From positions 1 to 50,102 of the forward strand of contig JAFRIG010000069.1 in assembly GCA_017432895.1 (NCBI GenBank): a stretch of DNA of 50,102 nucleotides, in the 5' to 3' direction. Of the stretch, positions 1 to 50,102 are shown one piece after another. The translations under genes were made by a program, and so were the position numbers. The stretch's first letter is position 1. Every line of letters begins with the position of its first letter. This stretch comes from Erysipelotrichaceae bacterium. GTDB lineage: Bacteria; Bacillota_I; Bacilli_A; Erysipelotrichales; Erysipelotrichaceae. A model generated the notes under the pieces. That model had not been told where the DNA came from. It ran no database searches and saw nothing but the letters and a program-made list of their open reading frames with translations.

Positions 1-211
1 ATTAAGTGTAGGTTAGACTTCCTTAAAAAAGATTATAGTTCAAACTGAACACAAGAACACATAAAACAAATAAGTAGCGTTGCGGACTTAAATGTCCTAT
101 ACGGTAGAGGGCAAGTGGACAGCCCGTTAAGAATAAGGCTTCCCTTCGGGGTTGACAATAATAGCAGACTTCTTACGAAGCCCATAAGTCTTTAGCTTAT
201 GGGAGGTTCAC
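1..211 (+). mobile_element. 3' (right) end of an IS200/IS605-type element
   Basis: The stretch ends in a perfect hairpin (CCCATAAG at 181-188, CTTATGGG at 196-203) followed by GAGGTTCAC. This is the layout typical of the right end of TnpB-carrying IS200/IS605 elements. An open frame runs from base 1 to a stop at 46-48 and could be the last codons of tnpB, but 15 codons are too few to prove it. The rest of the element lies outside the window. The exact right boundary (near 211) is inferred from the family pattern. Confidence 0.65.
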
Positions 212-231
212 TAATTTGTTTTTGCCACTTG
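78..231 (+). ncRNA. Candidate omegaRNA (TnpB guide RNA) with guide
   Basis: Between the putative tnpB stop and the element end lie several short stems: GGAC/GTCC at 84-97, GGGC/GCCC at 109-125, CCC/GGG around 142-150 and the terminal stem at 181-203. TnpB omegaRNAs are known to come from this place, with the guide being the host DNA just beyond the right end. The guide would therefore start at about 212. A terminator-like hairpin at 258-289 on the same strand could end the transcript. Identity is inferred from position and fold. Confidence 0.5.
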
Positions 232-257
232 ATTAACCTTTTATCAGCTATTTATAA

Positions 258-289
258 ACGCATACCCTTAAGGATATGCGTCATTTTTT
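258..289 (+). terminator. Hairpin terminator, stronger on + strand
   Basis: A 7-bp stem (ACGCATA 258-264, TATGCGT 275-281) is followed on the plus strand by CATTTTTT. On the minus strand the tail is weaker (TTTATAA), but it could still end the M42 peptidase mRNA. The U-tract runs into that gene's stop codon. Confidence 0.6.
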
Positions 290-1385
290 AATAGCGATTG
301 AGATCGAAATCCTTATCCAGATCATCGATGAAATGACATAGCAGTTCACCCGTCTGTAACAGATCTTTCGTATCAATGAGTTCCAATGTCGAATGGGAAT
401 AGCGATCAGGCGTACCCAGATCAACACACGGGATCCCGTCATTCTCCAAAGCCAGATAAGCCGTATCGGACAGAGCTCCTCTGGCCGCCTGTCTTTGGAT
501 CCTGATGCCGTTTTTCGCGGCACTCTTTTTAATTGCTTCAAACAATCCCTTGTGGACGATATTGCCGTTGAGTGTACCTTTGCCATGGAAATTGAACATG
601 TTGATACCGACACCGTTATTCATCTTTACATTGGAGACCTTGCCTCTTTGGTCAGGCGTATCGGCAGCCCCCGGTCCTAAAATGGAGATGGCCAGATCGC
701 AGTTGACGCTTCTGTTTGCCAGCATCGCACCGCGAGCGGAGAATTCCTCCCAGACCGTACCCACCAGGCAGACATTGACCTTGGGCTTCTTTTCTTTTAA
801 ATGTTCCCCTATCTGCAAAAGGTTACAAAGTCCGGCAGCCGCATCGATATAGGAACCCGATACCCTGTCGTTGAGCAGTTCATAGTAGGCTTGGCCATAA
901 GCTACCGGACAGCCGACTTCGATACCCAGATCGTATAATTGCGAATCACTTGTGGCACCGATGTCAATAAATAGATCGTTCAAAGAATCGGCCTTTTCCT
1001 TTTCTTCATTGGACATGATGTGATAGGCTCTGGTACCAAAGACACCTGGATAATATTTTCCGTCTTCACTTCCCACTCTGACCGGTGTACCCGTCAAAAC
1101 CTTCTCCGGAACCCCTCCGACGCGATCGACATAGATGAAACCATCCGGATCTATCCTTTTGATCACAAAGCCGATCGTATCCAGATGCGCAAAGACCATC
1201 AGCGTCAGACCCTCATCTTCACCTTTGAAACGGGCGATGCAGTTGCCGACTTTGTCGATACATACATCGTCGGAGTATTCCTCCATATCCTTCTTCAAGG
1301 CATAAGCCATCTGTTTCTCATAGCCGCTGACCCTTGGGATAGCCATATATTCTTTCAGTTTCTTTTTAAGCTGTTTAAGTTCCAT
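288..1385 (-). CDS. M42 family metallopeptidase (glutamyl aminopeptidase/endoglucanase-like)
   Basis: A 365-residue cytoplasmic aminopeptidase-like protein, the usual M42 length. The di-metal ligand pattern is visible: FAHLDT (His67, Asp69), the bridging Asp near 181 in a DAAAG context, the catalytic Glu pair 213-214, an Asp at 230 or 242, and RYSHS (His331). The Glu motif reads EEFSARGA where the family usually has EEVGLRGA, so it is slightly divergent. The start has a good Shine-Dalgarno (AAGAGGG), and a TATAAT box lies about 30 nt upstream. It is divergent from the FGGY kinase, separated by 76 bp. M42 enzymes trim N-terminal residues from peptides; the exact specificity cannot be read here. 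Confidence 0.88.
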   Translation of the reverse strand: MELKQLKKKLKEYMAIPRVSGYEKQMAYALKKDMEEYSDDVCIDKVGNCIARFKGEDEGLTLMVFAHLDTIGFVIKRIDPDGFIYVDRVGGVPEKVLTGTPVRVGSEDGKYYPGVFGTRAYHIMSNEEKEKADSLNDLFIDIGATSDSQLYDLGIEVGCPVAYGQAYYELLNDRVSGSYIDAAAGLCNLLQIGEHLKEKKPKVNVCLVGTVWEEFSARGAMLANRSVNCDLAISILGPGAADTPDQRGKVSNVKMNNGVGINMFNFHGKGTLNGNIVHKGLFEAIKKSAAKNGIRIQRQAARGALSDTAYLALENDGIPCVDLGTPDRYSHSTLELIDTKDLLQTGELLCHFIDDLDKDFDLNRY

Positions 1386-1461
1386 ATTATTGCCCTCTTG
1401 AAATTCTAATTCAATTATACTCTATCCATTCAAGCCTGCCTTCATATGTTAAAATTGCTTT

Positions 1462-2973
1462 ATGGATGACACTTTAAATAATCAGATCCTGATGGGTATC
1501 GATGGCGGTACCGGCGGAATCCGCGTCGGACTTTATGACCTTGACGGAAACTGTCTTTCTTTTGCTTCAAAAGAGTACCCTACCGACTTCCCCAAACCCG
1601 GATATGCGCAACAGCGCCCGGAAGACTGGTGGAAGGCTCTTGCGATCGCCGTTAAACAGGCTCTGGATAAAGGCAATATCAGACCTGAACAGATCGCTGC
1701 TTTGGCTTGCGACAGCACTTGTACCAGTGTCGTCGTCTGTCAAAAAGACGGCACGCCTTTATATCCCTGCATCATCTGGATGGATGTCAGAGCAGCTAAA
1801 GAAGCGGATGAACTCTTAGAAAAGACCAATGAATTCTATTCGCCCGAATGGATGCCGCCTAAACTGGCCTGGCTAAAAAGAAACGAAAGAAAAGTATATG
1901 ATGAGGCGGAAGTCTTTTGCGAATATCAGGACTGGCTTACTTATAAGCTGACGGGCAAGTGGTGCATGAACATCAACACTGCCTGCAACTGGGGTTATTC
2001 CAACAAAGACGGTTTTTCCCATAAGATCTATGAAGCCCTGGATATCGCAGATGCCTTAAATAAATTCCCCAGCAGTGAAGTATTCAAAGTCGGTGATCTT
2101 ATCGGCACTTTAAGCAAACAAGCCGCTGAAGAACTTGGACTTTACGAAGGACTTCCCATCGCCCAAGGCGGGGTCGATTCTTCGATCGGCCTGTTGGGTA
2201 TCGGCGTAAACAAAACCGGAAAGATTGGCATGATCACCGGCTCTTCCAATCTGGCCATGGCCTTAAATGAAAGACCCTTGCTCAATCCCCATGGTTCCAA
2301 CAACGGACCGGACAATCTGATACCCGGCTACTATACCGACTATGTCGGACAAAGCGCTTCCGGCTCCATCCTCTCCTGGTTCAGGAAACAGCTCTGTCCT
2401 GACCTGCCCTATAAGGAACTGGATGAGATGGCCAAAGATGTTCCCATCGGCTCCAATGGCCTTTTACTGATGGACTACTTCCAGGGCAATAAACATCCCT
2501 ATCATGACGGCAAGGCCAAAGGCATGTTCTATGGATTGACCCTGGCACACAGTCGCATCGATATGTACCGCTGCATCTTAGAAGGCGTGGCTTTTGGCAG
2601 TGAGCGGATCTTAGACACCTTCAGAGAAAACGGGGTCGAGATCACAGAAATGAATATGGCCGGCGGCAGTGCGCGAAGCGATTTGTGGATGAAAATCCAC
2701 GCCGATGTCTCCAACATCAGGATCAACGTCCCCAAAGACCTCAACGCCCCCAACCTGGGCTGTGCGATCGCCTGTGCCGTGATGTTGAAGATCTATCCCG
2801 ATCTTCAAACCGCCGTCGACAAGATGGTCAAATACGAAAGGACCTACTATCCCGATCTTGAAGCTCATCAAAAATACATGAAGATCTATGAGCTCTACAA
2901 GAGTTTCTATCCTCTAAACAAAGACTGGATGCATGCGTTCGCCGACACCTTCGACGATCTTAACGCTTTTTGA
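1462..2973 (+). CDS. FGGY-family carbohydrate kinase (ribulo/xylulokinase-like)
   Basis: 503 residues with both FGGY lobes. The N-terminal nucleotide-phosphate loop is GIDGGTGG (12-19), the catalytic Asp lies in GGVDSS (Asp239), TGSS is at 259-262, and the C-terminal adenosine motif is GGSARSDLWM (401-410). It should phosphorylate a ketose, polyol or related sugar with ATP; the substrate is not readable. The ATG at 1462 has no Shine-Dalgarno, but TAAAAT (with an upstream TG, extended -10) sits exactly 6 nt before it, suggesting a leaderless mRNA. An internal ATG at 1492 also lacks a Shine-Dalgarno. The next gene is an MFS permease, a likely uptake partner, with a terminator hairpin between them. 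Confidence 0.88.
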   Translation: MDDTLNNQILMGIDGGTGGIRVGLYDLDGNCLSFASKEYPTDFPKPGYAQQRPEDWWKALAIAVKQALDKGNIRPEQIAALACDSTCTSVVVCQKDGTPLYPCIIWMDVRAAKEADELLEKTNEFYSPEWMPPKLAWLKRNERKVYDEAEVFCEYQDWLTYKLTGKWCMNINTACNWGYSNKDGFSHKIYEALDIADALNKFPSSEVFKVGDLIGTLSKQAAEELGLYEGLPIAQGGVDSSIGLLGIGVNKTGKIGMITGSSNLAMALNERPLLNPHGSNNGPDNLIPGYYTDYVGQSASGSILSWFRKQLCPDLPYKELDEMAKDVPIGSNGLLLMDYFQGNKHPYHDGKAKGMFYGLTLAHSRIDMYRCILEGVAFGSERILDTFRENGVEITEMNMAGGSARSDLWMKIHADVSNIRINVPKDLNAPNLGCAIACAVMLKIYPDLQTAVDKMVKYERTYYPDLEAHQKYMKIYELYKSFYPLNKDWMHAFADTFDDLNAF

Positions 2974-3012
2974 AAAAGACATCATACATTTTTAGTTCTA
3001 AGCTATTAAACG

Positions 3013-3039
3013 ACCTGATATATTGAAATCAGGTTTTTT
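3013..3039 (+). terminator. Intercistronic terminator between kinase and MFS gene
   Basis: Stem ACCTGAT (3013-3019) pairs with ATCAGGT (3028-3034), followed by TTTTTT. The Shine-Dalgarno AAGGA of the next gene starts two bases after the U-tract, so there is no room for a promoter between them. Partial read-through is the simplest way the MFS gene could be expressed. Confidence 0.75.
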
Positions 3040-3051
3040 AAAGGACAGTCT

Positions 3052-4215
3052 ATGGAAAAGAAACAAAGCATTTGGACAAAACACTTTCTGATGGTCTTCG
3101 CAATGTCGTTATTCTCTTCGACGGCCGCCTATATGACCTATCCTTTGATCACCAAATATGCGATGACCATCAAAGAAGACATCGCCCTGGCCTCGACGAT
3201 CTCCGGCCTGATGTCTCTTTCGGGACTCATCGTCTGTCCCTTTGCCGGAATGATAACCGACAGCTTCAACCATAAGCGGATCATTCAGTTCTCTACTGTC
3301 TTCTATGTCATCATCCTTTTAGGGCATATTCTGGCCACCAATATTCCCCTGCTGATAATCATGCGTCTGCTGGTCGGTTTCTCTTTCTCGGTCAACGGCG
3401 TTACCGGTACAGTCTTTTCCACCCACTTCATTCCTATAGAAAAGATGGCGGAAGGCATGGGCTATGCCGCTTTGGCCAATATATTAGCGCAAGCCATCGG
3501 CCCGGGTCTGGGTCTATATCTGGTGGAACTTTCCGGTTATCATCTGACCTTTGCCGGAGCAGCCTTATGTGCCTTCATGGCCCTAGTCATGGTGACCCTA
3601 CTTCCCTATGAAGGCAATCAGATCAAGAAAGAAAAAAGGAAACTCTCTTTTAAAGATATCTATGCCTTTGAATATACCGATTATTCTTTGATCGCCGCCC
3701 TTCTTTCCATCGGCAACGCCTGGGTCTCGACCTTCTTACAGCTGATCGGTGAAGAAAGAAATATCGCCAACATCGGCTTATTCTTCACTGTTTATTCAGT
3801 TGCCATGGTCTTCTTCAGACCCATGATGGGAACTCTGCACGATAAAAAAGGCATCTATTATGTCATGATACCTGCCATCATCTGCGCCACCTTAGGTACC
3901 ATCCTGATCGGAGTAGGCAAGACTTTGATGATCATGCTGGTAGCCAGTGTCTTCAAGGCCATCGGCCAGGGTACGGGTACCCCCTCTTTACAGACGGAAG
4001 TCATCAAAAAGATGGATCCTTCAAGGTCGGGTGTCGCCGCTTCGACTGTTTTGATAGGCATGCATATCGGCAATGCCTTTGGTCCAATGCTGGGCGGACA
4101 GCTGGTCGAAAGGATAGGCTATAAAGACATGTTCGTATATTTCTCTATTGTCTGTGCAATACTATGTTTTGTCCTGATGTATTATCGCTATCTGCTGGAT
4201 AAAAGAAAGCAGTAG
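3052..4215 (+). CDS. Major facilitator superfamily transporter
   Basis: 387 residues with about 12 hydrophobic segments, the normal size for MFS. An MFS-like A motif is visible after TM2 (FAGMITDSFNHKR, about 64-76), and a related one in the second half (GTLHDKKG, about 261-268). It lies downstream of the FGGY kinase on the same strand, so import of the kinase substrate is a reasonable guess, though drug-efflux type MFS proteins look similar. The start follows the AAAGGA Shine-Dalgarno directly after a terminator hairpin. Transport direction and substrate are not determinable. Confidence 0.82.
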   Translation: MEKKQSIWTKHFLMVFAMSLFSSTAAYMTYPLITKYAMTIKEDIALASTISGLMSLSGLIVCPFAGMITDSFNHKRIIQFSTVFYVIILLGHILATNIPLLIIMRLLVGFSFSVNGVTGTVFSTHFIPIEKMAEGMGYAALANILAQAIGPGLGLYLVELSGYHLTFAGAALCAFMALVMVTLLPYEGNQIKKEKRKLSFKDIYAFEYTDYSLIAALLSIGNAWVSTFLQLIGEERNIANIGLFFTVYSVAMVFFRPMMGTLHDKKGIYYVMIPAIICATLGTILIGVGKTLMIMLVASVFKAIGQGTGTPSLQTEVIKKMDPSRSGVAASTVLIGMHIGNAFGPMLGGQLVERIGYKDMFVYFSIVCAILCFVLMYYRYLLDKRKQ

Positions 4216-4234
4216 TTCAAAATGAAATACAGTT

Positions 4235-4276
4235 AAAAAGAGTCATTATGGCAATACATAATGACTCTTTTTGTTT
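4235..4276. terminator. Bidirectional terminator
   Basis: A perfect 16-bp stem (4235-4250 with 4257-4272, loop GCAATA) has A-runs on its left and T-runs on its right. It can end both the MFS gene on plus and the acetyltransferase/nucleoside hydrolase operon on minus. Confidence 0.92.
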
Positions 4277-4280
4277 TACT

Positions 4281-4724
4281 CTATCTTTTCATCATGACCA
4301 GATATTCAGGCGTATCCTCTTCGAATTTCCGGTTATCACTCAGCCTGAAGCCGTGTCTTTCATAAAAACGGATCGCTTCAGAATTCTTCTCTAAAGCCCA
4401 GAGGAACTTTACATCGAAGTTTTCGATCGCAAAATCAAGCAGCTTTGAACCGATGCCCTGGTCCCAGAAGAAATAATCGACATAGAGTTCTTTGACTTCT
4501 TCCCCTTCGATATGGATCAGACCTTTCACGATCCCATCGTCATAGACATAGATCTTATCAAGGTATTTTTCATATTCTTCCGCTACCGTTAGGACCTGCA
4601 GGGCATTGAAAGAAAAATCATCATCTTTAAAGATCGGACGAAACTTTACTCTTTTGACAAAGACCAAAATCTCGCCGATACGGGACAGATCTTTCTTTTC
4701 GGCTTTTCTGATATATTCAGACAT
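4281..4724 (-). CDS. GNAT family N-acetyltransferase
   Basis: 147 residues starting at MSEYIRKAEKKD. This start overlaps the nucleoside hydrolase stop by 8 nt (ATGTCTGA) and gives the typical GNAT beginning IRKAxxxD. A longer frame upstream lies inside the hydrolase gene and was not used. The acetyl-CoA loop is seen as DQGIGSKLL, and the C-terminal beta-bulge region as NSEAIRFYERHGF. It is the last gene of the nucleoside operon and probably translated by coupling. Substrate unknown. Confidence 0.85.
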   Translation of the reverse strand: MSEYIRKAEKKDLSRIGEILVFVKRVKFRPIFKDDDFSFNALQVLTVAEEYEKYLDKIYVYDDGIVKGLIHIEGEEVKELYVDYFFWDQGIGSKLLDFAIENFDVKFLWALEKNSEAIRFYERHGFRLSDNRKFEEDTPEYLVMMKR

Positions 4725-5634
4725 AGCGTTCATCCAGCTTATCGATAGCTTCAAAGAAGATGCGCATGCATTCTTCCCGATCCGTATCCAACAGGACCAG
4801 ATGCTGACCATCTCCCTGTTCAAAGATGGTCTGACCTTGGGTATCTTCACCATCTAGAATGATGTCGACCTTGCCTTCTTGGCCTTTGAAGATCTCCGGT
4901 TTCAAAAGATAGACGACCGGCATCAGATCGAAGATCGCCGTCTTATCCCAGCCTCTTTCTATCGCGTATCTTAAATAGAAACTGAAGAGGTCATCGACCA
5001 GTTTGGAGACCTTGCCTCTATCTTTGAATCTTTCGGCTTCTTTGATCATTATGCCTCCGGCATAACAGACTTCCAGCGGAGCCATGATCATCCTGATGCC
5101 TGAATCAAAGACGATCTTGGCCGCTTCAGGATCATGCCAGATATTGAATTCGGCATATTTATTGATGTTGCCGCCGTTGATGGCACCACCCATTAAGACG
5201 ATCTGAGCTATCTTATCTTTTAATTCGGGAGCTTCATTCAGTAAGACGGCCAGATTGGTCAAAGGAGCCAAAGCGATGATCGTCACTTTGTCTTCTTGAT
5301 TTAATACTTCCTTATAGAACTTCACAGCTGTTTGAGCCTGAGCCTTCATTTCGGGTTGGGGTAAAACGGGTCCATCCATCCCGCTTTCACCATGCCCTGC
5401 CGGCTGAGGTACAGCCTCTTTCACCAGTGGCTTATCCATACCCATATAGACCGGAATATCTATGCCCAGGTACTCCTCGACTTGCAGCATGTTTCTGGTC
5501 ACTTTTTCAAGGGTGTTGTTACCGGCGACCGTACAGATACCCAGCAGTTTGAAGGCCTCATCATGGGCCAATATTGTGAGCAAGGCCATGATATCATCAT
5601 GGCCCGGATCACAATCAACGATTATTTTATACAT
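4717..5634 (-). CDS. Inosine/uridine-preferring nucleoside hydrolase
   Basis: 305 residues, the usual IUNH length. The Ca-binding motif DCDPGHDD is at residues 8-15. A second conserved block (LAPLTNLAVLL, then VLMGGA) and a C-terminal block around KTAIFDLMPVVYLL fit the family. The enzyme hydrolyses ribonucleosides to base and ribose in the cytoplasm. The start overlaps the permease stop (TAATG), so it is translationally coupled to the nucleoside ABC transporter and would act on imported nucleosides. Confidence 0.93.
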   Translation of the reverse strand: MYKIIVDCDPGHDDIMALLTILAHDEAFKLLGICTVAGNNTLEKVTRNMLQVEEYLGIDIPVYMGMDKPLVKEAVPQPAGHGESGMDGPVLPQPEMKAQAQTAVKFYKEVLNQEDKVTIIALAPLTNLAVLLNEAPELKDKIAQIVLMGGAINGGNINKYAEFNIWHDPEAAKIVFDSGIRMIMAPLEVCYAGGIMIKEAERFKDRGKVSKLVDDLFSFYLRYAIERGWDKTAIFDLMPVVYLLKPEIFKGQEGKVDIILDGEDTQGQTIFEQGDGQHLVLLDTDREECMRIFFEAIDKLDERYV

Positions 5635-6572
5635 TACTGTTCTTCGACATTACCGCGTTTGATACGATAGTAGTTCACGATCGAAACGACGGTCAGGATG
5701 ACGAAGACGGCGATATACGGGATGGCATTGACCAGGTCGGTCGGGATCGCCGAGTTGGAAGAGAAGATGATTGATACCGATCTGAAGACCGCGAAGATCA
5801 AGGCGGAAAGGATCAGCACCCAGTAGTTTCCGGCAGCGATACCGTTGGCGGCAACGCCCATCCAGCCCTGTCCGGAGACCATTCCTCTGGAGAAGATCTT
5901 CAGATAGTTGAGGGACAGATAGATACCGCCCAAAGAGGCAAAGATACCGGAGAGGATCAGGGAAAGGACTCTGAGCTTCTCGACGTTGATACCGGCTGTT
6001 CTGGCCGCATCGGCGTTCAGACCGCAGGCTCTCATCCGCATGCCTAACGGCGTCTTGTAGATGAAGATGAACAGCAATATGACGATCAGCCAGCAGACAT
6101 AAGTTAAGACATACTGACCGGAGATGATCTCACCCAGGATCGGAATATCCTTGATGACCGGGATATCCCAGGAGCCTAAGATCGGCGTCGTAAGGGAAGC
6201 GGTCGTTCCTTTTTCACCCGTCATTAAGAACATGACGAAGATCGCAACGGAATCCGCGAAGGTATTAAGGGCGATCATTATCAGCATCGCATTGGCACCC
6301 ATCTTCATGGAGAAGAAGGCGATCAGTAAGACGGTAACGATACCGATGGCGATACCGGCCAGAACGCCTACCCAGGCGGAACCGGAGAGGTAGCTGCCAA
6401 GCACACCGGCCAAAGCGGAGAAAGTCATGATCGACTCGATCGCGATATTGCCGATGCCGGAAGAAGCGGCGATGAAAGTACCCATGGCCGCAAAGACGAT
6501 AGGAGTGGCAAGACGGACTGCCGTTACCAGAAATCTCATTGAAAACAGCGTTGAAAAAATACTACTCTGCAT
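5634..6572 (-). CDS. Nucleoside ABC transporter permease (NupQ-like)
   Basis: 312 residues, strongly hydrophobic with about 8-9 membrane segments. It has the BPD_transp_2 features of sugar/nucleoside importers: an N-terminal ATPIVFAAMG stretch and the cytoplasmic coupling region MRACGLNADAARTAGI (about 192-207), which contacts the ATPase. It overlaps the preceding permease gene by 11 nt and pairs with it as a heterodimer. It is part of the BMP-ATPase-permease-permease set typical of NupNOPQ transporters. Confidence 0.9.
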   Translation of the reverse strand: MQSSIFSTLFSMRFLVTAVRLATPIVFAAMGTFIAASSGIGNIAIESIMTFSALAGVLGSYLSGSAWVGVLAGIAIGIVTVLLIAFFSMKMGANAMLIMIALNTFADSVAIFVMFLMTGEKGTTASLTTPILGSWDIPVIKDIPILGEIISGQYVLTYVCWLIVILLFIFIYKTPLGMRMRACGLNADAARTAGINVEKLRVLSLILSGIFASLGGIYLSLNYLKIFSRGMVSGQGWMGVAANGIAAGNYWVLILSALIFAVFRSVSIIFSSNSAIPTDLVNAIPYIAVFVILTVVSIVNYYRIKRGNVEEQ

Positions 6573-7680
6573 GTTCTTCCAGGCCCTCCTTTAATAATTG
6601 ACGTTCCCGCAGTCTTCTTAAGAAGTATTGCGATGATATCAGCATGATGACGATACCTTCGACGATCGAAACGATCTCGGAAGGAACGGCACCATCGACG
6701 AAGTAGAGAATGGCAGCGCCCTGTTCAAGATACTTGATGAAGAAGGCGGCGATGACGATACCGATCGGGTTGTTCTTGCCAAGCATCGACAGCAACATGC
6801 CCGAGAAACCGATACCGACTAATGACTGGGCTGGGGTATAATAGCTGGTTTGGGTCAGCAGCTGGGTCGTTGAGCCCATGCCGCAAAGCACACCGGCGAT
6901 GATGGCCGTCGTGATGGCCAGTTTGAAGGATGAGACACCGGAGTATTCCGCGAACTTCGGGTTGATACCGGCAATCCTCATCTGATAACCCAGCTTGGTC
7001 TTGTTCATGACCAGATATAAGACGATCGTGACCACGATCAGCAGGATGAAGCAGGCCGAGATCCTCAATGGTTCATACAGGTAGCCGATCCTGGCTGTTG
7101 CCAGATAGTCTTTGGAAGAAACGGAACCTCTTTGTGCCGTCGCGATGAAAGTCCTGACGATGTAGGCCGTGACACCGGCGTAGATCGAGTTGGACATCAA
7201 TGAAACGACCATTTCGTTGGTACCGAACTTGGCTTTTAAGAAGGAAGGAAGGATCATCAATATGCCGCCTACGACCATGGCACCCAGGTAACAAAGAATA
7301 GGATGCAGGATGGGGCTGGTGGTGATCGGCGAGGAAGCGATCCAGGCGACGACCGCACCGGTGATGATGAAGATACCTTCAGCACCCATGTTGAAGCCAC
7401 CGGCTTTGAATAAGACACCGGCTGCCAGACCGGCAAAGGCGAACGAAATGAAACTTTCGATGACCGCGCCGATATATCTCTTCTTGGTCAGCGGTCCAAT
7501 CAGGATCGTCTTGATCGCATTGACCGGATCCTTGGAGATCAGACACAGGATGACGAACGTGATCGCCAAAGCGATGAGGATCGCGATGGCCATCTTGATC
7601 GCATCAAACAGTTTGGGATTGGAAATCGATAACTTATACTGTCTTGAATATTTACTGCCGGTATTTCTCTCTTCAGTCAT
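6562..7680 (-). CDS. Nucleoside ABC transporter permease (NupP-like)
   Basis: 372 residues with an N-terminal cytoplasmic stretch of about 30 residues, then about 9-10 membrane segments. It carries the family pattern AGGFNMGAEG (about 91-100) and a coupling loop MRIAGINPKFAEYSGV (about 234-249). It is the larger of the two permeases, as in NupP/YufP. It overlaps the ATPase gene by 8 nt upstream and the second permease by 11 nt downstream, so the proteins are made together. Confidence 0.9.
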   Translation of the reverse strand: MTEERNTGSKYSRQYKLSISNPKLFDAIKMAIAILIALAITFVILCLISKDPVNAIKTILIGPLTKKRYIGAVIESFISFAFAGLAAGVLFKAGGFNMGAEGIFIITGAVVAWIASSPITTSPILHPILCYLGAMVVGGILMILPSFLKAKFGTNEMVVSLMSNSIYAGVTAYIVRTFIATAQRGSVSSKDYLATARIGYLYEPLRISACFILLIVVTIVLYLVMNKTKLGYQMRIAGINPKFAEYSGVSSFKLAITTAIIAGVLCGMGSTTQLLTQTSYYTPAQSLVGIGFSGMLLSMLGKNNPIGIVIAAFFIKYLEQGAAILYFVDGAVPSEIVSIVEGIVIMLISSQYFLRRLRERQLLKEGLEEHAE

Positions 7681-9235
7681 TCAAGGCACCTCCTATCTCT
7701 TCCGGCGTCTGATGTTTGGCGCCTAACATATACATACCCAATTCGGATTCATTGACGTTCTTGGCATCGGGGAAGTAACCCGAGATCTGTCCGTCAAACA
7801 TGACGATGATCCGATCGGAAAGAGCCATGACCTCATTGAGGTTGGCCGATACCAGCAGGATACCGGCTCCGGCATTGCGCATCTCGATCAGTTTGTGGTG
7901 GACGAATTCCTCCGAACCGATATCGATACCATGCGTCGGCTGCTCGGCGATCATGAACTTGGAATTGGTATTGTACTCTCTGGCTACGACGACTTTCTGA
8001 ATGTTACCGCCCGAGAGGCTGTTGACACTGGTGTCGATCGACTTGGTCTTGACCGCGAAAGTCTTGACTAAGGCTTCGGACATGTCCCTGATCGCTTTAT
8101 TGTTCATGAAGACCTTGTTGTTGATGTCTTCCCTGTCATAGTAGGTGGAGATCAGGTTGTCCGAGATCGGAAGAGCACCCGCGATACCATCGCCCATTCT
8201 ATCTTCCGGAATGTAGGCCATGCCCAGATCGCGGCGTCCTTTGATATTGAGATCGTTGACTCTGTTGCCGCAAATATTGATATCGCCGGTATAGGCCGTC
8301 TCTTCAAGACCCGTGATACATCTGACCAGTTCCTGCTGGCCGTTGCCTTCGACACCGGCGACACCCAGGATCTCACCGCTCTTGACGGCGAAAGACATGT
8401 GGTCGAGGACCGGCTTGCCGTTTCTTTCCATATAGAGATCTTTGATCTCCAGAGCCTTTTCGCCATGGAAATCTTCATTGGTCTTGTAGGCATTCATATC
8501 GGAATCCAGGTCACGGCCGATGATCAGGTTGGTCAGCTGTTGCATCGTCAGTTCTTCATTCAGATAGGTACCCTTGGAGACACCGTTTCTGATGACCGAG
8601 ATCTTGTCCGAGATACGCTTGACTTCTTCCAGCTTGTGGGAGATGAACAGGATCGTGTGACCCTGTTCCTTGAAAGAACGCAGCTGATCGAAAAGTTTAT
8701 CGGTCTCCTGGGGCGTCAAAACGGAAGTCGGCTCGTCCAGGATGATCAGCTCGGCGTTGCGGTAGAGCGTCTTTAGGATCTCGACCTTCTGTCGCTTGGC
8801 GACTGACAATGTCGAAACCTTGGCATTGACATCGAGTTCAAAATTATACTTGTCGGATAGTTCCTGACATCTTCGCGCGGCTTCTTTCTTATCGATAAAG
8901 ATACTCTTCTTGGGCTCATCGCCAAGAATGATATTATCGACGATCGAAAAAGACGGTATCAGCATGAAGTGCTGATGCACCATGCCGATGCCTGCTTTGA
9001 TGGCGTCCATGGAACTGGAGAAATCGGTTTCCTTCCCCTTGTAGGTGACGGTACCACTGGAGGGCTTTTCGATGCCGAAGATGACTTTCATCAGCGTCGA
9101 TTTGCCTGCGCCGTTTTCACCGACAATGGAATGGATCTCTCCTTTTTGAAATTCCATGTTAATGTCACGGTTAGCCACTGTTCCATTCGGATAGACTTTG
9201 GTAACATTATCAAGTTTCAATATCGTCTCACTCAT
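7673..9235 (-). CDS. Nucleoside ABC transporter ATP-binding protein (two ABC domains, NupO-like)
   Basis: 520 residues with two ABC domains in tandem, as in RbsA/NupO proteins. The first has Walker A GENGAGKST and Walker B LIILDEPT but a weakened signature (LSVAKRQ). The second has a degenerate Walker A (GVEGNGQQE) and a canonical signature (LSGGNIQK). This asymmetry is normal for the family, where one composite ATP site is weak. The Shine-Dalgarno AGGAGG is perfect. It is separated from the lipoprotein gene by a hairpin that may lower its expression relative to the binding protein. Confidence 0.94.
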   Translation of the reverse strand: MSETILKLDNVTKVYPNGTVANRDINMEFQKGEIHSIVGENGAGKSTLMKVIFGIEKPSSGTVTYKGKETDFSSSMDAIKAGIGMVHQHFMLIPSFSIVDNIILGDEPKKSIFIDKKEAARRCQELSDKYNFELDVNAKVSTLSVAKRQKVEILKTLYRNAELIILDEPTSVLTPQETDKLFDQLRSFKEQGHTILFISHKLEEVKRISDKISVIRNGVSKGTYLNEELTMQQLTNLIIGRDLDSDMNAYKTNEDFHGEKALEIKDLYMERNGKPVLDHMSFAVKSGEILGVAGVEGNGQQELVRCITGLEETAYTGDINICGNRVNDLNIKGRRDLGMAYIPEDRMGDGIAGALPISDNLISTYYDREDINNKVFMNNKAIRDMSEALVKTFAVKTKSIDTSVNSLSGGNIQKVVVAREYNTNSKFMIAEQPTHGIDIGSEEFVHHKLIEMRNAGAGILLVSANLNEVMALSDRIIVMFDGQISGYFPDAKNVNESELGMYMLGAKHQTPEEIGGALND

Positions 9236-9255
9236 AAGATCCTCCTAAAATTTAG

Positions 9256-9297
9256 AAAAAGTCATGCGCCATAAAAAGATTTACAGCGCATGACTTT
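9256..9297 (-). terminator. Intercistronic attenuator hairpin after the BMP gene
   Basis: A 12-bp stem (9258-9269 with 9286-9297, AAAGTCATGCGC and complement) is followed on the minus strand by TTTTTC. It lies between the lipoprotein gene and the ATPase gene and probably acts as a partial terminator or 3'-end stabiliser, giving more binding protein than transporter core. Confidence 0.7.
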
Positions 9298-9320
9298 GTA
9301 AAACATCAATTGGTCAATAA

Positions 9321-10457
9321 CTACTCAACACGGTTTCCTGCTAAGAGAGCCGGCCAGTTGGCAGCATACTGATCTGCATCCCAGTCAGTCAAGCAGTCGA
9401 TAACTGTGACCTCACCATTGACAACAGAAGCCAGAACGTCAGCCAGTTTAGCTCTTGTAGCATCATCAGTGTTAGCGAGATAGAAATCGTTCTCAGCCAG
9501 ACCGACACCGTTCAGAGCGATACCCCACATCTCAGCCTTGCCAAGTTTGTCGGCGTAATTGCCGTTGGCAACCATTTCGATGAAAGCCTTGAGAGGAACA
9601 CCGGTGTTCTTCAAAGCGGAGGTAAGGATCGTGTTAGCCCAGTCAGGGTTGGTATCCTTGAACTGTAAGTACTGGTCCTGGTCAACACCGATGCACCAGA
9701 CATCATCATGTTCAGAGCAGGCATCGATAACACCATTGCCTAAGCCACCGGCAACCTGCCAGATAACGTCAGCACCCTTGTTGATCATGTCGGAAGTAAC
9801 TTCCTTACCTAAAGCGGTATCAGAGAAAGAACCCGGATATGAAACGACGTATTTAACACCGTTGTCAGTCAAAACCTGGCAGTAGCCGGAAATGAACTGG
9901 TTCATAGACTGGGTATCCATACCGACGACGACACCGACCGTACCGGTCTTGGTGATAGCGGCGCTAAGAGAACCTACCAGATAACCTAATTCGGCAGTGT
10001 TGCACTTCGTGCTGTAGCAGTTTGCAGGAATGCCTGATTCCGGAACATAGTCATAGTCATAGTTGAAGAACAGCTGATCAGGATACTTCTCACAAGCCTT
10101 GTATAAGAAGTCCTCATAGTCACCGTTACCGCAGACGACCAGGTCGTATGCATGATCTTCACAGACGTTGTCGAACCAGTTCATCCAGTTAGCTTCTGAT
10201 TTTTCACCACTCGGGTCGCATTCGAAGACTTCTACTGTGATGTTGTTGTCAGCTGCATTCATTTCATCGGCAGCACCGGCGATGGTGTCAAAGTAAGACT
10301 GGTCGCCTCTGTGCGGGATCAATACTGCAACCTTCGTGATGCCATCATCTTCTTCAGCCGGAGTATTGTCAGCAGCCGGAGTTTCGTCTTTCTTACCGCA
10401 GCCAACTAATGCGAATACCATTAAAGCTGCCAGTAATACAGTTAATAATTTCTTCAT
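9321..10457 (-). CDS. BMP-family nucleoside-binding lipoprotein
   Basis: 378 residues starting at MKKLLTVLL. This ATG has the Shine-Dalgarno AAAGGAG at good spacing; an upstream in-frame ATG at 10484 lacks one. There is a lipoprotein signal with lipobox LVGC, Cys20, followed by an acidic linker (about 24-37) and the periplasmic-binding fold of the BMP/PnrA family (VAVLIPHRGDQSYFD, later VVCGNGDYED). It should be anchored outside the cell and deliver nucleosides to the NupOPQ-like core. It is the first gene of the operon and has a clear promoter upstream. Confidence 0.92.
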   Translation of the reverse strand: MKKLLTVLLAALMVFALVGCGKKDETPAADNTPAEEDDGITKVAVLIPHRGDQSYFDTIAGAADEMNAADNNITVEVFECDPSGEKSEANWMNWFDNVCEDHAYDLVVCGNGDYEDFLYKACEKYPDQLFFNYDYDYVPESGIPANCYSTKCNTAELGYLVGSLSAAITKTGTVGVVVGMDTQSMNQFISGYCQVLTDNGVKYVVSYPGSFSDTALGKEVTSDMINKGADVIWQVAGGLGNGVIDACSEHDDVWCIGVDQDQYLQFKDTNPDWANTILTSALKNTGVPLKAFIEMVANGNYADKLGKAEMWGIALNGVGLAENDFYLANTDDATRAKLADVLASVVNGEVTVIDCLTDWDADQYAANWPALLAGNRVE

Positions 10458-10556
10458 TTTCTTCTCCTTTTCTTTTCTATTCAAAGCGTCATGAACGCTT
10501 CAAACCAATTTGGAACTAAAGAATTATCAAACTATCGAGCTTTCTTCGATATACAA

Positions 10557-10585
10557 ATTATACAATTGATAGAGTCCGTTTTCAA
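10557..10585 (-). promoter_or_regulatory. SigA-type promoter of the nucleoside transport operon
   Basis: On the minus strand TTGAAA (10580-10585) and TATAAT (10557-10562) are separated by exactly 17 bp. The roughly 95-nt leader that follows holds two hairpins: TATCGA/TCGATA just after the start site, and AAGCGT/ACGCTT nearer the gene. The first is a possible operator. No purine riboswitch was recognised. Confidence 0.82.
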
Positions 10586-10612
10586 TGTAAATTACAGTAA
10601 TAAATTCCTTAT

Positions 10613-11170
10613 TTATTCGACCTTGAAAGGCTCGTATCCCTTAGCGATCAGCTCCTGGTCAAAATCCGCTCTTGCCAGCCTGCAGGCCTCTTCAAAACTG
10701 TCCCCGATCTTAACTAAACTGAGCATATTGTCAAACGCAAAATCCTTGTCCTCGATCAGATAGCCATCCTTATCATAATAGAGACCATCGACCTCATCTT
10801 TCTCGATCTTACGCTCTATCATCTTCTTGGGACCACCATAGAAACCATAGGAAGGAAGCCCCTTGGCCACAAACCAGCCCAGTTCCCATAAAGTACCGCT
10901 GTCCGGTTCATGACCCCGCCAGTCATCCAGCTGAGCGATGCACATATCGCAGTTTTTCATATGGGTATAGTCGTGTAAAAAGACTCTTTTCCAGAAGTTT
11001 TCACCGGGCTCCACCGGATCGCCTTCTCCCGGGAAAAGGCCGATGAAACCGTATTTATCGCAAACCTGCTTCCAGTATTTTACCGTCTCATCGCAGGTCG
11101 GCAGAAACATCTCGAAATCCGCCAGATAGACCACAGGCCTTCTGAGCTTGCCATCCTTATCGATAAACAT
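10613..11170 (-). CDS. Nucleoside 2-deoxyribosyltransferase (second of two)
   Basis: 185 residues. The family core is visible: an N-terminal VYLADFEMF strand-loop, then CDMCIAQLDDWRGHEPDSGTLWELGWFVAKG split over residues about 94-124, with the conserved Asp residues and the catalytic-type Glu in the WELG context. The enzyme swaps the base of 2-deoxynucleosides. It overlaps its paralogue by one base (TGATG), so the two are coupled. It is larger than its neighbour and diverged from it; one may have a changed substrate or be a partner subunit. Confidence 0.82.
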   Translation of the reverse strand: MFIDKDGKLRRPVVYLADFEMFLPTCDETVKYWKQVCDKYGFIGLFPGEGDPVEPGENFWKRVFLHDYTHMKNCDMCIAQLDDWRGHEPDSGTLWELGWFVAKGLPSYGFYGGPKKMIERKIEKDEVDGLYYDKDGYLIEDKDFAFDNMLSLVKIGDSFEEACRLARADFDQELIAKGYEPFKVE

Positions 11171-11688
11171 CAGTCCATCCTCCCTTCAAGATCCGCCTTT
11201 ATTTTATTCAAAGCGGTCTCCAGATCTCCTTCAACGACCGTCGAACCATACTCCAGCATCAGATTCAAAGGACCCGGTTCAAAAGAGATGCCATCCTTGT
11301 CTTCCCAGCGCTTGGCTTCTTCGTTATACTTCTTTTCCCCGCTGTATCTTTCCTGACAGACTCTGGCATCCGGCATATAGGCATAGACCTTCTTGTCAAA
11401 ACCATAGGCGATACCCATCTCCAAGGCACACTCGCTGTAGGGTTCCACGTAGGAGCGGAAATCCTTACAATCGGCGATCAGTATATCGCAGTTTCTGATC
11501 AGTTCCAGACGCTTGTTCGCGACATTTCTGCTGTTTTCAAAACTGTCCCTGGCCCTATAAAGATCTTCAGGATATTCCAGCAGTTCAAAACCATAGGCAA
11601 CACATAATTCCTTTTTCTTTTCAAAAAGATGCTTTGCGTCTTTTCGTAAACGATCGGGACCTGAAAGATAGACTTTTAACTTGTTCAT
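11170..11688 (-). CDS. Nucleoside 2-deoxyribosyltransferase (first of two)
   Basis: 172 residues. It opens with VYLSGPD, the usual nucleoside-binding start, and has CDILIADCKDFRS followed by EPYSECALEMGIAYG, where the Glu of the SEC/LEMG segment matches the catalytic region of the family. The Shine-Dalgarno AAGGGTG is good, and a TATAAT box lies at 11714-11719. It forms a two-gene unit with the next paralogue, just upstream of the nucleoside import operon and on the same strand, which fits deoxynucleoside salvage. Confidence 0.85.
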   Translation of the reverse strand: MNKLKVYLSGPDRLRKDAKHLFEKKKELCVAYGFELLEYPEDLYRARDSFENSRNVANKRLELIRNCDILIADCKDFRSYVEPYSECALEMGIAYGFDKKVYAYMPDARVCQERYSGEKKYNEEAKRWEDKDGISFEPGPLNLMLEYGSTVVEGDLETALNKIKADLEGRMD

Positions 11689-11758
11689 ATTTTTACACCC
11701 TTAATATATTTACATTATATACTTTCGTATCATTGCGATAATGTTCAATTCACACCCA

Positions 11759-11793
11759 CAAAAAAGCCTTATCATTTCTGATATATTGGCTTT
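11759..11793 (-). terminator. Terminator of AAA+ ATPase gene 1
   Basis: On the minus strand AAAGCC...TGATAAGGCTT forms a stem closed by AAGCC/GGCTT, with inner pairs ATCA/TGAT, and is followed by TTTTTT. It starts directly after repeat copy 1. The sequence ATAAAGCCAATATATC in it resembles the arm of the palindrome in front of ATPase 2. Confidence 0.75.
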
Positions 11794-11835
11794 ATTCCGC
11801 GGCGAAACGCATTTTTTCTCGTTCACCGCGCGTTT
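11794..11835. repeat. 42-bp repeat, copy 1 (3' of ATPase 1)
   Basis: Identical over 42 bp to the copies at 13282 and 13416. The repeat is an imperfect inverted repeat: CGCGGCGAAACG near one end and CGTTCACCGCG near the other, around a T-rich loop. This copy overlaps the TAA stop codon of ATPase 1 by two bases. Confidence 0.97.
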
Positions 11836-13261
11836 ATTTTCTAAACAGGTCGTCTAAAGTGATTACATTGACAAAGATCCCGGAATACTCATTGCGATCT
11901 AATCCGAAAGTGGTTATCAGTGTATTATAGATCGAAACTTTTGGCGAAACTTCTTTCTTTAACAGTTCTGCTCGATGAAGAAGAAGCCGATAATAATCTT
12001 TATCAACGGTAAAAGTGTCACCGTAGTATTTTAATTCACACATATTGATAACGTTGTCTTTTCTTTCGATCAGCAGATCAATCTGCGTCCCTTTACTGTC
12101 ATCGCCTCGCTTGGACCATGCCGATTGAGAAGTAATAACTCCGGAAATTCCCAAAGCATCTTTGATCTGCCGAATATGGTTAAAGCAGACATTTTCAAAA
12201 GAAAAACCTCTCCAGGAAATAACACTTTGTGAAGAAAGACCCTGCTGATAAAAATGTTCATTGGTTTCTGAGTTTTTCACAAAATGAAGATAGAAAAGAC
12301 AAAACGGATCGATCAGCTTATAGTGTTCCTGTCTCTTGCTGAAACCAAACGGAACATATTTGATCACAAAATCGCTTGCGATAAGGGCGTTCATATTCTT
12401 GCTGAACCCTCCGCCATCCGATATCTTCATTTCATCCATGATTTCTTTTCTGGTATAACCCGAATTTCGACGATACAGGAATTCGACGATCGATTTCATG
12501 GTCTCAGGATTTTGAAAAGCAGAAGAAAATAAGCGATCATATTCCCCTATCAATTTGGCATTCTTTGCAAAAAATATGGCATCGATGTTTTGAGCCAGAC
12601 TCATCTCCGGCAAAAAATAATTCAAGTAATAGGGGATCCCTCCTACTGCCATATAGCTTTGAACGATATCGTATCGGGAAAAACGAACATTATTCTCTTT
12701 AAAATACTGTTCGCATTCATATAGAGTAAATGGCAACAACTTAATTTCATAAGTAACTCTGCCATAGAGGCCGCCATGATTATTGATCAATTTATCCAGG
12801 ATCCAGGAATTGGCGCTTCCGCAAACAATTACCATCAGATTATTCTGATGACACCCCCAGTTATTCCAGAATGATTCGAATGCCGTCATAAAGCCGGATC
12901 TCGGAGTATCAAGCCAGGGAAGTTCATCAAGAAAGACCAGTTGTCTGCTGCCGTCATTCTTTGATTCCAGATAGTCCTCCAAAAGGTAGAACGCCTCAAA
13001 CCAGTCTTTCGGTTTTTCACGATCCTTTAATCCATAGCGGTACAACGTCTGATAGAAGCTGTTGAGCTGTATCTGCAGGGAATTGTTCTCTATTTCCGCA
13101 GGAGAAAGACCTGCATGACGAAAAGTAAACCTTCCTTCAAAAGTCTGATCAATCAGATAAGTTTTACCGACTCTTCGACGCCCGTAAACAGCTACCAGTT
13201 CAGCCCGTTTGCGATCGTAAAGTCTTTCAAGTTCTTTTATTTCTTTTTCTCTGCCTATCAT
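11834..13261 (-). CDS. AAA+ ATPase with C-terminal PD-(D/E)XK (DUF234-like) domain, copy 1
   Basis: 475 residues. The N-terminal ATPase_2-type domain has Walker A GRRRVGKT (27-34) and Walker B LVFLDELPW (Asp112, Glu113). A winged-helix stretch follows (about 255-320). The C-terminal nuclease-like core has Glu356, Asp395 (QIDLLIER) and Glu409-x-Lys411 (CELKY), matching PD-(D/E)XK spacing. TATAAT sits exactly 6 nt before the ATG, with an extended -10 TG, suggesting a leaderless mRNA. The gene is tightly framed by 42-bp repeats and breaks up the nucleoside salvage cluster, so it may be an insertion. A clear paralogue is at 46498. Biological role unknown. Confidence 0.85.
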   Translation of the reverse strand: MIGREKEIKELERLYDRKRAELVAVYGRRRVGKTYLIDQTFEGRFTFRHAGLSPAEIENNSLQIQLNSFYQTLYRYGLKDREKPKDWFEAFYLLEDYLESKNDGSRQLVFLDELPWLDTPRSGFMTAFESFWNNWGCHQNNLMVIVCGSANSWILDKLINNHGGLYGRVTYEIKLLPFTLYECEQYFKENNVRFSRYDIVQSYMAVGGIPYYLNYFLPEMSLAQNIDAIFFAKNAKLIGEYDRLFSSAFQNPETMKSIVEFLYRRNSGYTRKEIMDEMKISDGGGFSKNMNALIASDFVIKYVPFGFSKRQEHYKLIDPFCLFYLHFVKNSETNEHFYQQGLSSQSVISWRGFSFENVCFNHIRQIKDALGISGVITSQSAWSKRGDDSKGTQIDLLIERKDNVINMCELKYYGDTFTVDKDYYRLLLHRAELLKKEVSPKVSIYNTLITTFGLDRNEYSGIFVNVITLDDLFRK

Positions 13262-13281
13262 ACCTAAATTATATCACCTTA

Positions 13282-13323
13282 ATTCCGCGGCGAAACGCAT
13301 TTTTTCTCGTTCACCGCGCGTTT
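13282..13323. repeat. 42-bp repeat, copy 2 (5' of ATPase 1)
   Basis: Exact copy of the 42-mer, ending 20 bp before the ATPase start codon. On the minus strand the repeat leads straight into the gene's extended -10 box, so it covers the -35 region. Confidence 0.97.
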
Positions 13324-13415
13324 GATCCTTATAAAGTCGTTAAAACGGATAAATTTCTTTAAAAAAGTCCTTTATTTATCGGCTTTAGACGAATTAAAAG
13401 ATATTTTATAGCTTT
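13324..13415. other. 92-bp AT-rich spacer between repeats 2 and 3
   Basis: No gene, Shine-Dalgarno or clear terminator was seen. TATAAA-like sequence follows repeat copy 3 on the minus strand, at about the same place where copy 2 is followed by the ATPase -10 box. Confidence 0.5.
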
Positions 13416-13457
13416 ATTCCGCGGCGAAACGCATTTTTTCTCGTTCACCGCGCGTTT
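13416..13457. repeat. 42-bp repeat, copy 3
   Basis: Exact copy of the 42-mer, 134 bp from copy 2 (start to start). Like copy 1 it is preceded on the plus strand by GCTTT; like copy 2 it is followed by GAT. The shared similarity therefore extends slightly past the 42 bp in pairs of copies. Confidence 0.97.
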
Positions 13458-13482
13458 GATTTGATCAATGATCAATAAGCCC

Positions 13483-13512
13483 AAAAAAAGAAGACCTTTT
13501 CAGATCTTCTTT
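13483..13512 (-). terminator. Terminator of the purine nucleoside phosphorylase gene
   Basis: On the minus strand AAAGAAGAtCT and AGgTCTTCTTT pair around GAAA, followed by TTTTTTT. It lies just after the deoD stop codon. Confidence 0.88.
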
Positions 13513-13518
13513 GTCAGA

Positions 13519-14229
13519 TCATAAGCTGATCGCCGTATCCAAAGCGATCTCGATCATTTCCTTGAAAGCCAGCTGACGCTGTTCAGGTGTCGTGATCTCA
13601 TCTTTCATATCCGAGATCGTCAATAAACATGCCGCTTTCTTACCCAGATATCGCGCATTGGCGAATAAGCCGAAGCTTTCCATCTCCCCGGCAATGCATT
13701 TGTAAGGCGGTTCCTTACGCATGTTTGGATCAGAATAGAAACAATCGCCGCTGTGGGCGATGCCCTTGTAGTAGAAGTGGCCCTTCTCCTTGGCCGTCTG
13801 TTCAAGTTTGGCTGTGATCTCAGGATCGGGATACATCAGATCTTCCTTGTAGCCAAAGGCCGTTTCCGCAAAGGAAGAAGTCGAATATGCCGCTTCGACC
13901 AGGATCACGTCGAATAATTTCATCTCTTCCAGATAGCCGCCGCAAGAACCGACTCTGATGATGTTTTCTACGCCATAGAACTTGTATAGTTCATAGGAAT
14001 AGATGGCCATTGAAGGAATGCCCATGCCATGACCCATGACCGAGATCGGAACGCCCTTATAAGTTCCCGTATACCCCAGCATGTTTCTGACGTGGTTGAA
14101 TTCTTTCGCATCTTCCAAAAAGTTCTCCGCAATGAATTTCGCCCGCAAAGGATCGCCGGGCATGATGACCGTCTTGGCGATATCGCCTACTTTAGCCGTA
14201 TTGTGTGGTGTGCCGTTAAATTCGCTCAT
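13519..14229 (-). CDS. deoD: Purine nucleoside phosphorylase, DeoD type
   Basis: 236 residues, the standard hexameric DeoD length. Motifs visible in order are VIMPGDPLRAKFIA (22-35), GMGIPSMAIY, VGSCGG, the nucleoside-binding GEMES (about 181-185) and TISD with the catalytic Asp (about 206). It cleaves purine (deoxy)nucleosides with phosphate to base and (deoxy)ribose-1-phosphate. The start follows GGAGAG. It lies 44 bp after the ADP-ribosylglycohydrolase-like gene on the same strand and probably shares its transcript. Confidence 0.96.
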   Translation of the reverse strand: MSEFNGTPHNTAKVGDIAKTVIMPGDPLRAKFIAENFLEDAKEFNHVRNMLGYTGTYKGVPISVMGHGMGIPSMAIYSYELYKFYGVENIIRVGSCGGYLEEMKLFDVILVEAAYSTSSFAETAFGYKEDLMYPDPEITAKLEQTAKEKGHFYYKGIAHSGDCFYSDPNMRKEPPYKCIAGEMESFGLFANARYLGKKAACLLTISDMKDEITTPEQRQLAFKEMIEIALDTAISL

Positions 14230-14273
14230 AAATTACTCTCCTGATTCTATTTTAAGGTATTAAATCGATACTA

Positions 14274-16232
14274 TCAGTACAAGCTGAGACTGATAGTTCT
14301 ATCGATACAGTCTTTTCCTAACGTGATTCCAAAGAGATCCTTCAATTCGATATAAGGGAAGAAATATTCCTTTTCATCAAACAGGACCTCCAGCATCTTC
14401 TCTTTTTTATCTATCTTCAGTTTATGAACCACTCCTTCTTCCCAAACCAACGGATAGGAACAGATGATCCTTTCCTGTTTATTCTTTTCGATCAGTACCA
14501 GACTATCATCATTTAAACCGAGTTTATAGTGATGCAGATAACCCTGCATATTGAACACCAGCATGTGTTCCTTTCCCTGTTCCGGAATAAACTCCCACTC
14601 GATGTGTTCATATATTTCACCATAGGCACCGCTTGAGATCAGGGCATGTTCAGCAGATATTCCCAATAAGCCTTCTTCGATCTTCCAGGTCCCGGAATGT
14701 TCGACGAAACCGCGGATATTGGACATGTAATCACCGCCATAGCGGGGGCCATAGTGATCCAGAGGATAGGCTTTGAAATCGTAATCCAAGGAAGCTTTTC
14801 TTTCGATTTGGATATCCTTTATGTAATAAGGCTCATCCGAAATGATGCCGGCCTTGTGGATAGTAACGTTCTTTCTCAAAGGCATTTCAATGATTAACTT
14901 ATTATCAGCTACCTGTTTCTGGAAAGAGATCTTTCCTTCACAATCCCCGACATAGGTACTGATATTTTTGCCGCCTTCGATATCTATAATGACTTTATCA
15001 CCCGGATACAGAAACGGTGAAAACTGCGGATCATAGCGGGCATCATAGAGGTCATCAGAGAGATAGTAGACGTATTTATAGGCATCTTTAGCTTCCACAT
15101 AGAGCTTATTATCCCCAACTGTAATATTCCCTTCCTTAGTCCTAATGCCCTTGGTGGCATATGGCAATTCAAAAGGCTCGTAGTCGACTTCCATCCCATG
15201 CAGCTTATAGGCCAGCTTCGTAAACAAAGCCGCTGAGTCGGAGACCGTCTGGATATTCAAATAACCGATAGCGCTTGAAGCATTGACGATGTCGTTGATC
15301 GGTCTGATCCACTTCTCATCGATCCCATCCAAACCTAATAGGGCTCCCATGATCGAACCGACATTGCCGCAGTTGCAATCGGTATCCCAGCCGCTTCTGT
15401 TTAGCATGGTCAAGGTCTTATCAAAATCGTTCTCGCCATAGCACATGGCCATGACCATCAAAGCCGTATTGGGAATGATGTGACAGACACCGGGATATTT
15501 GTCGTAACCGTAATTATCCTGAATGTATTTGAGACATTCTTGCCAATCGGTTTTGTTTTCTTTATAGAAACGGATGATGTCTTTAGCGACCTGGTAGTAT
15601 TCCAGATCCTTGTTCAGATATTCCAGAGCCTCATCAATAACCTCGTGGATATCATCTTTCTGCATGGCTAAAGCGATGGCTGTCGCCACAAAGATACCGC
15701 CCTCAATCCCGCAGCGGTCATGCGTAACACTGGAAGCCATGGCTGCCAGCTTCTTTGCCAGATCAATATCATAGCCGGCTACATAGCCCCAGCAGTCGGA
15801 GAAGATCTGCCCGCCGATCTGTTCGGCGATGGCCTGACCGTTTTGTTCGACACTGCCTGACTTTGGGGCTTTGATGCCGTTTTTCAGATTCTCATAAGCC
15901 GTGTGTTCCGTCGAAACACCGACGCCACCCCACCAGAAGAAACCTCGGTATTCCTGCAGATAATTTAAGAAACAGTCACCGATGTTTTCGGTCGTCAGTT
16001 CTTCTTCATCCAACAGAGCCCTGACAAAAAACAAAGGACCGTTGCTGTCATCATCGGCGGCATAGATGTCGTAGTCCACCAGATAGCCTTCCTTGTCGCC
16101 GAAGTCCGCCATGATCTTCTCGTGACTCCAGCCTTCGACCGGCGAACCCAGGCGAATGCCGATCAGCTTGCCCAGCCAGGAAGCATAGACCTTTTCCAGA
16201 TATTCGTGCTTATCCTCGATCCTCAATTTCAT
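14274..16232 (-). CDS. ADP-ribosylglycohydrolase-like protein with C-terminal extension
   Basis: 652 residues. The first 340 or so form an ADP-ribosylglycohydrolase (DraG-type) domain: GKLIGIRLGSPVEGW (21-35), an acidic metal motif DDDSNGP (about 60-66) and a second metal motif WDTDCNCGNVGSIMGALLG. The remaining 300 residues are beta-rich and unrecognised, roughly twice the family's usual length. Many members act on N-ribosides rather than on proteins; the nearby nucleoside hydrolase and DeoD support a riboside substrate. The start overlaps the esterase stop by 4 nt (ATGA). Confidence 0.78.
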   Translation of the reverse strand: MKLRIEDKHEYLEKVYASWLGKLIGIRLGSPVEGWSHEKIMADFGDKEGYLVDYDIYAADDDSNGPLFFVRALLDEEELTTENIGDCFLNYLQEYRGFFWWGGVGVSTEHTAYENLKNGIKAPKSGSVEQNGQAIAEQIGGQIFSDCWGYVAGYDIDLAKKLAAMASSVTHDRCGIEGGIFVATAIALAMQKDDIHEVIDEALEYLNKDLEYYQVAKDIIRFYKENKTDWQECLKYIQDNYGYDKYPGVCHIIPNTALMVMAMCYGENDFDKTLTMLNRSGWDTDCNCGNVGSIMGALLGLDGIDEKWIRPINDIVNASSAIGYLNIQTVSDSAALFTKLAYKLHGMEVDYEPFELPYATKGIRTKEGNITVGDNKLYVEAKDAYKYVYYLSDDLYDARYDPQFSPFLYPGDKVIIDIEGGKNISTYVGDCEGKISFQKQVADNKLIIEMPLRKNVTIHKAGIISDEPYYIKDIQIERKASLDYDFKAYPLDHYGPRYGGDYMSNIRGFVEHSGTWKIEEGLLGISAEHALISSGAYGEIYEHIEWEFIPEQGKEHMLVFNMQGYLHHYKLGLNDDSLVLIEKNKQERIICSYPLVWEEGVVHKLKIDKKEKMLEVLFDEKEYFFPYIELKDLFGITLGKDCIDRTISLSLY

Positions 16233-17038
16233 ACAAAGTGCTCCTTAAAAAACACGATCGTCTCATCCGTCAGCTGTTTCGATAACTCCGGTCTGCCATT
16301 CCATTGGCCGAAACCATGATCAGCCTCATGAACGGTATTAAGTTTTCTTTCCTTTGCCTTACAAAGTTCTTCATAAGTCTTCTCAGCCACCTCATAAGGT
16401 ACGGTCGTATCTTCATCGCCATGGACCACAATGGCACAGCCTTTATAATCATTAAGACCCTTCACCGGCGACAATTCCTTCATCTGCTCGATCAGCTCAC
16501 CATTCAATTTGATATATGTATCATCGAAGAGATTGTGGAAATCGCAATAGCCTTTTTCCTTTATCTCTTCTTCCATCTGACTTAAAGGTACTCCCAAAAA
16601 CTGATCTTCACCATTGAAACTATCATATGAAGCTGAAGCCCATAAACCGATACAGCTGATCTCGGGATGTTTGGCGATATATAAAGATGTCAGTCTGCCA
16701 CCCATGGAGTAGCCGATCATGCCTGTATCTTTTGTCAGTTCATAATTTCCTTTGACGTAATCGACGCAGCTGTCGATATCATCCATACAGTTTAGCAAAG
16801 TGTAATTGATGAAATCTTCCTTGGATTCATCACAGCCCGGAAAGCCTATCATGATGGCCATGACGCCTTTTGAAGCCAAGGCTTTCGCCACAGTGAGAAA
16901 ACGGCCGTCTTCTGTCCGCTTGGCCTTGAAGCCATGGGCACATATCAATAGTTTGGCCGGATAATTATCGGCTTCCACGATCGTGACAGGGATGTCACTG
17001 TTCCTTTTTGATTTGACACTTGTTTCGATGACTTTCAT
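16229..17038 (-). CDS. Alpha/beta hydrolase (serine esterase/acylhydrolase)
   Basis: 269 residues with no signal peptide. The oxyanion segment is CAHGFKA (33-39), the nucleophile elbow GYSMGG (Ser111), the acid in HGDEDTTVP (Asp210), and the base HGFG (His241). This completes a Ser-Asp-His triad. It lies between a PTS permease and the DraG-like gene, and deacylation of the incoming sugar or riboside is a reasonable guess. Confidence 0.85.
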   Translation of the reverse strand: MKVIETSVKSKRNSDIPVTIVEADNYPAKLLICAHGFKAKRTEDGRFLTVAKALASKGVMAIMIGFPGCDESKEDFINYTLLNCMDDIDSCVDYVKGNYELTKDTGMIGYSMGGRLTSLYIAKHPEISCIGLWASASYDSFNGEDQFLGVPLSQMEEEIKEKGYCDFHNLFDDTYIKLNGELIEQMKELSPVKGLNDYKGCAIVVHGDEDTTVPYEVAEKTYEELCKAKERKLNTVHEADHGFGQWNGRPELSKQLTDETIVFFKEHFV

Positions 17039-17052
17039 ATTTTTACCGCTTT

Positions 17053-18225
17053 CTATTTATTTGATTCCCTTTTCTCATAAGCCCTGACAAAGGGATAGTA
17101 GATCAACATATCCAACATCAATAGTCCGATGACCAGAATGACAGCTCTAAGGTCCAAAGTCGCAAGATAGGCTCCGATAAAGGAAGGCATGTTCCAGCTA
17201 AGCAAGGCAAAAGCCTTGTTTACCAGACCCTTATTCATGCACAGATAAGTGATGATACAGTTGCATAATGACGTTCCTACAAACGGTAGCAACATCAATG
17301 GTTCCATCATCACCGGCAGCCCAAACATCAGCGGTTCACTGATGTTGAACAAGGCCGGAACTAATGCCGTCTTTCCGACATCTTTTAAGCGTTTTTCTTT
17401 ACTGAAACACAACAATAGCGCCAGCGAAAGGATATTCCCTACGCCGCCGATGATCACGAAATAGACCCAGAAAGGTGTCGTGAAGACTAGACCCGGCACA
17501 CCACCCTGTGCCTTGGTTAAAGCGTTTATGGAAAGATTTCCTTCTCTTAAAGGGGCGCTGATGCCCGAGATCGCGATATCGTGGATGCCACAGAAGCCGA
17601 TCAGATGCGTCAGTATCGTGATCAGACAGCACATGAACAATGAATCGCTGACATAGACGCTCATCGAACATAAGGACCAATAGGCTTCATTCAAAGTCTT
17701 TCCGGCTTTATATAGAAACAGATACAGCAGACCGAAACACAAAACGATGAGCGTTTCCCCTAAAAGATTCTTTACGTTCTGAGACAGGACTTCCGGTTTT
17801 TTTATTTCTATTTTCTTTAATAATCTGTAAGTCTCCACTGTAATGATACTTATCAATATGGCCGGCAATAGACCTCGGCCATCGAGATATTCCAAAGCTT
17901 GAATATTGCTTACTAGCAGACCCATAGCCGATAGAAACATCGGCATCAGCGGTTCAAGATCATAGTCTTTGGCCAGTTCATAGCTTAGACCCAAAGCGAC
18001 ATAAAGACTGATCAGTCCGAAGGTCCCTTTGACGATGGCCAATGAAAGAAGATACAGGTCCCCTTCCTTAAATAACAGCGTTCCGATCACACCCAAAGAA
18101 CCCGCAAAACTTAGCGGTCCCAGTTTCATCATAGTCTGCTGCAAGGCTTTTAAATGAGGCTGATTGCCCAGCTTTTCAGCCAAAGGCCTGAACTTTTTAT
18201 CCAGAAAAGTGATGAAATTATTCAT
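17053..18225 (-). CDS. PTS EIIC component, lactose/cellobiose family
   Basis: 390 residues, about ten membrane segments. The family sites CGIHDIAISGISAPL (usually GIHG) and NISEPLMFGLPVMMEP (about 285-300) are clear. The start MNNFITFLDKKF, one base after the GH1 stop, matches the usual EIIC opening; a frame 24 nt longer lies inside the GH1 gene. No EIIA or EIIB gene is next to it, so it must use partners encoded elsewhere. It imports and phosphorylates a beta-glycoside, which the preceding GH1 enzyme would cleave. Confidence 0.9.
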   Translation of the reverse strand: MNNFITFLDKKFRPLAEKLGNQPHLKALQQTMMKLGPLSFAGSLGVIGTLLFKEGDLYLLSLAIVKGTFGLISLYVALGLSYELAKDYDLEPLMPMFLSAMGLLVSNIQALEYLDGRGLLPAILISIITVETYRLLKKIEIKKPEVLSQNVKNLLGETLIVLCFGLLYLFLYKAGKTLNEAYWSLCSMSVYVSDSLFMCCLITILTHLIGFCGIHDIAISGISAPLREGNLSINALTKAQGGVPGLVFTTPFWVYFVIIGGVGNILSLALLLCFSKEKRLKDVGKTALVPALFNISEPLMFGLPVMMEPLMLLPFVGTSLCNCIITYLCMNKGLVNKAFALLSWNMPSFIGAYLATLDLRAVILVIGLLMLDMLIYYPFVRAYEKRESNK

Positions 18226-18226
18226 C

Positions 18227-19627
18227 TTAATACCAGTGTTTCCTTTCAACAGCTGCCCCCTTGGAAGCGATCAGATCCTTGTACCACCAGTAGCTCTTCT
18301 TGGGTTTTCTTATTAATCCGTTCTCAAAATCGATCGCCACCAGGCCATAGCGCTTTTCCACCCCGTTTTTCCAGGAATACAGGTCGAAGCTGCTCCAGGC
18401 AAAGTATCCTTTTACTTCCACACCGGCATCCATGGCATTCATGATGGCGCTGAGATGATCGTTCATGAAAGAGATGCGGTAGTCGTCTTCCACCATCTCC
18501 ACTTTGACATCTTCTTTGACGCCGACGCCGTTTTCGGTGATATAGATGGGCAGATGGTAGCGTTCATAGACTTCCTTGAGTCCTTTTTCCAGACCCTGCG
18601 GGAAGATCTGCGTACCCCATTCGTTATAAATGGCATCGGGTAGATCAAATATTTGTTCGAACCAGCCTTTGATGATGACCGTGTTCTTGCCACCCTTGCC
18701 GGAATTGTTTACGACTAAAGAGGTCTCTCCTTCCGTATATGGTTTTACCAGCATGTGTGAATAGTAGTTGAGACCTAAGAAGTCGACGGTGTTTTCTTTG
18801 ATGATCTGAAGTTCTTCTTCCTTTATAAAAGAAAGATCGTATTTCTGACTAAGGACACTTAAAAGATCAAAGGGAATCTCCCCTTTAGCCGCCGTATCCA
18901 GGATCCAGTTATTGGCATAGTTGTCCGCATAGCGCATGGCTATCTTTGTCAGTAAAGAATCATCGACGCCATTGACCGGCGCAAAGGAATGAACGATGCC
19001 GACCTGACCTTCATAGTGCCCTTCTCTAAACGCTCTTACTCCCAAAGCATTGGCATACATGACGTTGTAGGCCGCCTGTATGAATTCATAAGGTTCCTGA
19101 TGGCCGGGCGGATAGTTGCCGATGAGATAACCGGAAGCAGTAAAATACTTAGGTTCATTGAAAGTGACCCAGTCTTTGACCAGATCACCGAAAGCCTCAT
19201 AACAGACCTTGGCGTAATGTTCAAAACCATAACAGGTCTCCTTATTCAACCAGCCACCCAGTTCTTCCCAATACTGGGGCAGATCCCAATGATAGATGGT
19301 CACAAAAGGCGTGATGTGATATTTGTGGCAGGTTTCAATAAGTTTACGGTAAAAGGCGATGCCCTTTTCATTGATATGTCCTTCTCTATCTTTGATGATC
19401 CTGGGCCAGGCCAAAGAAAAACGATAGGCGTTCTGACCGCCTTCAGCCATCTGTCTGATGTCCTCTTCATAGAAGTGATAGTGATCGGAAGCCACATCGC
19501 CATTCTCCAGTCCCTTTTCATGAAGATAGACATCCCATAGCGACTGTACGCGATCATCTTCTTTATAGCCGCCTTCACACTGATAGGAAGCCGTAGCCGA
19601 ACCCCAAAGGAAATCATTATTCATCAT
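18227..19627 (-). CDS. GH1 6-phospho-beta-glycosidase
   Basis: 466 residues, a full-length GH1 barrel. The acid/base is Glu168 in TFNEP and the nucleophile is Glu375 in YITENG. Near the C-terminus SWKNGVEKRYG places Ser428, Lys435 and Tyr437 in the pattern of the phosphate-binding trio of LacG-type enzymes, so a 6-phosphoglycoside substrate is likely. Linkage and sugar (glucoside or galactoside) remain open. The Shine-Dalgarno AGGAG is good, and the start overlaps the 2H phosphoesterase stop (ATGA). It is coupled to the PTS EIIC gene downstream. Confidence 0.93.
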   Translation of the reverse strand: MMNNDFLWGSATASYQCEGGYKEDDRVQSLWDVYLHEKGLENGDVASDHYHFYEEDIRQMAEGGQNAYRFSLAWPRIIKDREGHINEKGIAFYRKLIETCHKYHITPFVTIYHWDLPQYWEELGGWLNKETCYGFEHYAKVCYEAFGDLVKDWVTFNEPKYFTASGYLIGNYPPGHQEPYEFIQAAYNVMYANALGVRAFREGHYEGQVGIVHSFAPVNGVDDSLLTKIAMRYADNYANNWILDTAAKGEIPFDLLSVLSQKYDLSFIKEEELQIIKENTVDFLGLNYYSHMLVKPYTEGETSLVVNNSGKGGKNTVIIKGWFEQIFDLPDAIYNEWGTQIFPQGLEKGLKEVYERYHLPIYITENGVGVKEDVKVEMVEDDYRISFMNDHLSAIMNAMDAGVEVKGYFAWSSFDLYSWKNGVEKRYGLVAIDFENGLIRKPKKSYWWYKDLIASKGAAVERKHWY

Positions 19628-20160
19628 CGCTTTTCTCCTGTAATTCTATAATACTCATTGTCATGATTCTTGCCGCCAATGAAGAAGGATGTAATATCTG
19701 CTTCATCTTCAAATCTTTCCTTAAGCATCCTCTCATACATGACCTTCAGTTTCTCCTCATCCTCATCCCGAAACAAAGAAATATGAGGCACATATGAGGC
19801 ATCGAAACTGTCGATCGCTATATCGTATCTTTCAAGCAGGAAAGTATCGATCTTATCATGCAGGCTTCTTAATTCATCTTCCTTTTCAAAACGAAACCAG
19901 ATCATATCCTTGACCTTGCACAGACGAAGCTTACCACCGCTGATGATCCCGTTATCATTTATCAGTTTGGCCAGATCTTCTCTGATCCTATAAAAATCGT
20001 TTGTATAGAAGCTGCGCTTGAAGGATACATGTAAAGGAAAATCAAGGAAACGCCTGGAAAGAGAAAGGTCCTCATTGTTTATTGAAGCTATTGCCTTGAT
20101 CCTGTTTCTGACATCTTCACTTATTAGCCCTCCGGCCCACATCAGCTCTCTGTCATCCAT
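19624..20160 (-). CDS. 2H phosphoesterase / 2'-5' RNA ligase-like protein
   Basis: 178 residues with the two His-x-Ser/Thr-x motifs that define the 2H superfamily: HVSF (His44) and HISL (His126). Such enzymes open or close 2',3'-cyclic or 2',5' phosphodiesters of RNA or small nucleotides. It leads the operon with the GH1 enzyme, which is an odd pairing. The ATG lacks a Shine-Dalgarno; a TGATATGAT extended -10 ends 7 nt before it, so the mRNA may be almost leaderless. Confidence 0.8.
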   Translation of the reverse strand: MDDRELMWAGGLISEDVRNRIKAIASINNEDLSLSRRFLDFPLHVSFKRSFYTNDFYRIREDLAKLINDNGIISGGKLRLCKVKDMIWFRFEKEDELRSLHDKIDTFLLERYDIAIDSFDASYVPHISLFRDEDEEKLKVMYERMLKERFEDEADITSFFIGGKNHDNEYYRITGEKR

Positions 20161-20186
20161 TTATTCCATCATATCATTTCGGGCAT

Positions 20187-20210
20187 AAGAAAACCCGGAT
20201 CATTCCGGGC
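20187..20210 (-). terminator. Terminator of the HU gene
   Basis: On the minus strand CCCGGA-ATGA-TCCGGG is followed by TTTTCTT. It lies right after the HU stop codon and before the phosphoesterase promoter. Confidence 0.88.
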
Positions 20211-20220
20211 TGTTCTTAAA

Positions 20221-20502
20221 CTATTTGACTGCTTCTTTCAGCGCTTTGGCAGCTCTGAAAGCCGGAGCCTTGCTGGCAGGGATCTCGACCTTGTCGCCGG
20301 TTGCCGGATTGATGCCTTCTCTGGCAGCTCTTTCCTTAACGACGAACTTGCCGAAACCGCTGATGTCGACCGTGTTGCCTTCAGCTAAGGTCGCAACGAT
20401 CTTGCCGAACAGAGAATTGACGAGTTCCAGAGATTCTTTCTTGGAATAACCATATTCTTCAGCCAATGCTTCAGCTAATTCTTTTTTAGTTACTTTTAAC
20501 AT
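20221..20502 (-). CDS. HU-family nucleoid DNA-binding protein
   Basis: 93 residues, typical HU size. The DNA-binding arm signature is GFGKFVVKERAAREGINPATG read across residues about 49-69 (GFGKF then REGINPATG). It binds and bends DNA and compacts the nucleoid. It is monocistronic with its own promoter, a strong Shine-Dalgarno (GGAGGT) and a terminator, as expected for an abundant protein. Confidence 0.97.
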   Translation of the reverse strand: MLKVTKKELAEALAEEYGYSKKESLELVNSLFGKIVATLAEGNTVDISGFGKFVVKERAAREGINPATGDKVEIPASKAPAFRAAKALKEAVK

Positions 20503-20531
20503 GTTTTTATTACCTCCATCTGTTCTATTCT

Positions 20532-20560
20532 ACTCTAAAAATCCTTTAAATGAGTGTCAA
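20532..20560 (-). promoter_or_regulatory. Promoter of the HU gene
   Basis: On the minus strand a consensus TTGACA (20555-20560) is 17 bp from TAGAGT (20532-20537), with the HU start about 30 nt downstream. Confidence 0.65.
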
Positions 20561-20619
20561 ATTATCGCTAAAAAGCTAATTTTCATTTATTTTTCGCCAT
20601 TTCGATATTTTTAGCTGTT

Positions 20620-21537
20620 TTACCACTGTTTTAAAGCCTTTTGCAGTCTGACATCGATGTCTTTTCTGGTCGCCAGACACTCCTTTTTATAGTCTCTGCC
20701 GGCTTTGAACATCAGCGAAACCAGTAAGGAAGAGCCGATCGGCAGCATCATCTTTATCAAAGACTGCGGGAAGACGAAATGCGTTCCATGTTCATAGAGC
20801 CAGGCTTCATAGCTGCTGTCGTGCTCCCTGCTTTCCAGTCTTTCTTCCATGCGGCGGATATAGCGGCAGGTATCCCAGAGGACATCATCTTCCGCCCCGA
20901 TGAAGATGATATGGCCTTTGATACGTTCGACCTTGATCTTTTCTTCCTCTTGCAGCGGATGGAGTCTTTCCGATTCATCAAACATTTTTCTGGCTGCCGC
21001 CTTGTCCCCACCCTGTTTAGCTTCTTCTTCAAGCTTTTGCCAGTATTGAGGATGACGATAGGCATAGGGCAGATACGGCAGATCTTTGCCCTGAAATGAT
21101 ACTGTCGATTCATTATCGCCGGGTCTTTCACCCATGCCATCCTTGCCATCACGATAGAAACCTTCCATCACGAAATCGGAAGGCGACATGGCGATCGTCA
21201 GCGAGATCTCGGGATAATAGGAAGCCACGACCAGCCCCAGCATGCCCGTGGTGGAAGCGCCGATGATCCCGATCTTTTCCATGCCCTGATCCTTCAGAAA
21301 AGCGATGGCTTTCGCAAAACGTTCCAAAGGATAGGAATGATGGCCATAGTCCTTCTTAGCCGGCGACATCGCCAGAGCCTGAAGACCCTGCTTATGCAGC
21401 CATTTGGCTCCGCACCGCACCAGATAGTCGTCACTGTCATCACCCATCATGATGATCAAAGCTTTCTTACTGTCACCTTGAGGATACCAGGTCCCATGGA
21501 AACCATCTTTTTCCGTTTCAAAATGGATCTTCTTCAT
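20620..21537 (-). CDS. Acyl-CoA thioester hydrolase/BAAT-type alpha/beta hydrolase
   Basis: 305 residues. It resembles the C-terminal domain of bile acid-CoA:amino acid N-acyltransferases and acyl-CoA thioesterases. The nucleophile elbow is IGASTTG (Ser95), the acid lies in GAEDDVLWD, and the base in YEHGTHFVFP. The standalone hydrolase without the N-terminal BAAT sandwich is common in Firmicutes. The start overlaps the Ogt stop by 4 nt, so it is coupled to the DNA-repair genes although no functional link is evident. Substrate unknown. Confidence 0.72.
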   Translation of the reverse strand: MKKIHFETEKDGFHGTWYPQGDSKKALIIMMGDDSDDYLVRCGAKWLHKQGLQALAMSPAKKDYGHHSYPLERFAKAIAFLKDQGMEKIGIIGASTTGMLGLVVASYYPEISLTIAMSPSDFVMEGFYRDGKDGMGERPGDNESTVSFQGKDLPYLPYAYRHPQYWQKLEEEAKQGGDKAAARKMFDESERLHPLQEEEKIKVERIKGHIIFIGAEDDVLWDTCRYIRRMEERLESREHDSSYEAWLYEHGTHFVFPQSLIKMMLPIGSSLLVSLMFKAGRDYKKECLATRKDIDVRLQKALKQW

Positions 21538-22031
21538 CTTCTTAACACCTCTTCTTCCATTTTTAATAGATATTCCTTGCGTTCAAGTCCACCCGCATAG
21601 CCCTTCAATGATCCATCGCTTCCTATGATCCGGTGGCAGGGAACGATCAGCGATATGGGATTGTGTCCAACGGCCATGCCGATAGCCCGACAGGAGAAGT
21701 TTTCATCGCCATAAATCATTTCACCTAATTGCTTATAGGAGATCCTTTGTCCATACTCCACCTTCAACAAAGCTTCCCATACTTTTATCTGAAAGTCCGT
21801 ACCCTTGAACTTCAGTGGCAATTCAAAATCAGGGATCTTTCCGGCAAAATATATATCCAGCCAGCTTTTGGCTTCTTCTAATACATCAGTATCTTCTTCT
21901 ATTGATTCATTGTCCAGATTCGATCCGTAATACTTCTGTCCTTCAAACCAGAGGCCTGTAAGTCTTCCTTCTTCTTCGCTTAAAAGTATCCTTCCCAGCG
22001 GTGAATCATAATAGGCGATATGGCTTGTCAT
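21534..22031 (-). CDS. ogt: Methylated-DNA--protein-cysteine methyltransferase
   Basis: 165 residues from MTSHIAYYDSPLG, chosen because GGAGG lies 5 nt upstream and TAATG couples it to the previous gene. The active site IVPCHRII carries the acceptor Cys, followed by GYAGGLERKEYLL. It is a suicide repair protein that removes alkyl groups from O6-guanine. It is next to a second, shorter protein of the same superfamily. Confidence 0.95.
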   Translation of the reverse strand: MTSHIAYYDSPLGRILLSEEEGRLTGLWFEGQKYYGSNLDNESIEEDTDVLEEAKSWLDIYFAGKIPDFELPLKFKGTDFQIKVWEALLKVEYGQRISYKQLGEMIYGDENFSCRAIGMAVGHNPISLIVPCHRIIGSDGSLKGYAGGLERKEYLLKMEEEVLRR

Positions 22032-22339
22032 TATGGCCTCCACTGGTGTTTCTTGAGATCGACACAGCCGTTTTCCTTGAAACTCACCCCTTCGCTTCTT
22101 AACAGTTCCTCCTGCTGCTCAAAACCGGGTGCCAGACGGCCTGAGTGATTCACCACTCTGTGACAGGGATAATCGCCATATAAGGACGCTCTGCTTAAAA
22201 CCGTTCCCGCCAGACGGGAATTTTGGGGTCTTCCGATCATTGTTGCCAGCTGGCCGTAAGTCACGACCTTGCCGGCAGGGACTTCTTCGACGATCGAAAG
22301 GATCGCATAAGCCAGTTCATCATTGATAACTCTATCCAA
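22031..22339 (-). CDS. MGMT-family/alkyltransferase-like protein (DNA-binding domain only)
   Basis: 102 residues, only the C-terminal DNA-binding half of the MGMT fold: VPAGKVVTYGQLA at 20-32 and YPCHRVV with Cys59. Alkyltransferase-like proteins of this size usually have Trp or another residue in place of the Cys; here the Cys is kept. It may therefore still accept alkyl groups, or flag lesions for excision repair. It is the first gene of a coupled trio with ogt and the thioesterase-like gene. Confidence 0.88.
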   Translation of the reverse strand: MDRVINDELAYAILSIVEEVPAGKVVTYGQLATMIGRPQNSRLAGTVLSRASLYGDYPCHRVVNHSGRLAPGFEQQEELLRSEGVSFKENGCVDLKKHQWRP

Positions 22340-22388
22340 AAGATACCTCTTCCATCAGTATTATATGTTCTGAATCTCAAACCGATCT

Positions 22389-22853
22389 TTATAGCTCTTT
22401 CTGCTTTTCAAGATATTTGGCCAGCACCGGGCGGATCGGCGGTGAGATCTCAGAAAGATCTATTTCTTTAGGGGTGAAAAACCTTAATTCCTCCATTTCC
22501 CCATCAGAACAATTAAGTTCCCCTTGCCACTTCCAGCACAGATAGATGATCTCGAAATTGGAAACTTCATCGCCATTGGGATAGATATAATGGGCTTCCG
22601 GCCCTGAATTTACACAAAAGAATTCCAGTTCATCGGCTATCAGCCCCATTTCCTCCTGCAGTTCTCTTTTGGCACATGTTTCGACATACTCATCGATCTC
22701 CACGGAACCGCCGGAATATCCCCACTTATGATTGTCCGAGCGTTTACCTAAAAGGATACGGCTGGATCCATCGATACAGATAATACTTGCGGCACATTGT
22801 ATCAGCGTTCTATGGCCAACTATTTTTCTTAATTCTGTCATATAACCGGTCAT
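22389..22853 (-). CDS. Nudix hydrolase
   Basis: 154 residues. The Nudix box is complete: GGSVEIDE then AKRELQEEMGL (about 48-71), with the REx2EE metal ligands. The start at 22853 has GAGGG about 9 nt upstream; a second Met four codons in is also possible. It hydrolyses a nucleoside diphosphate linked to some moiety; the target is not readable. It is downstream of the AlbA_2 ATPase gene on the same strand, with 47 bp between. Confidence 0.9.
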   Translation of the reverse strand: MTGYMTELRKIVGHRTLIQCAASIICIDGSSRILLGKRSDNHKWGYSGGSVEIDEYVETCAKRELQEEMGLIADELEFFCVNSGPEAHYIYPNGDEVSNFEIIYLCWKWQGELNCSDGEMEELRFFTPKEIDLSEISPPIRPVLAKYLEKQKEL

Positions 22854-22900
22854 CAGATCTTACCCTCACATAATGTTTCTGTTCTTAATGTTTTTACCTA

Positions 22901-24244
22901 TTAAATAACCAGCCAGTATCCTGTTTTGTTTGAACCGATCCGCTGTATCAGTTTCTTGTTTTTTAATGCCGCCAAAAGCCGTGAGATCGTTCGCTCCGAT
23001 TTTCCCGTTGATTCCGATAACTCGGCGCTTGTCAATGATGGCGATTCTTTCAGGATCGATAATAGTGTCATTTCCGCTTCACTTATCCTGTCATTTATCT
23101 CGCCATTTATTACGCCATTTTCTGGCGAGATATTCCTATCAAACCTGGAAAATTCGATCGTGAAAGCAGTTTCCTCATTTATATACGACACCGCAACTTT
23201 AGCTTCGTTACACAGTGTATAAATCTTTCTGATCCCGGATCCGAAAGTCTCAACATCTTTGCACAGATAAAGGGTCCTTGCGATCACTTCATTTCTCAGG
23301 TATGAGCGGATATCTCTGGTATAAAAGTCGATCGGTTCAAAATCATTTGCGAAAGAACCCGGATTGCAGATGGAAATACGATTAGAGAATATAGCAATCT
23401 CGTGCTGAACGGACAGGTCATACCGAGCGTGCGCGAAGCTGTTGATAACGGCTTCACGGATGGCATCGATCGGGATCTCGGGGATCTCTTTCCGGTGTAT
23501 CCCGTCTTCGTTCATTTCGACCCGCCAGCGTATATTTTTGACGATGTAAGTCACAGCTGTATCGATCAGCTCAAAGATATTTCCTTCTGCCCGACTCAGA
23601 TCCAAGAAAGTATCCTTGTGATCCGTGGCAAAAACAGCCATCTTTAAAGCTATGGGCTTTTTTGCTGAGAAAAGGCAGACTCCGGCATTTGTCAAATGAT
23701 CCCCATTGAGAACTCCAAGCTGATCGAGTATCTTTCGTTTATCGTATTCTATTTCCGGCAGTCTCCCGCAGGATATAGCGGAATCATAGAATTCCTCTAT
23801 GGTTTTGTCATCCACATCGTCCAGTGTCTGATCCGTGCTTTTATTCTCCCAGTTTTCTTCATATTCCTGGCGGATCATGATCTTACGCAGTTCGGACGGG
23901 GAGAGTTCTCTGTCTTCGTCAGCAATACGGATGTAGTATTTTCCGAAAGCAGAATAAGGTACATCTTCTCCCGAAAAGGTCAAAACAATGACCTCGACAC
24001 CGTCTATTTCTTCAACTTCAACGACAGGTATCAGCTGCGGTTTAATAGATTCATAGATTTTCCTGGAAACATCCCGAAGCGTGGAGTCGGTGATGGTAAA
24101 GGGATTAGGCGTTCCATCATTCTTAAGACCGAAATACACCTTTCCCTGCTTATGCTTGTTCAGCATGGCAGAGACCGATACCATTGCTTCATTCAGTTCT
24201 CTGGTCGTTTTTTTAAATTCCGTTTGCTCATCTTCACGCATCAT
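22901..24244 (-). CDS. AlbA_2/Schlafen-like ATP-binding protein with C-terminal HTH
   Basis: 447 residues starting at MMREDEQTEFKKT. The Shine-Dalgarno AGGAGGTG sits 6 nt before this ATG; a longer frame upstream has none. An N-terminal AlbA_2 domain (EFKKT..LNE, about 6-130) is followed by a GHKL-type ATP-binding region (AIREAVINSFAHARYD, later GSGIRKIY) and a C-terminal winged helix (about 395-445). COG2865-type proteins of this layout are thought to be regulators. The linker NGVINGEIND is encoded by the same DNA motif that is iterated in the promoter region, hinting at autoregulation. Confidence 0.8.
   Translation of the reverse strand: MMREDEQTEFKKTTRELNEAMVSVSAMLNKHKQGKVYFGLKNDGTPNPFTITDSTLRDVSRKIYESIKPQLIPVVEVEEIDGVEVIVLTFSGEDVPYSAFGKYYIRIADEDRELSPSELRKIMIRQEYEENWENKSTDQTLDDVDDKTIEEFYDSAISCGRLPEIEYDKRKILDQLGVLNGDHLTNAGVCLFSAKKPIALKMAVFATDHKDTFLDLSRAEGNIFELIDTAVTYIVKNIRWRVEMNEDGIHRKEIPEIPIDAIREAVINSFAHARYDLSVQHEIAIFSNRISICNPGSFANDFEPIDFYTRDIRSYLRNEVIARTLYLCKDVETFGSGIRKIYTLCNEAKVAVSYINEETAFTIEFSRFDRNISPENGVINGEINDRISEAEMTLLSILKESPSLTSAELSESTGKSERTISRLLAALKNKKLIQRIGSNKTGYWLVI
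23094..23134. repeat. TGGCGAGATAAA units inside the AlbA_2 gene
   Basis: Minus-strand units TGGCGAGATAAA (23094-23105) and TGGCGTAATAAA (23106-23117) are in tandem, and a plus-strand unit TGGCGAGATATT (23123-23134) faces them. Together they form an inverted repeat inside the coding sequence. They match the units upstream of the promoter. Confidence 0.85.
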
Positions 24245-24275
24245 ACGGCACACCTCCTGTCTTATATCTGCTTGT

Positions 24276-24333
24276 ATTATACCATTTTTGGCGATATAAA
24301 TTAAGATTTTGGCGAGATAAATGGCGAGATAAA
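24276..24333 (-). promoter_or_regulatory. Promoter and iterated operator of the AlbA_2 gene
   Basis: A TATAAT box (24276-24281) precedes the gene. Three plus-strand units, TGGCGATATAAA (24289-24300) and TGGCGAGATAAA (24310-24321 and 24322-24333), cover the spacer, the -35 position and the upstream DNA. The -35 itself is poor (TTAATT), consistent with a regulated promoter. Confidence 0.65.
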
Positions 24334-24339
24334 ATAAGA

Positions 24340-24406
24340 CATGAGCCAAAAAGCCCATGTCATCTTAAGTCATAAAACATTATGAAAGGCGGCTTTTAAC
24401 CGCCTT
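24340..24406 (-). terminator. Hairpins downstream of the protease gene
   Basis: A stem AAGGCGG/CCGCCTT (24386-24406) lies after the protease stop, and a second imperfect one (ACATG..CATGT, 24340-24360) further on. U-tracts are weak, so this may work as a processing or partial termination site. Confidence 0.45.
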
Positions 24407-24417
24407 ATGCATAATAC

Positions 24418-26685
24418 TTATTTGATCGCTGTCGAATAGTAGCTCTGTCCGTAGATATCCTTGAATTCGTAGGAAGACAAAGTCTTGTAGTCGGCGATGG
24501 AAACATCGCCCAGATACAGATCGTCAACGATCGTCAGTTTACCTTCCAGCAGGTAGGCGTCATCGAAGTTGCCGTCGTAGTCGTAGTAGTCAGCGACCAG
24601 TTTGACGACATCACCTTCTGCCAGTTCGACCAGATTCTTGGATACGACATCGGCTTCACCGCGGTAATCGTAGGTAGCTCCGACGATTTGCGCACCTTCA
24701 TCATCGATCATCGTGATCAGGTTGGCATACTTGTCGTTGATCATGACCGGGATCCGGCCAGTGTAGGTGACATTGTCGCCATCCACTGTCGAATATAAAT
24801 CGTAGTAGGCCACGACATGCCAGTGCTCGTTGTCGCTAGAAACAGCCAGCCAGGTCTTCTCATCCGGAGCTAAGAGGTTGCCATTGTCGTCGATATCGTA
24901 GATGGAGTCTTTACCTAAATCGATATAGCCGTTTCCATCGTCGATAAACATGTTGAGCTTCAAACTGTCGACTAACGACCACTGTTTTTCAGTCAAAGCG
25001 ATCTTGCCGTTGTTCCAGGTCAGATCGGCATCGAAGTGGTTGTCTACGATATACTGGACCATCTTGTCGGAAGCTCGGCCGCCGAATAAGGCGTCAAGTC
25101 CGCTGCCGTAGTAGCTGGAATAAGAGCTGTTGTCGGAATAGCCGCCGCCTAAGAAGAGGTTCAGCACATCGATCAGCAGTTCTTCGGAGCTTTGTGATGA
25201 ATAGTAGTCCGAAGAATTGTAGCTGTTATAGGACTGATATGCCGAATGCGAACCGCCCGAAGCTACCTGACCGGAAGTCTGGTAGGTCGCGAAGTTTCTG
25301 ACGACACTGGTGTATTCCTTGTTCATATCGATGGCGTTGTAGGTATTCAGGATCGTGTTTACATACTTGGTCGAACGATATGGGAAATAGATGGACATGC
25401 CATAGGCATTGGAGATGCCTCTGGATGTGTTGTTGTATTTGACAGCCTTCATTAAAGCCTGGCACAGATTGTTGGCTTCGGTCGTATTCATCTTGGAAGC
25501 CAGGTCAACTAAATCGACCATATCCAGATAGGAATCAGCCGCAAATTCACGCGAACCCTTTCTGGCCATAGCCACCGTTCTGTAATCGGAATCGATCAGT
25601 TCGTTGGTGCTTGACGAGAAAGCAGTCAAGGCATCCGGTACGAGGCTTTCGACTTCCGCCAGGTCGATGACCGACAAAGTAGCGGTCTGGCCCGGAGTAT
25701 CGGTCGAACACTTGGCGACGAAGTCGTCGGCGATATTCTTGCCGATCTGGATCGTCGACATCGAAGTATCGTTGTTCAGTTTAGTCAGCCAGTTAGTGTA
25801 GTACCAGCCGATGCCCGGTTCGGATTCTTCCGAAGCGATCATGTAGTCGGCATGTTCACTAAGCATCAAAGCCGTTTCCGTGGTGGCCATCAGACAGGCA
25901 TCGAAACCGATGAAGTCGAAATCGACACCCGCTTCCGTCAAAGCGGAATCCAGCTGGGCAAGGGACATCGAACCCCTGTTGGGATATTTCTCATCATAGC
26001 CGTAGCCGCTGACCGAGCCCCCGCCGTGATCCCAGAGGATCAGCTCATAACGGTTGGCTTCAAAGTTTTCTTCACAGAATTCGATGAAAGATACCAGCGT
26101 ATCGGGATCGACCATCGAACCCGTACCGGCATTCTCCACCAGACAGCCCAGCTGTCCGCCGCCGACGACCTGATAGATCTGGTTGTAGCGGGTGGAGATC
26201 ATGTTGGTATGCCACTTGGTGGTACCGCCGGTATAGACGATCAGATTGACATTGTCGAGGCTGGCGTTGACCATTTCCTGCAGGTCATAGACGCCCATGG
26301 CCGCCTGGGATTCCAGGTCGGAACCGCACATGTACAACATGATCGTGACGGTATCTTTTTGGGAACCGACGATCTTGGTACGCTTATCTCTGATGCCCTG
26401 GGTCACCGTCGAATCCAGCTTGCCGACGTTGGAAGTCAACTGCCAGTTGCTGGAATAGACCGTTGAAAGATTGCTGGTGACGCCTTCATAGCCGGCTTTG
26501 TCATCCTTGGACTCTTCCTGGGGCGTCGTTGCCGGGGTATTGTCTACGACGTTGGAACTGGAGTTGCTGCTGGGGCTGGTGTTCATCGATGAGAGGAAGC
26601 TCATCACGAAGTTGATCAGCAGGAAAGCGATGATCACAAACAGCAGGAACTTGATGAAACTGAATCTACTTTTTTTCTTCTGCAT
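24418..26685 (-). CDS. Clostripain-family (C11) cysteine peptidase, membrane-anchored
   Basis: 755 residues. An N-terminal membrane anchor (about 10-31) is followed by a Ser/Asn-rich linker to about 60. The caspase-like C11 core has LYMCGSDLE (117-125), the catalytic His in LWDHGGG (His210) and the catalytic Cys in FDACLMA (Cys254). A low-complexity Ser/Tyr/Gly stretch (about 470-520) and a C-terminal beta-rich domain follow. It probably cuts after basic residues on the outer face of the cell. Its start overlaps the 56-residue gene by 20 nt, so the two are coupled. Confidence 0.9.
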   Translation of the reverse strand: MQKKKSRFSFIKFLLFVIIAFLLINFVMSFLSSMNTSPSSNSSSNVVDNTPATTPQEESKDDKAGYEGVTSNLSTVYSSNWQLTSNVGKLDSTVTQGIRDKRTKIVGSQKDTVTIMLYMCGSDLESQAAMGVYDLQEMVNASLDNVNLIVYTGGTTKWHTNMISTRYNQIYQVVGGGQLGCLVENAGTGSMVDPDTLVSFIEFCEENFEANRYELILWDHGGGSVSGYGYDEKYPNRGSMSLAQLDSALTEAGVDFDFIGFDACLMATTETALMLSEHADYMIASEESEPGIGWYYTNWLTKLNNDTSMSTIQIGKNIADDFVAKCSTDTPGQTATLSVIDLAEVESLVPDALTAFSSSTNELIDSDYRTVAMARKGSREFAADSYLDMVDLVDLASKMNTTEANNLCQALMKAVKYNNTSRGISNAYGMSIYFPYRSTKYVNTILNTYNAIDMNKEYTSVVRNFATYQTSGQVASGGSHSAYQSYNSYNSSDYYSSQSSEELLIDVLNLFLGGGYSDNSSYSSYYGSGLDALFGGRASDKMVQYIVDNHFDADLTWNNGKIALTEKQWSLVDSLKLNMFIDDGNGYIDLGKDSIYDIDDNGNLLAPDEKTWLAVSSDNEHWHVVAYYDLYSTVDGDNVTYTGRIPVMINDKYANLITMIDDEGAQIVGATYDYRGEADVVSKNLVELAEGDVVKLVADYYDYDGNFDDAYLLEGKLTIVDDLYLGDVSIADYKTLSSYEFKDIYGQSYYSTAIK

Positions 26686-26836
26686 TTCTGATACCTTTAA
26701 CGATGCGGCGGAATGCGGACATGAATCCGGATTCCCCTACTCTTTCCTTCCTTTTCAAACCTTCAGCCATTCTTACGATCTCAGATACTTCACCTTCGAC
26801 CACGTGTTTTTTTCTTCCACTTCTTTTTTCGCTCAT
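26666..26836 (-). CDS. Small basic protein upstream of the clostripain gene
   Basis: 56 residues beginning MSEKRSGRKKHVV, with the strong Shine-Dalgarno AAGGAG that ends the previous gene. It is highly charged, with an SGRKKHVVEG segment, a middle EGLKRKE and a basic C-terminal helix; no signal peptide. The frame also opens further upstream without a Shine-Dalgarno, so this start is preferred. Arg/Lys-rich sequence next to a clostripain-type protease (which favours Arg) suggests a substrate or chaperone role, but that is a guess. Confidence 0.75.
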   Translation of the reverse strand: MSEKRSGRKKHVVEGEVSEIVRMAEGLKRKERVGESGFMSAFRRIVKGIRNAEEKK

Positions 26837-26837
26837 T

Positions 26838-27404
26838 TTATTCTCCTTCCACTTGTTCAAAGTCGAGTCCATCCTCGGCTTCAAAAGCATTCAGATAGCT
26901 CATCGCCAGATCAATGGCCGCCTGGTGTTCCTCACCGCCTTTGATCAGACCCGGGAATTCATTTACCCGGAAACAGATGTTGTCGATCTGTTCATTAGCC
27001 AGTTTCAGATCGAAACAGATATCGACATCTTCACTGTCGGGATAGCCTTCTTCGAAGATCGAGATCTCTTTGACGTCATCCAGAGAGATAACATCGGCAT
27101 TCTCTTTCTTGAGATCCTTGCGCTTGGATATCGCAAAGAGCTTGTTGGCATCATCCAGATACAGCGAATATTTGCCTTCCACACTCTTTTCACCCTTAAA
27201 ATCTTCCAGTTTCTTCAGGTTTTCCAGACGATACTCCAGATGCTTGCGATAAGCATCCAGATCCATCTTCAGATAATCGTCGTCACTAAGCCAGGGGGAA
27301 GCCGGTTTGATGCAATTGCGGCACAGGGTACCGTCCTTGATCTTCTTGTTTCCGTAGCGGCTTAGCGGTTTGCCGCAAAGGGCACAGACTTTTTCATCGT
27401 TCAT
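26838..27404 (-). CDS. DUF4428-type zinc-ribbon protein
   Basis: 188 residues from MNDEKVCALCGK. An N-terminal zinc ribbon is formed by CALCG (7-11) and CRNC, with KIKDGTLC between, as in DUF4428 proteins. The rest is an alpha/beta region resembling the phosphorylated-peptide-like domains often found with this ribbon; no catalytic motif was recognised. The second ATG is preferred because AGAAGGA precedes it. It sits between an HTH protein and the small basic protein, likely one transcript ending with the clostripain gene. Confidence 0.7.
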   Translation of the reverse strand: MNDEKVCALCGKPLSRYGNKKIKDGTLCRNCIKPASPWLSDDDYLKMDLDAYRKHLEYRLENLKKLEDFKGEKSVEGKYSLYLDDANKLFAISKRKDLKKENADVISLDDVKEISIFEEGYPDSEDVDICFDLKLANEQIDNICFRVNEFPGLIKGGEEHQAAIDLAMSYLNAFEAEDGLDFEQVEGE

Positions 27405-27433
27405 AATTTCCTTCTCCATCTCACTGTAATCCT

Positions 27434-27619
27434 CTACTTCTCTTCATCGTTTCTGACCATCCTGTTTAGCGTAGGCTTCTGCGTGTCTTCCGGAATGATC
27501 CAGATCCGGCTGAGCATGACTGCTCCCTTGATCCTGTTCTGCTTGCACAGTGACTGGACCTGACGGACCGTGATATTCCATTTTTCAGCCGCTTCCTGCG
27601 CCGTGATAAATCCATTCAT
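27434..27619 (-). CDS. Small helix-turn-helix DNA-binding protein
   Basis: 61 residues: TAQEAAEKWNITVRQVQSLC is an excisionase/MerR-like HTH covering most of the protein. The Shine-Dalgarno GAGGA is adequate. The promoter upstream contains a perfect 14-bp palindrome, a natural candidate for autoregulation. It is the first gene of the run leading to the clostripain gene. Confidence 0.82.
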   Translation of the reverse strand: MNGFITAQEAAEKWNITVRQVQSLCKQNRIKGAVMLSRIWIIPEDTQKPTLNRMVRNDEEK

Positions 27620-27666
27620 TGTAATAGTCCTCGCATATTTATGATCAAAATACAGATCTTAATTAA

Positions 27667-27695
27667 ATTTTATTCGTTTAAACGAAGTTTATCAA
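27667..27695 (-). promoter_or_regulatory. Promoter with palindromic operator before the HTH gene
   Basis: On the minus strand TTGATA (27690-27695) and TAAAAT (27667-27672) are 17 bp apart. The spacer contains the perfect palindrome TTCGTTTAAACGAA (27673-27686), a position where a bound repressor would block polymerase. Confidence 0.75.
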
Positions 27696-27705
27696 TGCTT
27701 TTGCA

Positions 27706-27737
27706 CAAAAATAAAAGAAGCATCTTTCAGCTTCTTT
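27706..27737 (-). terminator. Terminator of the secreted-protein gene
   Basis: On the minus strand AGAAGC and GCTTCT pair around TGAAAGAT, followed by TTTTATTTTT. The stem starts within two bases of the stop codon. Confidence 0.88.
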
Positions 27738-28584
27738 ACTCGATCCCGGTATAAGGGATCACAAAGGGAATTATTTCTTCTTCATCAACAGGCTCGGGTA
27801 TGACTACTTCCGGTTCCTTTACCGGTTCTTCTTTCTTGACTTCAATGATCGCATAACGCACATCTTCCCTGTCAGGAACCTTTAGATCCCTGTCGCATTT
27901 GAGGTCTTCGTCTTTCAGCAAGGTATGGATCAATGAATCATCTTCTTCTAACGGTATACCGCTGTAACTTACTTTAACGATATTGTCAGGCAAGATCTCC
28001 ACTACTTTGCCAGTAAGACCGTTATAAGGCTCAAATTCACGGCCCATCATCGAAGCCTCGCAAGTCGTATTCTCAAGCTTGATCCAGACAAACTGTTCTT
28101 CCAGTTCCTGTCCGACGATACCGCTGATGATGCTTTCCCGATCGTAATAGGCCAAGGGTTCCCTGATCTCTATCAGATAGACAGCTTTCTCACTTGGCGT
28201 ATTTTCCAGATCGCCGATCGAATCATCGGAATTACTATCGATAATGTAACCATCGGGAACTCTGACCTTGATGAACTCATCCTTTTCTTCTTCAGGTGTC
28301 CCTTCAAAACTGACATAGATCTCCTGATCCTGATGACCACTGACATAAGCCTCAAGACCCTCAGGAATATCCTCGAACCAGTCGCTGATATCCTCATAAT
28401 CCTCGATCTCAAAATAATAATCGGGATCGTTGAGACTTAATACCACCGGCTTGGAACCGATACTTTCACCGACGTAGCCATCGACGATCCCTTCGGCTTC
28501 TACCATGATTAGTGGCGAAGCATGGATTATCCGAAAAGTAAGCAGAAACGACATAATAAAAATCAACAGAACATATTTTTTCAT
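27736..28584 (-). CDS. Secreted two-domain protein of unknown function
   Basis: 282 residues. An N-terminal signal peptide (about 1-23, hydrophobic VLLIFIMSFLLTF) leads to two diverged copies of one beta-rich domain, about 30-115 and 150-235. Both share IVxGxVG, a DxIxVSxxGxPxEE segment and hydrophobic strands. A Pro/Glu-rich stretch (about 250-270) and the terminal IPYTGIE follow. The end looks like a sortase-type PxTG motif but has no membrane segment or basic tail. No known family recognised; acidic, so probably at the cell surface or released. Confidence 0.7.
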   Translation of the reverse strand: MKKYVLLIFIMSFLLTFRIIHASPLIMVEAEGIVDGYVGESIGSKPVVLSLNDPDYYFEIEDYEDISDWFEDIPEGLEAYVSGHQDQEIYVSFEGTPEEEKDEFIKVRVPDGYIIDSNSDDSIGDLENTPSEKAVYLIEIREPLAYYDRESIISGIVGQELEEQFVWIKLENTTCEASMMGREFEPYNGLTGKVVEILPDNIVKVSYSGIPLEEDDSLIHTLLKDEDLKCDRDLKVPDREDVRYAIIEVKKEEPVKEPEVVIPEPVDEEEIIPFVIPYTGIE

Positions 28585-28697
28585 TTTCTTATCTCCATGC
28601 CCCCATTATCCGCAAAGAGATCTTTCCTTCATATGTCCGTTTATGAACTGTTACATCAACGTTTTCAGAGATAATATTCCTCAAAACTCTTTTCTAT

Positions 28698-28761
28698 CAA
28701 CATTGCAGAACATTGCACAAACATTACAGAACATTGCATTTTTTGCAATGTTCTGTAATGT
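28698..28761. repeat. ACATTGCA repeat array with perfect 18-bp inverted repeat
   Basis: AACATTGCAGAACATTGC (28698-28715) is followed by AACATTACAGAACATTGC (28719-28736) and, after a 7-nt loop, the exact reverse complement of the second copy (28744-28761). Octamers ACATT(G/A)CA recur about every 10-11 bp, i.e. on one face of the helix. There is no U-tract on either side, so a plain terminator is unlikely. Confidence 0.85.
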
Positions 28762-28780
28762 TCCCCTTGATCAATGAGAT

Positions 28781-28814
28781 TTAAAAACTCGACAAAGTAT
28801 TTTGTTTTGCCGAG
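28781..28814 (-). terminator. Terminator of the MmcQ/YjbR-like gene
   Basis: On the minus strand ACTCGgCAAA and TTTGtCGAGT pair, followed by TTTTTA. It lies about 40 nt after the stop codon. Confidence 0.75.
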
Positions 28815-28849
28815 TATTATGTAAATTATTGCTTATTTTTAAATCGGAT

Positions 28850-29869
28850 TTATCCCAGCTTGTCGCTTATCTGCTTGTTTAGTCTCCTTGGTCCTCTGAT
28901 AGCTTTGATACCCAAGGAATTAAGATATTCAAAAGTATACTTATCTTCCTTAAAACGTTTCAGAAGTCTGATGCGCATGACTCTTTTCATTGAGACGTTT
29001 TTATCCTGATACTCATAAGGGATATCCGTCTCTTCACAAAGGCATTTATACAGAATAGCCGAATAAGGCTGAGCTACATACATGTAGACGATATCACCCG
29101 TATGGATGTCGCTGGACTGTTTCCAGAGAATGGACGATTTCTCATCAAAACAATGCGCAACATCGTAATATGCCGGATTGGCCGGGATCAGCCAGGCATC
29201 GGAAACATCGACCAGGTCATGAGACAGATCGATCATCGCCCGGATGATCTCATCATCAAGGCTGCCATCCAAAACGATCGTCAGCCACTTCTCCTTGTTC
29301 ATATGATAGGCTTCATGGAAACCCTTTTCTTCCTTTAAGGATGCGATCGTGACCGGATCGGCTTTGACATCCAGTATCTCATACTCCTGTTTATCCAGAC
29401 CGATCTTTGTTCCAATGATGTTCATGATGATGCCATACCACTTGCCGTTGCACTTGTCTCTGAAGACGCCATAGTCGGGATAGCGACTCCACAAAAACTC
29501 CGGCTTATCGCCATACTGTTTGAGGATATAAGCAGCTATCCTTTCACCCTGTGGAGTATTAAAAGTCTGTTTGACAAAACAATGATCTCTGATATCTTCC
29601 AGTACTTCGATATAAGCCTGTCTGATGCTGCCGACAAAGGCTCCGTATTGGGAATCGGAATAGATGTTGATATATTCTTCATCAAGTTCTTTTTCGATCA
29701 CCTTGCCGGACACCTGACCCTTATCGTTTATCCTTATTCGGGCTTCAAATTCGCCATCCAAAAGATCCTTATTTAAACAATAGTATTTTCCATCATACTC
29801 AAAACCGTAAGCTTCTAGTTTCTTCTTATCGGCCTTGACCTTTCTGAATACGTCCTTAATGATATCCAT
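28850..29869 (-). CDS. MmcQ/YjbR-family protein with EVE/PUA-like C-terminal domain
   Basis: 339 residues. The N-terminal and middle part (about 1-215) has the MmcQ/YjbR pattern: FLWSRYPDYGVFRD, LDVKADP and YHMNKEKWLTIVLDG. The last 110 residues start AWLIPANPAYYDV and contain WKQSSDIHTGDIVYMYVAQPYSAI, which looks like an EVE/ASCH-type nucleic-acid reader domain. The protein probably binds DNA or modified nucleotides. TAAAAT lies exactly 6 nt before the ATG and there is no spaced Shine-Dalgarno, suggesting a leaderless mRNA. Divergent from the M20 gene. Confidence 0.72.
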   Translation of the reverse strand: MDIIKDVFRKVKADKKKLEAYGFEYDGKYYCLNKDLLDGEFEARIRINDKGQVSGKVIEKELDEEYINIYSDSQYGAFVGSIRQAYIEVLEDIRDHCFVKQTFNTPQGERIAAYILKQYGDKPEFLWSRYPDYGVFRDKCNGKWYGIIMNIIGTKIGLDKQEYEILDVKADPVTIASLKEEKGFHEAYHMNKEKWLTIVLDGSLDDEIIRAMIDLSHDLVDVSDAWLIPANPAYYDVAHCFDEKSSILWKQSSDIHTGDIVYMYVAQPYSAILYKCLCEETDIPYEYQDKNVSMKRVMRIRLLKRFKEDKYTFEYLNSLGIKAIRGPRRLNKQISDKLG

Positions 29870-29921
29870 ACCTCAATTTTAACGTATAACCTATATAATT
29901 AGAGAAAGGATGGAAACCGTT

Positions 29922-31070
29922 ATGAACAAGATCGTGATAAGTGATGGAGAATTCAAGGAACTGATCGATATCAGAAGGCATCTGCACGCCAATCCCGAAA
30001 CAGGCATGGAACTTAAACAGACCTGCGACTATATCTGTGAACAGCTCAAAAAGATCGGTATTTCCTATCAAAGATACGATAATTCCGGCATTATCGCGGA
30101 AATCAAAGGAACTTTAAGTGACAGTGATGAGGTGGTCATGTTGAGAGCGGACATGGACGCCTTGCCGATAGAGGAAAAGACAGGCCTGCCTTTCGCATCC
30201 CATAACGGCAATATGCATGCCTGCGGACACGATCTGCATATGACCATTCTTTTAGGAACAGCCCATAAACTTTTTAACATGAAAGACAGCTTTGCGGGTA
30301 CGATCCGTCTTCTTTTCCAGGCTGGCGAAGAGATAGGCCAGGGTGGCAAATATCTCTATGAGAGAGGAGCCATGGAAAATGTGAAGATGGGTATGGGTAT
30401 CCACATGGATCCCTTAAGACCGACAGGAGAGATCTCCGCCATCGCCGGTCCCGACTGGGCATCCTGCGATCGCTTCAAAATATACATCAAAGGCAAAGGC
30501 GGTCATGGCGCCATGCCTCATGAATGCAAAGACGCTACGGTAGCCGGAGCGGCCATCGTCATGAATATGCAAAGTATCGTCTCAAGAAACAACGATCCCA
30601 AAAAACCCTTAGTCATCACCATCGGTTCCTTCCATTCCGGCACTACTTTCAATGTCATTTCCGGCGAAGCCTTCTTAGAAGGAACTTGCCGCTGCTTTGA
30701 TGAAGACGTCTATGAAAAACTCCCGGAAATGATTGAAACGGTCGCAATCAATACGGCTCAGGCCTATGGCTGTATTGCTGAGTTAAAATACGACCGACTG
30801 ATCAATCCATTAATAAACGATAAAGACGCCTGGGCTTTTTTAAAGAAGACCTGCGAAGAAAGCGATATTCCTTTTAGTGATCGCCAAAGTGAGATGATCG
30901 CCGAAGACTTTGCCGTCTATGCCAACGCCGCACCCTGCATCTTTGCCCATCTGGGAGCAGGAGGCCACTTCCCTTTGCATAACCCCGAGATCATCTTCGA
31001 AGAAGAAAGCATAAAAACAGGCATTGAAGCCGAAGTAAACTTCGCCTTGAATGCCTTGAAACAGATTTAG
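29922..31070 (+). CDS. M20 family metallo-amidohydrolase
   Basis: 382 residues from MNKIVISDGEF; AAAGGA lies 11 nt upstream, and an earlier ATG at 29910 sits too close to it. The opening RRHLHANPE, the metal motifs RADMDALPIEE and MHACGHD, and a C-terminal HxxxF-type region (LGAGGHFPLHNPE) are those of N-acyl-amino acid/hippurate amidohydrolases. It hydrolyses an amide in the cytoplasm using two metal ions. A TATAAT box precedes it in the divergent promoter region. Monocistronic. Confidence 0.93.
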   Translation: MNKIVISDGEFKELIDIRRHLHANPETGMELKQTCDYICEQLKKIGISYQRYDNSGIIAEIKGTLSDSDEVVMLRADMDALPIEEKTGLPFASHNGNMHACGHDLHMTILLGTAHKLFNMKDSFAGTIRLLFQAGEEIGQGGKYLYERGAMENVKMGMGIHMDPLRPTGEISAIAGPDWASCDRFKIYIKGKGGHGAMPHECKDATVAGAAIVMNMQSIVSRNNDPKKPLVITIGSFHSGTTFNVISGEAFLEGTCRCFDEDVYEKLPEMIETVAINTAQAYGCIAELKYDRLINPLINDKDAWAFLKKTCEESDIPFSDRQSEMIAEDFAVYANAAPCIFAHLGAGGHFPLHNPEIIFEEESIKTGIEAEVNFALNALKQI

Positions 31071-31076
31071 AGTCAG

Positions 31077-31104
31077 ATAAAAAAAGACAAGTGGATCTCA
31101 CTTG
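31077..31104 (-). terminator. Terminator directly after the 17-codon ORF
   Basis: On the minus strand CAAGTG-AGATC-CACTTG is followed by TCTTTTTTT. It begins one base after the small ORF's stop codon. On the plus strand the hairpin lacks a U-tract. Confidence 0.85.
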
Positions 31105-31105
31105 C

Positions 31106-31159
31106 CTATATGGAACAGGCATAATTGCCTGTGATCGAGGAAATGTCTTTAACTCTCAT
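31106..31159 (-). CDS. 17-residue micropeptide
   Basis: A complete short ORF, MRVKDISSITGNYACSI. A perfect Shine-Dalgarno AGGAGGTG sits 7 nt before its ATG, and a strong terminator follows immediately. It has a basic start and a single Cys third from the C-terminus. Its coding sequence also holds a CAGGCA/TGCCTG hairpin (31115-31130). It lies after the MazG-like gene on the same strand. Either a small peptide gene or a short regulatory RNA with an ORF; function unknown. Confidence 0.6.
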   Translation of the reverse strand: MRVKDISSITGNYACSI

Positions 31160-31194
31160 AGTAAAGCACCTCCTTGACCTTATTCTAACACAGA

Positions 31195-31515
31195 TCAGAG
31201 CTTATCGTATTTAAGACAGGAGCCCCTGGCTTTTTCCACCGGATATTTCTCGGCACTCTTGTCCAGTTTTCTGTTTGCCGCTTCGATCAGATCGACATCG
31301 ACGCTGTCGGCCATATCCAGCAGATAAATGAAGACATCGGCTATTTCGTCTTTGACCGCTTCAAGATCGTAATCGTCTCTCCATTGGAAACACTCCAGCA
31401 GTTCACCTGCTTCGATACAGACCGATTTGGCCAGATTGGAAGGCGTATGAAACTGTCCCCAGTCTCTTTCCTGGTTGAATCCTCTGACTTTATTTAACAG
31501 TTCTTCATAACTCAT
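31195..31515 (-). CDS. MazG-like nucleotide pyrophosphohydrolase
   Basis: 106 residues from MSYEELLNKV, preceded by AGGAAGAAGAG and overlapping the Nudix stop (ATGA). The all-alpha NTP-PPase pattern is visible: KSVCIEAGELLECFQW (Glu residues of ExxE) followed by KDEIADVFIYLLDMAD (ExxD). Such small enzymes remove pyrophosphate from dNTPs, often damaged or excess dCTP/dUTP. The pairing with a MutT-like Nudix gene points to nucleotide-pool cleaning. Confidence 0.9.
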   Translation of the reverse strand: MSYEELLNKVRGFNQERDWGQFHTPSNLAKSVCIEAGELLECFQWRDDYDLEAVKDEIADVFIYLLDMADSVDVDLIEAANRKLDKSAEKYPVEKARGSCLKYDKL

Positions 31516-31901
31516 AGCTCTTCTTCCTTTCTGATGGCTTCTATCACCTTGCGATCGGCCGGTACCCAATCGATGTCCTCTTCATAAATATCGATAAAGC
31601 GGATATCCGAATGATCGTGCAAACTTATTTCATCTAAAATAAAGTGACAGACAAAGCAGTCCATGACCAGTCTGAAGTCTTCGTAATCATGTTTTATTGT
31701 ACAGAGTTTTCTTTCCACGGCGATTTCCGCATCGAACTCTTCCCTGATCTCTCTGACTATCGTCTCTTCACCTTTTTCCCCTTCTTCATACTTGCCGCCG
31801 GGGAATTCCCAAAGCCCTGCCTGGGCTCCATAGAGTCTTTTGGCAATAAGGATCTTTTCCTCTTTTTTGATGATCGCAGCTGCCACTTTAATGGTCTTCA
31901 T
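31512..31901 (-). CDS. MutT-like Nudix hydrolase
   Basis: 129 residues from the ATG at 31901; a TTG two codons upstream is the alternative. The Nudix box GGKYEEGE then VREIREEFD (about 36-57) is complete, and the opening VAAAIIKKEEKILIAKR is that of MutT/8-oxo-dGTPases. No Shine-Dalgarno; TATAAT lies exactly 6 nt before the ATG, suggesting a leaderless mRNA. It is coupled to the MazG-like gene. Confidence 0.9.
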   Translation of the reverse strand: MKTIKVAAAIIKKEEKILIAKRLYGAQAGLWEFPGGKYEEGEKGEETIVREIREEFDAEIAVERKLCTIKHDYEDFRLVMDCFVCHFILDEISLHDHSDIRFIDIYEEDIDWVPADRKVIEAIRKEEEL

Positions 31902-31974
31902 ACTCAAATTATAAGCTCATTTTTTCGGATATAGACATTTTCAAAACATATAATGCCAAACAGGGCAAATTCCA

Positions 31975-32015
31975 GAATTTGTGGAATTTTTATATATATA
32001 TGATTCCACAAATTC
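31975..32015. repeat. 13-bp perfect inverted repeat
   Basis: GAATTTGTGGAAT (31975-31987) and its exact complement (32003-32015) surround a TATATATA-rich loop. It lies between the Nudix gene and the structured noncoding region; either an operator or a hairpin. No U-tract follows directly. Confidence 0.7.
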
Positions 32016-32094
32016 AAAAGTTCAAAAAAGTTTTTCGCTTTTTTTGCGGTTTTGCTATTACATCGCCAAAAATTTTTTCTTTATCATGGAATTG

Positions 32095-32379
32095 GAAGGA
32101 AAGAGCGACGGCAAAGATAAGGGATTCGGATCCTAGCCTGATCGCAGTCAGCCTGTTCTTTCAATGGCAGCTCATCAGTGACTGTTGCGCAAAGCGGGCA
32201 AAAACCGCAGTTGAATTATCATTAATACATCAAGGGCCCCGATGTAATAATGGTCATCATCGATGAGACTGATAGCTTGTAGCCTTGTGGATCGGCAATG
32301 ATCATTTGGCCAAATGATCCATTCGCTCAGACGGACTGAAGATCACTGCACGTTTCTTTCCTTCCTTTTTTTCAAGCTA
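32095..32379 (+). ncRNA. Candidate structured RNA
   Basis: About 285 bp without a gene, richer in GC than the flanks and full of stems: GGAT/ATCC with a UCGG loop (32122-32133), CTGA/TCAG (32138-32151), GCGG/CCGC (32194-32208), TACATC/GATGTA (32226-32246), TCATC/GATGA (32254-32266) and a 20-bp perfect palindrome (32300-32319). A long-range pairing of TAGCTTG (32273-32279) with CAAGCTA (32373-32379) would close the 3' half. It ends just before the Shine-Dalgarno of the 85-residue gene, so it could be a leader RNA or an independent RNA. Strand is inferred from the downstream gene. No known riboswitch, 6S, SRP or RNase P signature was recognised; comparison with the raiA motif is warranted. Confidence 0.5.
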
Positions 32380-32399
32380 CAAAAAAAAGGAGGTCCGCC

Positions 32400-32657
32400 A
32401 TGTTACTGGTACTTGTTTCCAACCGTTCCGTCTATTACGACGATTTTGATGATCTTCACGACCAGCTTTGCAGCCACGCCGACAAGCTGGAAGGCAAGGA
32501 TTTCACTCATCTTCTAGACGAGATGCGCAATAATGAATTCTACATTTACAGTTTTGAAGATAAACACTTTTTCAACGCCGACACGATCTTCAGAAAACTC
32601 GCTAATGAGATCCAGAGTGAGCGCCGCCATCTGAACAAGCTGCATCAGCAAGCCTGA
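32400..32657 (+). CDS. Hypothetical 85-residue protein
   Basis: Starts with a perfect AGGAGG six bases before the ATG. An N-terminal beta strand (LLVLVSNRSVYY) is followed by charged helices (about 17-48 and 60-85). There is no signal peptide and no recognised family. Its last 56 bp overlap the 3' end of the macro-domain gene on the other strand. It follows the candidate structured RNA, which may control it. Confidence 0.65.
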   Translation: MLLVLVSNRSVYYDDFDDLHDQLCSHADKLEGKDFTHLLDEMRNNEFYIYSFEDKHFFNADTIFRKLANEIQSERRHLNKLHQQA

Positions 32658-33129
32658 ATATCTCATCATCGATCACCGCAAAGACGATGTCGACATCATA
32701 GTCGTTCTCCTCAAGCCATCTGTAACAGCTGCTGATCGCGATATCACAGGCTTCTCTCAAAGGATAGCCATAGATACCCGCCGAGATCAAAGGAAAGGCG
32801 ATGCTTCTGACGTTATACTCTCGGGCCAGATCCAGGGCCTTAAGATAACAGCTTTGTAATAATTCGGCCTCGTGATACTGACCGCCGTTATAGATCGGAC
32901 CCACCGCATGGATGATGTAGTCGCATAATTCAAAACCCGGCGTGATGACCGCCTGCCCTGTCGGACAATGTCCGATCTCGTAACAGGCCTCTTGAAGCTC
33001 AGCAGCTCCGGCTGCCCTGAAGATGAAACCGCAGACGCCACCACCTTGCATCAGATGCTCATTGGCCGCATTGACCACGCATTCACAACCCGTATCGGTG
33101 ATCGAAATCTTTTTTACGCAAATCGACAT
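32602..33129 (-). CDS. Macro-domain protein (ADP-ribose-binding/hydrolase)
   Basis: 175 residues. Macro-domain motifs are clear: VVNAANEHLMQGGGV (18-32) and the phosphate-binding loop FPLISAGIYGYP. The Asn in NAAN and the GGG loop of ADP-ribose deacetylases/hydrolases are kept. It binds ADP-ribose or removes it from proteins or O-acetyl-ADP-ribose. Shine-Dalgarno GAGGTGATA. It is the last gene of the racemase-kinase-macro run, 4 bp after the kinase. The C-terminus overlaps the convergent 85-residue gene. Confidence 0.92.
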   Translation of the reverse strand: MSICVKKISITDTGCECVVNAANEHLMQGGGVCGFIFRAAGAAELQEACYEIGHCPTGQAVITPGFELCDYIIHAVGPIYNGGQYHEAELLQSCYLKALDLAREYNVRSIAFPLISAGIYGYPLREACDIAISSCYRWLEENDYDVDIVFAVIDDEIFRLADAACSDGGAHSGSH

Positions 33130-33133
33130 ATTA

Positions 33134-34555
33134 TCACCTCGTTAATAACACTTCGACGGCTTTTTTCAGGGTATCTTCATCCCCTACATTGCCCGGGAAA
33201 ATAATATAAGGTATCCTTGGGAACTTACTGGTATCATCCGCCTGCCACACGGGAATACCCGGCTGAATCTGCCCCAGTACGCGGGCTTTACGGATACCTA
33301 AACCTTTGGTTCCGACATCGGCGGAAGTGATGCCGCCTTTAGCCACCACAAAGGCCGGTTCGACCTTGAGGTTTTTAACCAGTTGACACACACCATCCGA
33401 GATCGCCACACTGCGTTTCAAAGCAGTCTCTTCATTATCCCCCGGTAAAGAAAGCAAAGTCCTTTCGGTATAGACGACGATGGTCTTGCCCTGACTTATT
33501 TTCTCTTCTTCCCACTTAAGCATTTCTTCGATCTCTGCATCAAAAGCTTGTTTTGATTCAAGGATCTTTGAACACTTGAATTCCCTTCCTTCAACTTCTT
33601 CAAGTTCCAGCAGTTTATTTAACTGAGCCGTCGTCTTGGCCGTATGGGAACCCACCAGGATGATACCCCCGGAACCTGCTTCTTCCTTTATCATTTGGCT
33701 TCTGCATAACAAAGGGATATCGCTGACCCCGCCGATGGCTTTGACCAAAGCGGCCGCTGAACGAAAGACAAAGATCTTCCCCTCTTCCATAGCCTTATAT
33801 AAAGCGATACAGAAGACCTTGACATCAGTATGATCAATCGCATTGACGATGATCCTTCTTTTATCCTGCGCGCTTCTTAAGACATCCAGTATCTTATCGA
33901 TATCAAAAGCCCGCAAATCATCAAGACTGATACTTAAGACCTCATCTTCTTTGATCTGACCATTTGTCTTTTCACAAATATAGGCCTTGAGATCGGACGA
34001 CTTGTAGCCAAAGCTCTTGTCCTTGGCGAATTCAGTTTCCCCGCAAGGCACAAGTTCATTGCCATACTTGACATAATGGACATCATCGATGGTGAAGCGG
34101 TTTCCTTCCTTGAAAAAAGGCATCAGGATCTCTCCATCGACTTTGCCGTAGCGTTTTTCCAAGCCTTGTGAGAGGATATCAGTCTCCAAGGGATAATGAC
34201 CTCTTAAAGTTGAATCGCCCCTGGAGATATAAAGATATTTCTTATTCGTTTCTTTAGCCGCCTTATCGACCGCTTCAATGATCTGTTCATGGCAGCGCTT
34301 TGATTCAGCCGGTGTCATGGCTCTGGAATTGGTGAGGATGAAAAAGAGCTTTTCGCATGCAAAAGCTTTCTTCATCGTTTCATATGACCAGTCGGTATAG
34401 ACGTTGATATCGTGGACGCATTGTACACCGGTGGGATCATCGTCCAGCACCACAAAGACATGATCGTCTTTGGCGATCAATTCCTTTAGGATAGGATCAG
34501 GATCGACGGATAATTTTGGATAGCTGTCCAGAATGGAAGCACTCAGATGTCTCAA
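33134..34555 (-). CDS. Four-carbon acid sugar kinase (DUF1537 family)
   Basis: 473 residues. The N-terminal substrate domain has LDDDPTGVQ (37-45) and SRGDSTLRGHYPLE. The C-terminal nucleotide domain has VAKGGITSADVG and IFPGNVG. The family phosphorylates 3-oxo-tetronates or related C4 acid sugars. It starts with TTG, overlapping the racemase stop (TTGA), with AAGGAG upstream. The exact substrate is not readable. Dehydrogenase and RpiB-like isomerase genes nearby could belong to the same pathway. Confidence 0.9.
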   Translation of the reverse strand: MRHLSASILDSYPKLSVDPDPILKELIAKDDHVFVVLDDDPTGVQCVHDINVYTDWSYETMKKAFACEKLFFILTNSRAMTPAESKRCHEQIIEAVDKAAKETNKKYLYISRGDSTLRGHYPLETDILSQGLEKRYGKVDGEILMPFFKEGNRFTIDDVHYVKYGNELVPCGETEFAKDKSFGYKSSDLKAYICEKTNGQIKEDEVLSISLDDLRAFDIDKILDVLRSAQDKRRIIVNAIDHTDVKVFCIALYKAMEEGKIFVFRSAAALVKAIGGVSDIPLLCRSQMIKEEAGSGGIILVGSHTAKTTAQLNKLLELEEVEGREFKCSKILESKQAFDAEIEEMLKWEEEKISQGKTIVVYTERTLLSLPGDNEETALKRSVAISDGVCQLVKNLKVEPAFVVAKGGITSADVGTKGLGIRKARVLGQIQPGIPVWQADDTSKFPRIPYIIFPGNVGDEDTLKKAVEVLLTR

Positions 34556-35202
34556 AGACCCAGCTCCTTCTTGACTCTTTCCACCGCCAGTCTTGGTGAA
34601 GTGAGAACCGGTTTTCTGATATCGGTCAGTAATGGCAGTATGGCTGTCATAGAACCCTGGGCCAATACGACGACATCGTTTTCTTCTTCGGCCTTCTTGA
34701 TCTCATTGATGACCAGTTCATTGTGTTTATCGACATCGCCACTCATTAAGATGTCCAAAGCTCCATCGACCAGATATTCTTTGACTTCGACTTCCTTGCC
34801 CAGCTTTTTGGCCGTATTTCTGACCAGATCACTGGAAGGCTGAACAGTCGAAGCGACGGTGGCTACGACGCCGATCTTTGAACCCAGAGAGACGGCTTTT
34901 TCCGCCATCGGTTCATCGATCTTCAGGGTCTTGCAGGTAGCCTGTTTACGGGCGAGATCGAAGGCTTCACCTACGGATGAGCACTGATTGAAGATCAGGT
35001 CCGGTTCCAAAGTCTTGGCGACTTGCACATAGGAATTCATCCTGGAAATGATGGCCGGCGTGATGTGACCGTTTTTCTTGACTTCTTCCAGAAGCGAATC
35101 ATCGATGATGTTGACCATCTCGACTTCCGGGACAATCTCTTTAAACAGAGCCTTAAGCTCATTGAGGGAAACAGGACTGGTATGGATAAGCACGACTTTC
35201 AT
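34552..35202 (-). CDS. Asp/Glu racemase-like protein
   Basis: 216 residues of the aspartate/glutamate/hydantoin racemase fold. The first active-site Cys is present in NQCSSVGEA (about Cys74). The second, normally found in an LxCxG-type loop, is replaced in VVLAQGSMTAI. A one-Cys enzyme cannot run a standard two-base racemisation, so an isomerase or decarboxylase activity (as in arylmalonate decarboxylase relatives) is possible. It is coupled to the DUF1537 kinase by a 4-nt overlap; it probably prepares or processes that kinase's substrate. Good Shine-Dalgarno AAAGGAAGA. Confidence 0.8.
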   Translation of the reverse strand: MKVVLIHTSPVSLNELKALFKEIVPEVEMVNIIDDSLLEEVKKNGHITPAIISRMNSYVQVAKTLEPDLIFNQCSSVGEAFDLARKQATCKTLKIDEPMAEKAVSLGSKIGVVATVASTVQPSSDLVRNTAKKLGKEVEVKEYLVDGALDILMSGDVDKHNELVINEIKKAEEENDVVVLAQGSMTAILPLLTDIRKPVLTSPRLAVERVKKELGL

Positions 35203-35246
35203 GGTTTAATCTTCCTTTCTTTCTTTATTTTATTTACAATATTGAT

Positions 35247-35471
35247 ATGGCTAAAACACTGTATCTGATCAGGGATATCCTGATGTATGCGGGTTGTGTG
35301 ATCGGGATCTCGATGATCGGCTATGTGCGGGTCCACTTTTCCAATCGGCAGAAGAAGACGCCCAATACGCCACTTGACTACAATCAAATGGAACTGCGTT
35401 TACGCAAGACCGCGATCGTCATTCTGGCGATCACCATAGTCCTGGCGATGATACCCGCCAATCTCGGATAA
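35247..35471 (+). CDS. Small membrane protein of unknown function
   Basis: 74 residues with two predicted membrane segments (about 10-26 and 53-70), joined by a basic/polar loop (NRQKKTPNTPLDYN). The start has no Shine-Dalgarno; TACAAT lies exactly 6 nt before the ATG, suggesting a leaderless mRNA. A strong terminator overlaps the stop codon, which supports a real gene. It stands alone on plus between two minus-strand units. Confidence 0.7.
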   Translation: MAKTLYLIRDILMYAGCVIGISMIGYVRVHFSNRQKKTPNTPLDYNQMELRLRKTAIVILAITIVLAMIPANLG

Positions 35472-35492
35472 AGAAGCTCAGCTTCTTTTTTT
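35471..35492 (+). terminator. Terminator of the small membrane protein gene
   Basis: AAGAAGCT and AGCTTCTT pair back to back and are followed by TTTTT. The gene on the other strand ends 2 bp later and may use the same hairpin. Confidence 0.85.
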
Positions 35493-35493
35493 A

Positions 35494-36555
35494 TTATTCG
35501 TAATCTTCCAGTTCCCTGATCGTATCGTAGACCATCTGTTTGGAAATGGGATAAGGGATATGATCGAGTTCCGGATTGATGATCGTTGCCTCTAAAACAT
35601 CATCCAACGGATCATCCTTTTCCAGATCAAGATCCTTTAGACAGACCGGCAGGCCGACTTTCTTATTGAAATCGTAGACTCTTCTTAGTTCTTCATACTG
35701 TTTGTCGATCAGCAATTGCACTAAAGTCCCATAAGAGACGATCTCACCATGTAAGTGCTGCCTTTCCATCCACTCCCTGACGGTCAAACCATAGTACAAG
35801 GCATGAGCCAAAGCGGAGTTGTAGGCCGGATCGACACTTAGTGAAACGGTACCGGTCGCGATGATGATGGACTTGATGACATCCTCAACTTCCTTGCTGA
35901 CATGGTGAGCATTGAGATCCTCATAGGCCTTTTCACCCTTTTCCAATATCGGTTCGTAGCACAGAATGGAGACCGTCCTGCCAAACTCGCTTTCAAAGTC
36001 CAGAACGTCGTTTTTGGCGGAAAAGACGCATTCCACATGTTTGGCCATCGTATCGCCCATGCCGGCCCAGAAATACCTGGCGGGGGCATTGACGATGACT
36101 TCGGGGTCGATGAAGCAGTGGACCGGTGCCGACTTTAAACGATAGATCTCTTTGAAGGAGCCATCGTCGTTATGTAAGATCGATATCTTCGTGACGGCTG
36201 CACAGGTCGAGGCGATGGATGCGAAGGTAAAGACCGGTTTGTTCAATATATCGCCAACTACCTTGGTGACATCCAGAGCTTTGCCACCGCCGATCCCGAT
36301 CAGCAGATCGGCTTTTTTAAGCTCTTCATCATCTTTCCACTTGTTGATATTGGTATAGGAAGCTTCCTTGCCATAGACTTGCGAAAAGACGATTTCATAG
36401 TCTTTCAGGGCATCCATAATTTTTACACCGGCGGCCGCAAAAGCCTTTTCGCCGTAAAGTAAAGCCACTTTCTTTCCATAAGGAGCGATGACTTCCTTTA
36501 GTTTATCTTCATAATCGACGCCCAGCGTATAACGGGGCAAATAATTCTGGATCAT
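35494..36555 (-). CDS. Iron-containing alcohol dehydrogenase, glycerol dehydrogenase-like
   Basis: 353 residues, the GldA length. The NAD site is GIGGGKALDVTK (about 88-99). Metal ligands are seen as AGMGDTMAK (Asp), ALAHALYYG (His) and LHGEIVSYG (His). It oxidises a polyol such as glycerol or a glycerol-like sugar alcohol. It has an AAAGGA Shine-Dalgarno placed just after a strong terminator that follows the RpiB-like gene. Possible partners are the four-carbon sugar acid genes next door. Confidence 0.88.
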   Translation of the reverse strand: MIQNYLPRYTLGVDYEDKLKEVIAPYGKKVALLYGEKAFAAAGVKIMDALKDYEIVFSQVYGKEASYTNINKWKDDEELKKADLLIGIGGGKALDVTKVVGDILNKPVFTFASIASTCAAVTKISILHNDDGSFKEIYRLKSAPVHCFIDPEVIVNAPARYFWAGMGDTMAKHVECVFSAKNDVLDFESEFGRTVSILCYEPILEKGEKAYEDLNAHHVSKEVEDVIKSIIIATGTVSLSVDPAYNSALAHALYYGLTVREWMERQHLHGEIVSYGTLVQLLIDKQYEELRRVYDFNKKVGLPVCLKDLDLEKDDPLDDVLEATIINPELDHIPYPISKQMVYDTIRELEDYE

Positions 36556-36570
36556 ATACTTTATCCTTTC

Positions 36571-36594
36571 AAAAAAAAGATGCCCGAAGGCATC
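36571..36594 (-). terminator. Terminator between the RpiB-like and GldA-like genes
   Basis: On the minus strand GATGCC-TTCG-GGCATC is followed by eight Ts. The Shine-Dalgarno of the GldA-like gene begins two bases later, leaving no room for a promoter. Confidence 0.92.
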
Positions 36595-36599
36595 GTTAA

Positions 36600-37256
36600 T
36601 TATAATAAGCTATCGACGTATGCCTTCAGTTCAGGATCCTGGCAGCCCTCGTTGAAGCATTCCAGGAAACGCGGAGTCAGCGACTTTCTTACGACGTCCT
36701 GGTCCATGGACTTGAGACCTTCGACTAATGGTTTGGCGATGTCGGCCTTGACTTCATTGAGTTTGGCCGCATTGCGGTTCTGGGATTCTTTGCGTCCCGG
36801 CTCATTGGGATAGCCCATGCCTTTCGGCGAACTGAAGGCGATATTGAAGATATTTCTCAGGTTGACATCGGCACCCCAGCCAAAGCCTTTGGCATAAGGT
36901 AAAGCTAATGCGTTACCGTTGTTGATCTGCAGGAACAGATAGGCATCGCTTGGTTCGATGCAATAGCCGCAGACGACACCCGGCATCATGTTGCAGGCCA
37001 TCAGAGCACCCTGGCCCGTACCGCAGCCGGTGACGACGAAGTCGACGGCTTTGGAATTCAATAATAAGGCAGCCTGCACACCGATATTCAGATATGTCAG
37101 ATAGCCCGGTTCACCCAGCTGTAAGGGCGCTTCGGCGGTATTCATACCGGTATTGTAGACGGTATGGCCCATCGGTTCGACGACTTCTTTAAGAACCGAT
37201 AAGACCAGCTCGTTTTTGGAAGCCTGCGAGAATTCATTGATCATGGCAATTTTCAT
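36600..37256 (-). CDS. RpiB/LacA/LacB-type sugar-phosphate isomerase
   Basis: 218 residues from MKIAMINEFS. The core motif DFVVTGCGTGQGALMACN (read in two parts: VVTGCGTGQG and ALMACN) holds the catalytic Cys. It is longer than RpiB (about 150), with an extra C-terminal helical part (about 160-218) as in some erythrulose/tetrulose-phosphate isomerases. It interconverts aldose and ketose phosphates. A frame 15 nt longer exists; neither start has a good Shine-Dalgarno. The IS110 element inserted just upstream may have separated it from its original promoter or neighbours. Confidence 0.85.
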   Translation of the reverse strand: MKIAMINEFSQASKNELVLSVLKEVVEPMGHTVYNTGMNTAEAPLQLGEPGYLTYLNIGVQAALLLNSKAVDFVVTGCGTGQGALMACNMMPGVVCGYCIEPSDAYLFLQINNGNALALPYAKGFGWGADVNLRNIFNIAFSSPKGMGYPNEPGRKESQNRNAAKLNEVKADIAKPLVEGLKSMDQDVVRKSLTPRFLECFNEGCQDPELKAYVDSLL

Positions 37257-37404
37257 AGTTTTTCGTATCATTAATTTAGGTCAGAATTAATAGTTTATCC
37301 TTTCTGGCCGATTATCATTTATAAGCATACAGCCGGCCAGCTGATATGCTTATAGTGTGCTGTGGATTTGTGTCTATATACATACAGCTTATCTTCTGAT
37401 ATGA
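37257..37404. other. Intergenic region upstream of the isomerase gene
   Basis: It holds a perfect 9-bp inverted repeat ATAAGCATA/TATGCTTAT (37321-37353) around a GC-rich core CAGCCGGCCAGCTG, which may be an operator for the isomerase gene. No gene seen. It ends where the IS110 element probably begins. Confidence 0.5.
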
Positions 37405-37410
37405 CTGTTG

Positions 37411-37555
37411 AGGAGAAATTCCTACCACAGCCTTTTTATTTCACGGCTAATCGGTTAATTAGATCCTGAATGTTTGATTCAGAGACTTCATCACCCGCGA
37501 AAATGCCTAAAAGGTAAGTGGACATTCAAACAGCACGCATCATTTTTAGGAGGTG
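37411..37555 (+). ncRNA. Candidate bridge RNA of the IS110 element
   Basis: IS110 elements encode a bridge RNA in the noncoding left end. This stretch has stems such as CTAAT/ATTAG and CTGAAT/ATTCAG, and TGTTTGA can pair with TCAAACA further on. The guide loops were not resolved. Inferred mainly from position. Confidence 0.4.
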
Positions 37556-37560
37556 TCGTT

Positions 37561-38736
37561 ATGACCTATTTTATTGGCTTGGATATAGCCAAGTATAAGC
37601 ACGACTGCTTCATCATGGATGAAAACGGAAACGCCATCAAAGACTCGTTCTCGTTCAGTAATGATTCAGAAGGCTTCAACACGCTCCTTAATGAACTGCA
37701 GAAACTTGATCCGAATCAAGAGAAAAGGATCGGACTTGAATCTACAGGACATTACGGTAGTAATCTCAAGATATTCCTGGAAGCTAATGGCTATAGCTTC
37801 ATGGAATTCAACCCGCTTCTGGTTCATCGTTTCTTCAACTCCAAGTCGCTTAGAAGAACCAAGACAGATAAGGCCGATTCTCGCAAAATCGCCATCTATC
37901 TGAAGTCTACGGAATTCAAACCCGATCCCAATTCATCATACCATCTGAAATGTCTTAAGTCTCTATGCAGGCTCAGGTGGTCTTTAGTCGATGAAAGAAG
38001 CCTGCAGCTGGTTAGACTGACAAATACTCTGGATAAGATCTTTCCCGAATATAAGGCTTTCTTTGATGGAAAAATTGATTCGGCGACTTCTCTGTATCTT
38101 CTGGAAAACTATTCTGTTCCCAGTAAGATATCAAGAATGACTAAGCAGTCATATGAGAAGATGTCTTCAGAATTAAGACACACCATCACCTATGTCAGAT
38201 TCACCAAACTGAAAGATCTGGCAAAGAAAACAGTAGGCAACGAGGATGAGATCCTGGAGTTTGAACTCGGGTTGTCTCTTGAGCTTTTCAAAGAACTGGA
38301 TAAGAGAATAGAGACTGTTGAATCAAAGATCCTGGAAGAATTCTCTTTGATGAAGTGCCACATCCGGACCATTAAGGGCATATCCGATCTGACAGCCGCT
38401 TGTATCCTTTCGGAGATAGGAAACATCGGCAGATTCGATACACCCAATCAGTTACAGGCCTATGCCGGGATGGAGCCTTCCACGAATCAGTCCGGGACGC
38501 ACGAGGGCGGCGGACGCATGGTCAAGCACGGATCGTCACATCTAAGAAGATACCTTATGATGGCAGCCAACAATGTGCTCAAGTATAATCCTGTGCTTTA
38601 TGACTATTACCTTAAGAAGAGATCCGAAGGCAAACCGCATAATGTCGCTATATCACATGTTGCCAGACGGCTGATCAGGATCATCTTCTATCTGGAGAAG
38701 AAAGACAGCGACTTTTCTATTGAGAAAATGAGATAG
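37561..38736 (+). CDS. IS110 family transposase (DEDD recombinase)
   Basis: 391 residues from MTYFIGLDIAKYKHD, with AGGAGGTG 5 nt upstream; a longer frame to 37474 runs through the noncoding left end. The RuvC-like N-domain gives GLDIAKYKHD (Asp), GLESTGHY (Glu) and the DKADSRKIA block (Asp). The C-terminal domain has IKGISDLTAACILSEIGNIGRF, split here as IKGISDLTA and SEIGNIGRF, and a Ser region GMEPSTNQSGTHEGG. It looks intact and could be active. Confidence 0.95.
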   Translation: MTYFIGLDIAKYKHDCFIMDENGNAIKDSFSFSNDSEGFNTLLNELQKLDPNQEKRIGLESTGHYGSNLKIFLEANGYSFMEFNPLLVHRFFNSKSLRRTKTDKADSRKIAIYLKSTEFKPDPNSSYHLKCLKSLCRLRWSLVDERSLQLVRLTNTLDKIFPEYKAFFDGKIDSATSLYLLENYSVPSKISRMTKQSYEKMSSELRHTITYVRFTKLKDLAKKTVGNEDEILEFELGLSLELFKELDKRIETVESKILEEFSLMKCHIRTIKGISDLTAACILSEIGNIGRFDTPNQLQAYAGMEPSTNQSGTHEGGGRMVKHGSSHLRRYLMMAANNVLKYNPVLYDYYLKKRSEGKPHNVAISHVARRLIRIIFYLEKKDSDFSIEKMR

Positions 38737-38885
38737 CCGCTCATTAAATCAATCAACACTTTTTATAGAATCATGAAATACTGATTCTTTTGGTGGTGGA
38801 GCAGCAGAAATATTCAATTCATTCTTGACTAGTGATAGTTAATTTCTCCTTGTAATATATGTTTAAACTTCTAAAAGTGAATCGA
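38737..38885. other. IS110 right end and downstream spacer
   Basis: About 150 bp with no gene. It contains the likely right end of the IS110 element and the start of the DNA that follows the aldolase terminator. One hairpin-like GAATCA..TGATTC (38771-38794) is seen. Confidence 0.4.
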
Positions 38886-38921
38886 CAAATTAAAGAAGTG
38901 GGCGGAGCAAGCTCCGCCCAC
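38886..38921 (-). terminator. Terminator of the PTS-aldolase operon
   Basis: On the minus strand GGGCGGAGC and GCTCCGCCC pair with a very short loop, followed by ACTTCTTTAATTT. It lies just after the aldolase stop codon. Confidence 0.85.
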
Positions 38922-38930
38922 CGGTTCATT

Positions 38931-39815
38931 TTACTCTTTGCTGCCGTTGTCTGCAGCTTCGAAAGTATAACGATTGTTGGAACCGATCAGACGGATGTAA
39001 TCCCTGACAAACTCCTTGACCGCTTTTTCCGCGACCATGCAGATACCGAGATAGTCCGTGTTCGGCTCTTCTTCCCACTTGGCCTTCATAGCTTTTTCGG
39101 CTGCGTGGAAAGCATCTGTACAGACGTTGATCTTGTTGATACCGCCTGCGACAGCTTTACGGATATTTTCTTCACCGGAACCTGAACCGCCGTGCAGGAC
39201 AAGCGGCATCTTCAAAGCGGCCTTAAGTTCTGCAAGTCTTTCGAAATCAAGTTTCGGAACGAAGCCTTCCGGATATTTGCCGTGGGCCGTACCGATCGCC
39301 ACTGCCAGCGCATCGACGCCGGTAGCCTTGACGAATTCTACCGCCTGTTCAACATTGGTATACATGTCTGCCGTACGGCCGTCTCCATCAGCTGCCTGAC
39401 CGACGTGGCCAAGCTCCGCTTCAACGCTGATGCCGTTGGCATGAGCCATGTCGACGACCATTCTTGATCTTCTGACATTTTCTTCGTAAGGAAGAGATGA
39501 AGCATCGATCATGACGTTTGAGAAACCCCATTTGATCGCGTCGACTTCCGCTTCGAAGGAAGGACCGTGGTCCAGATTCAGACATACCGGAACATTTGCT
39601 CTTTCTGCCATCGCCTTGATCATCGGAACCATCTCGGTAGGATGGGCCATCTTAGCCATCTGTCCTACACCAAACTGCACGATGATCGGAGAACATTCTT
39701 CTTCCGCCGCTTCGATCGCCGCTCTGGCCATCTCCATGTTGATGCAGTTGATCGCCATGACTGCGTAGTTATCGCGATTGGCCGCATCAAGGATGTATTT
39801 CATGTTTACGTACAT
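38931..39815 (-). CDS. Class II fructose/tagatose-bisphosphate aldolase family protein
   Basis: 294 residues. The zinc and catalytic segments of class II aldolases are present: LNLDHGPSF (about His83), VEAELGHVG, IGTAHGKYP (zinc His), VLHGGSGSG (zinc His plus phosphate loop) and INVCTDAF. It cleaves a ketose-1,6-bisphosphate, or a related phosphosugar, to triose phosphates. It is the last gene of the fructose-type PTS operon, so it acts on the product of that PTS after a further phosphorylation. The Shine-Dalgarno is weak (AGAAAG). Confidence 0.9.
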   Translation of the reverse strand: MYVNMKYILDAANRDNYAVMAINCINMEMARAAIEAAEEECSPIIVQFGVGQMAKMAHPTEMVPMIKAMAERANVPVCLNLDHGPSFEAEVDAIKWGFSNVMIDASSLPYEENVRRSRMVVDMAHANGISVEAELGHVGQAADGDGRTADMYTNVEQAVEFVKATGVDALAVAIGTAHGKYPEGFVPKLDFERLAELKAALKMPLVLHGGSGSGEENIRKAVAGGINKINVCTDAFHAAEKAMKAKWEEEPNTDYLGICMVAEKAVKEFVRDYIRLIGSNNRYTFEAADNGSKE

Positions 39816-39873
39816 AGTTCAATTCTTTCTATATGAAACCTATTGTTTCTAATTCAAGCGCAAAATTTAAAGA

Positions 39874-40989
39874 TTAGATATCGATATCGAGATCGACAAT
39901 TTCTTCTTCCTGAACGTCTTCCTCGGAAGGAGTCTTCTTGATTATGGCATACAAGACACCGGTAATGATGGAACCGATAGCCAGATACAGGAACCAGAGA
40001 CCGACATTGTTGGAAGTCGGGGCTACGAAGATACCGCCATGGGCAGCTTCAGTAGAAACCTTGGAAGCCATTGCCAGACCACCGGCAACAGCGGAACCGA
40101 TCATGGAAGCAGGAACGACTCTCGTCGGATCTTCAGCAACAAACGGCAGGACACCTTCAGTGATGAAGCAAAGGCCCATCGGGATGCAGGTGTAAGCAGC
40201 GTCTTTCTGCTGACGAGTGAATTTCTTCGGAGCGATCAGAGCAGCCAGACCGACACCTAAAGCCGGAGTCATACCGCCAAGGATCTTGGCAGTTTCAGCG
40301 GCAGCACCGATACCACCGTTAGCCTCGTTGTCAGCATACAGAGCGTTGGCAGCCATGGAAGCAGTCTTGTTGACAGGACCACCCATATCGAAGCCCATGC
40401 ACGCACCGATGACAGCACCGGCAACGAACAGTGAGGAACCGGACAGGCTTTCGATCCACTTCTGGAACGCGAGCATCAGAGCTGATAACGGTTTCATAAG
40501 AACACCGAAGAAGACAAATGTAGCGACACAGGTTGCTAAGACCGGAATGATAAGAACCGGCATTAAGCCCTGTAACGGTTTAGGCATCTTCCAGGTCTTC
40601 ATCCATTTTACGAAGTAACCTACTAAGAAGCCCATCAGCATAGCGCCAACGAAACCGGTCTTGGTCGGACCACCGGCATAGTAACCGATAGCGAAACCCG
40701 GAACGATACCCGGACGGTCAGCGATAGAGAATGCGATACCGGCACACAGGAAGGCATAAGCCCAGTTGAAGCCGTTGCCGTTCATTTCGCCCAGCATGTG
40801 GATGTAGTCGGAGATCTTGGTGATCGAATAGCCTGAATATGCCAAGCCACCGATCGTTGGATCTGAAAGAGGAACACCGGACCAGGAGTAAGCCTTCTGG
40901 ATAGCACCGGTAATACCAGCCATGACGACCATCGGGATCAGGAATGAGATACCCGTCATGATGTGTTTTCTAACATCAGTAAATTTCAT
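39874..40989 (-). CDS. PTS EIIC component, fructose family
   Basis: 371 residues, about nine membrane segments. Family sites GFDMGGPVNKTA (about 197-208) and CFITEGVLPFVAEDP (about 270-284) are clear. It imports a fructose-like sugar. The cytoplasmic C-terminus ends in EEEIVDLDIDI, almost the same as the end of the EIIA protein of this operon. It is separated from EIIB by 36 bp and followed by the aldolase gene. Confidence 0.93.
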   Translation of the reverse strand: MKFTDVRKHIMTGISFLIPMVVMAGITGAIQKAYSWSGVPLSDPTIGGLAYSGYSITKISDYIHMLGEMNGNGFNWAYAFLCAGIAFSIADRPGIVPGFAIGYYAGGPTKTGFVGAMLMGFLVGYFVKWMKTWKMPKPLQGLMPVLIIPVLATCVATFVFFGVLMKPLSALMLAFQKWIESLSGSSLFVAGAVIGACMGFDMGGPVNKTASMAANALYADNEANGGIGAAAETAKILGGMTPALGVGLAALIAPKKFTRQQKDAAYTCIPMGLCFITEGVLPFVAEDPTRVVPASMIGSAVAGGLAMASKVSTEAAHGGIFVAPTSNNVGLWFLYLAIGSIITGVLYAIIKKTPSEEDVQEEEIVDLDIDI

Positions 40990-41025
40990 TATAATTTTTC
41001 CCTCTCTTGTTTAAAAAACAGATAA

Positions 41026-41340
41026 TTATTTGGCAGCCAGTTTCTTTTCGATCGTGGTGATCAAAGATTTGGGCTGCTTCATTGCGGTCGTGATAGGAAT
41101 ATCAACGATCTTTTTGCCTGCAAAGCGGTTTGCCGAACGGATCGCGATATCGTGAGCGTAGATGACGACATCCGCATTGGCGATATCTTCGGCTGTGAGC
41201 TCGTTTTCAATACCCGCCGAACCCTGTGTTTCGACTTTGATGTTGTGACCAAGCTCTTCAGCGGCTGTCACCAGCTTTTCAGCGACGATGTAAGTGTGGG
41301 CAATGCCCGCGGTGCAAGCTGTTACTGCAACAATGTTCAT
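41026..41340 (-). CDS. PTS EIIB component, fructose family
   Basis: 104 residues. The phosphocysteine loop is VTACTAGIAHTY with Cys9. It passes phosphate from EIIA to the sugar at EIIC. The Shine-Dalgarno AAAGGAG is good. Unlike EIIA and EIIC it lacks the EEEIVDLDID tail. The 135 bp between EIIA and EIIB hold a weak CTCAA/TTGAG stem, possibly an attenuator. Confidence 0.93.
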   Translation of the reverse strand: MNIVAVTACTAGIAHTYIVAEKLVTAAEELGHNIKVETQGSAGIENELTAEDIANADVVIYAHDIAIRSANRFAGKKIVDIPITTAMKQPKSLITTIEKKLAAK

Positions 41341-41475
41341 ATAGAAACTCCTTTCATTATCTTGAATTAGCTTACCTAAATTCTATATTCTTTTAAATCT
41401 CGGTTCAATAAGGTTTGAGTATTTTTTAAGTAAATTGATAAAATTGCTCAATTTTTTGAGTAATTTCTGATCAAC

Positions 41476-42012
41476 TTAGAAGTCGATATCCAGATCGACG
41501 ATCTCTTCCTCGTTCAGCAGCTGATCGACCTCGCCCAGCTGATCATCTTCGCACAGGATCAGATCCAGGATCTCTTCCTTGCTGGAAGCCTGTGACAGCT
41601 TAGTGACTCTGACATCATTACCAAGTTTACCCGCCAGTTCACTTAACAGCATCATGTGGTTCCTGGCGAATTCCGCATCGGCACTGACACAGAACAAGAA
41701 GATCAGATGGCTGTCCTGGAAACCGTCGTCGGACATGCTGGACTCCCAGCGGATCGGATTGACAGTCTTGCCGATCATGATACCGTTTTTCTGGACGCTG
41801 AAGCTCTTGCCATGGGGGATCGAAATACCCGAACCCATGCCGGTCGGACCTTCGGCTTCCCTCTCGTAGATGTCTTTCACAAAGACATCGACATCATTGA
41901 TATAACCGTTCTTGAGTAAGACATTTGCCATATAGTGCAATACTTCATCCTTGGTATTGCCCTGCACCTCAAGATCGATAATATCCGCGTTCAAGATCTC
42001 ATTCAAAGGCAT
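41476..42012 (-). CDS. PTS EIIA component, fructose/mannitol family
   Basis: 178 residues. The phosphohistidine site is GSGISIPHGKS (His67). The EIIA domain covers about 1-150; an acidic extension follows and ends in EEEIVDLDIDF. The extension makes it about 25 residues longer than a plain EIIA. It is the first of the three PTS genes after the DeoR regulator. Phosphate comes from HPr. Confidence 0.93.
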   Translation of the reverse strand: MPLNEILNADIIDLEVQGNTKDEVLHYMANVLLKNGYINDVDVFVKDIYEREAEGPTGMGSGISIPHGKSFSVQKNGIMIGKTVNPIRWESSMSDDGFQDSHLIFLFCVSADAEFARNHMMLLSELAGKLGNDVRVTKLSQASSKEEILDLILCEDDQLGEVDQLLNEEEIVDLDIDF

Positions 42013-42074
42013 ATATTATTGTTCCTCCTTTTTTATATCCCTATCTTAATCTATATAATCCCATTATTCCATCT

Positions 42075-42830
42075 TCAGTAAATGATCTCGATCTGCCGAC
42101 TCTCAAAGAAATTCATGTATTTCTCACTCGGACGCTGATCGGTGATGATGGCCTTGATGCCCGAAAAATCGGCGAAATGATTGTATGCGACCAGATCGAA
42201 TTTGGAATGATCAGCCACGATATAACTGGCATTGCTTTGACTTATGACATGGCGTTTCATAGCCCCTTCATAGAGATTGGTATTGGTCAAAGACTTGCTG
42301 GTGGAAATACCCACCGTGGAAATGAAGGCCTTGTTGTAGTTATAGGGATAGAAGCTTGAATCGACGATGAAAGTTCCATATTCCTGCTGGATGACTCCAC
42401 CCACACAGATACCTGTCAGATTGGGCATATATCTTAATTCGTTCATGACATCAAGACAATGCGAGATGACGGTCACGTTCTTGAGGTCCTTCATGTAATG
42501 TAACATCCGGTAGACCGTTGAACCCGAATCGATGAAGATGACATCGCCATCTTCGACCAAAGAAGCCGCCAGCTTGCCGACATACTCCTTTTCTTCCGTA
42601 AACGACTCGTTTCGTTTGGAAACCGGACCCACCGAAGAGATCGAATCCTGTTTCTTGTCATATACGACACCGCCATAGACCTTGGAGATCTGTCCCTGTT
42701 TCTCAAAGATATCCAGGTCTCTTCTTAATGTCTGAATGGAGATATTGAATTTATCGAGCAGTTCTTCATTTCGCACTGAACCCTTGCGCTCGATATATTC
42801 CAGCATCTCTTTCTGCCTATCATATTTCAT
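42075..42830 (-). CDS. DeoR-family transcriptional regulator
   Basis: 251 residues from MKYDRQKEMLEYIERKG; the frame extends 50 codons upstream but that part has no family character. The N-terminal winged helix is NEELLDKFNISIQTLRRDL (about 20-38), and the sugar-phosphate sensing domain has IDSGSTVYRM and the later VADHSKFD. It should repress the PTS-aldolase operon, and perhaps the divergent dehydrogenase, and be released by a sugar phosphate. A TATATAAT box precedes it. Confidence 0.9.
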   Translation of the reverse strand: MKYDRQKEMLEYIERKGSVRNEELLDKFNISIQTLRRDLDIFEKQGQISKVYGGVVYDKKQDSISSVGPVSKRNESFTEEKEYVGKLAASLVEDGDVIFIDSGSTVYRMLHYMKDLKNVTVISHCLDVMNELRYMPNLTGICVGGVIQQEYGTFIVDSSFYPYNYNKAFISTVGISTSKSLTNTNLYEGAMKRHVISQSNASYIVADHSKFDLVAYNHFADFSGIKAIITDQRPSEKYMNFFESRQIEIIY

Positions 42831-42881
42831 ATACTTATACCACCTACCTAAATTATATAAGAATTGCTCATGAAGTGACCA

Positions 42882-42947
42882 TTTTTTTGGAAAATTACGC
42901 TTAAACTGCTCCAAAAAGTTCCAAAATACCCTCTCAGGAAGTACAAT
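42882..42947 (+). promoter_or_regulatory. Divergent promoter region with TCCAAAA motifs
   Basis: TTCCAA (42919-42924) and TACAAT (42942-42947), 17 bp apart, form the likely promoter of the dehydrogenase. TCCAAAA occurs at 42910 and 42920, and its complement TTTTGGA at 42885, making a candidate operator for the adjacent DeoR protein. Confidence 0.5.
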
Positions 42948-42973
42948 ATATACGAAACACAAGGAGAAAAACC

Positions 42974-44125
42974 ATGGCAAACACCTTTCTTACTCCCAAA
43001 ATGATCATTTCCGGCCAAAATGCTTTGTCCGACAGCGCCAATGAACTGTCCAAAATGGGCAAAAAGGCCTTTATCGTCACCGATACGACGATGTTAAAGC
43101 TAGGCAACCTCGCCAAACTCACAAATATCCTCGATCAAAACAAAACCGCATATACCATCTTTGCGGAAGTAAACTTTGAACCCGATGACGTCATCGTCAT
43201 CAAAGGTGCAAACCTCTATAAAGAAAATAACTGCGACCACCTGATCGCCTTAGGCGGCGGATCCCCCATCGATACGGCCAAAGCCATCAGTGTCTTACTT
43301 TCATCGGATGATCCCTTGTCTTCCTATATGGGCAAGATCATCGACATCAATAGACCGGCCTTAGCCGCTATTCCGACCACCGCCGGAACCGGTTCGGAAG
43401 CCACCAAGTTCACGATCATCAACGATACGGCTTCCAAGGTCAAGATGTTACTGACCGGACCCTGTCTGATCCCCGATCTGGCCATCATCGACCCCATCTT
43501 TACCAGTACCGCACCTAAATCGGTCACTTCCCATACCGGCATCGATGCCTTATGTCATGCGGTGGAATCCTACACTTCCCGCAAGTCCCAGCCTTTATCC
43601 GACAGCTTTGCCCTAAGTGCGATAAGCAGGATCTTTAACAATCTAAAGAAATGCTATGAAAACGGAAATGATATTGAAGCCCGCATTCAGATGTCTTTAG
43701 CCGCTTTAGAAGCCGGGATCTCCTTCAACAACTCTTCCGTCACCATCGTCCATGGCATGTCCAGACCCATGGGTGCTTTATTCCATGTGCCTCATGGCCT
43801 TTCCAATGCGATGCTGTTGGAGGAATGCATGAACTATGCGGTAGAAGGAGCCTATGATCGCTTTGCGCAGATCGCCAGACACCTCAATCTCACTGCTTCC
43901 AGTGATGACAAGCAAGCAGCCCATATCTTCCTTGATAAATTAAGTGAATTGCTGAATGATCTCCATGTTCCGACCATGTCGGAATACGGCATCGATAAAG
44001 AAGAATACTTCAACAATATCGATAAGATGGCCCATGATGCCTATGCCTCCGGCTCACCTTCCAATACTATCAGGGAAGTATCCGTAGAGGATATGGTCGA
44101 ACTGTATAAAAAGATCTACCGTTAA
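42974..44125 (+). CDS. Iron-containing alcohol dehydrogenase (group III)
   Basis: 383 residues. The NAD(P) loop is GGGSPIDTAK (about 95-104). Metal-binding region: HTGIDALCHAVESYTS (Asp, His), then VHGMSRPMGALFHVPHG with two His ligands. The overall match is to 1,3-propanediol/4-hydroxybutyrate/lactaldehyde-type dehydrogenases. A strong Shine-Dalgarno AAGGAGA. Divergent from the DeoR gene and probably regulated with it, perhaps reducing aldehydes made by the aldolase pathway. Confidence 0.93.
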   Translation: MANTFLTPKMIISGQNALSDSANELSKMGKKAFIVTDTTMLKLGNLAKLTNILDQNKTAYTIFAEVNFEPDDVIVIKGANLYKENNCDHLIALGGGSPIDTAKAISVLLSSDDPLSSYMGKIIDINRPALAAIPTTAGTGSEATKFTIINDTASKVKMLLTGPCLIPDLAIIDPIFTSTAPKSVTSHTGIDALCHAVESYTSRKSQPLSDSFALSAISRIFNNLKKCYENGNDIEARIQMSLAALEAGISFNNSSVTIVHGMSRPMGALFHVPHGLSNAMLLEECMNYAVEGAYDRFAQIARHLNLTASSDDKQAAHIFLDKLSELLNDLHVPTMSEYGIDKEEYFNNIDKMAHDAYASGSPSNTIREVSVEDMVELYKKIYR

Positions 44126-44155
44126 TTCTGTTAAGATAGTGATGAGGTGAACCCT

Positions 44156-44806
44156 ATGGAACAATCCAGCAATCTCAATCTGTTTCTATATGTGATAGTC
44201 GGCTTTACGGCTCTGTTATTCCTTTTCAGAGCGGCTTTGAGCTATCCCCGCTACAAGAAGTCGATCTATCCCCATCTCTATGACAACTACCTGATCGACT
44301 ACTACTACAAACTCAACGTCTTTCAGGATGCTTCCAAATCGGCCAAACTCAAGAAACTGATCGGCTATCATCGCATCGTCTATGCCTCGATCGCCGATAA
44401 ACAAGGCAAACTGGCTGCCCAGATCGTGACCATCATCCATGCCAAGGGCATTCTTTCCATCGCCCATCTGAATACTTCCGGTTCCATCAGCGGCAACGAT
44501 TCCGGAAACTGGACCATCCGAAGAAGCGAGGAAGGCCAGGAAAAGAAATACAAGATCGAAAACCCGGTCATCTACCTCAGGGAATACATCTCCCATTTGT
44601 CCCAGGTCTTGGAAGATAGAAGAGTTCAAAGCGCCATCGCCTTAAATGATGAATGCGATACTTCCAACATCCACTCCAATTTCAAGATCGTAAAGTACTC
44701 GCAGCTTGATGAACTCATCAAACAAGCCGATTGCAGCTACGGTCTCAACGATACGGAGATCGATGAGATCTTCACTAAACTGGGCGGCAAGATCGACCGC
44801 AAGTAA
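44156..44806 (+). CDS. Membrane-anchored NERD-like protein
   Basis: 216 residues from MEQSSNLNLF; GAGGTGA lies upstream. A single N-terminal membrane helix (about 8-26) precedes a soluble domain. The middle part (GILSIAHLNTSGSISG, then WTIRRSEEGQEKK, then ENPVIYLREYISHL) resembles NERD domains, which are related to nucleases, but the catalytic Asp/Gln/Lys pattern is not convincing. It follows the dehydrogenase closely. Function unknown. Confidence 0.55.
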   Translation: MEQSSNLNLFLYVIVGFTALLFLFRAALSYPRYKKSIYPHLYDNYLIDYYYKLNVFQDASKSAKLKKLIGYHRIVYASIADKQGKLAAQIVTIIHAKGILSIAHLNTSGSISGNDSGNWTIRRSEEGQEKKYKIENPVIYLREYISHLSQVLEDRRVQSAIALNDECDTSNIHSNFKIVKYSQLDELIKQADCSYGLNDTEIDEIFTKLGGKIDRK

Positions 44807-44808
44807 AC

Positions 44809-44829
44809 AAGGACTATCACAGTCCTTTT
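44809..44829. terminator. Bidirectional terminator
   Basis: AAGGACT-ATCAC-AGTCCTT with TTTTC on the plus side. It separates the NERD-like gene from the convergent 54-residue gene. Confidence 0.75.
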
Positions 44830-44830
44830 C

Positions 44831-44995
44831 TCATGCCTGGGAAACTTTGGTCTTTGTTTCAGGTCTTTGATATGGAAACCAGGGCAGTTCAAAACCATCC
44901 GACTCCGCCTGTTCATGCAGGCGATAGTCATCCTTAAGTTCCTCATCGCTCCAGCCCAAACGCTTCATCTCCCGGATATATTCCTTAAACGACAT
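44831..44995 (-). CDS. Hypothetical 54-residue protein
   Basis: Begins MSFKEYIREMKRLGWSDEEL with an excellent Shine-Dalgarno (AAAGGAGG, 6 nt before the ATG). It overlaps the end of the upstream zinc-ribbon gene by 11 nt, so it is coupled to it. Amphipathic helix at the start, then an acidic region and a Trp/Pro segment (ELPWFPYQRPETK). No family recognised. Confidence 0.75.
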   Translation of the reverse strand: MSFKEYIREMKRLGWSDEELKDDYRLHEQAESDGFELPWFPYQRPETKTKVSQA

Positions 44996-45320
44996 CCTGA
45001 CCTCCTTTGAGATGATATTCCTGCATGGCCTTAAGGAAACCCTTATCCAAAGGATAGGCTGAACTTTGACCTAAAATATGCCTTGAACCGCAAAACGGAC
45101 AACGACCCAGGCCATCTTCATCAAATCTCACATCGTTAGCCAGAAAGACGACAAGACAGCCATAACATCCGCATAGCAGCGACCGGCATAGCTCTTCTTT
45201 CCGGTTATCCGCAAACCTGTTCGCATTTACTAACATGCTTAACGTATACAAATTCTTCTTCATAAGTTCATGATAGGACTTTATGAAAGAAAGCCTGTCC
45301 ATTATTTCGGACAGCATCAT
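44985..45320 (-). CDS. Hypothetical protein with zinc-ribbon-like cysteines
   Basis: 111 residues. The N-terminal half is helical. Cys-rich segments LCGCYGC (about 49-55) and GRCPFCGS (about 73-80) look like a zinc ribbon. No Shine-Dalgarno is seen at the first ATG; internal Met residues at codons 7 and 20 are alternatives. It is divergent from the glyoxalase gene and followed by the coupled 54-residue gene. Confidence 0.65.
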   Translation of the reverse strand: MMLSEIMDRLSFIKSYHELMKKNLYTLSMLVNANRFADNRKEELCRSLLCGCYGCLVVFLANDVRFDEDGLGRCPFCGSRHILGQSSAYPLDKGFLKAMQEYHLKGGQDVV

Positions 45321-45338
45321 TCAAAAAAGGAGCTAACC

Positions 45339-45707
45339 ATGATCAACTCATCCATCGTCTTTCTGCCTGTAAACGACATAAACAGGACCTACCGTTTCTA
45401 TCACGAGATCCTGGGTCTTCCCGTCTTTCAGAAACAGGGTGAAAACCTCTACATATTCGATACGGGCTATGGCTATTGGGGCTTTTGTCAATATGATGAC
45501 GACAGAGCTCCTTTATCGGGAAACAAAGGCGTCTGTCTTTCCCTGAACCTCAATGACAATGAAGAAGTACTAAGCAGATACGAAGAACTAAAAGACAAAG
45601 TGGAAATATATAAAAAACCGTCCAGACATCCCGTCTTTCCGGTCTATTCCTTCTTCATCTATGATCCCGACCATTATCTGGTCGAATTCCAGAAGATCAG
45701 TTCTTGA
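45339..45707 (+). CDS. Glyoxalase/VOC superfamily protein
   Basis: 122 residues from MINSSIVFLPV; AAGGAG is 6 nt before this ATG, while the upstream frame overlaps the divergent gene. VOC pattern: VNDINRTYRFYHEILGLPVF at the first betaalphabeta unit, and FFIYDPDHYLVEFQ at the second with the terminal Glu ligand. Metal ligands at other positions are not clear, so it may be a metal-free binder (e.g. drug resistance) or a dioxygenase-like enzyme. It overlaps the convergent plsY-like gene by 11 bp. Confidence 0.85.
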   Translation: MINSSIVFLPVNDINRTYRFYHEILGLPVFQKQGENLYIFDTGYGYWGFCQYDDDRAPLSGNKGVCLSLNLNDNEEVLSRYEELKDKVEIYKKPSRHPVFPVYSFFIYDPDHYLVEFQKISS

Positions 45708-46302
45708 TCTTCTTCTTTTTATCGATCACCCCGATCTCTTCGTGATTGATGATCCTTTTGATATTGACCCGGTGTTTGTAACCTATAAGCAAAGCGATCG
45801 CCGCAAAAATAAGCACGATCCTTATATCCGCCTTCATATACAGATAATAGAACGGCGGGATCAGAATGACCGTAAGCGTCGCCAGAACGATATAGTTGGT
45901 CGTAAAGCTAATGATAACCGTTAAAATACAGACAACGATCGCCAGTTTCCAGTTTACCGCCACCAGCAGACCGATAAAACTCGCAAAACCCTTTCCGCCC
46001 TTAAAACCCATATAAAACGGAAAGATATGGTCCACGATGACCATCGCTCCCGCAAGATAAGGGATCACTTCATTATCAGGGAAAAGATAGGCGCACAGTT
46101 TCATGGCCATGATCGCCTTGAACATGTCACACAGACCCGTAAATACCCCGGCTGCCCAGCCGAAATTCACTTTGATGTTGCTGGCACCGGCATTCATGCT
46201 TCCCCTTTCACGGATATCGAAACCATGAGCTTTAGCGTAAAAATAAGCTGTATTGAAACTTCCGATAAGATAAGAGATCAATGATGTAATAATGTAACTC
46301 AT
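45697..46302 (-). CDS. Glycerol-3-phosphate acyltransferase, PlsY-like
   Basis: 201 residues from MSYIITSLISYLIG, about five membrane segments. The three PlsY motifs are present with changes: GSFNTAYF (usually GSIPTGY), RGSMNAGASNI (usually GSGNxGATN) and FKGGKGFAS. PlsY moves an acyl group from acyl phosphate to glycerol-3-phosphate in phospholipid synthesis. The changes and the length suggest a second, diverged copy rather than the housekeeping one. The start has no clear Shine-Dalgarno. Confidence 0.85.
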   Translation of the reverse strand: MSYIITSLISYLIGSFNTAYFYAKAHGFDIRERGSMNAGASNIKVNFGWAAGVFTGLCDMFKAIMAMKLCAYLFPDNEVIPYLAGAMVIVDHIFPFYMGFKGGKGFASFIGLLVAVNWKLAIVVCILTVIISFTTNYIVLATLTVILIPPFYYLYMKADIRIVLIFAAIALLIGYKHRVNIKRIINHEEIGVIDKKKKIKN

Positions 46303-46372
46303 AAAGATATTATTGTATTTCTTTTCTTTTTTTGTAAATAAAGTATCGTTTTTCAAAACAAATCATGATAGC

Positions 46373-46420
46373 GATAATTGGCTTTATGTGGTCTAAAAAG
46401 TATAGATAAAGCCAATTATC
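46373..46420. repeat. 48-bp palindromic unit 1 before ATPase 2
   Basis: Perfect 15-bp arms GATAATTGGCTTTAT (46373-46387) and ATAAAGCCAATTATC (46406-46420), 18-nt centre beginning GTGGT and ending TATAG. Confidence 0.95.
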
Positions 46421-46435
46421 AGCCATTTTTCCCGA

Positions 46436-46483
46436 GATAATTGGCTTTATGTGGTATTATTTATATAGATAAAGCCAATTATC
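46436..46483. repeat. 48-bp palindromic unit 2 before ATPase 2
   Basis: Same 15-bp arms (46436-46450 and 46469-46483), and the centre keeps GTGGT and TATAG while the middle differs. The period to unit 1 is 63 bp, six helical turns. It ends directly at the GGAGGTG Shine-Dalgarno of ATPase 2 and contains TATTAT-like -10 sequence. Confidence 0.95.
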
Positions 46484-46497
46484 GGAGGTGTATTAAC

Positions 46498-47907
46498 ATG
46501 GTCGGAAGAGAATTTGAGAAAAAAGAACTGGAATATTATTTATCTACAAACAAAGCAGAATTCCTGGTCGTTTATGGGCGAAGAAGAGTAGGAAAGACTT
46601 ATCTGGTCAAAGAGTTTTTTCATGATTCTTTTTCTTTCTACACGACAGGTGTAGCAAATACGAATAAATCCGGTCAGCTTGCCGTCTTTAACAGAAGTCT
46701 CATCGAGTATGGTTCTTCGAAAAAGAAAGTCCCAAGTGACTGGTTCGAAGCCTTCGAAAGGCTCAAAGAACTGCTTATCAACAGCGAAACTCTTTCTGAA
46801 ACGGGAAGAAAAGTTGTCTTCCTGGATGAAGTTCCCTGGATGGATTCTCCGAGATCCGATTTTAAGACAGCCCTCGACTTTTTCTGGAATACCTGGGCTT
46901 CCCGTCAAAACGATCTGCTGCTGATAGTATGCGGATCAGCCACCTCATGGATTATCGATAACATTATCAAAGACAGCGGTGGTTTCTATAACCGCATCAC
47001 CGGCAGACTCCACATCAAACCATTTACTCTTTCCGAATGTGAAAAACTGCTTCAAAGCAACGGTGTCGATTTTACCAGAAACCAGATCGTCAGAGCCTAT
47101 ATGGTATTTGGAGGGATCCCTTACTATCTTAACTACCTGCGTCCCCGATCAAGTCTTACCCAAAATCTCGATAATCTCTTCTTTTCAGAGAATGCACCTT
47201 TAAGAAACGAATTCAAAGAACTGTTTTCTTCATTATTCAGAAAGTCCGACGATTATGTCCGTATCATCAGGAAACTCTCGGAAAAGAAGATCGGCATGAC
47301 CAGAAAAGAATTGCTGGAAGAACTGAAAATGACAAACTCCGGCAACTTCAGCAAATACCTTGATGAACTTGAACAATGCGGTTTTCTACGCAAGTACTTC
47401 AACAATAGAAACAAAAAAAGAGAGGCGATCTATCAGTTGATCGACCCTCTTACGATCTTCTGTCTGACTTTCATAGAAAACAAAACCTGCGACTCCTGGC
47501 AGAAATACGCCAATACTCAGGCCTATGATGTCTGGTGCGGATTCGCTTTTGAAAGAGTCTGCCTATTGCATACCAGGCAGATCAAAGAAGCCTTAAAGAT
47601 CGCCGGAATCATTTCCCATGAATACGCGTGGCGAAGCAAAGATCCCACAAACAAGGCTCAGATCGATATGGTGATCGACAGAGATGACGATGTTATAAAT
47701 CTGTGTGAAATAAAGTTTTCAAAAGACGAATACGTTATCAGCGGTGCATATGCGAAAAAACTGCTGAACAGAAAAGAACTGTTTATTCAGGAGACCGGCA
47801 CAAGAAAAGCCGTCTATCTGACTATGATCACCTCTTTTGGTCTAAAGAGGAACGAACATTCCGAGATCATTGCCAACAGCCTTGATGAAGAAGCACTGTT
47901 TTTGTGA
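46498..47907 (+). CDS. AAA+ ATPase with C-terminal PD-(D/E)XK (DUF234-like) domain, copy 2
   Basis: 469 residues from MVGREFEKKE; GGAGGTG is upstream of this ATG, while a longer TTG frame would run through the palindrome. Walker A GRRRVGKT (27-34), Walker B VVFLDEVPW (Asp110, Glu111), winged helix about 245-310, nuclease-like core Glu352, Asp390 (QIDMVIDR) and Glu404-x-Lys406 (CEIKF). It is co-linear with the ATPase at 11834 over its whole length. Two tandem palindromes form its leader. The gene ends 25 bp from a truncated nucleotidyltransferase gene. Role unknown; a mobile or defence-type function is possible. Confidence 0.85.
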   Translation: MVGREFEKKELEYYLSTNKAEFLVVYGRRRVGKTYLVKEFFHDSFSFYTTGVANTNKSGQLAVFNRSLIEYGSSKKKVPSDWFEAFERLKELLINSETLSETGRKVVFLDEVPWMDSPRSDFKTALDFFWNTWASRQNDLLLIVCGSATSWIIDNIIKDSGGFYNRITGRLHIKPFTLSECEKLLQSNGVDFTRNQIVRAYMVFGGIPYYLNYLRPRSSLTQNLDNLFFSENAPLRNEFKELFSSLFRKSDDYVRIIRKLSEKKIGMTRKELLEELKMTNSGNFSKYLDELEQCGFLRKYFNNRNKKREAIYQLIDPLTIFCLTFIENKTCDSWQKYANTQAYDVWCGFAFERVCLLHTRQIKEALKIAGIISHEYAWRSKDPTNKAQIDMVIDRDDDVINLCEIKFSKDEYVISGAYAKKLLNRKELFIQETGTRKAVYLTMITSFGLKRNEHSEIIANSLDEEALFL

Positions 47908-47932
47908 TTCGTGTTTTAATCGCTGATCGTTT

Positions 47933-48202
47933 TCATAAAAAGGCATTGAGTTCATCCCAGCCGCTGATATCATAGAAATCATTCAGTTCCCATTCGATGA
48001 CATCCCTGATACCCTCAAGTTTGAGATAATCAGCAATATCATTTCTCTTATAGACGAAGCGGACATCGTAGTCTGAATCAGCAGAAGCAAAGCCCCAGGT
48101 TCTTGAACCAGACTCCACCGCAAAAAGAACAGTGACATTTTCTTCCTGTTCTATTTCCTCCAGTTTCTTTTTGATCTCCCTGATTATCTCTTCTTCTTTC
48201 AT
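47933..48202 (-). pseudogene. Truncated RlaP-type nucleotidyltransferase
   Basis: 89 residues matching only the N-terminal part of the RlaP/PF10127 family: VESGSRTWGFASADSDYDVRF, split as ESGSRTWGF and ADSDYDVRF with the two catalytic Asp, then RDVIEWELNDFYDISGW. Full proteins are near 250 residues; this one stops abruptly after DELNAFL. The missing part would lie where ATPase 2 now ends, which points to loss by insertion or deletion. Confidence 0.75.
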
Positions 48203-48218
48203 AAACCTGTTCCTGAAA

Positions 48219-48808
48219 CTATCTTTTGACTCCCGTGATCAGATACATCTTCTCATCGGAAATCGTCTTCGTTACTTCAAGATGACCTTCGAACAGCTTT
48301 CTCATCTCATTCAGATCGGGTAAGAGCTTTGAAACATGCTGAACATTGTCATGATGCATATTGAGCCTTTCCCTGCTCATGCCATGGGCAATCGTAAGAC
48401 TGCCGCCTTTATTGAGACTATTGACCAGATTAGTGATCAGACCCTGCGGATCAAAGAAATGCGGAAAAGCATTGTAAATGATGATGCAATCAAACATTTT
48501 TCATAGGCACAAGTCATCGCATTATCGCAGATGATCCTAACGTTTTCATTTTTAAACTTGCCGGCTGCGATCTCAGCCATCTTCGGTGAAATATCGATAC
48601 CCGTTACACTTTCAAAATCACGCTTTAAATAGTAAGGTATCAGTACCCCTGTTCCACAGGCTACATCCAGCACTTTCTTTCCCTTTTCAACTCCTGCACT
48701 GTCAAGGATGATCCTGACGATCTCATCGTCGATCACCATACGTTCATCCCAAACCTCAGCCCAGGAATCAAAGAATTCAATGATCTCTATTTCCGACATC
48801 TTTTTCAT
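48219..48808 (-). pseudogene. SAM-dependent methyltransferase, frameshifted
   Basis: The first frame (from 48808) carries VLDVACGTGVLIPYYL, the SAM-binding motif I, and GIDISPKM. It goes out of phase at an A5 run (48497-48501). The other frame continues at once with MFDCIIIYNAFPHFFDPQGL and the family C-terminus to 48219. One extra A would restore an intact protein of about 196 residues. This could be a real mutation, phase variation, a -1 slip or a sequence error. Confidence 0.8.
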
Positions 48809-48838
48809 ACCTGCTTACAATTAATATTATAAGAAAAT

Positions 48839-48912
48839 TGGTCGTCTTGCCCGGTTATGCTCCGGGATCTGGCGCTTATAAGGCGTCTGCTCTGCTATTA
48901 AGCTACAAGACA
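48839..48912 (-). tRNA. tRNA-like gene, anticodon UAU, lacking elbow consensus
   Basis: 74 nt with encoded CCA fold into a cloverleaf: acceptor 7 bp (first pair U-G), D stem GCTT/GAGC, anticodon stem 5 bp with one A-C mismatch, loop CTTATAA (anticodon TAT, AUA/Ile), variable AGAT, T stem CCCGG/CCGGG. The D loop AATAGCA lacks the GG pair, and the T loop AGCATAA lacks the TTC and A58 consensus, so the normal D-T loop contacts are gone. It may be a decayed tRNA or one with a special role. Confidence 0.6.
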
Positions 48913-49086
48913 ACAGAAATAAGCCTCCGTTTATTCATAAGATGACTTATTTTGCATAACATCTGTTTTATTTCTCTTCAAAAACCAGTTACGCATTTTA
49001 TAAATGGATCGTTTTTTATGAGCTAATTCGAAACGTCAATAATCATCTTGTATTATAATTAAATTACAAGAAAGGGGAAGATCATA
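48913..49086. other. AT-rich intergenic region
   Basis: No gene seen. On the minus strand TTGAAG and TATGCA, 17 bp apart, could be a weak promoter for the tRNA-like gene. On the plus strand TATAAT lies before the toxin-antitoxin operon. Confidence 0.4.
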
Positions 49087-49629
49087 ATGGATAAGTGCTC
49101 TGCTATAGATTGCGCTAATTATTTAATATTCTTAATGGGCGACAATTGTGATGATCTGTCAAATATGAAGCTTAATAAGCTCTTATATTATGCACAAGGG
49201 TATAGTTTAAGAGACAATGATAAGCCGCTTTTTTATGATCCTGTTGAGGCTTGGAAACACGGGCCTGTTATCAGTTCTGTCTATTATGAGTATGCCGATA
49301 GCGGAAATCATATATATAATTATGATTCATCAAAATTAGACAATATAAATGAAGAAGATAAGAAATTATTATATAAGATTGCATTAAACTTCGGAAAGTA
49401 TACTGCTTCATATTTAAGAAATATGACTCATAGGCCAAATACTCCGTGGTATCAGATCTTTGATGAAAATGTAATGCATAAAGAAATTCCTTCTTCGTTG
49501 ATCAAAACATATTTCGATAAATTATCTGATTTGCCTTCGTGCGATGTTGAATACTCAGATGAAGAATTCATAGGATATAGAGATGACGAAGGCTATCTGG
49601 TCCTTCCTGCCGATTGGGATGATAAATAA
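49087..49629 (+). CDS. Panacea-domain (DUF4065) antitoxin
   Basis: 180 residues. The Panacea/GepA-like core is clear: KLNKLLYYAQGYSL (about 28-41), EAWKHGPV (about 55-62) and VYYEYADSG. Proteins with this domain neutralise many unrelated toxins. Shine-Dalgarno AAAGGGGAA. It overlaps the toxin gene by 11 nt. Codon use is markedly more AT-rich than most of the window, which suggests recent acquisition. Confidence 0.88.
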   Translation: MDKCSAIDCANYLIFLMGDNCDDLSNMKLNKLLYYAQGYSLRDNDKPLFYDPVEAWKHGPVISSVYYEYADSGNHIYNYDSSKLDNINEEDKKLLYKIALNFGKYTASYLRNMTHRPNTPWYQIFDENVMHKEIPSSLIKTYFDKLSDLPSCDVEYSDEEFIGYRDDEGYLVLPADWDDK

Positions 49630-49927
49630 ATACGAAATCTGGTATGCCAATGTAAGGTTTGAAGATTCTTATGAAATTAAAGAAAGGCCTGTATTGATAA
49701 TCAATGATTTAGCTTACTTTGTCACTGCATACAAAATGACTGGGACATACAGAGAAGGAGATAAAGAAGTTCCGGTAAAGTATTGGCAAGAAGCAGGGCT
49801 CTCAAAACCAACGTATATAAGAATATCTAAGCCGTTAAGATTAGAAAAAACTGATCTAACGAGGAAGATTGGCGTTCTTGATGAACGAGACCGTTTAAGA
49901 TTAGAATTACGTATAAGCAGATACTAA
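49619..49927 (+). CDS. PemK/MazF-like toxin
   Basis: 102 residues from MINKYEIWYANVRFED, starting inside the antitoxin's last codons. The pattern IWYANVRFED, RPVLIIND, KYWQEAGLSKPTYIRISKP and KIGVLDERD fits the PemK/MazF fold, an mRNA endonuclease. With the Panacea gene it forms a two-gene toxin-antitoxin operon closed by a terminator. The longer frame starting at 49583 lies within the antitoxin gene and was not used. Confidence 0.82.
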   Translation: MINKYEIWYANVRFEDSYEIKERPVLIINDLAYFVTAYKMTGTYREGDKEVPVKYWQEAGLSKPTYIRISKPLRLEKTDLTRKIGVLDERDRLRLELRISRY

Positions 49928-49957
49928 AACAGCCAGCGAAAAAACTGACTGTTTTTT
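49926..49957 (+). terminator. Terminator of the toxin-antitoxin operon
   Basis: AAAACAGcCAG and CTGaCTGTTTT pair around an A-rich loop, followed by TTTATA. Confidence 0.8.
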
Positions 49958-50102
49958 ATAGACGCTATGTTCATGAAATGGGTTGATTGCAATCATTTTC
50001 ATTGATGTCATACCTTGTTGAACTTTATATTCTGAGCGATTAGCCGGATATGAATCTAGTGTTGTCGATATAGCAAATTGAAATAGATATCCATATTTCA
50101 AG
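49958..50102. other. Window end, nothing identified
   Basis: 145 bp without a supported gene, RNA or repeat. A minus-strand frame crosses it but lacks a Shine-Dalgarno and recognisable content. Confidence 0.4.

Follow-up and report, generated by a model that had tools for sequence, protein, structure and literature searches.

A phased pair of palindromes as a putative autoregulatory operator of a PDC-S27 ATPase-nuclease gene in an apparently mobile cassette

Autoregulated operator systems with phased sites are exemplified by the lac and gal repressors and by toxin-antitoxin operators, and in the REP/RAYT systems a nuclease-type protein is accompanied by cognate palindromes which may flank its gene. 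As regards the archaeal proteins SSO1545 (2fna) and PAB2304 (2qen), we know of no cognate operator. A further group, PDC-S27, is a candidate defence family, enriched in Archaea, in which an ATPase is found with a PD-(D/E)XK domain; most candidates of this kind still await experimental validation (PMC12988326). The family is also common in rumen genomes (PMC13356809), and both in Archaea and in rumen microbes it ranks with the commonest of the candidate defence families (PMC12988326, PMC13356809).

The locus described here lies in a window of 50,102 nucleotides, that is, the whole stretch of DNA analysed from an Erysipelotrichaceae bacterium, where two palindromes precede the gene of a 469-residue PDC-S27 protein. 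This protein is like the described family in its full-length match of 629 bits, in the fusion of ATPase and PD-(D/E)XK domain and in the many copies per genome, whereas cognate palindromes, helical phasing and a recognition code do not figure in that part of the family's description which was available (PMC12988326). A defence role of the window protein is suspected as a candidate function only, antiviral activity being putative throughout the family. With SSO1545 and PAB2304 it shares the ATPase and winged-helix fold (residues 1–325, Z 19–20), but these alignments miss its C-terminal nuclease domain. In common with the lac, gal and toxin-antitoxin systems, there are private promoter palindromes, helical phasing and no cross-talk between paralogues; unlike in those systems, binding is attributed to an ATPase-nuclease in place of a dedicated repressor, a three-residue code is readable over some 180 genes, and the cassette is apparently mobile. 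In REP/RAYT, too, cognate palindromes accompany a nuclease-type protein and possibly flank its gene, but in PDC-S27 no Y1 transposase domain was found and the specificity resides in the winged helix; moreover, dispersed palindromes of the REP type are absent from the source genome, which has two copies only. No literature linking these ATPases with palindromes, nor any account of what the family binds, was found, most subscription papers being outside the search.

The gene (46498–47907, forward strand) encodes a STAND/AAA+ ATPase (approximately residues 1–237), a winged helix (about 238–315) and a PD-(D/E)XK nuclease (about 316–469). The family match, obtained by PADLOC with the HMM PDLC04984, covers residues 1–468 with an E value of 9.7e-190. 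In Pfam, ATPase_2 (PF01637) scored 56.4 bits against a cut-off of 33.2 and AAA_14 was also matched; DUF234 (PF03008) stayed below its cut-off of 22.5 with 14.1 bits, which leaves the label 'DUF234-like' of the first-pass annotation weakly supported, and DUF4143 likewise remained under its cut-off. The AlphaFold2 model, built from 30 relatives, reached a mean pLDDT of 92.5 and a pTM of 0.90. Its best fold matches over residues 1–325 were archaeal STAND ATPases (2qen, Z 20.1; 2fna, Z 19.2), with NLR, CED-4 and Orc1/Cdc6 (2qby, Z 13.9) ranking lower, the list of matches being dominated by residues 1–358. The C-terminal part carries the nuclease signature QID-x13-E-x-K (Q388-I-D390 ... E404-x-K406, codons at 47659–47715, forward strand). 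Comparison by computation found both active sites invariant, the Walker residues G27, K33, T34, D110 and E111 as well as the nuclease residues D390, E404 and K406 being unchanged in 182 of 182 relatives. Since the nuclease is invariant, regulation cannot be the whole function of the protein, and this nuclease must have a substrate; none has been identified here, and both the cutting itself and its target are inferred. A nearly invariant C-terminal tail was also observed (residues 464–468, consensus LDDLF, F468 in 176/182), which is only loosely like a sliding-clamp binding motif.

The two palindromes had been described in the first-pass annotation as 48 bp long, with perfect 15-bp arms, 63 bp apart and ending at the ribosome-binding site, and these coordinates proved exact. 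Site 1 (46373–46420) reads, as arm, centre and arm, GATAATTGGCTTTAT-GTGGTCTAAAAAGTATAG-ATAAAGCCAATTATC, and site 2 (46436–46483) reads GATAATTGGCTTTAT-GTGGTATTATTTATATAG-ATAAAGCCAATTATC, both with mismatch-free 15-bp arms around an 18-bp centre. They are 88% identical and start 63 bp apart, equal to 6 helical turns; the borders GTGGT and TATAG are constant, only inner bases varying, just as had been noted. Expressed by half-sites, each consists of GATAATTGGCTTTATGT, around a 14-bp centre in site 1, and the two palindromes are centred at about -101.5 and -38.5 from the ATG, respectively. Site 2 ends at 46483, immediately before the ribosome-binding site GGAGGT (46484–46489, forward strand, its GGAGG beginning at 46484), and the ATG follows at 46498. 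A weak possible promoter, TTTTCA-17-GATAAT (46350–46378, forward strand), has its -10 element at the left end of site 1; with 9 of 12 bases matched, it is not above chance in shuffles of the region. The sites lie between the ATPase gene and the divergent plsY (45697–46356, reverse strand), which could share control by the palindromes.

Sites 1 and 2 are the sole matches in the 2.29-Mb assembly when up to 3 mismatches per 30 arm bases are allowed, which excludes a common genomic repeat; had they been one, the proposed module would have been refuted. In the same way, the family model scanned over the whole window returned these two sites only, each scoring 35.0 (threshold 20).

The first-pass annotation had also proposed a general module of ATPase and cognate repeat, which would have failed if most homologues lacked flanking repeats. 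The homologue set comprised 195 unique genes from Lachnospiraceae, Bacteroidales, Fibrobacter and other groups. In a model-free survey (palindrome score of at least 10 within 170 bp upstream), a palindrome was present in 96/111 homologues, compared with 1/333 coding windows. An expectation-maximization (EM) model of the half-site was then fitted, consisting of KATAWYYNGCNRWAWCT, a centre of 13–14 bp and the reverse complement, and at an upstream threshold score of 16 a site was found in 183 of the 194 homologues against 2/194 shuffles and 1/194 coding controls. The model-free survey provides the cleaner control, because the EM model was fitted to the same genes. The presence of the sites and their common scaffold are thus computational observations, the module is real and general in the family, and a chance origin of the palindromes is excluded by the family-wide controls. 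C occupies base 10 of the half-site in 98% and A occupies base 14 in 92%, with bases 7, 8, 11, 12 and 13 variable. It follows from this shared scaffold that different paralogues carry variants of a single repeat design, and the idea that they were unrelated has been abandoned. In a distant clade at about 220 bits (L013–L019), the EM model scored 14.9 at most and the same sites could not be demonstrated.

Tandem sites are placed at whole helical turns. At least two sites were found in 111/182 genes, the remaining 71/182 having one only, and the distances between centres fall into clusters at 51–55 (n = 77), 60–66 (17), 72–74 (10), 83–87 (6) and 95–96 bp (6), followed by 108–109, 120 and 131 bp, with the gaps between clusters empty. 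For distances below 100 bp, the Rayleigh R computed at 10.5 bp was 0.80, and the phasing remained significant without the 51–55 cluster (p 2e-5 at 10.5 bp, 5e-11 at 11.0 bp). Related genes not being independent, both values overstate the significance; the repetition of the distance clusters across phyla is nevertheless clear despite this kinship. Such same-face placement points to a protein on duplex DNA and not to RNA hairpins.

The covariation of the winged helix with the arm sequence, suggested as a check in the first-pass annotation, was evaluated as mutual information between each protein column and each half-site base. Four couplings stood far ahead, 280-11 (Z 15.5), 308-13 (Z 13.3), 280-12 (Z 10.9) and 283-8 (Z 10.8), and all of the residues involved fall in the winged helix, even though the whole protein was scanned. 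In the structural model, residues 280 and 283 occupy the N-terminal end of the recognition helix (281–293) and residue 308 belongs to the wing, flanked by strands 297–301 and 310–314; in the window gene, the corresponding codons are N280–N283 (47335–47346, forward strand; bases 11/12 and 8) and R308 (47419–47421, forward strand; base 13). The determinants of recognition on the protein are thereby located. S280 goes with CA in 35/38 genes; of the genes with D280, 41/57 have G at base 12, and of those with N280, 27/39 have TT or TA; K308 accompanies A13 in 66/73 and R308 accompanies T13 in 46/58, while H283 was always found with G8 (11/11). When sister pairs were compared, each gene being used once, 280-11 (p 7e-10) and 283-8 (p 1e-7) ranked first and second among 7,973 tests, and 308-13 was weaker (p 0.005). 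The window protein, with N280, N283 and R308 facing a half-site with G8, T11, T12 and T13, fits the code.

The pairing of genes with their own palindromes could also be evaluated by computation, using a code learnt only from other genomes and applied to the 95 genes of 12 genomes with at least 4 genes each. True gene-palindrome pairs had a mean rank of 0.147 (random, 0.5), with p 2e-4 in three genomes having 14–20 genes, and in the source genome the own site was ranked first by 4/4 scored genes. Since a few residues predict the site sequence, each protein would very probably recognise the sites at its own gene, a statement that rests on sequence correlation, direct binding being inferred without binding data.

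Five PDC-S27 genes are present in the source genome, all of them (5/5) immediately preceded by repeats, which differ from gene to gene. The first paralogue of the window (475 aa; 11834–13261, reverse strand) carries D280, G283 and R in the wing, and D280 goes here with GG at bases 11–12. Its gene-proximal repeat (13278–13326) has the core of the site of another homologue (L029), GCGGTGAAC, and its gene-distal repeat (13412–13460) lies 134 bp from the proximal one; this gene remained below the family-model threshold (12.6, degenerate arm), the repeats being plain nonetheless. Genomes may hold up to 23 PDC-S27 genes, and cores are mostly unique within each, with 19 different cores for 20 genes in G649, 14/14 in G663, 12/14 in G646 and 9/10 in G656, so that the expected difference between paralogues within a genome was nearly always borne out. 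As a side observation, G649 (L166, L186, L193–L213), G663 and G646 have 17 to 23 full-length genes each, nearly every one with a different palindrome core.

We regard it as probable that the palindromes are a phased, private autoregulatory operator pair within a mobile cassette, binding being inferred in the absence of experiments. The STAND-type ATPase with its winged helix and PD-(D/E)XK domain would bind the two palindromes before its own gene, each of them acting as an inverted pair of half-sites about three helical turns apart. Residue 280 of the recognition helix would read bases 11/12 and residue 283 base 8, with residue 308 of the wing reading base 13. As the two palindromes are on one helix face, the bound protein could cooperate or loop DNA over the promoter; the predicted outcome is an autoregulation kept separate for each paralogue, and palindromes and gene would form a compact cassette, copied or transferred as a unit. 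Any dependence on the ATP state is inferred. Autoregulation is likewise an inference, because the window promoter is no better than chance, and it could be of either sign, repression being inferred. In Firmicutes-like members, a sigma-70 promoter score of at least 9 was reached in 31/53 upstream regions against 6/53 shuffles, the -10 element often lying between sites or within one. Against the autoregulatory reading count the chance level of the window promoter and the genes with one site only; in addition, the cognate sites found downstream of the stop codon are not needed by simple autoregulation.

Other explanations of the same palindromes have to be weighed. Their strong inverted repeats, together with the end of site 2 at the ribosome-binding site, would suit RNA hairpins in a 5' leader, serving translation control or termination, but neither the helical phasing nor the coupling of winged-helix residues to bases in each half-site agrees with this, and promoters inside or between sites and complete sites far upstream make it scarcely credible. 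The fold similarity to Orc1/Cdc6 and the phased repeats beside the gene could recall iteron-like initiator sites of a former replicon, bound by an Orc1/Cdc6-like AAA+ protein. This origin is very improbable, given that the closest folds are archaeal STAND ATPases, that the genes are single chromosomal ones without other replicon genes and that a nuclease motif is present. Tandem palindromes also resemble REP doublets, though no result of the analysis supports the likeness, and might be a REP-like or other generic genomic repeat placed there by chance, an idea which is refuted by the two genomic copies, the gene-specific arms and the association with the gene throughout the family, and to which practically no credence can be given.

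Copy comparisons suggest that palindromes and gene move jointly, as one compact cassette, the mechanism of movement being inferred. Among near-identical genes in different surroundings, the shared DNA begins near the outer edge of the palindromes, ends near the stop codon and goes no further; these compact boundaries were computed for pairs within genomes (L250/L251 and L133/L135 in G656; L035/L041 in G278, of the window's genus) and between genomes (L205/L225, L138/L144, L083/L093). The rule is not universal, since in other close pairs the common DNA reaches further into the flanks (L085/L092, L127/L248), for some of them explicitly on one side or on both (L033/L034, L212/L227, L252/L274, L159/L160). 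Cognate sites just after the stop codon were found in 19/111 genes with enough sequence, compared with 1 control, some genes having two cognate sites on each side. In the Wolbachia phage WO of wRi, the gene with two upstream palindromes lies between two head genes, and other WO phages have at that locus a single similar palindrome and no gene; both a gain beside the palindrome and a loss leaving one are possible. In the WO phages without the ATPase (L333–L338), the position of the lone palindrome, of the same type, is conserved and precedes a head gene. A scatter of palindromes through the WO phages, also considered, was discarded, each phage having one site, at the insertion locus.

A hint of mobility had been drawn in the first-pass annotation from an adjoining truncated gene. 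This gene is real (47936–48202, reverse strand, about 26 bp from the ATPase stop), matching only positions 3–77 of the 249 of the RlaP nucleotidyltransferase family; it is possibly a scar of cassette insertion, and fits an insertion or a deletion at the cassette end. Together with a methyltransferase split over two frames (48219–48808, reverse strand), it forms a decayed region directly after the cassette. The hint has been strengthened by the compact copy pairs and by presence and absence in WO phages, but no mechanism of transposition has been demonstrated. Searches for an empty site gave no shared flank past plsY in the genus, no conservation of the G656 element flanks in G659 and no empty counterpart in the genus for the surroundings of one member of the G278 pair; for the copies in gut phages and plasmids there were no sister records useful for this search. 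The exact palindrome pair of the window gene is absent from IMG/VR, so that no phage carrying the target was found there.

These observations bear on the possibility, which we consider rather doubtful, that the palindromes are primarily ends or targets of a self-mobile element, the ATPase-nuclease excising or inserting its own cassette and regulation being secondary. The compact boundaries of recent copies, the cognate 3' palindromes, the wRi phage gene beside two palindromes where its relatives have one and no gene, the invariant catalytic residues and the high copy number would all be accommodated. Nevertheless, a palindrome after the stop is lacking in most cassettes, the copy comparisons revealed no target-site duplication, some close pairs share longer flanks and catalysis has not been shown; furthermore, slow-diverging functional DNA beside fast-diverging flanks could mimic the boundaries in more divergent pairs. 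In a wider and equally tentative form, PDC-S27 would be a single-gene selfish cassette which uses its own palindromes both for regulation and for copying or inserting beside a cognate palindrome, the diversification of the three-residue code letting many copies coexist in one genome; in that case 'defence' would be a misnomer, in part or altogether, or else the means by which the cassette pays its host. Whether PDC-S27 defends cells, moves itself or does both is the question raised by the data, which name a DNA target for some 180 individual proteins, supply a residue-to-base code open to testing and indicate that paralogues are strictly kept apart.

Other features of the window were also recorded. 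Near-perfect inverted and direct repeats (AACATTGCAGAACATTGCA / TGCAATGTTCTGTAATGTT) occur at 28699–28762, upstream of an open reading frame of 282 aa without Pfam match (27736–28584, reverse strand). An IS110-family transposase is encoded at 37474–38736, and a SocA/Panacea antitoxin-like gene (49087–49629) lies near the cassette.
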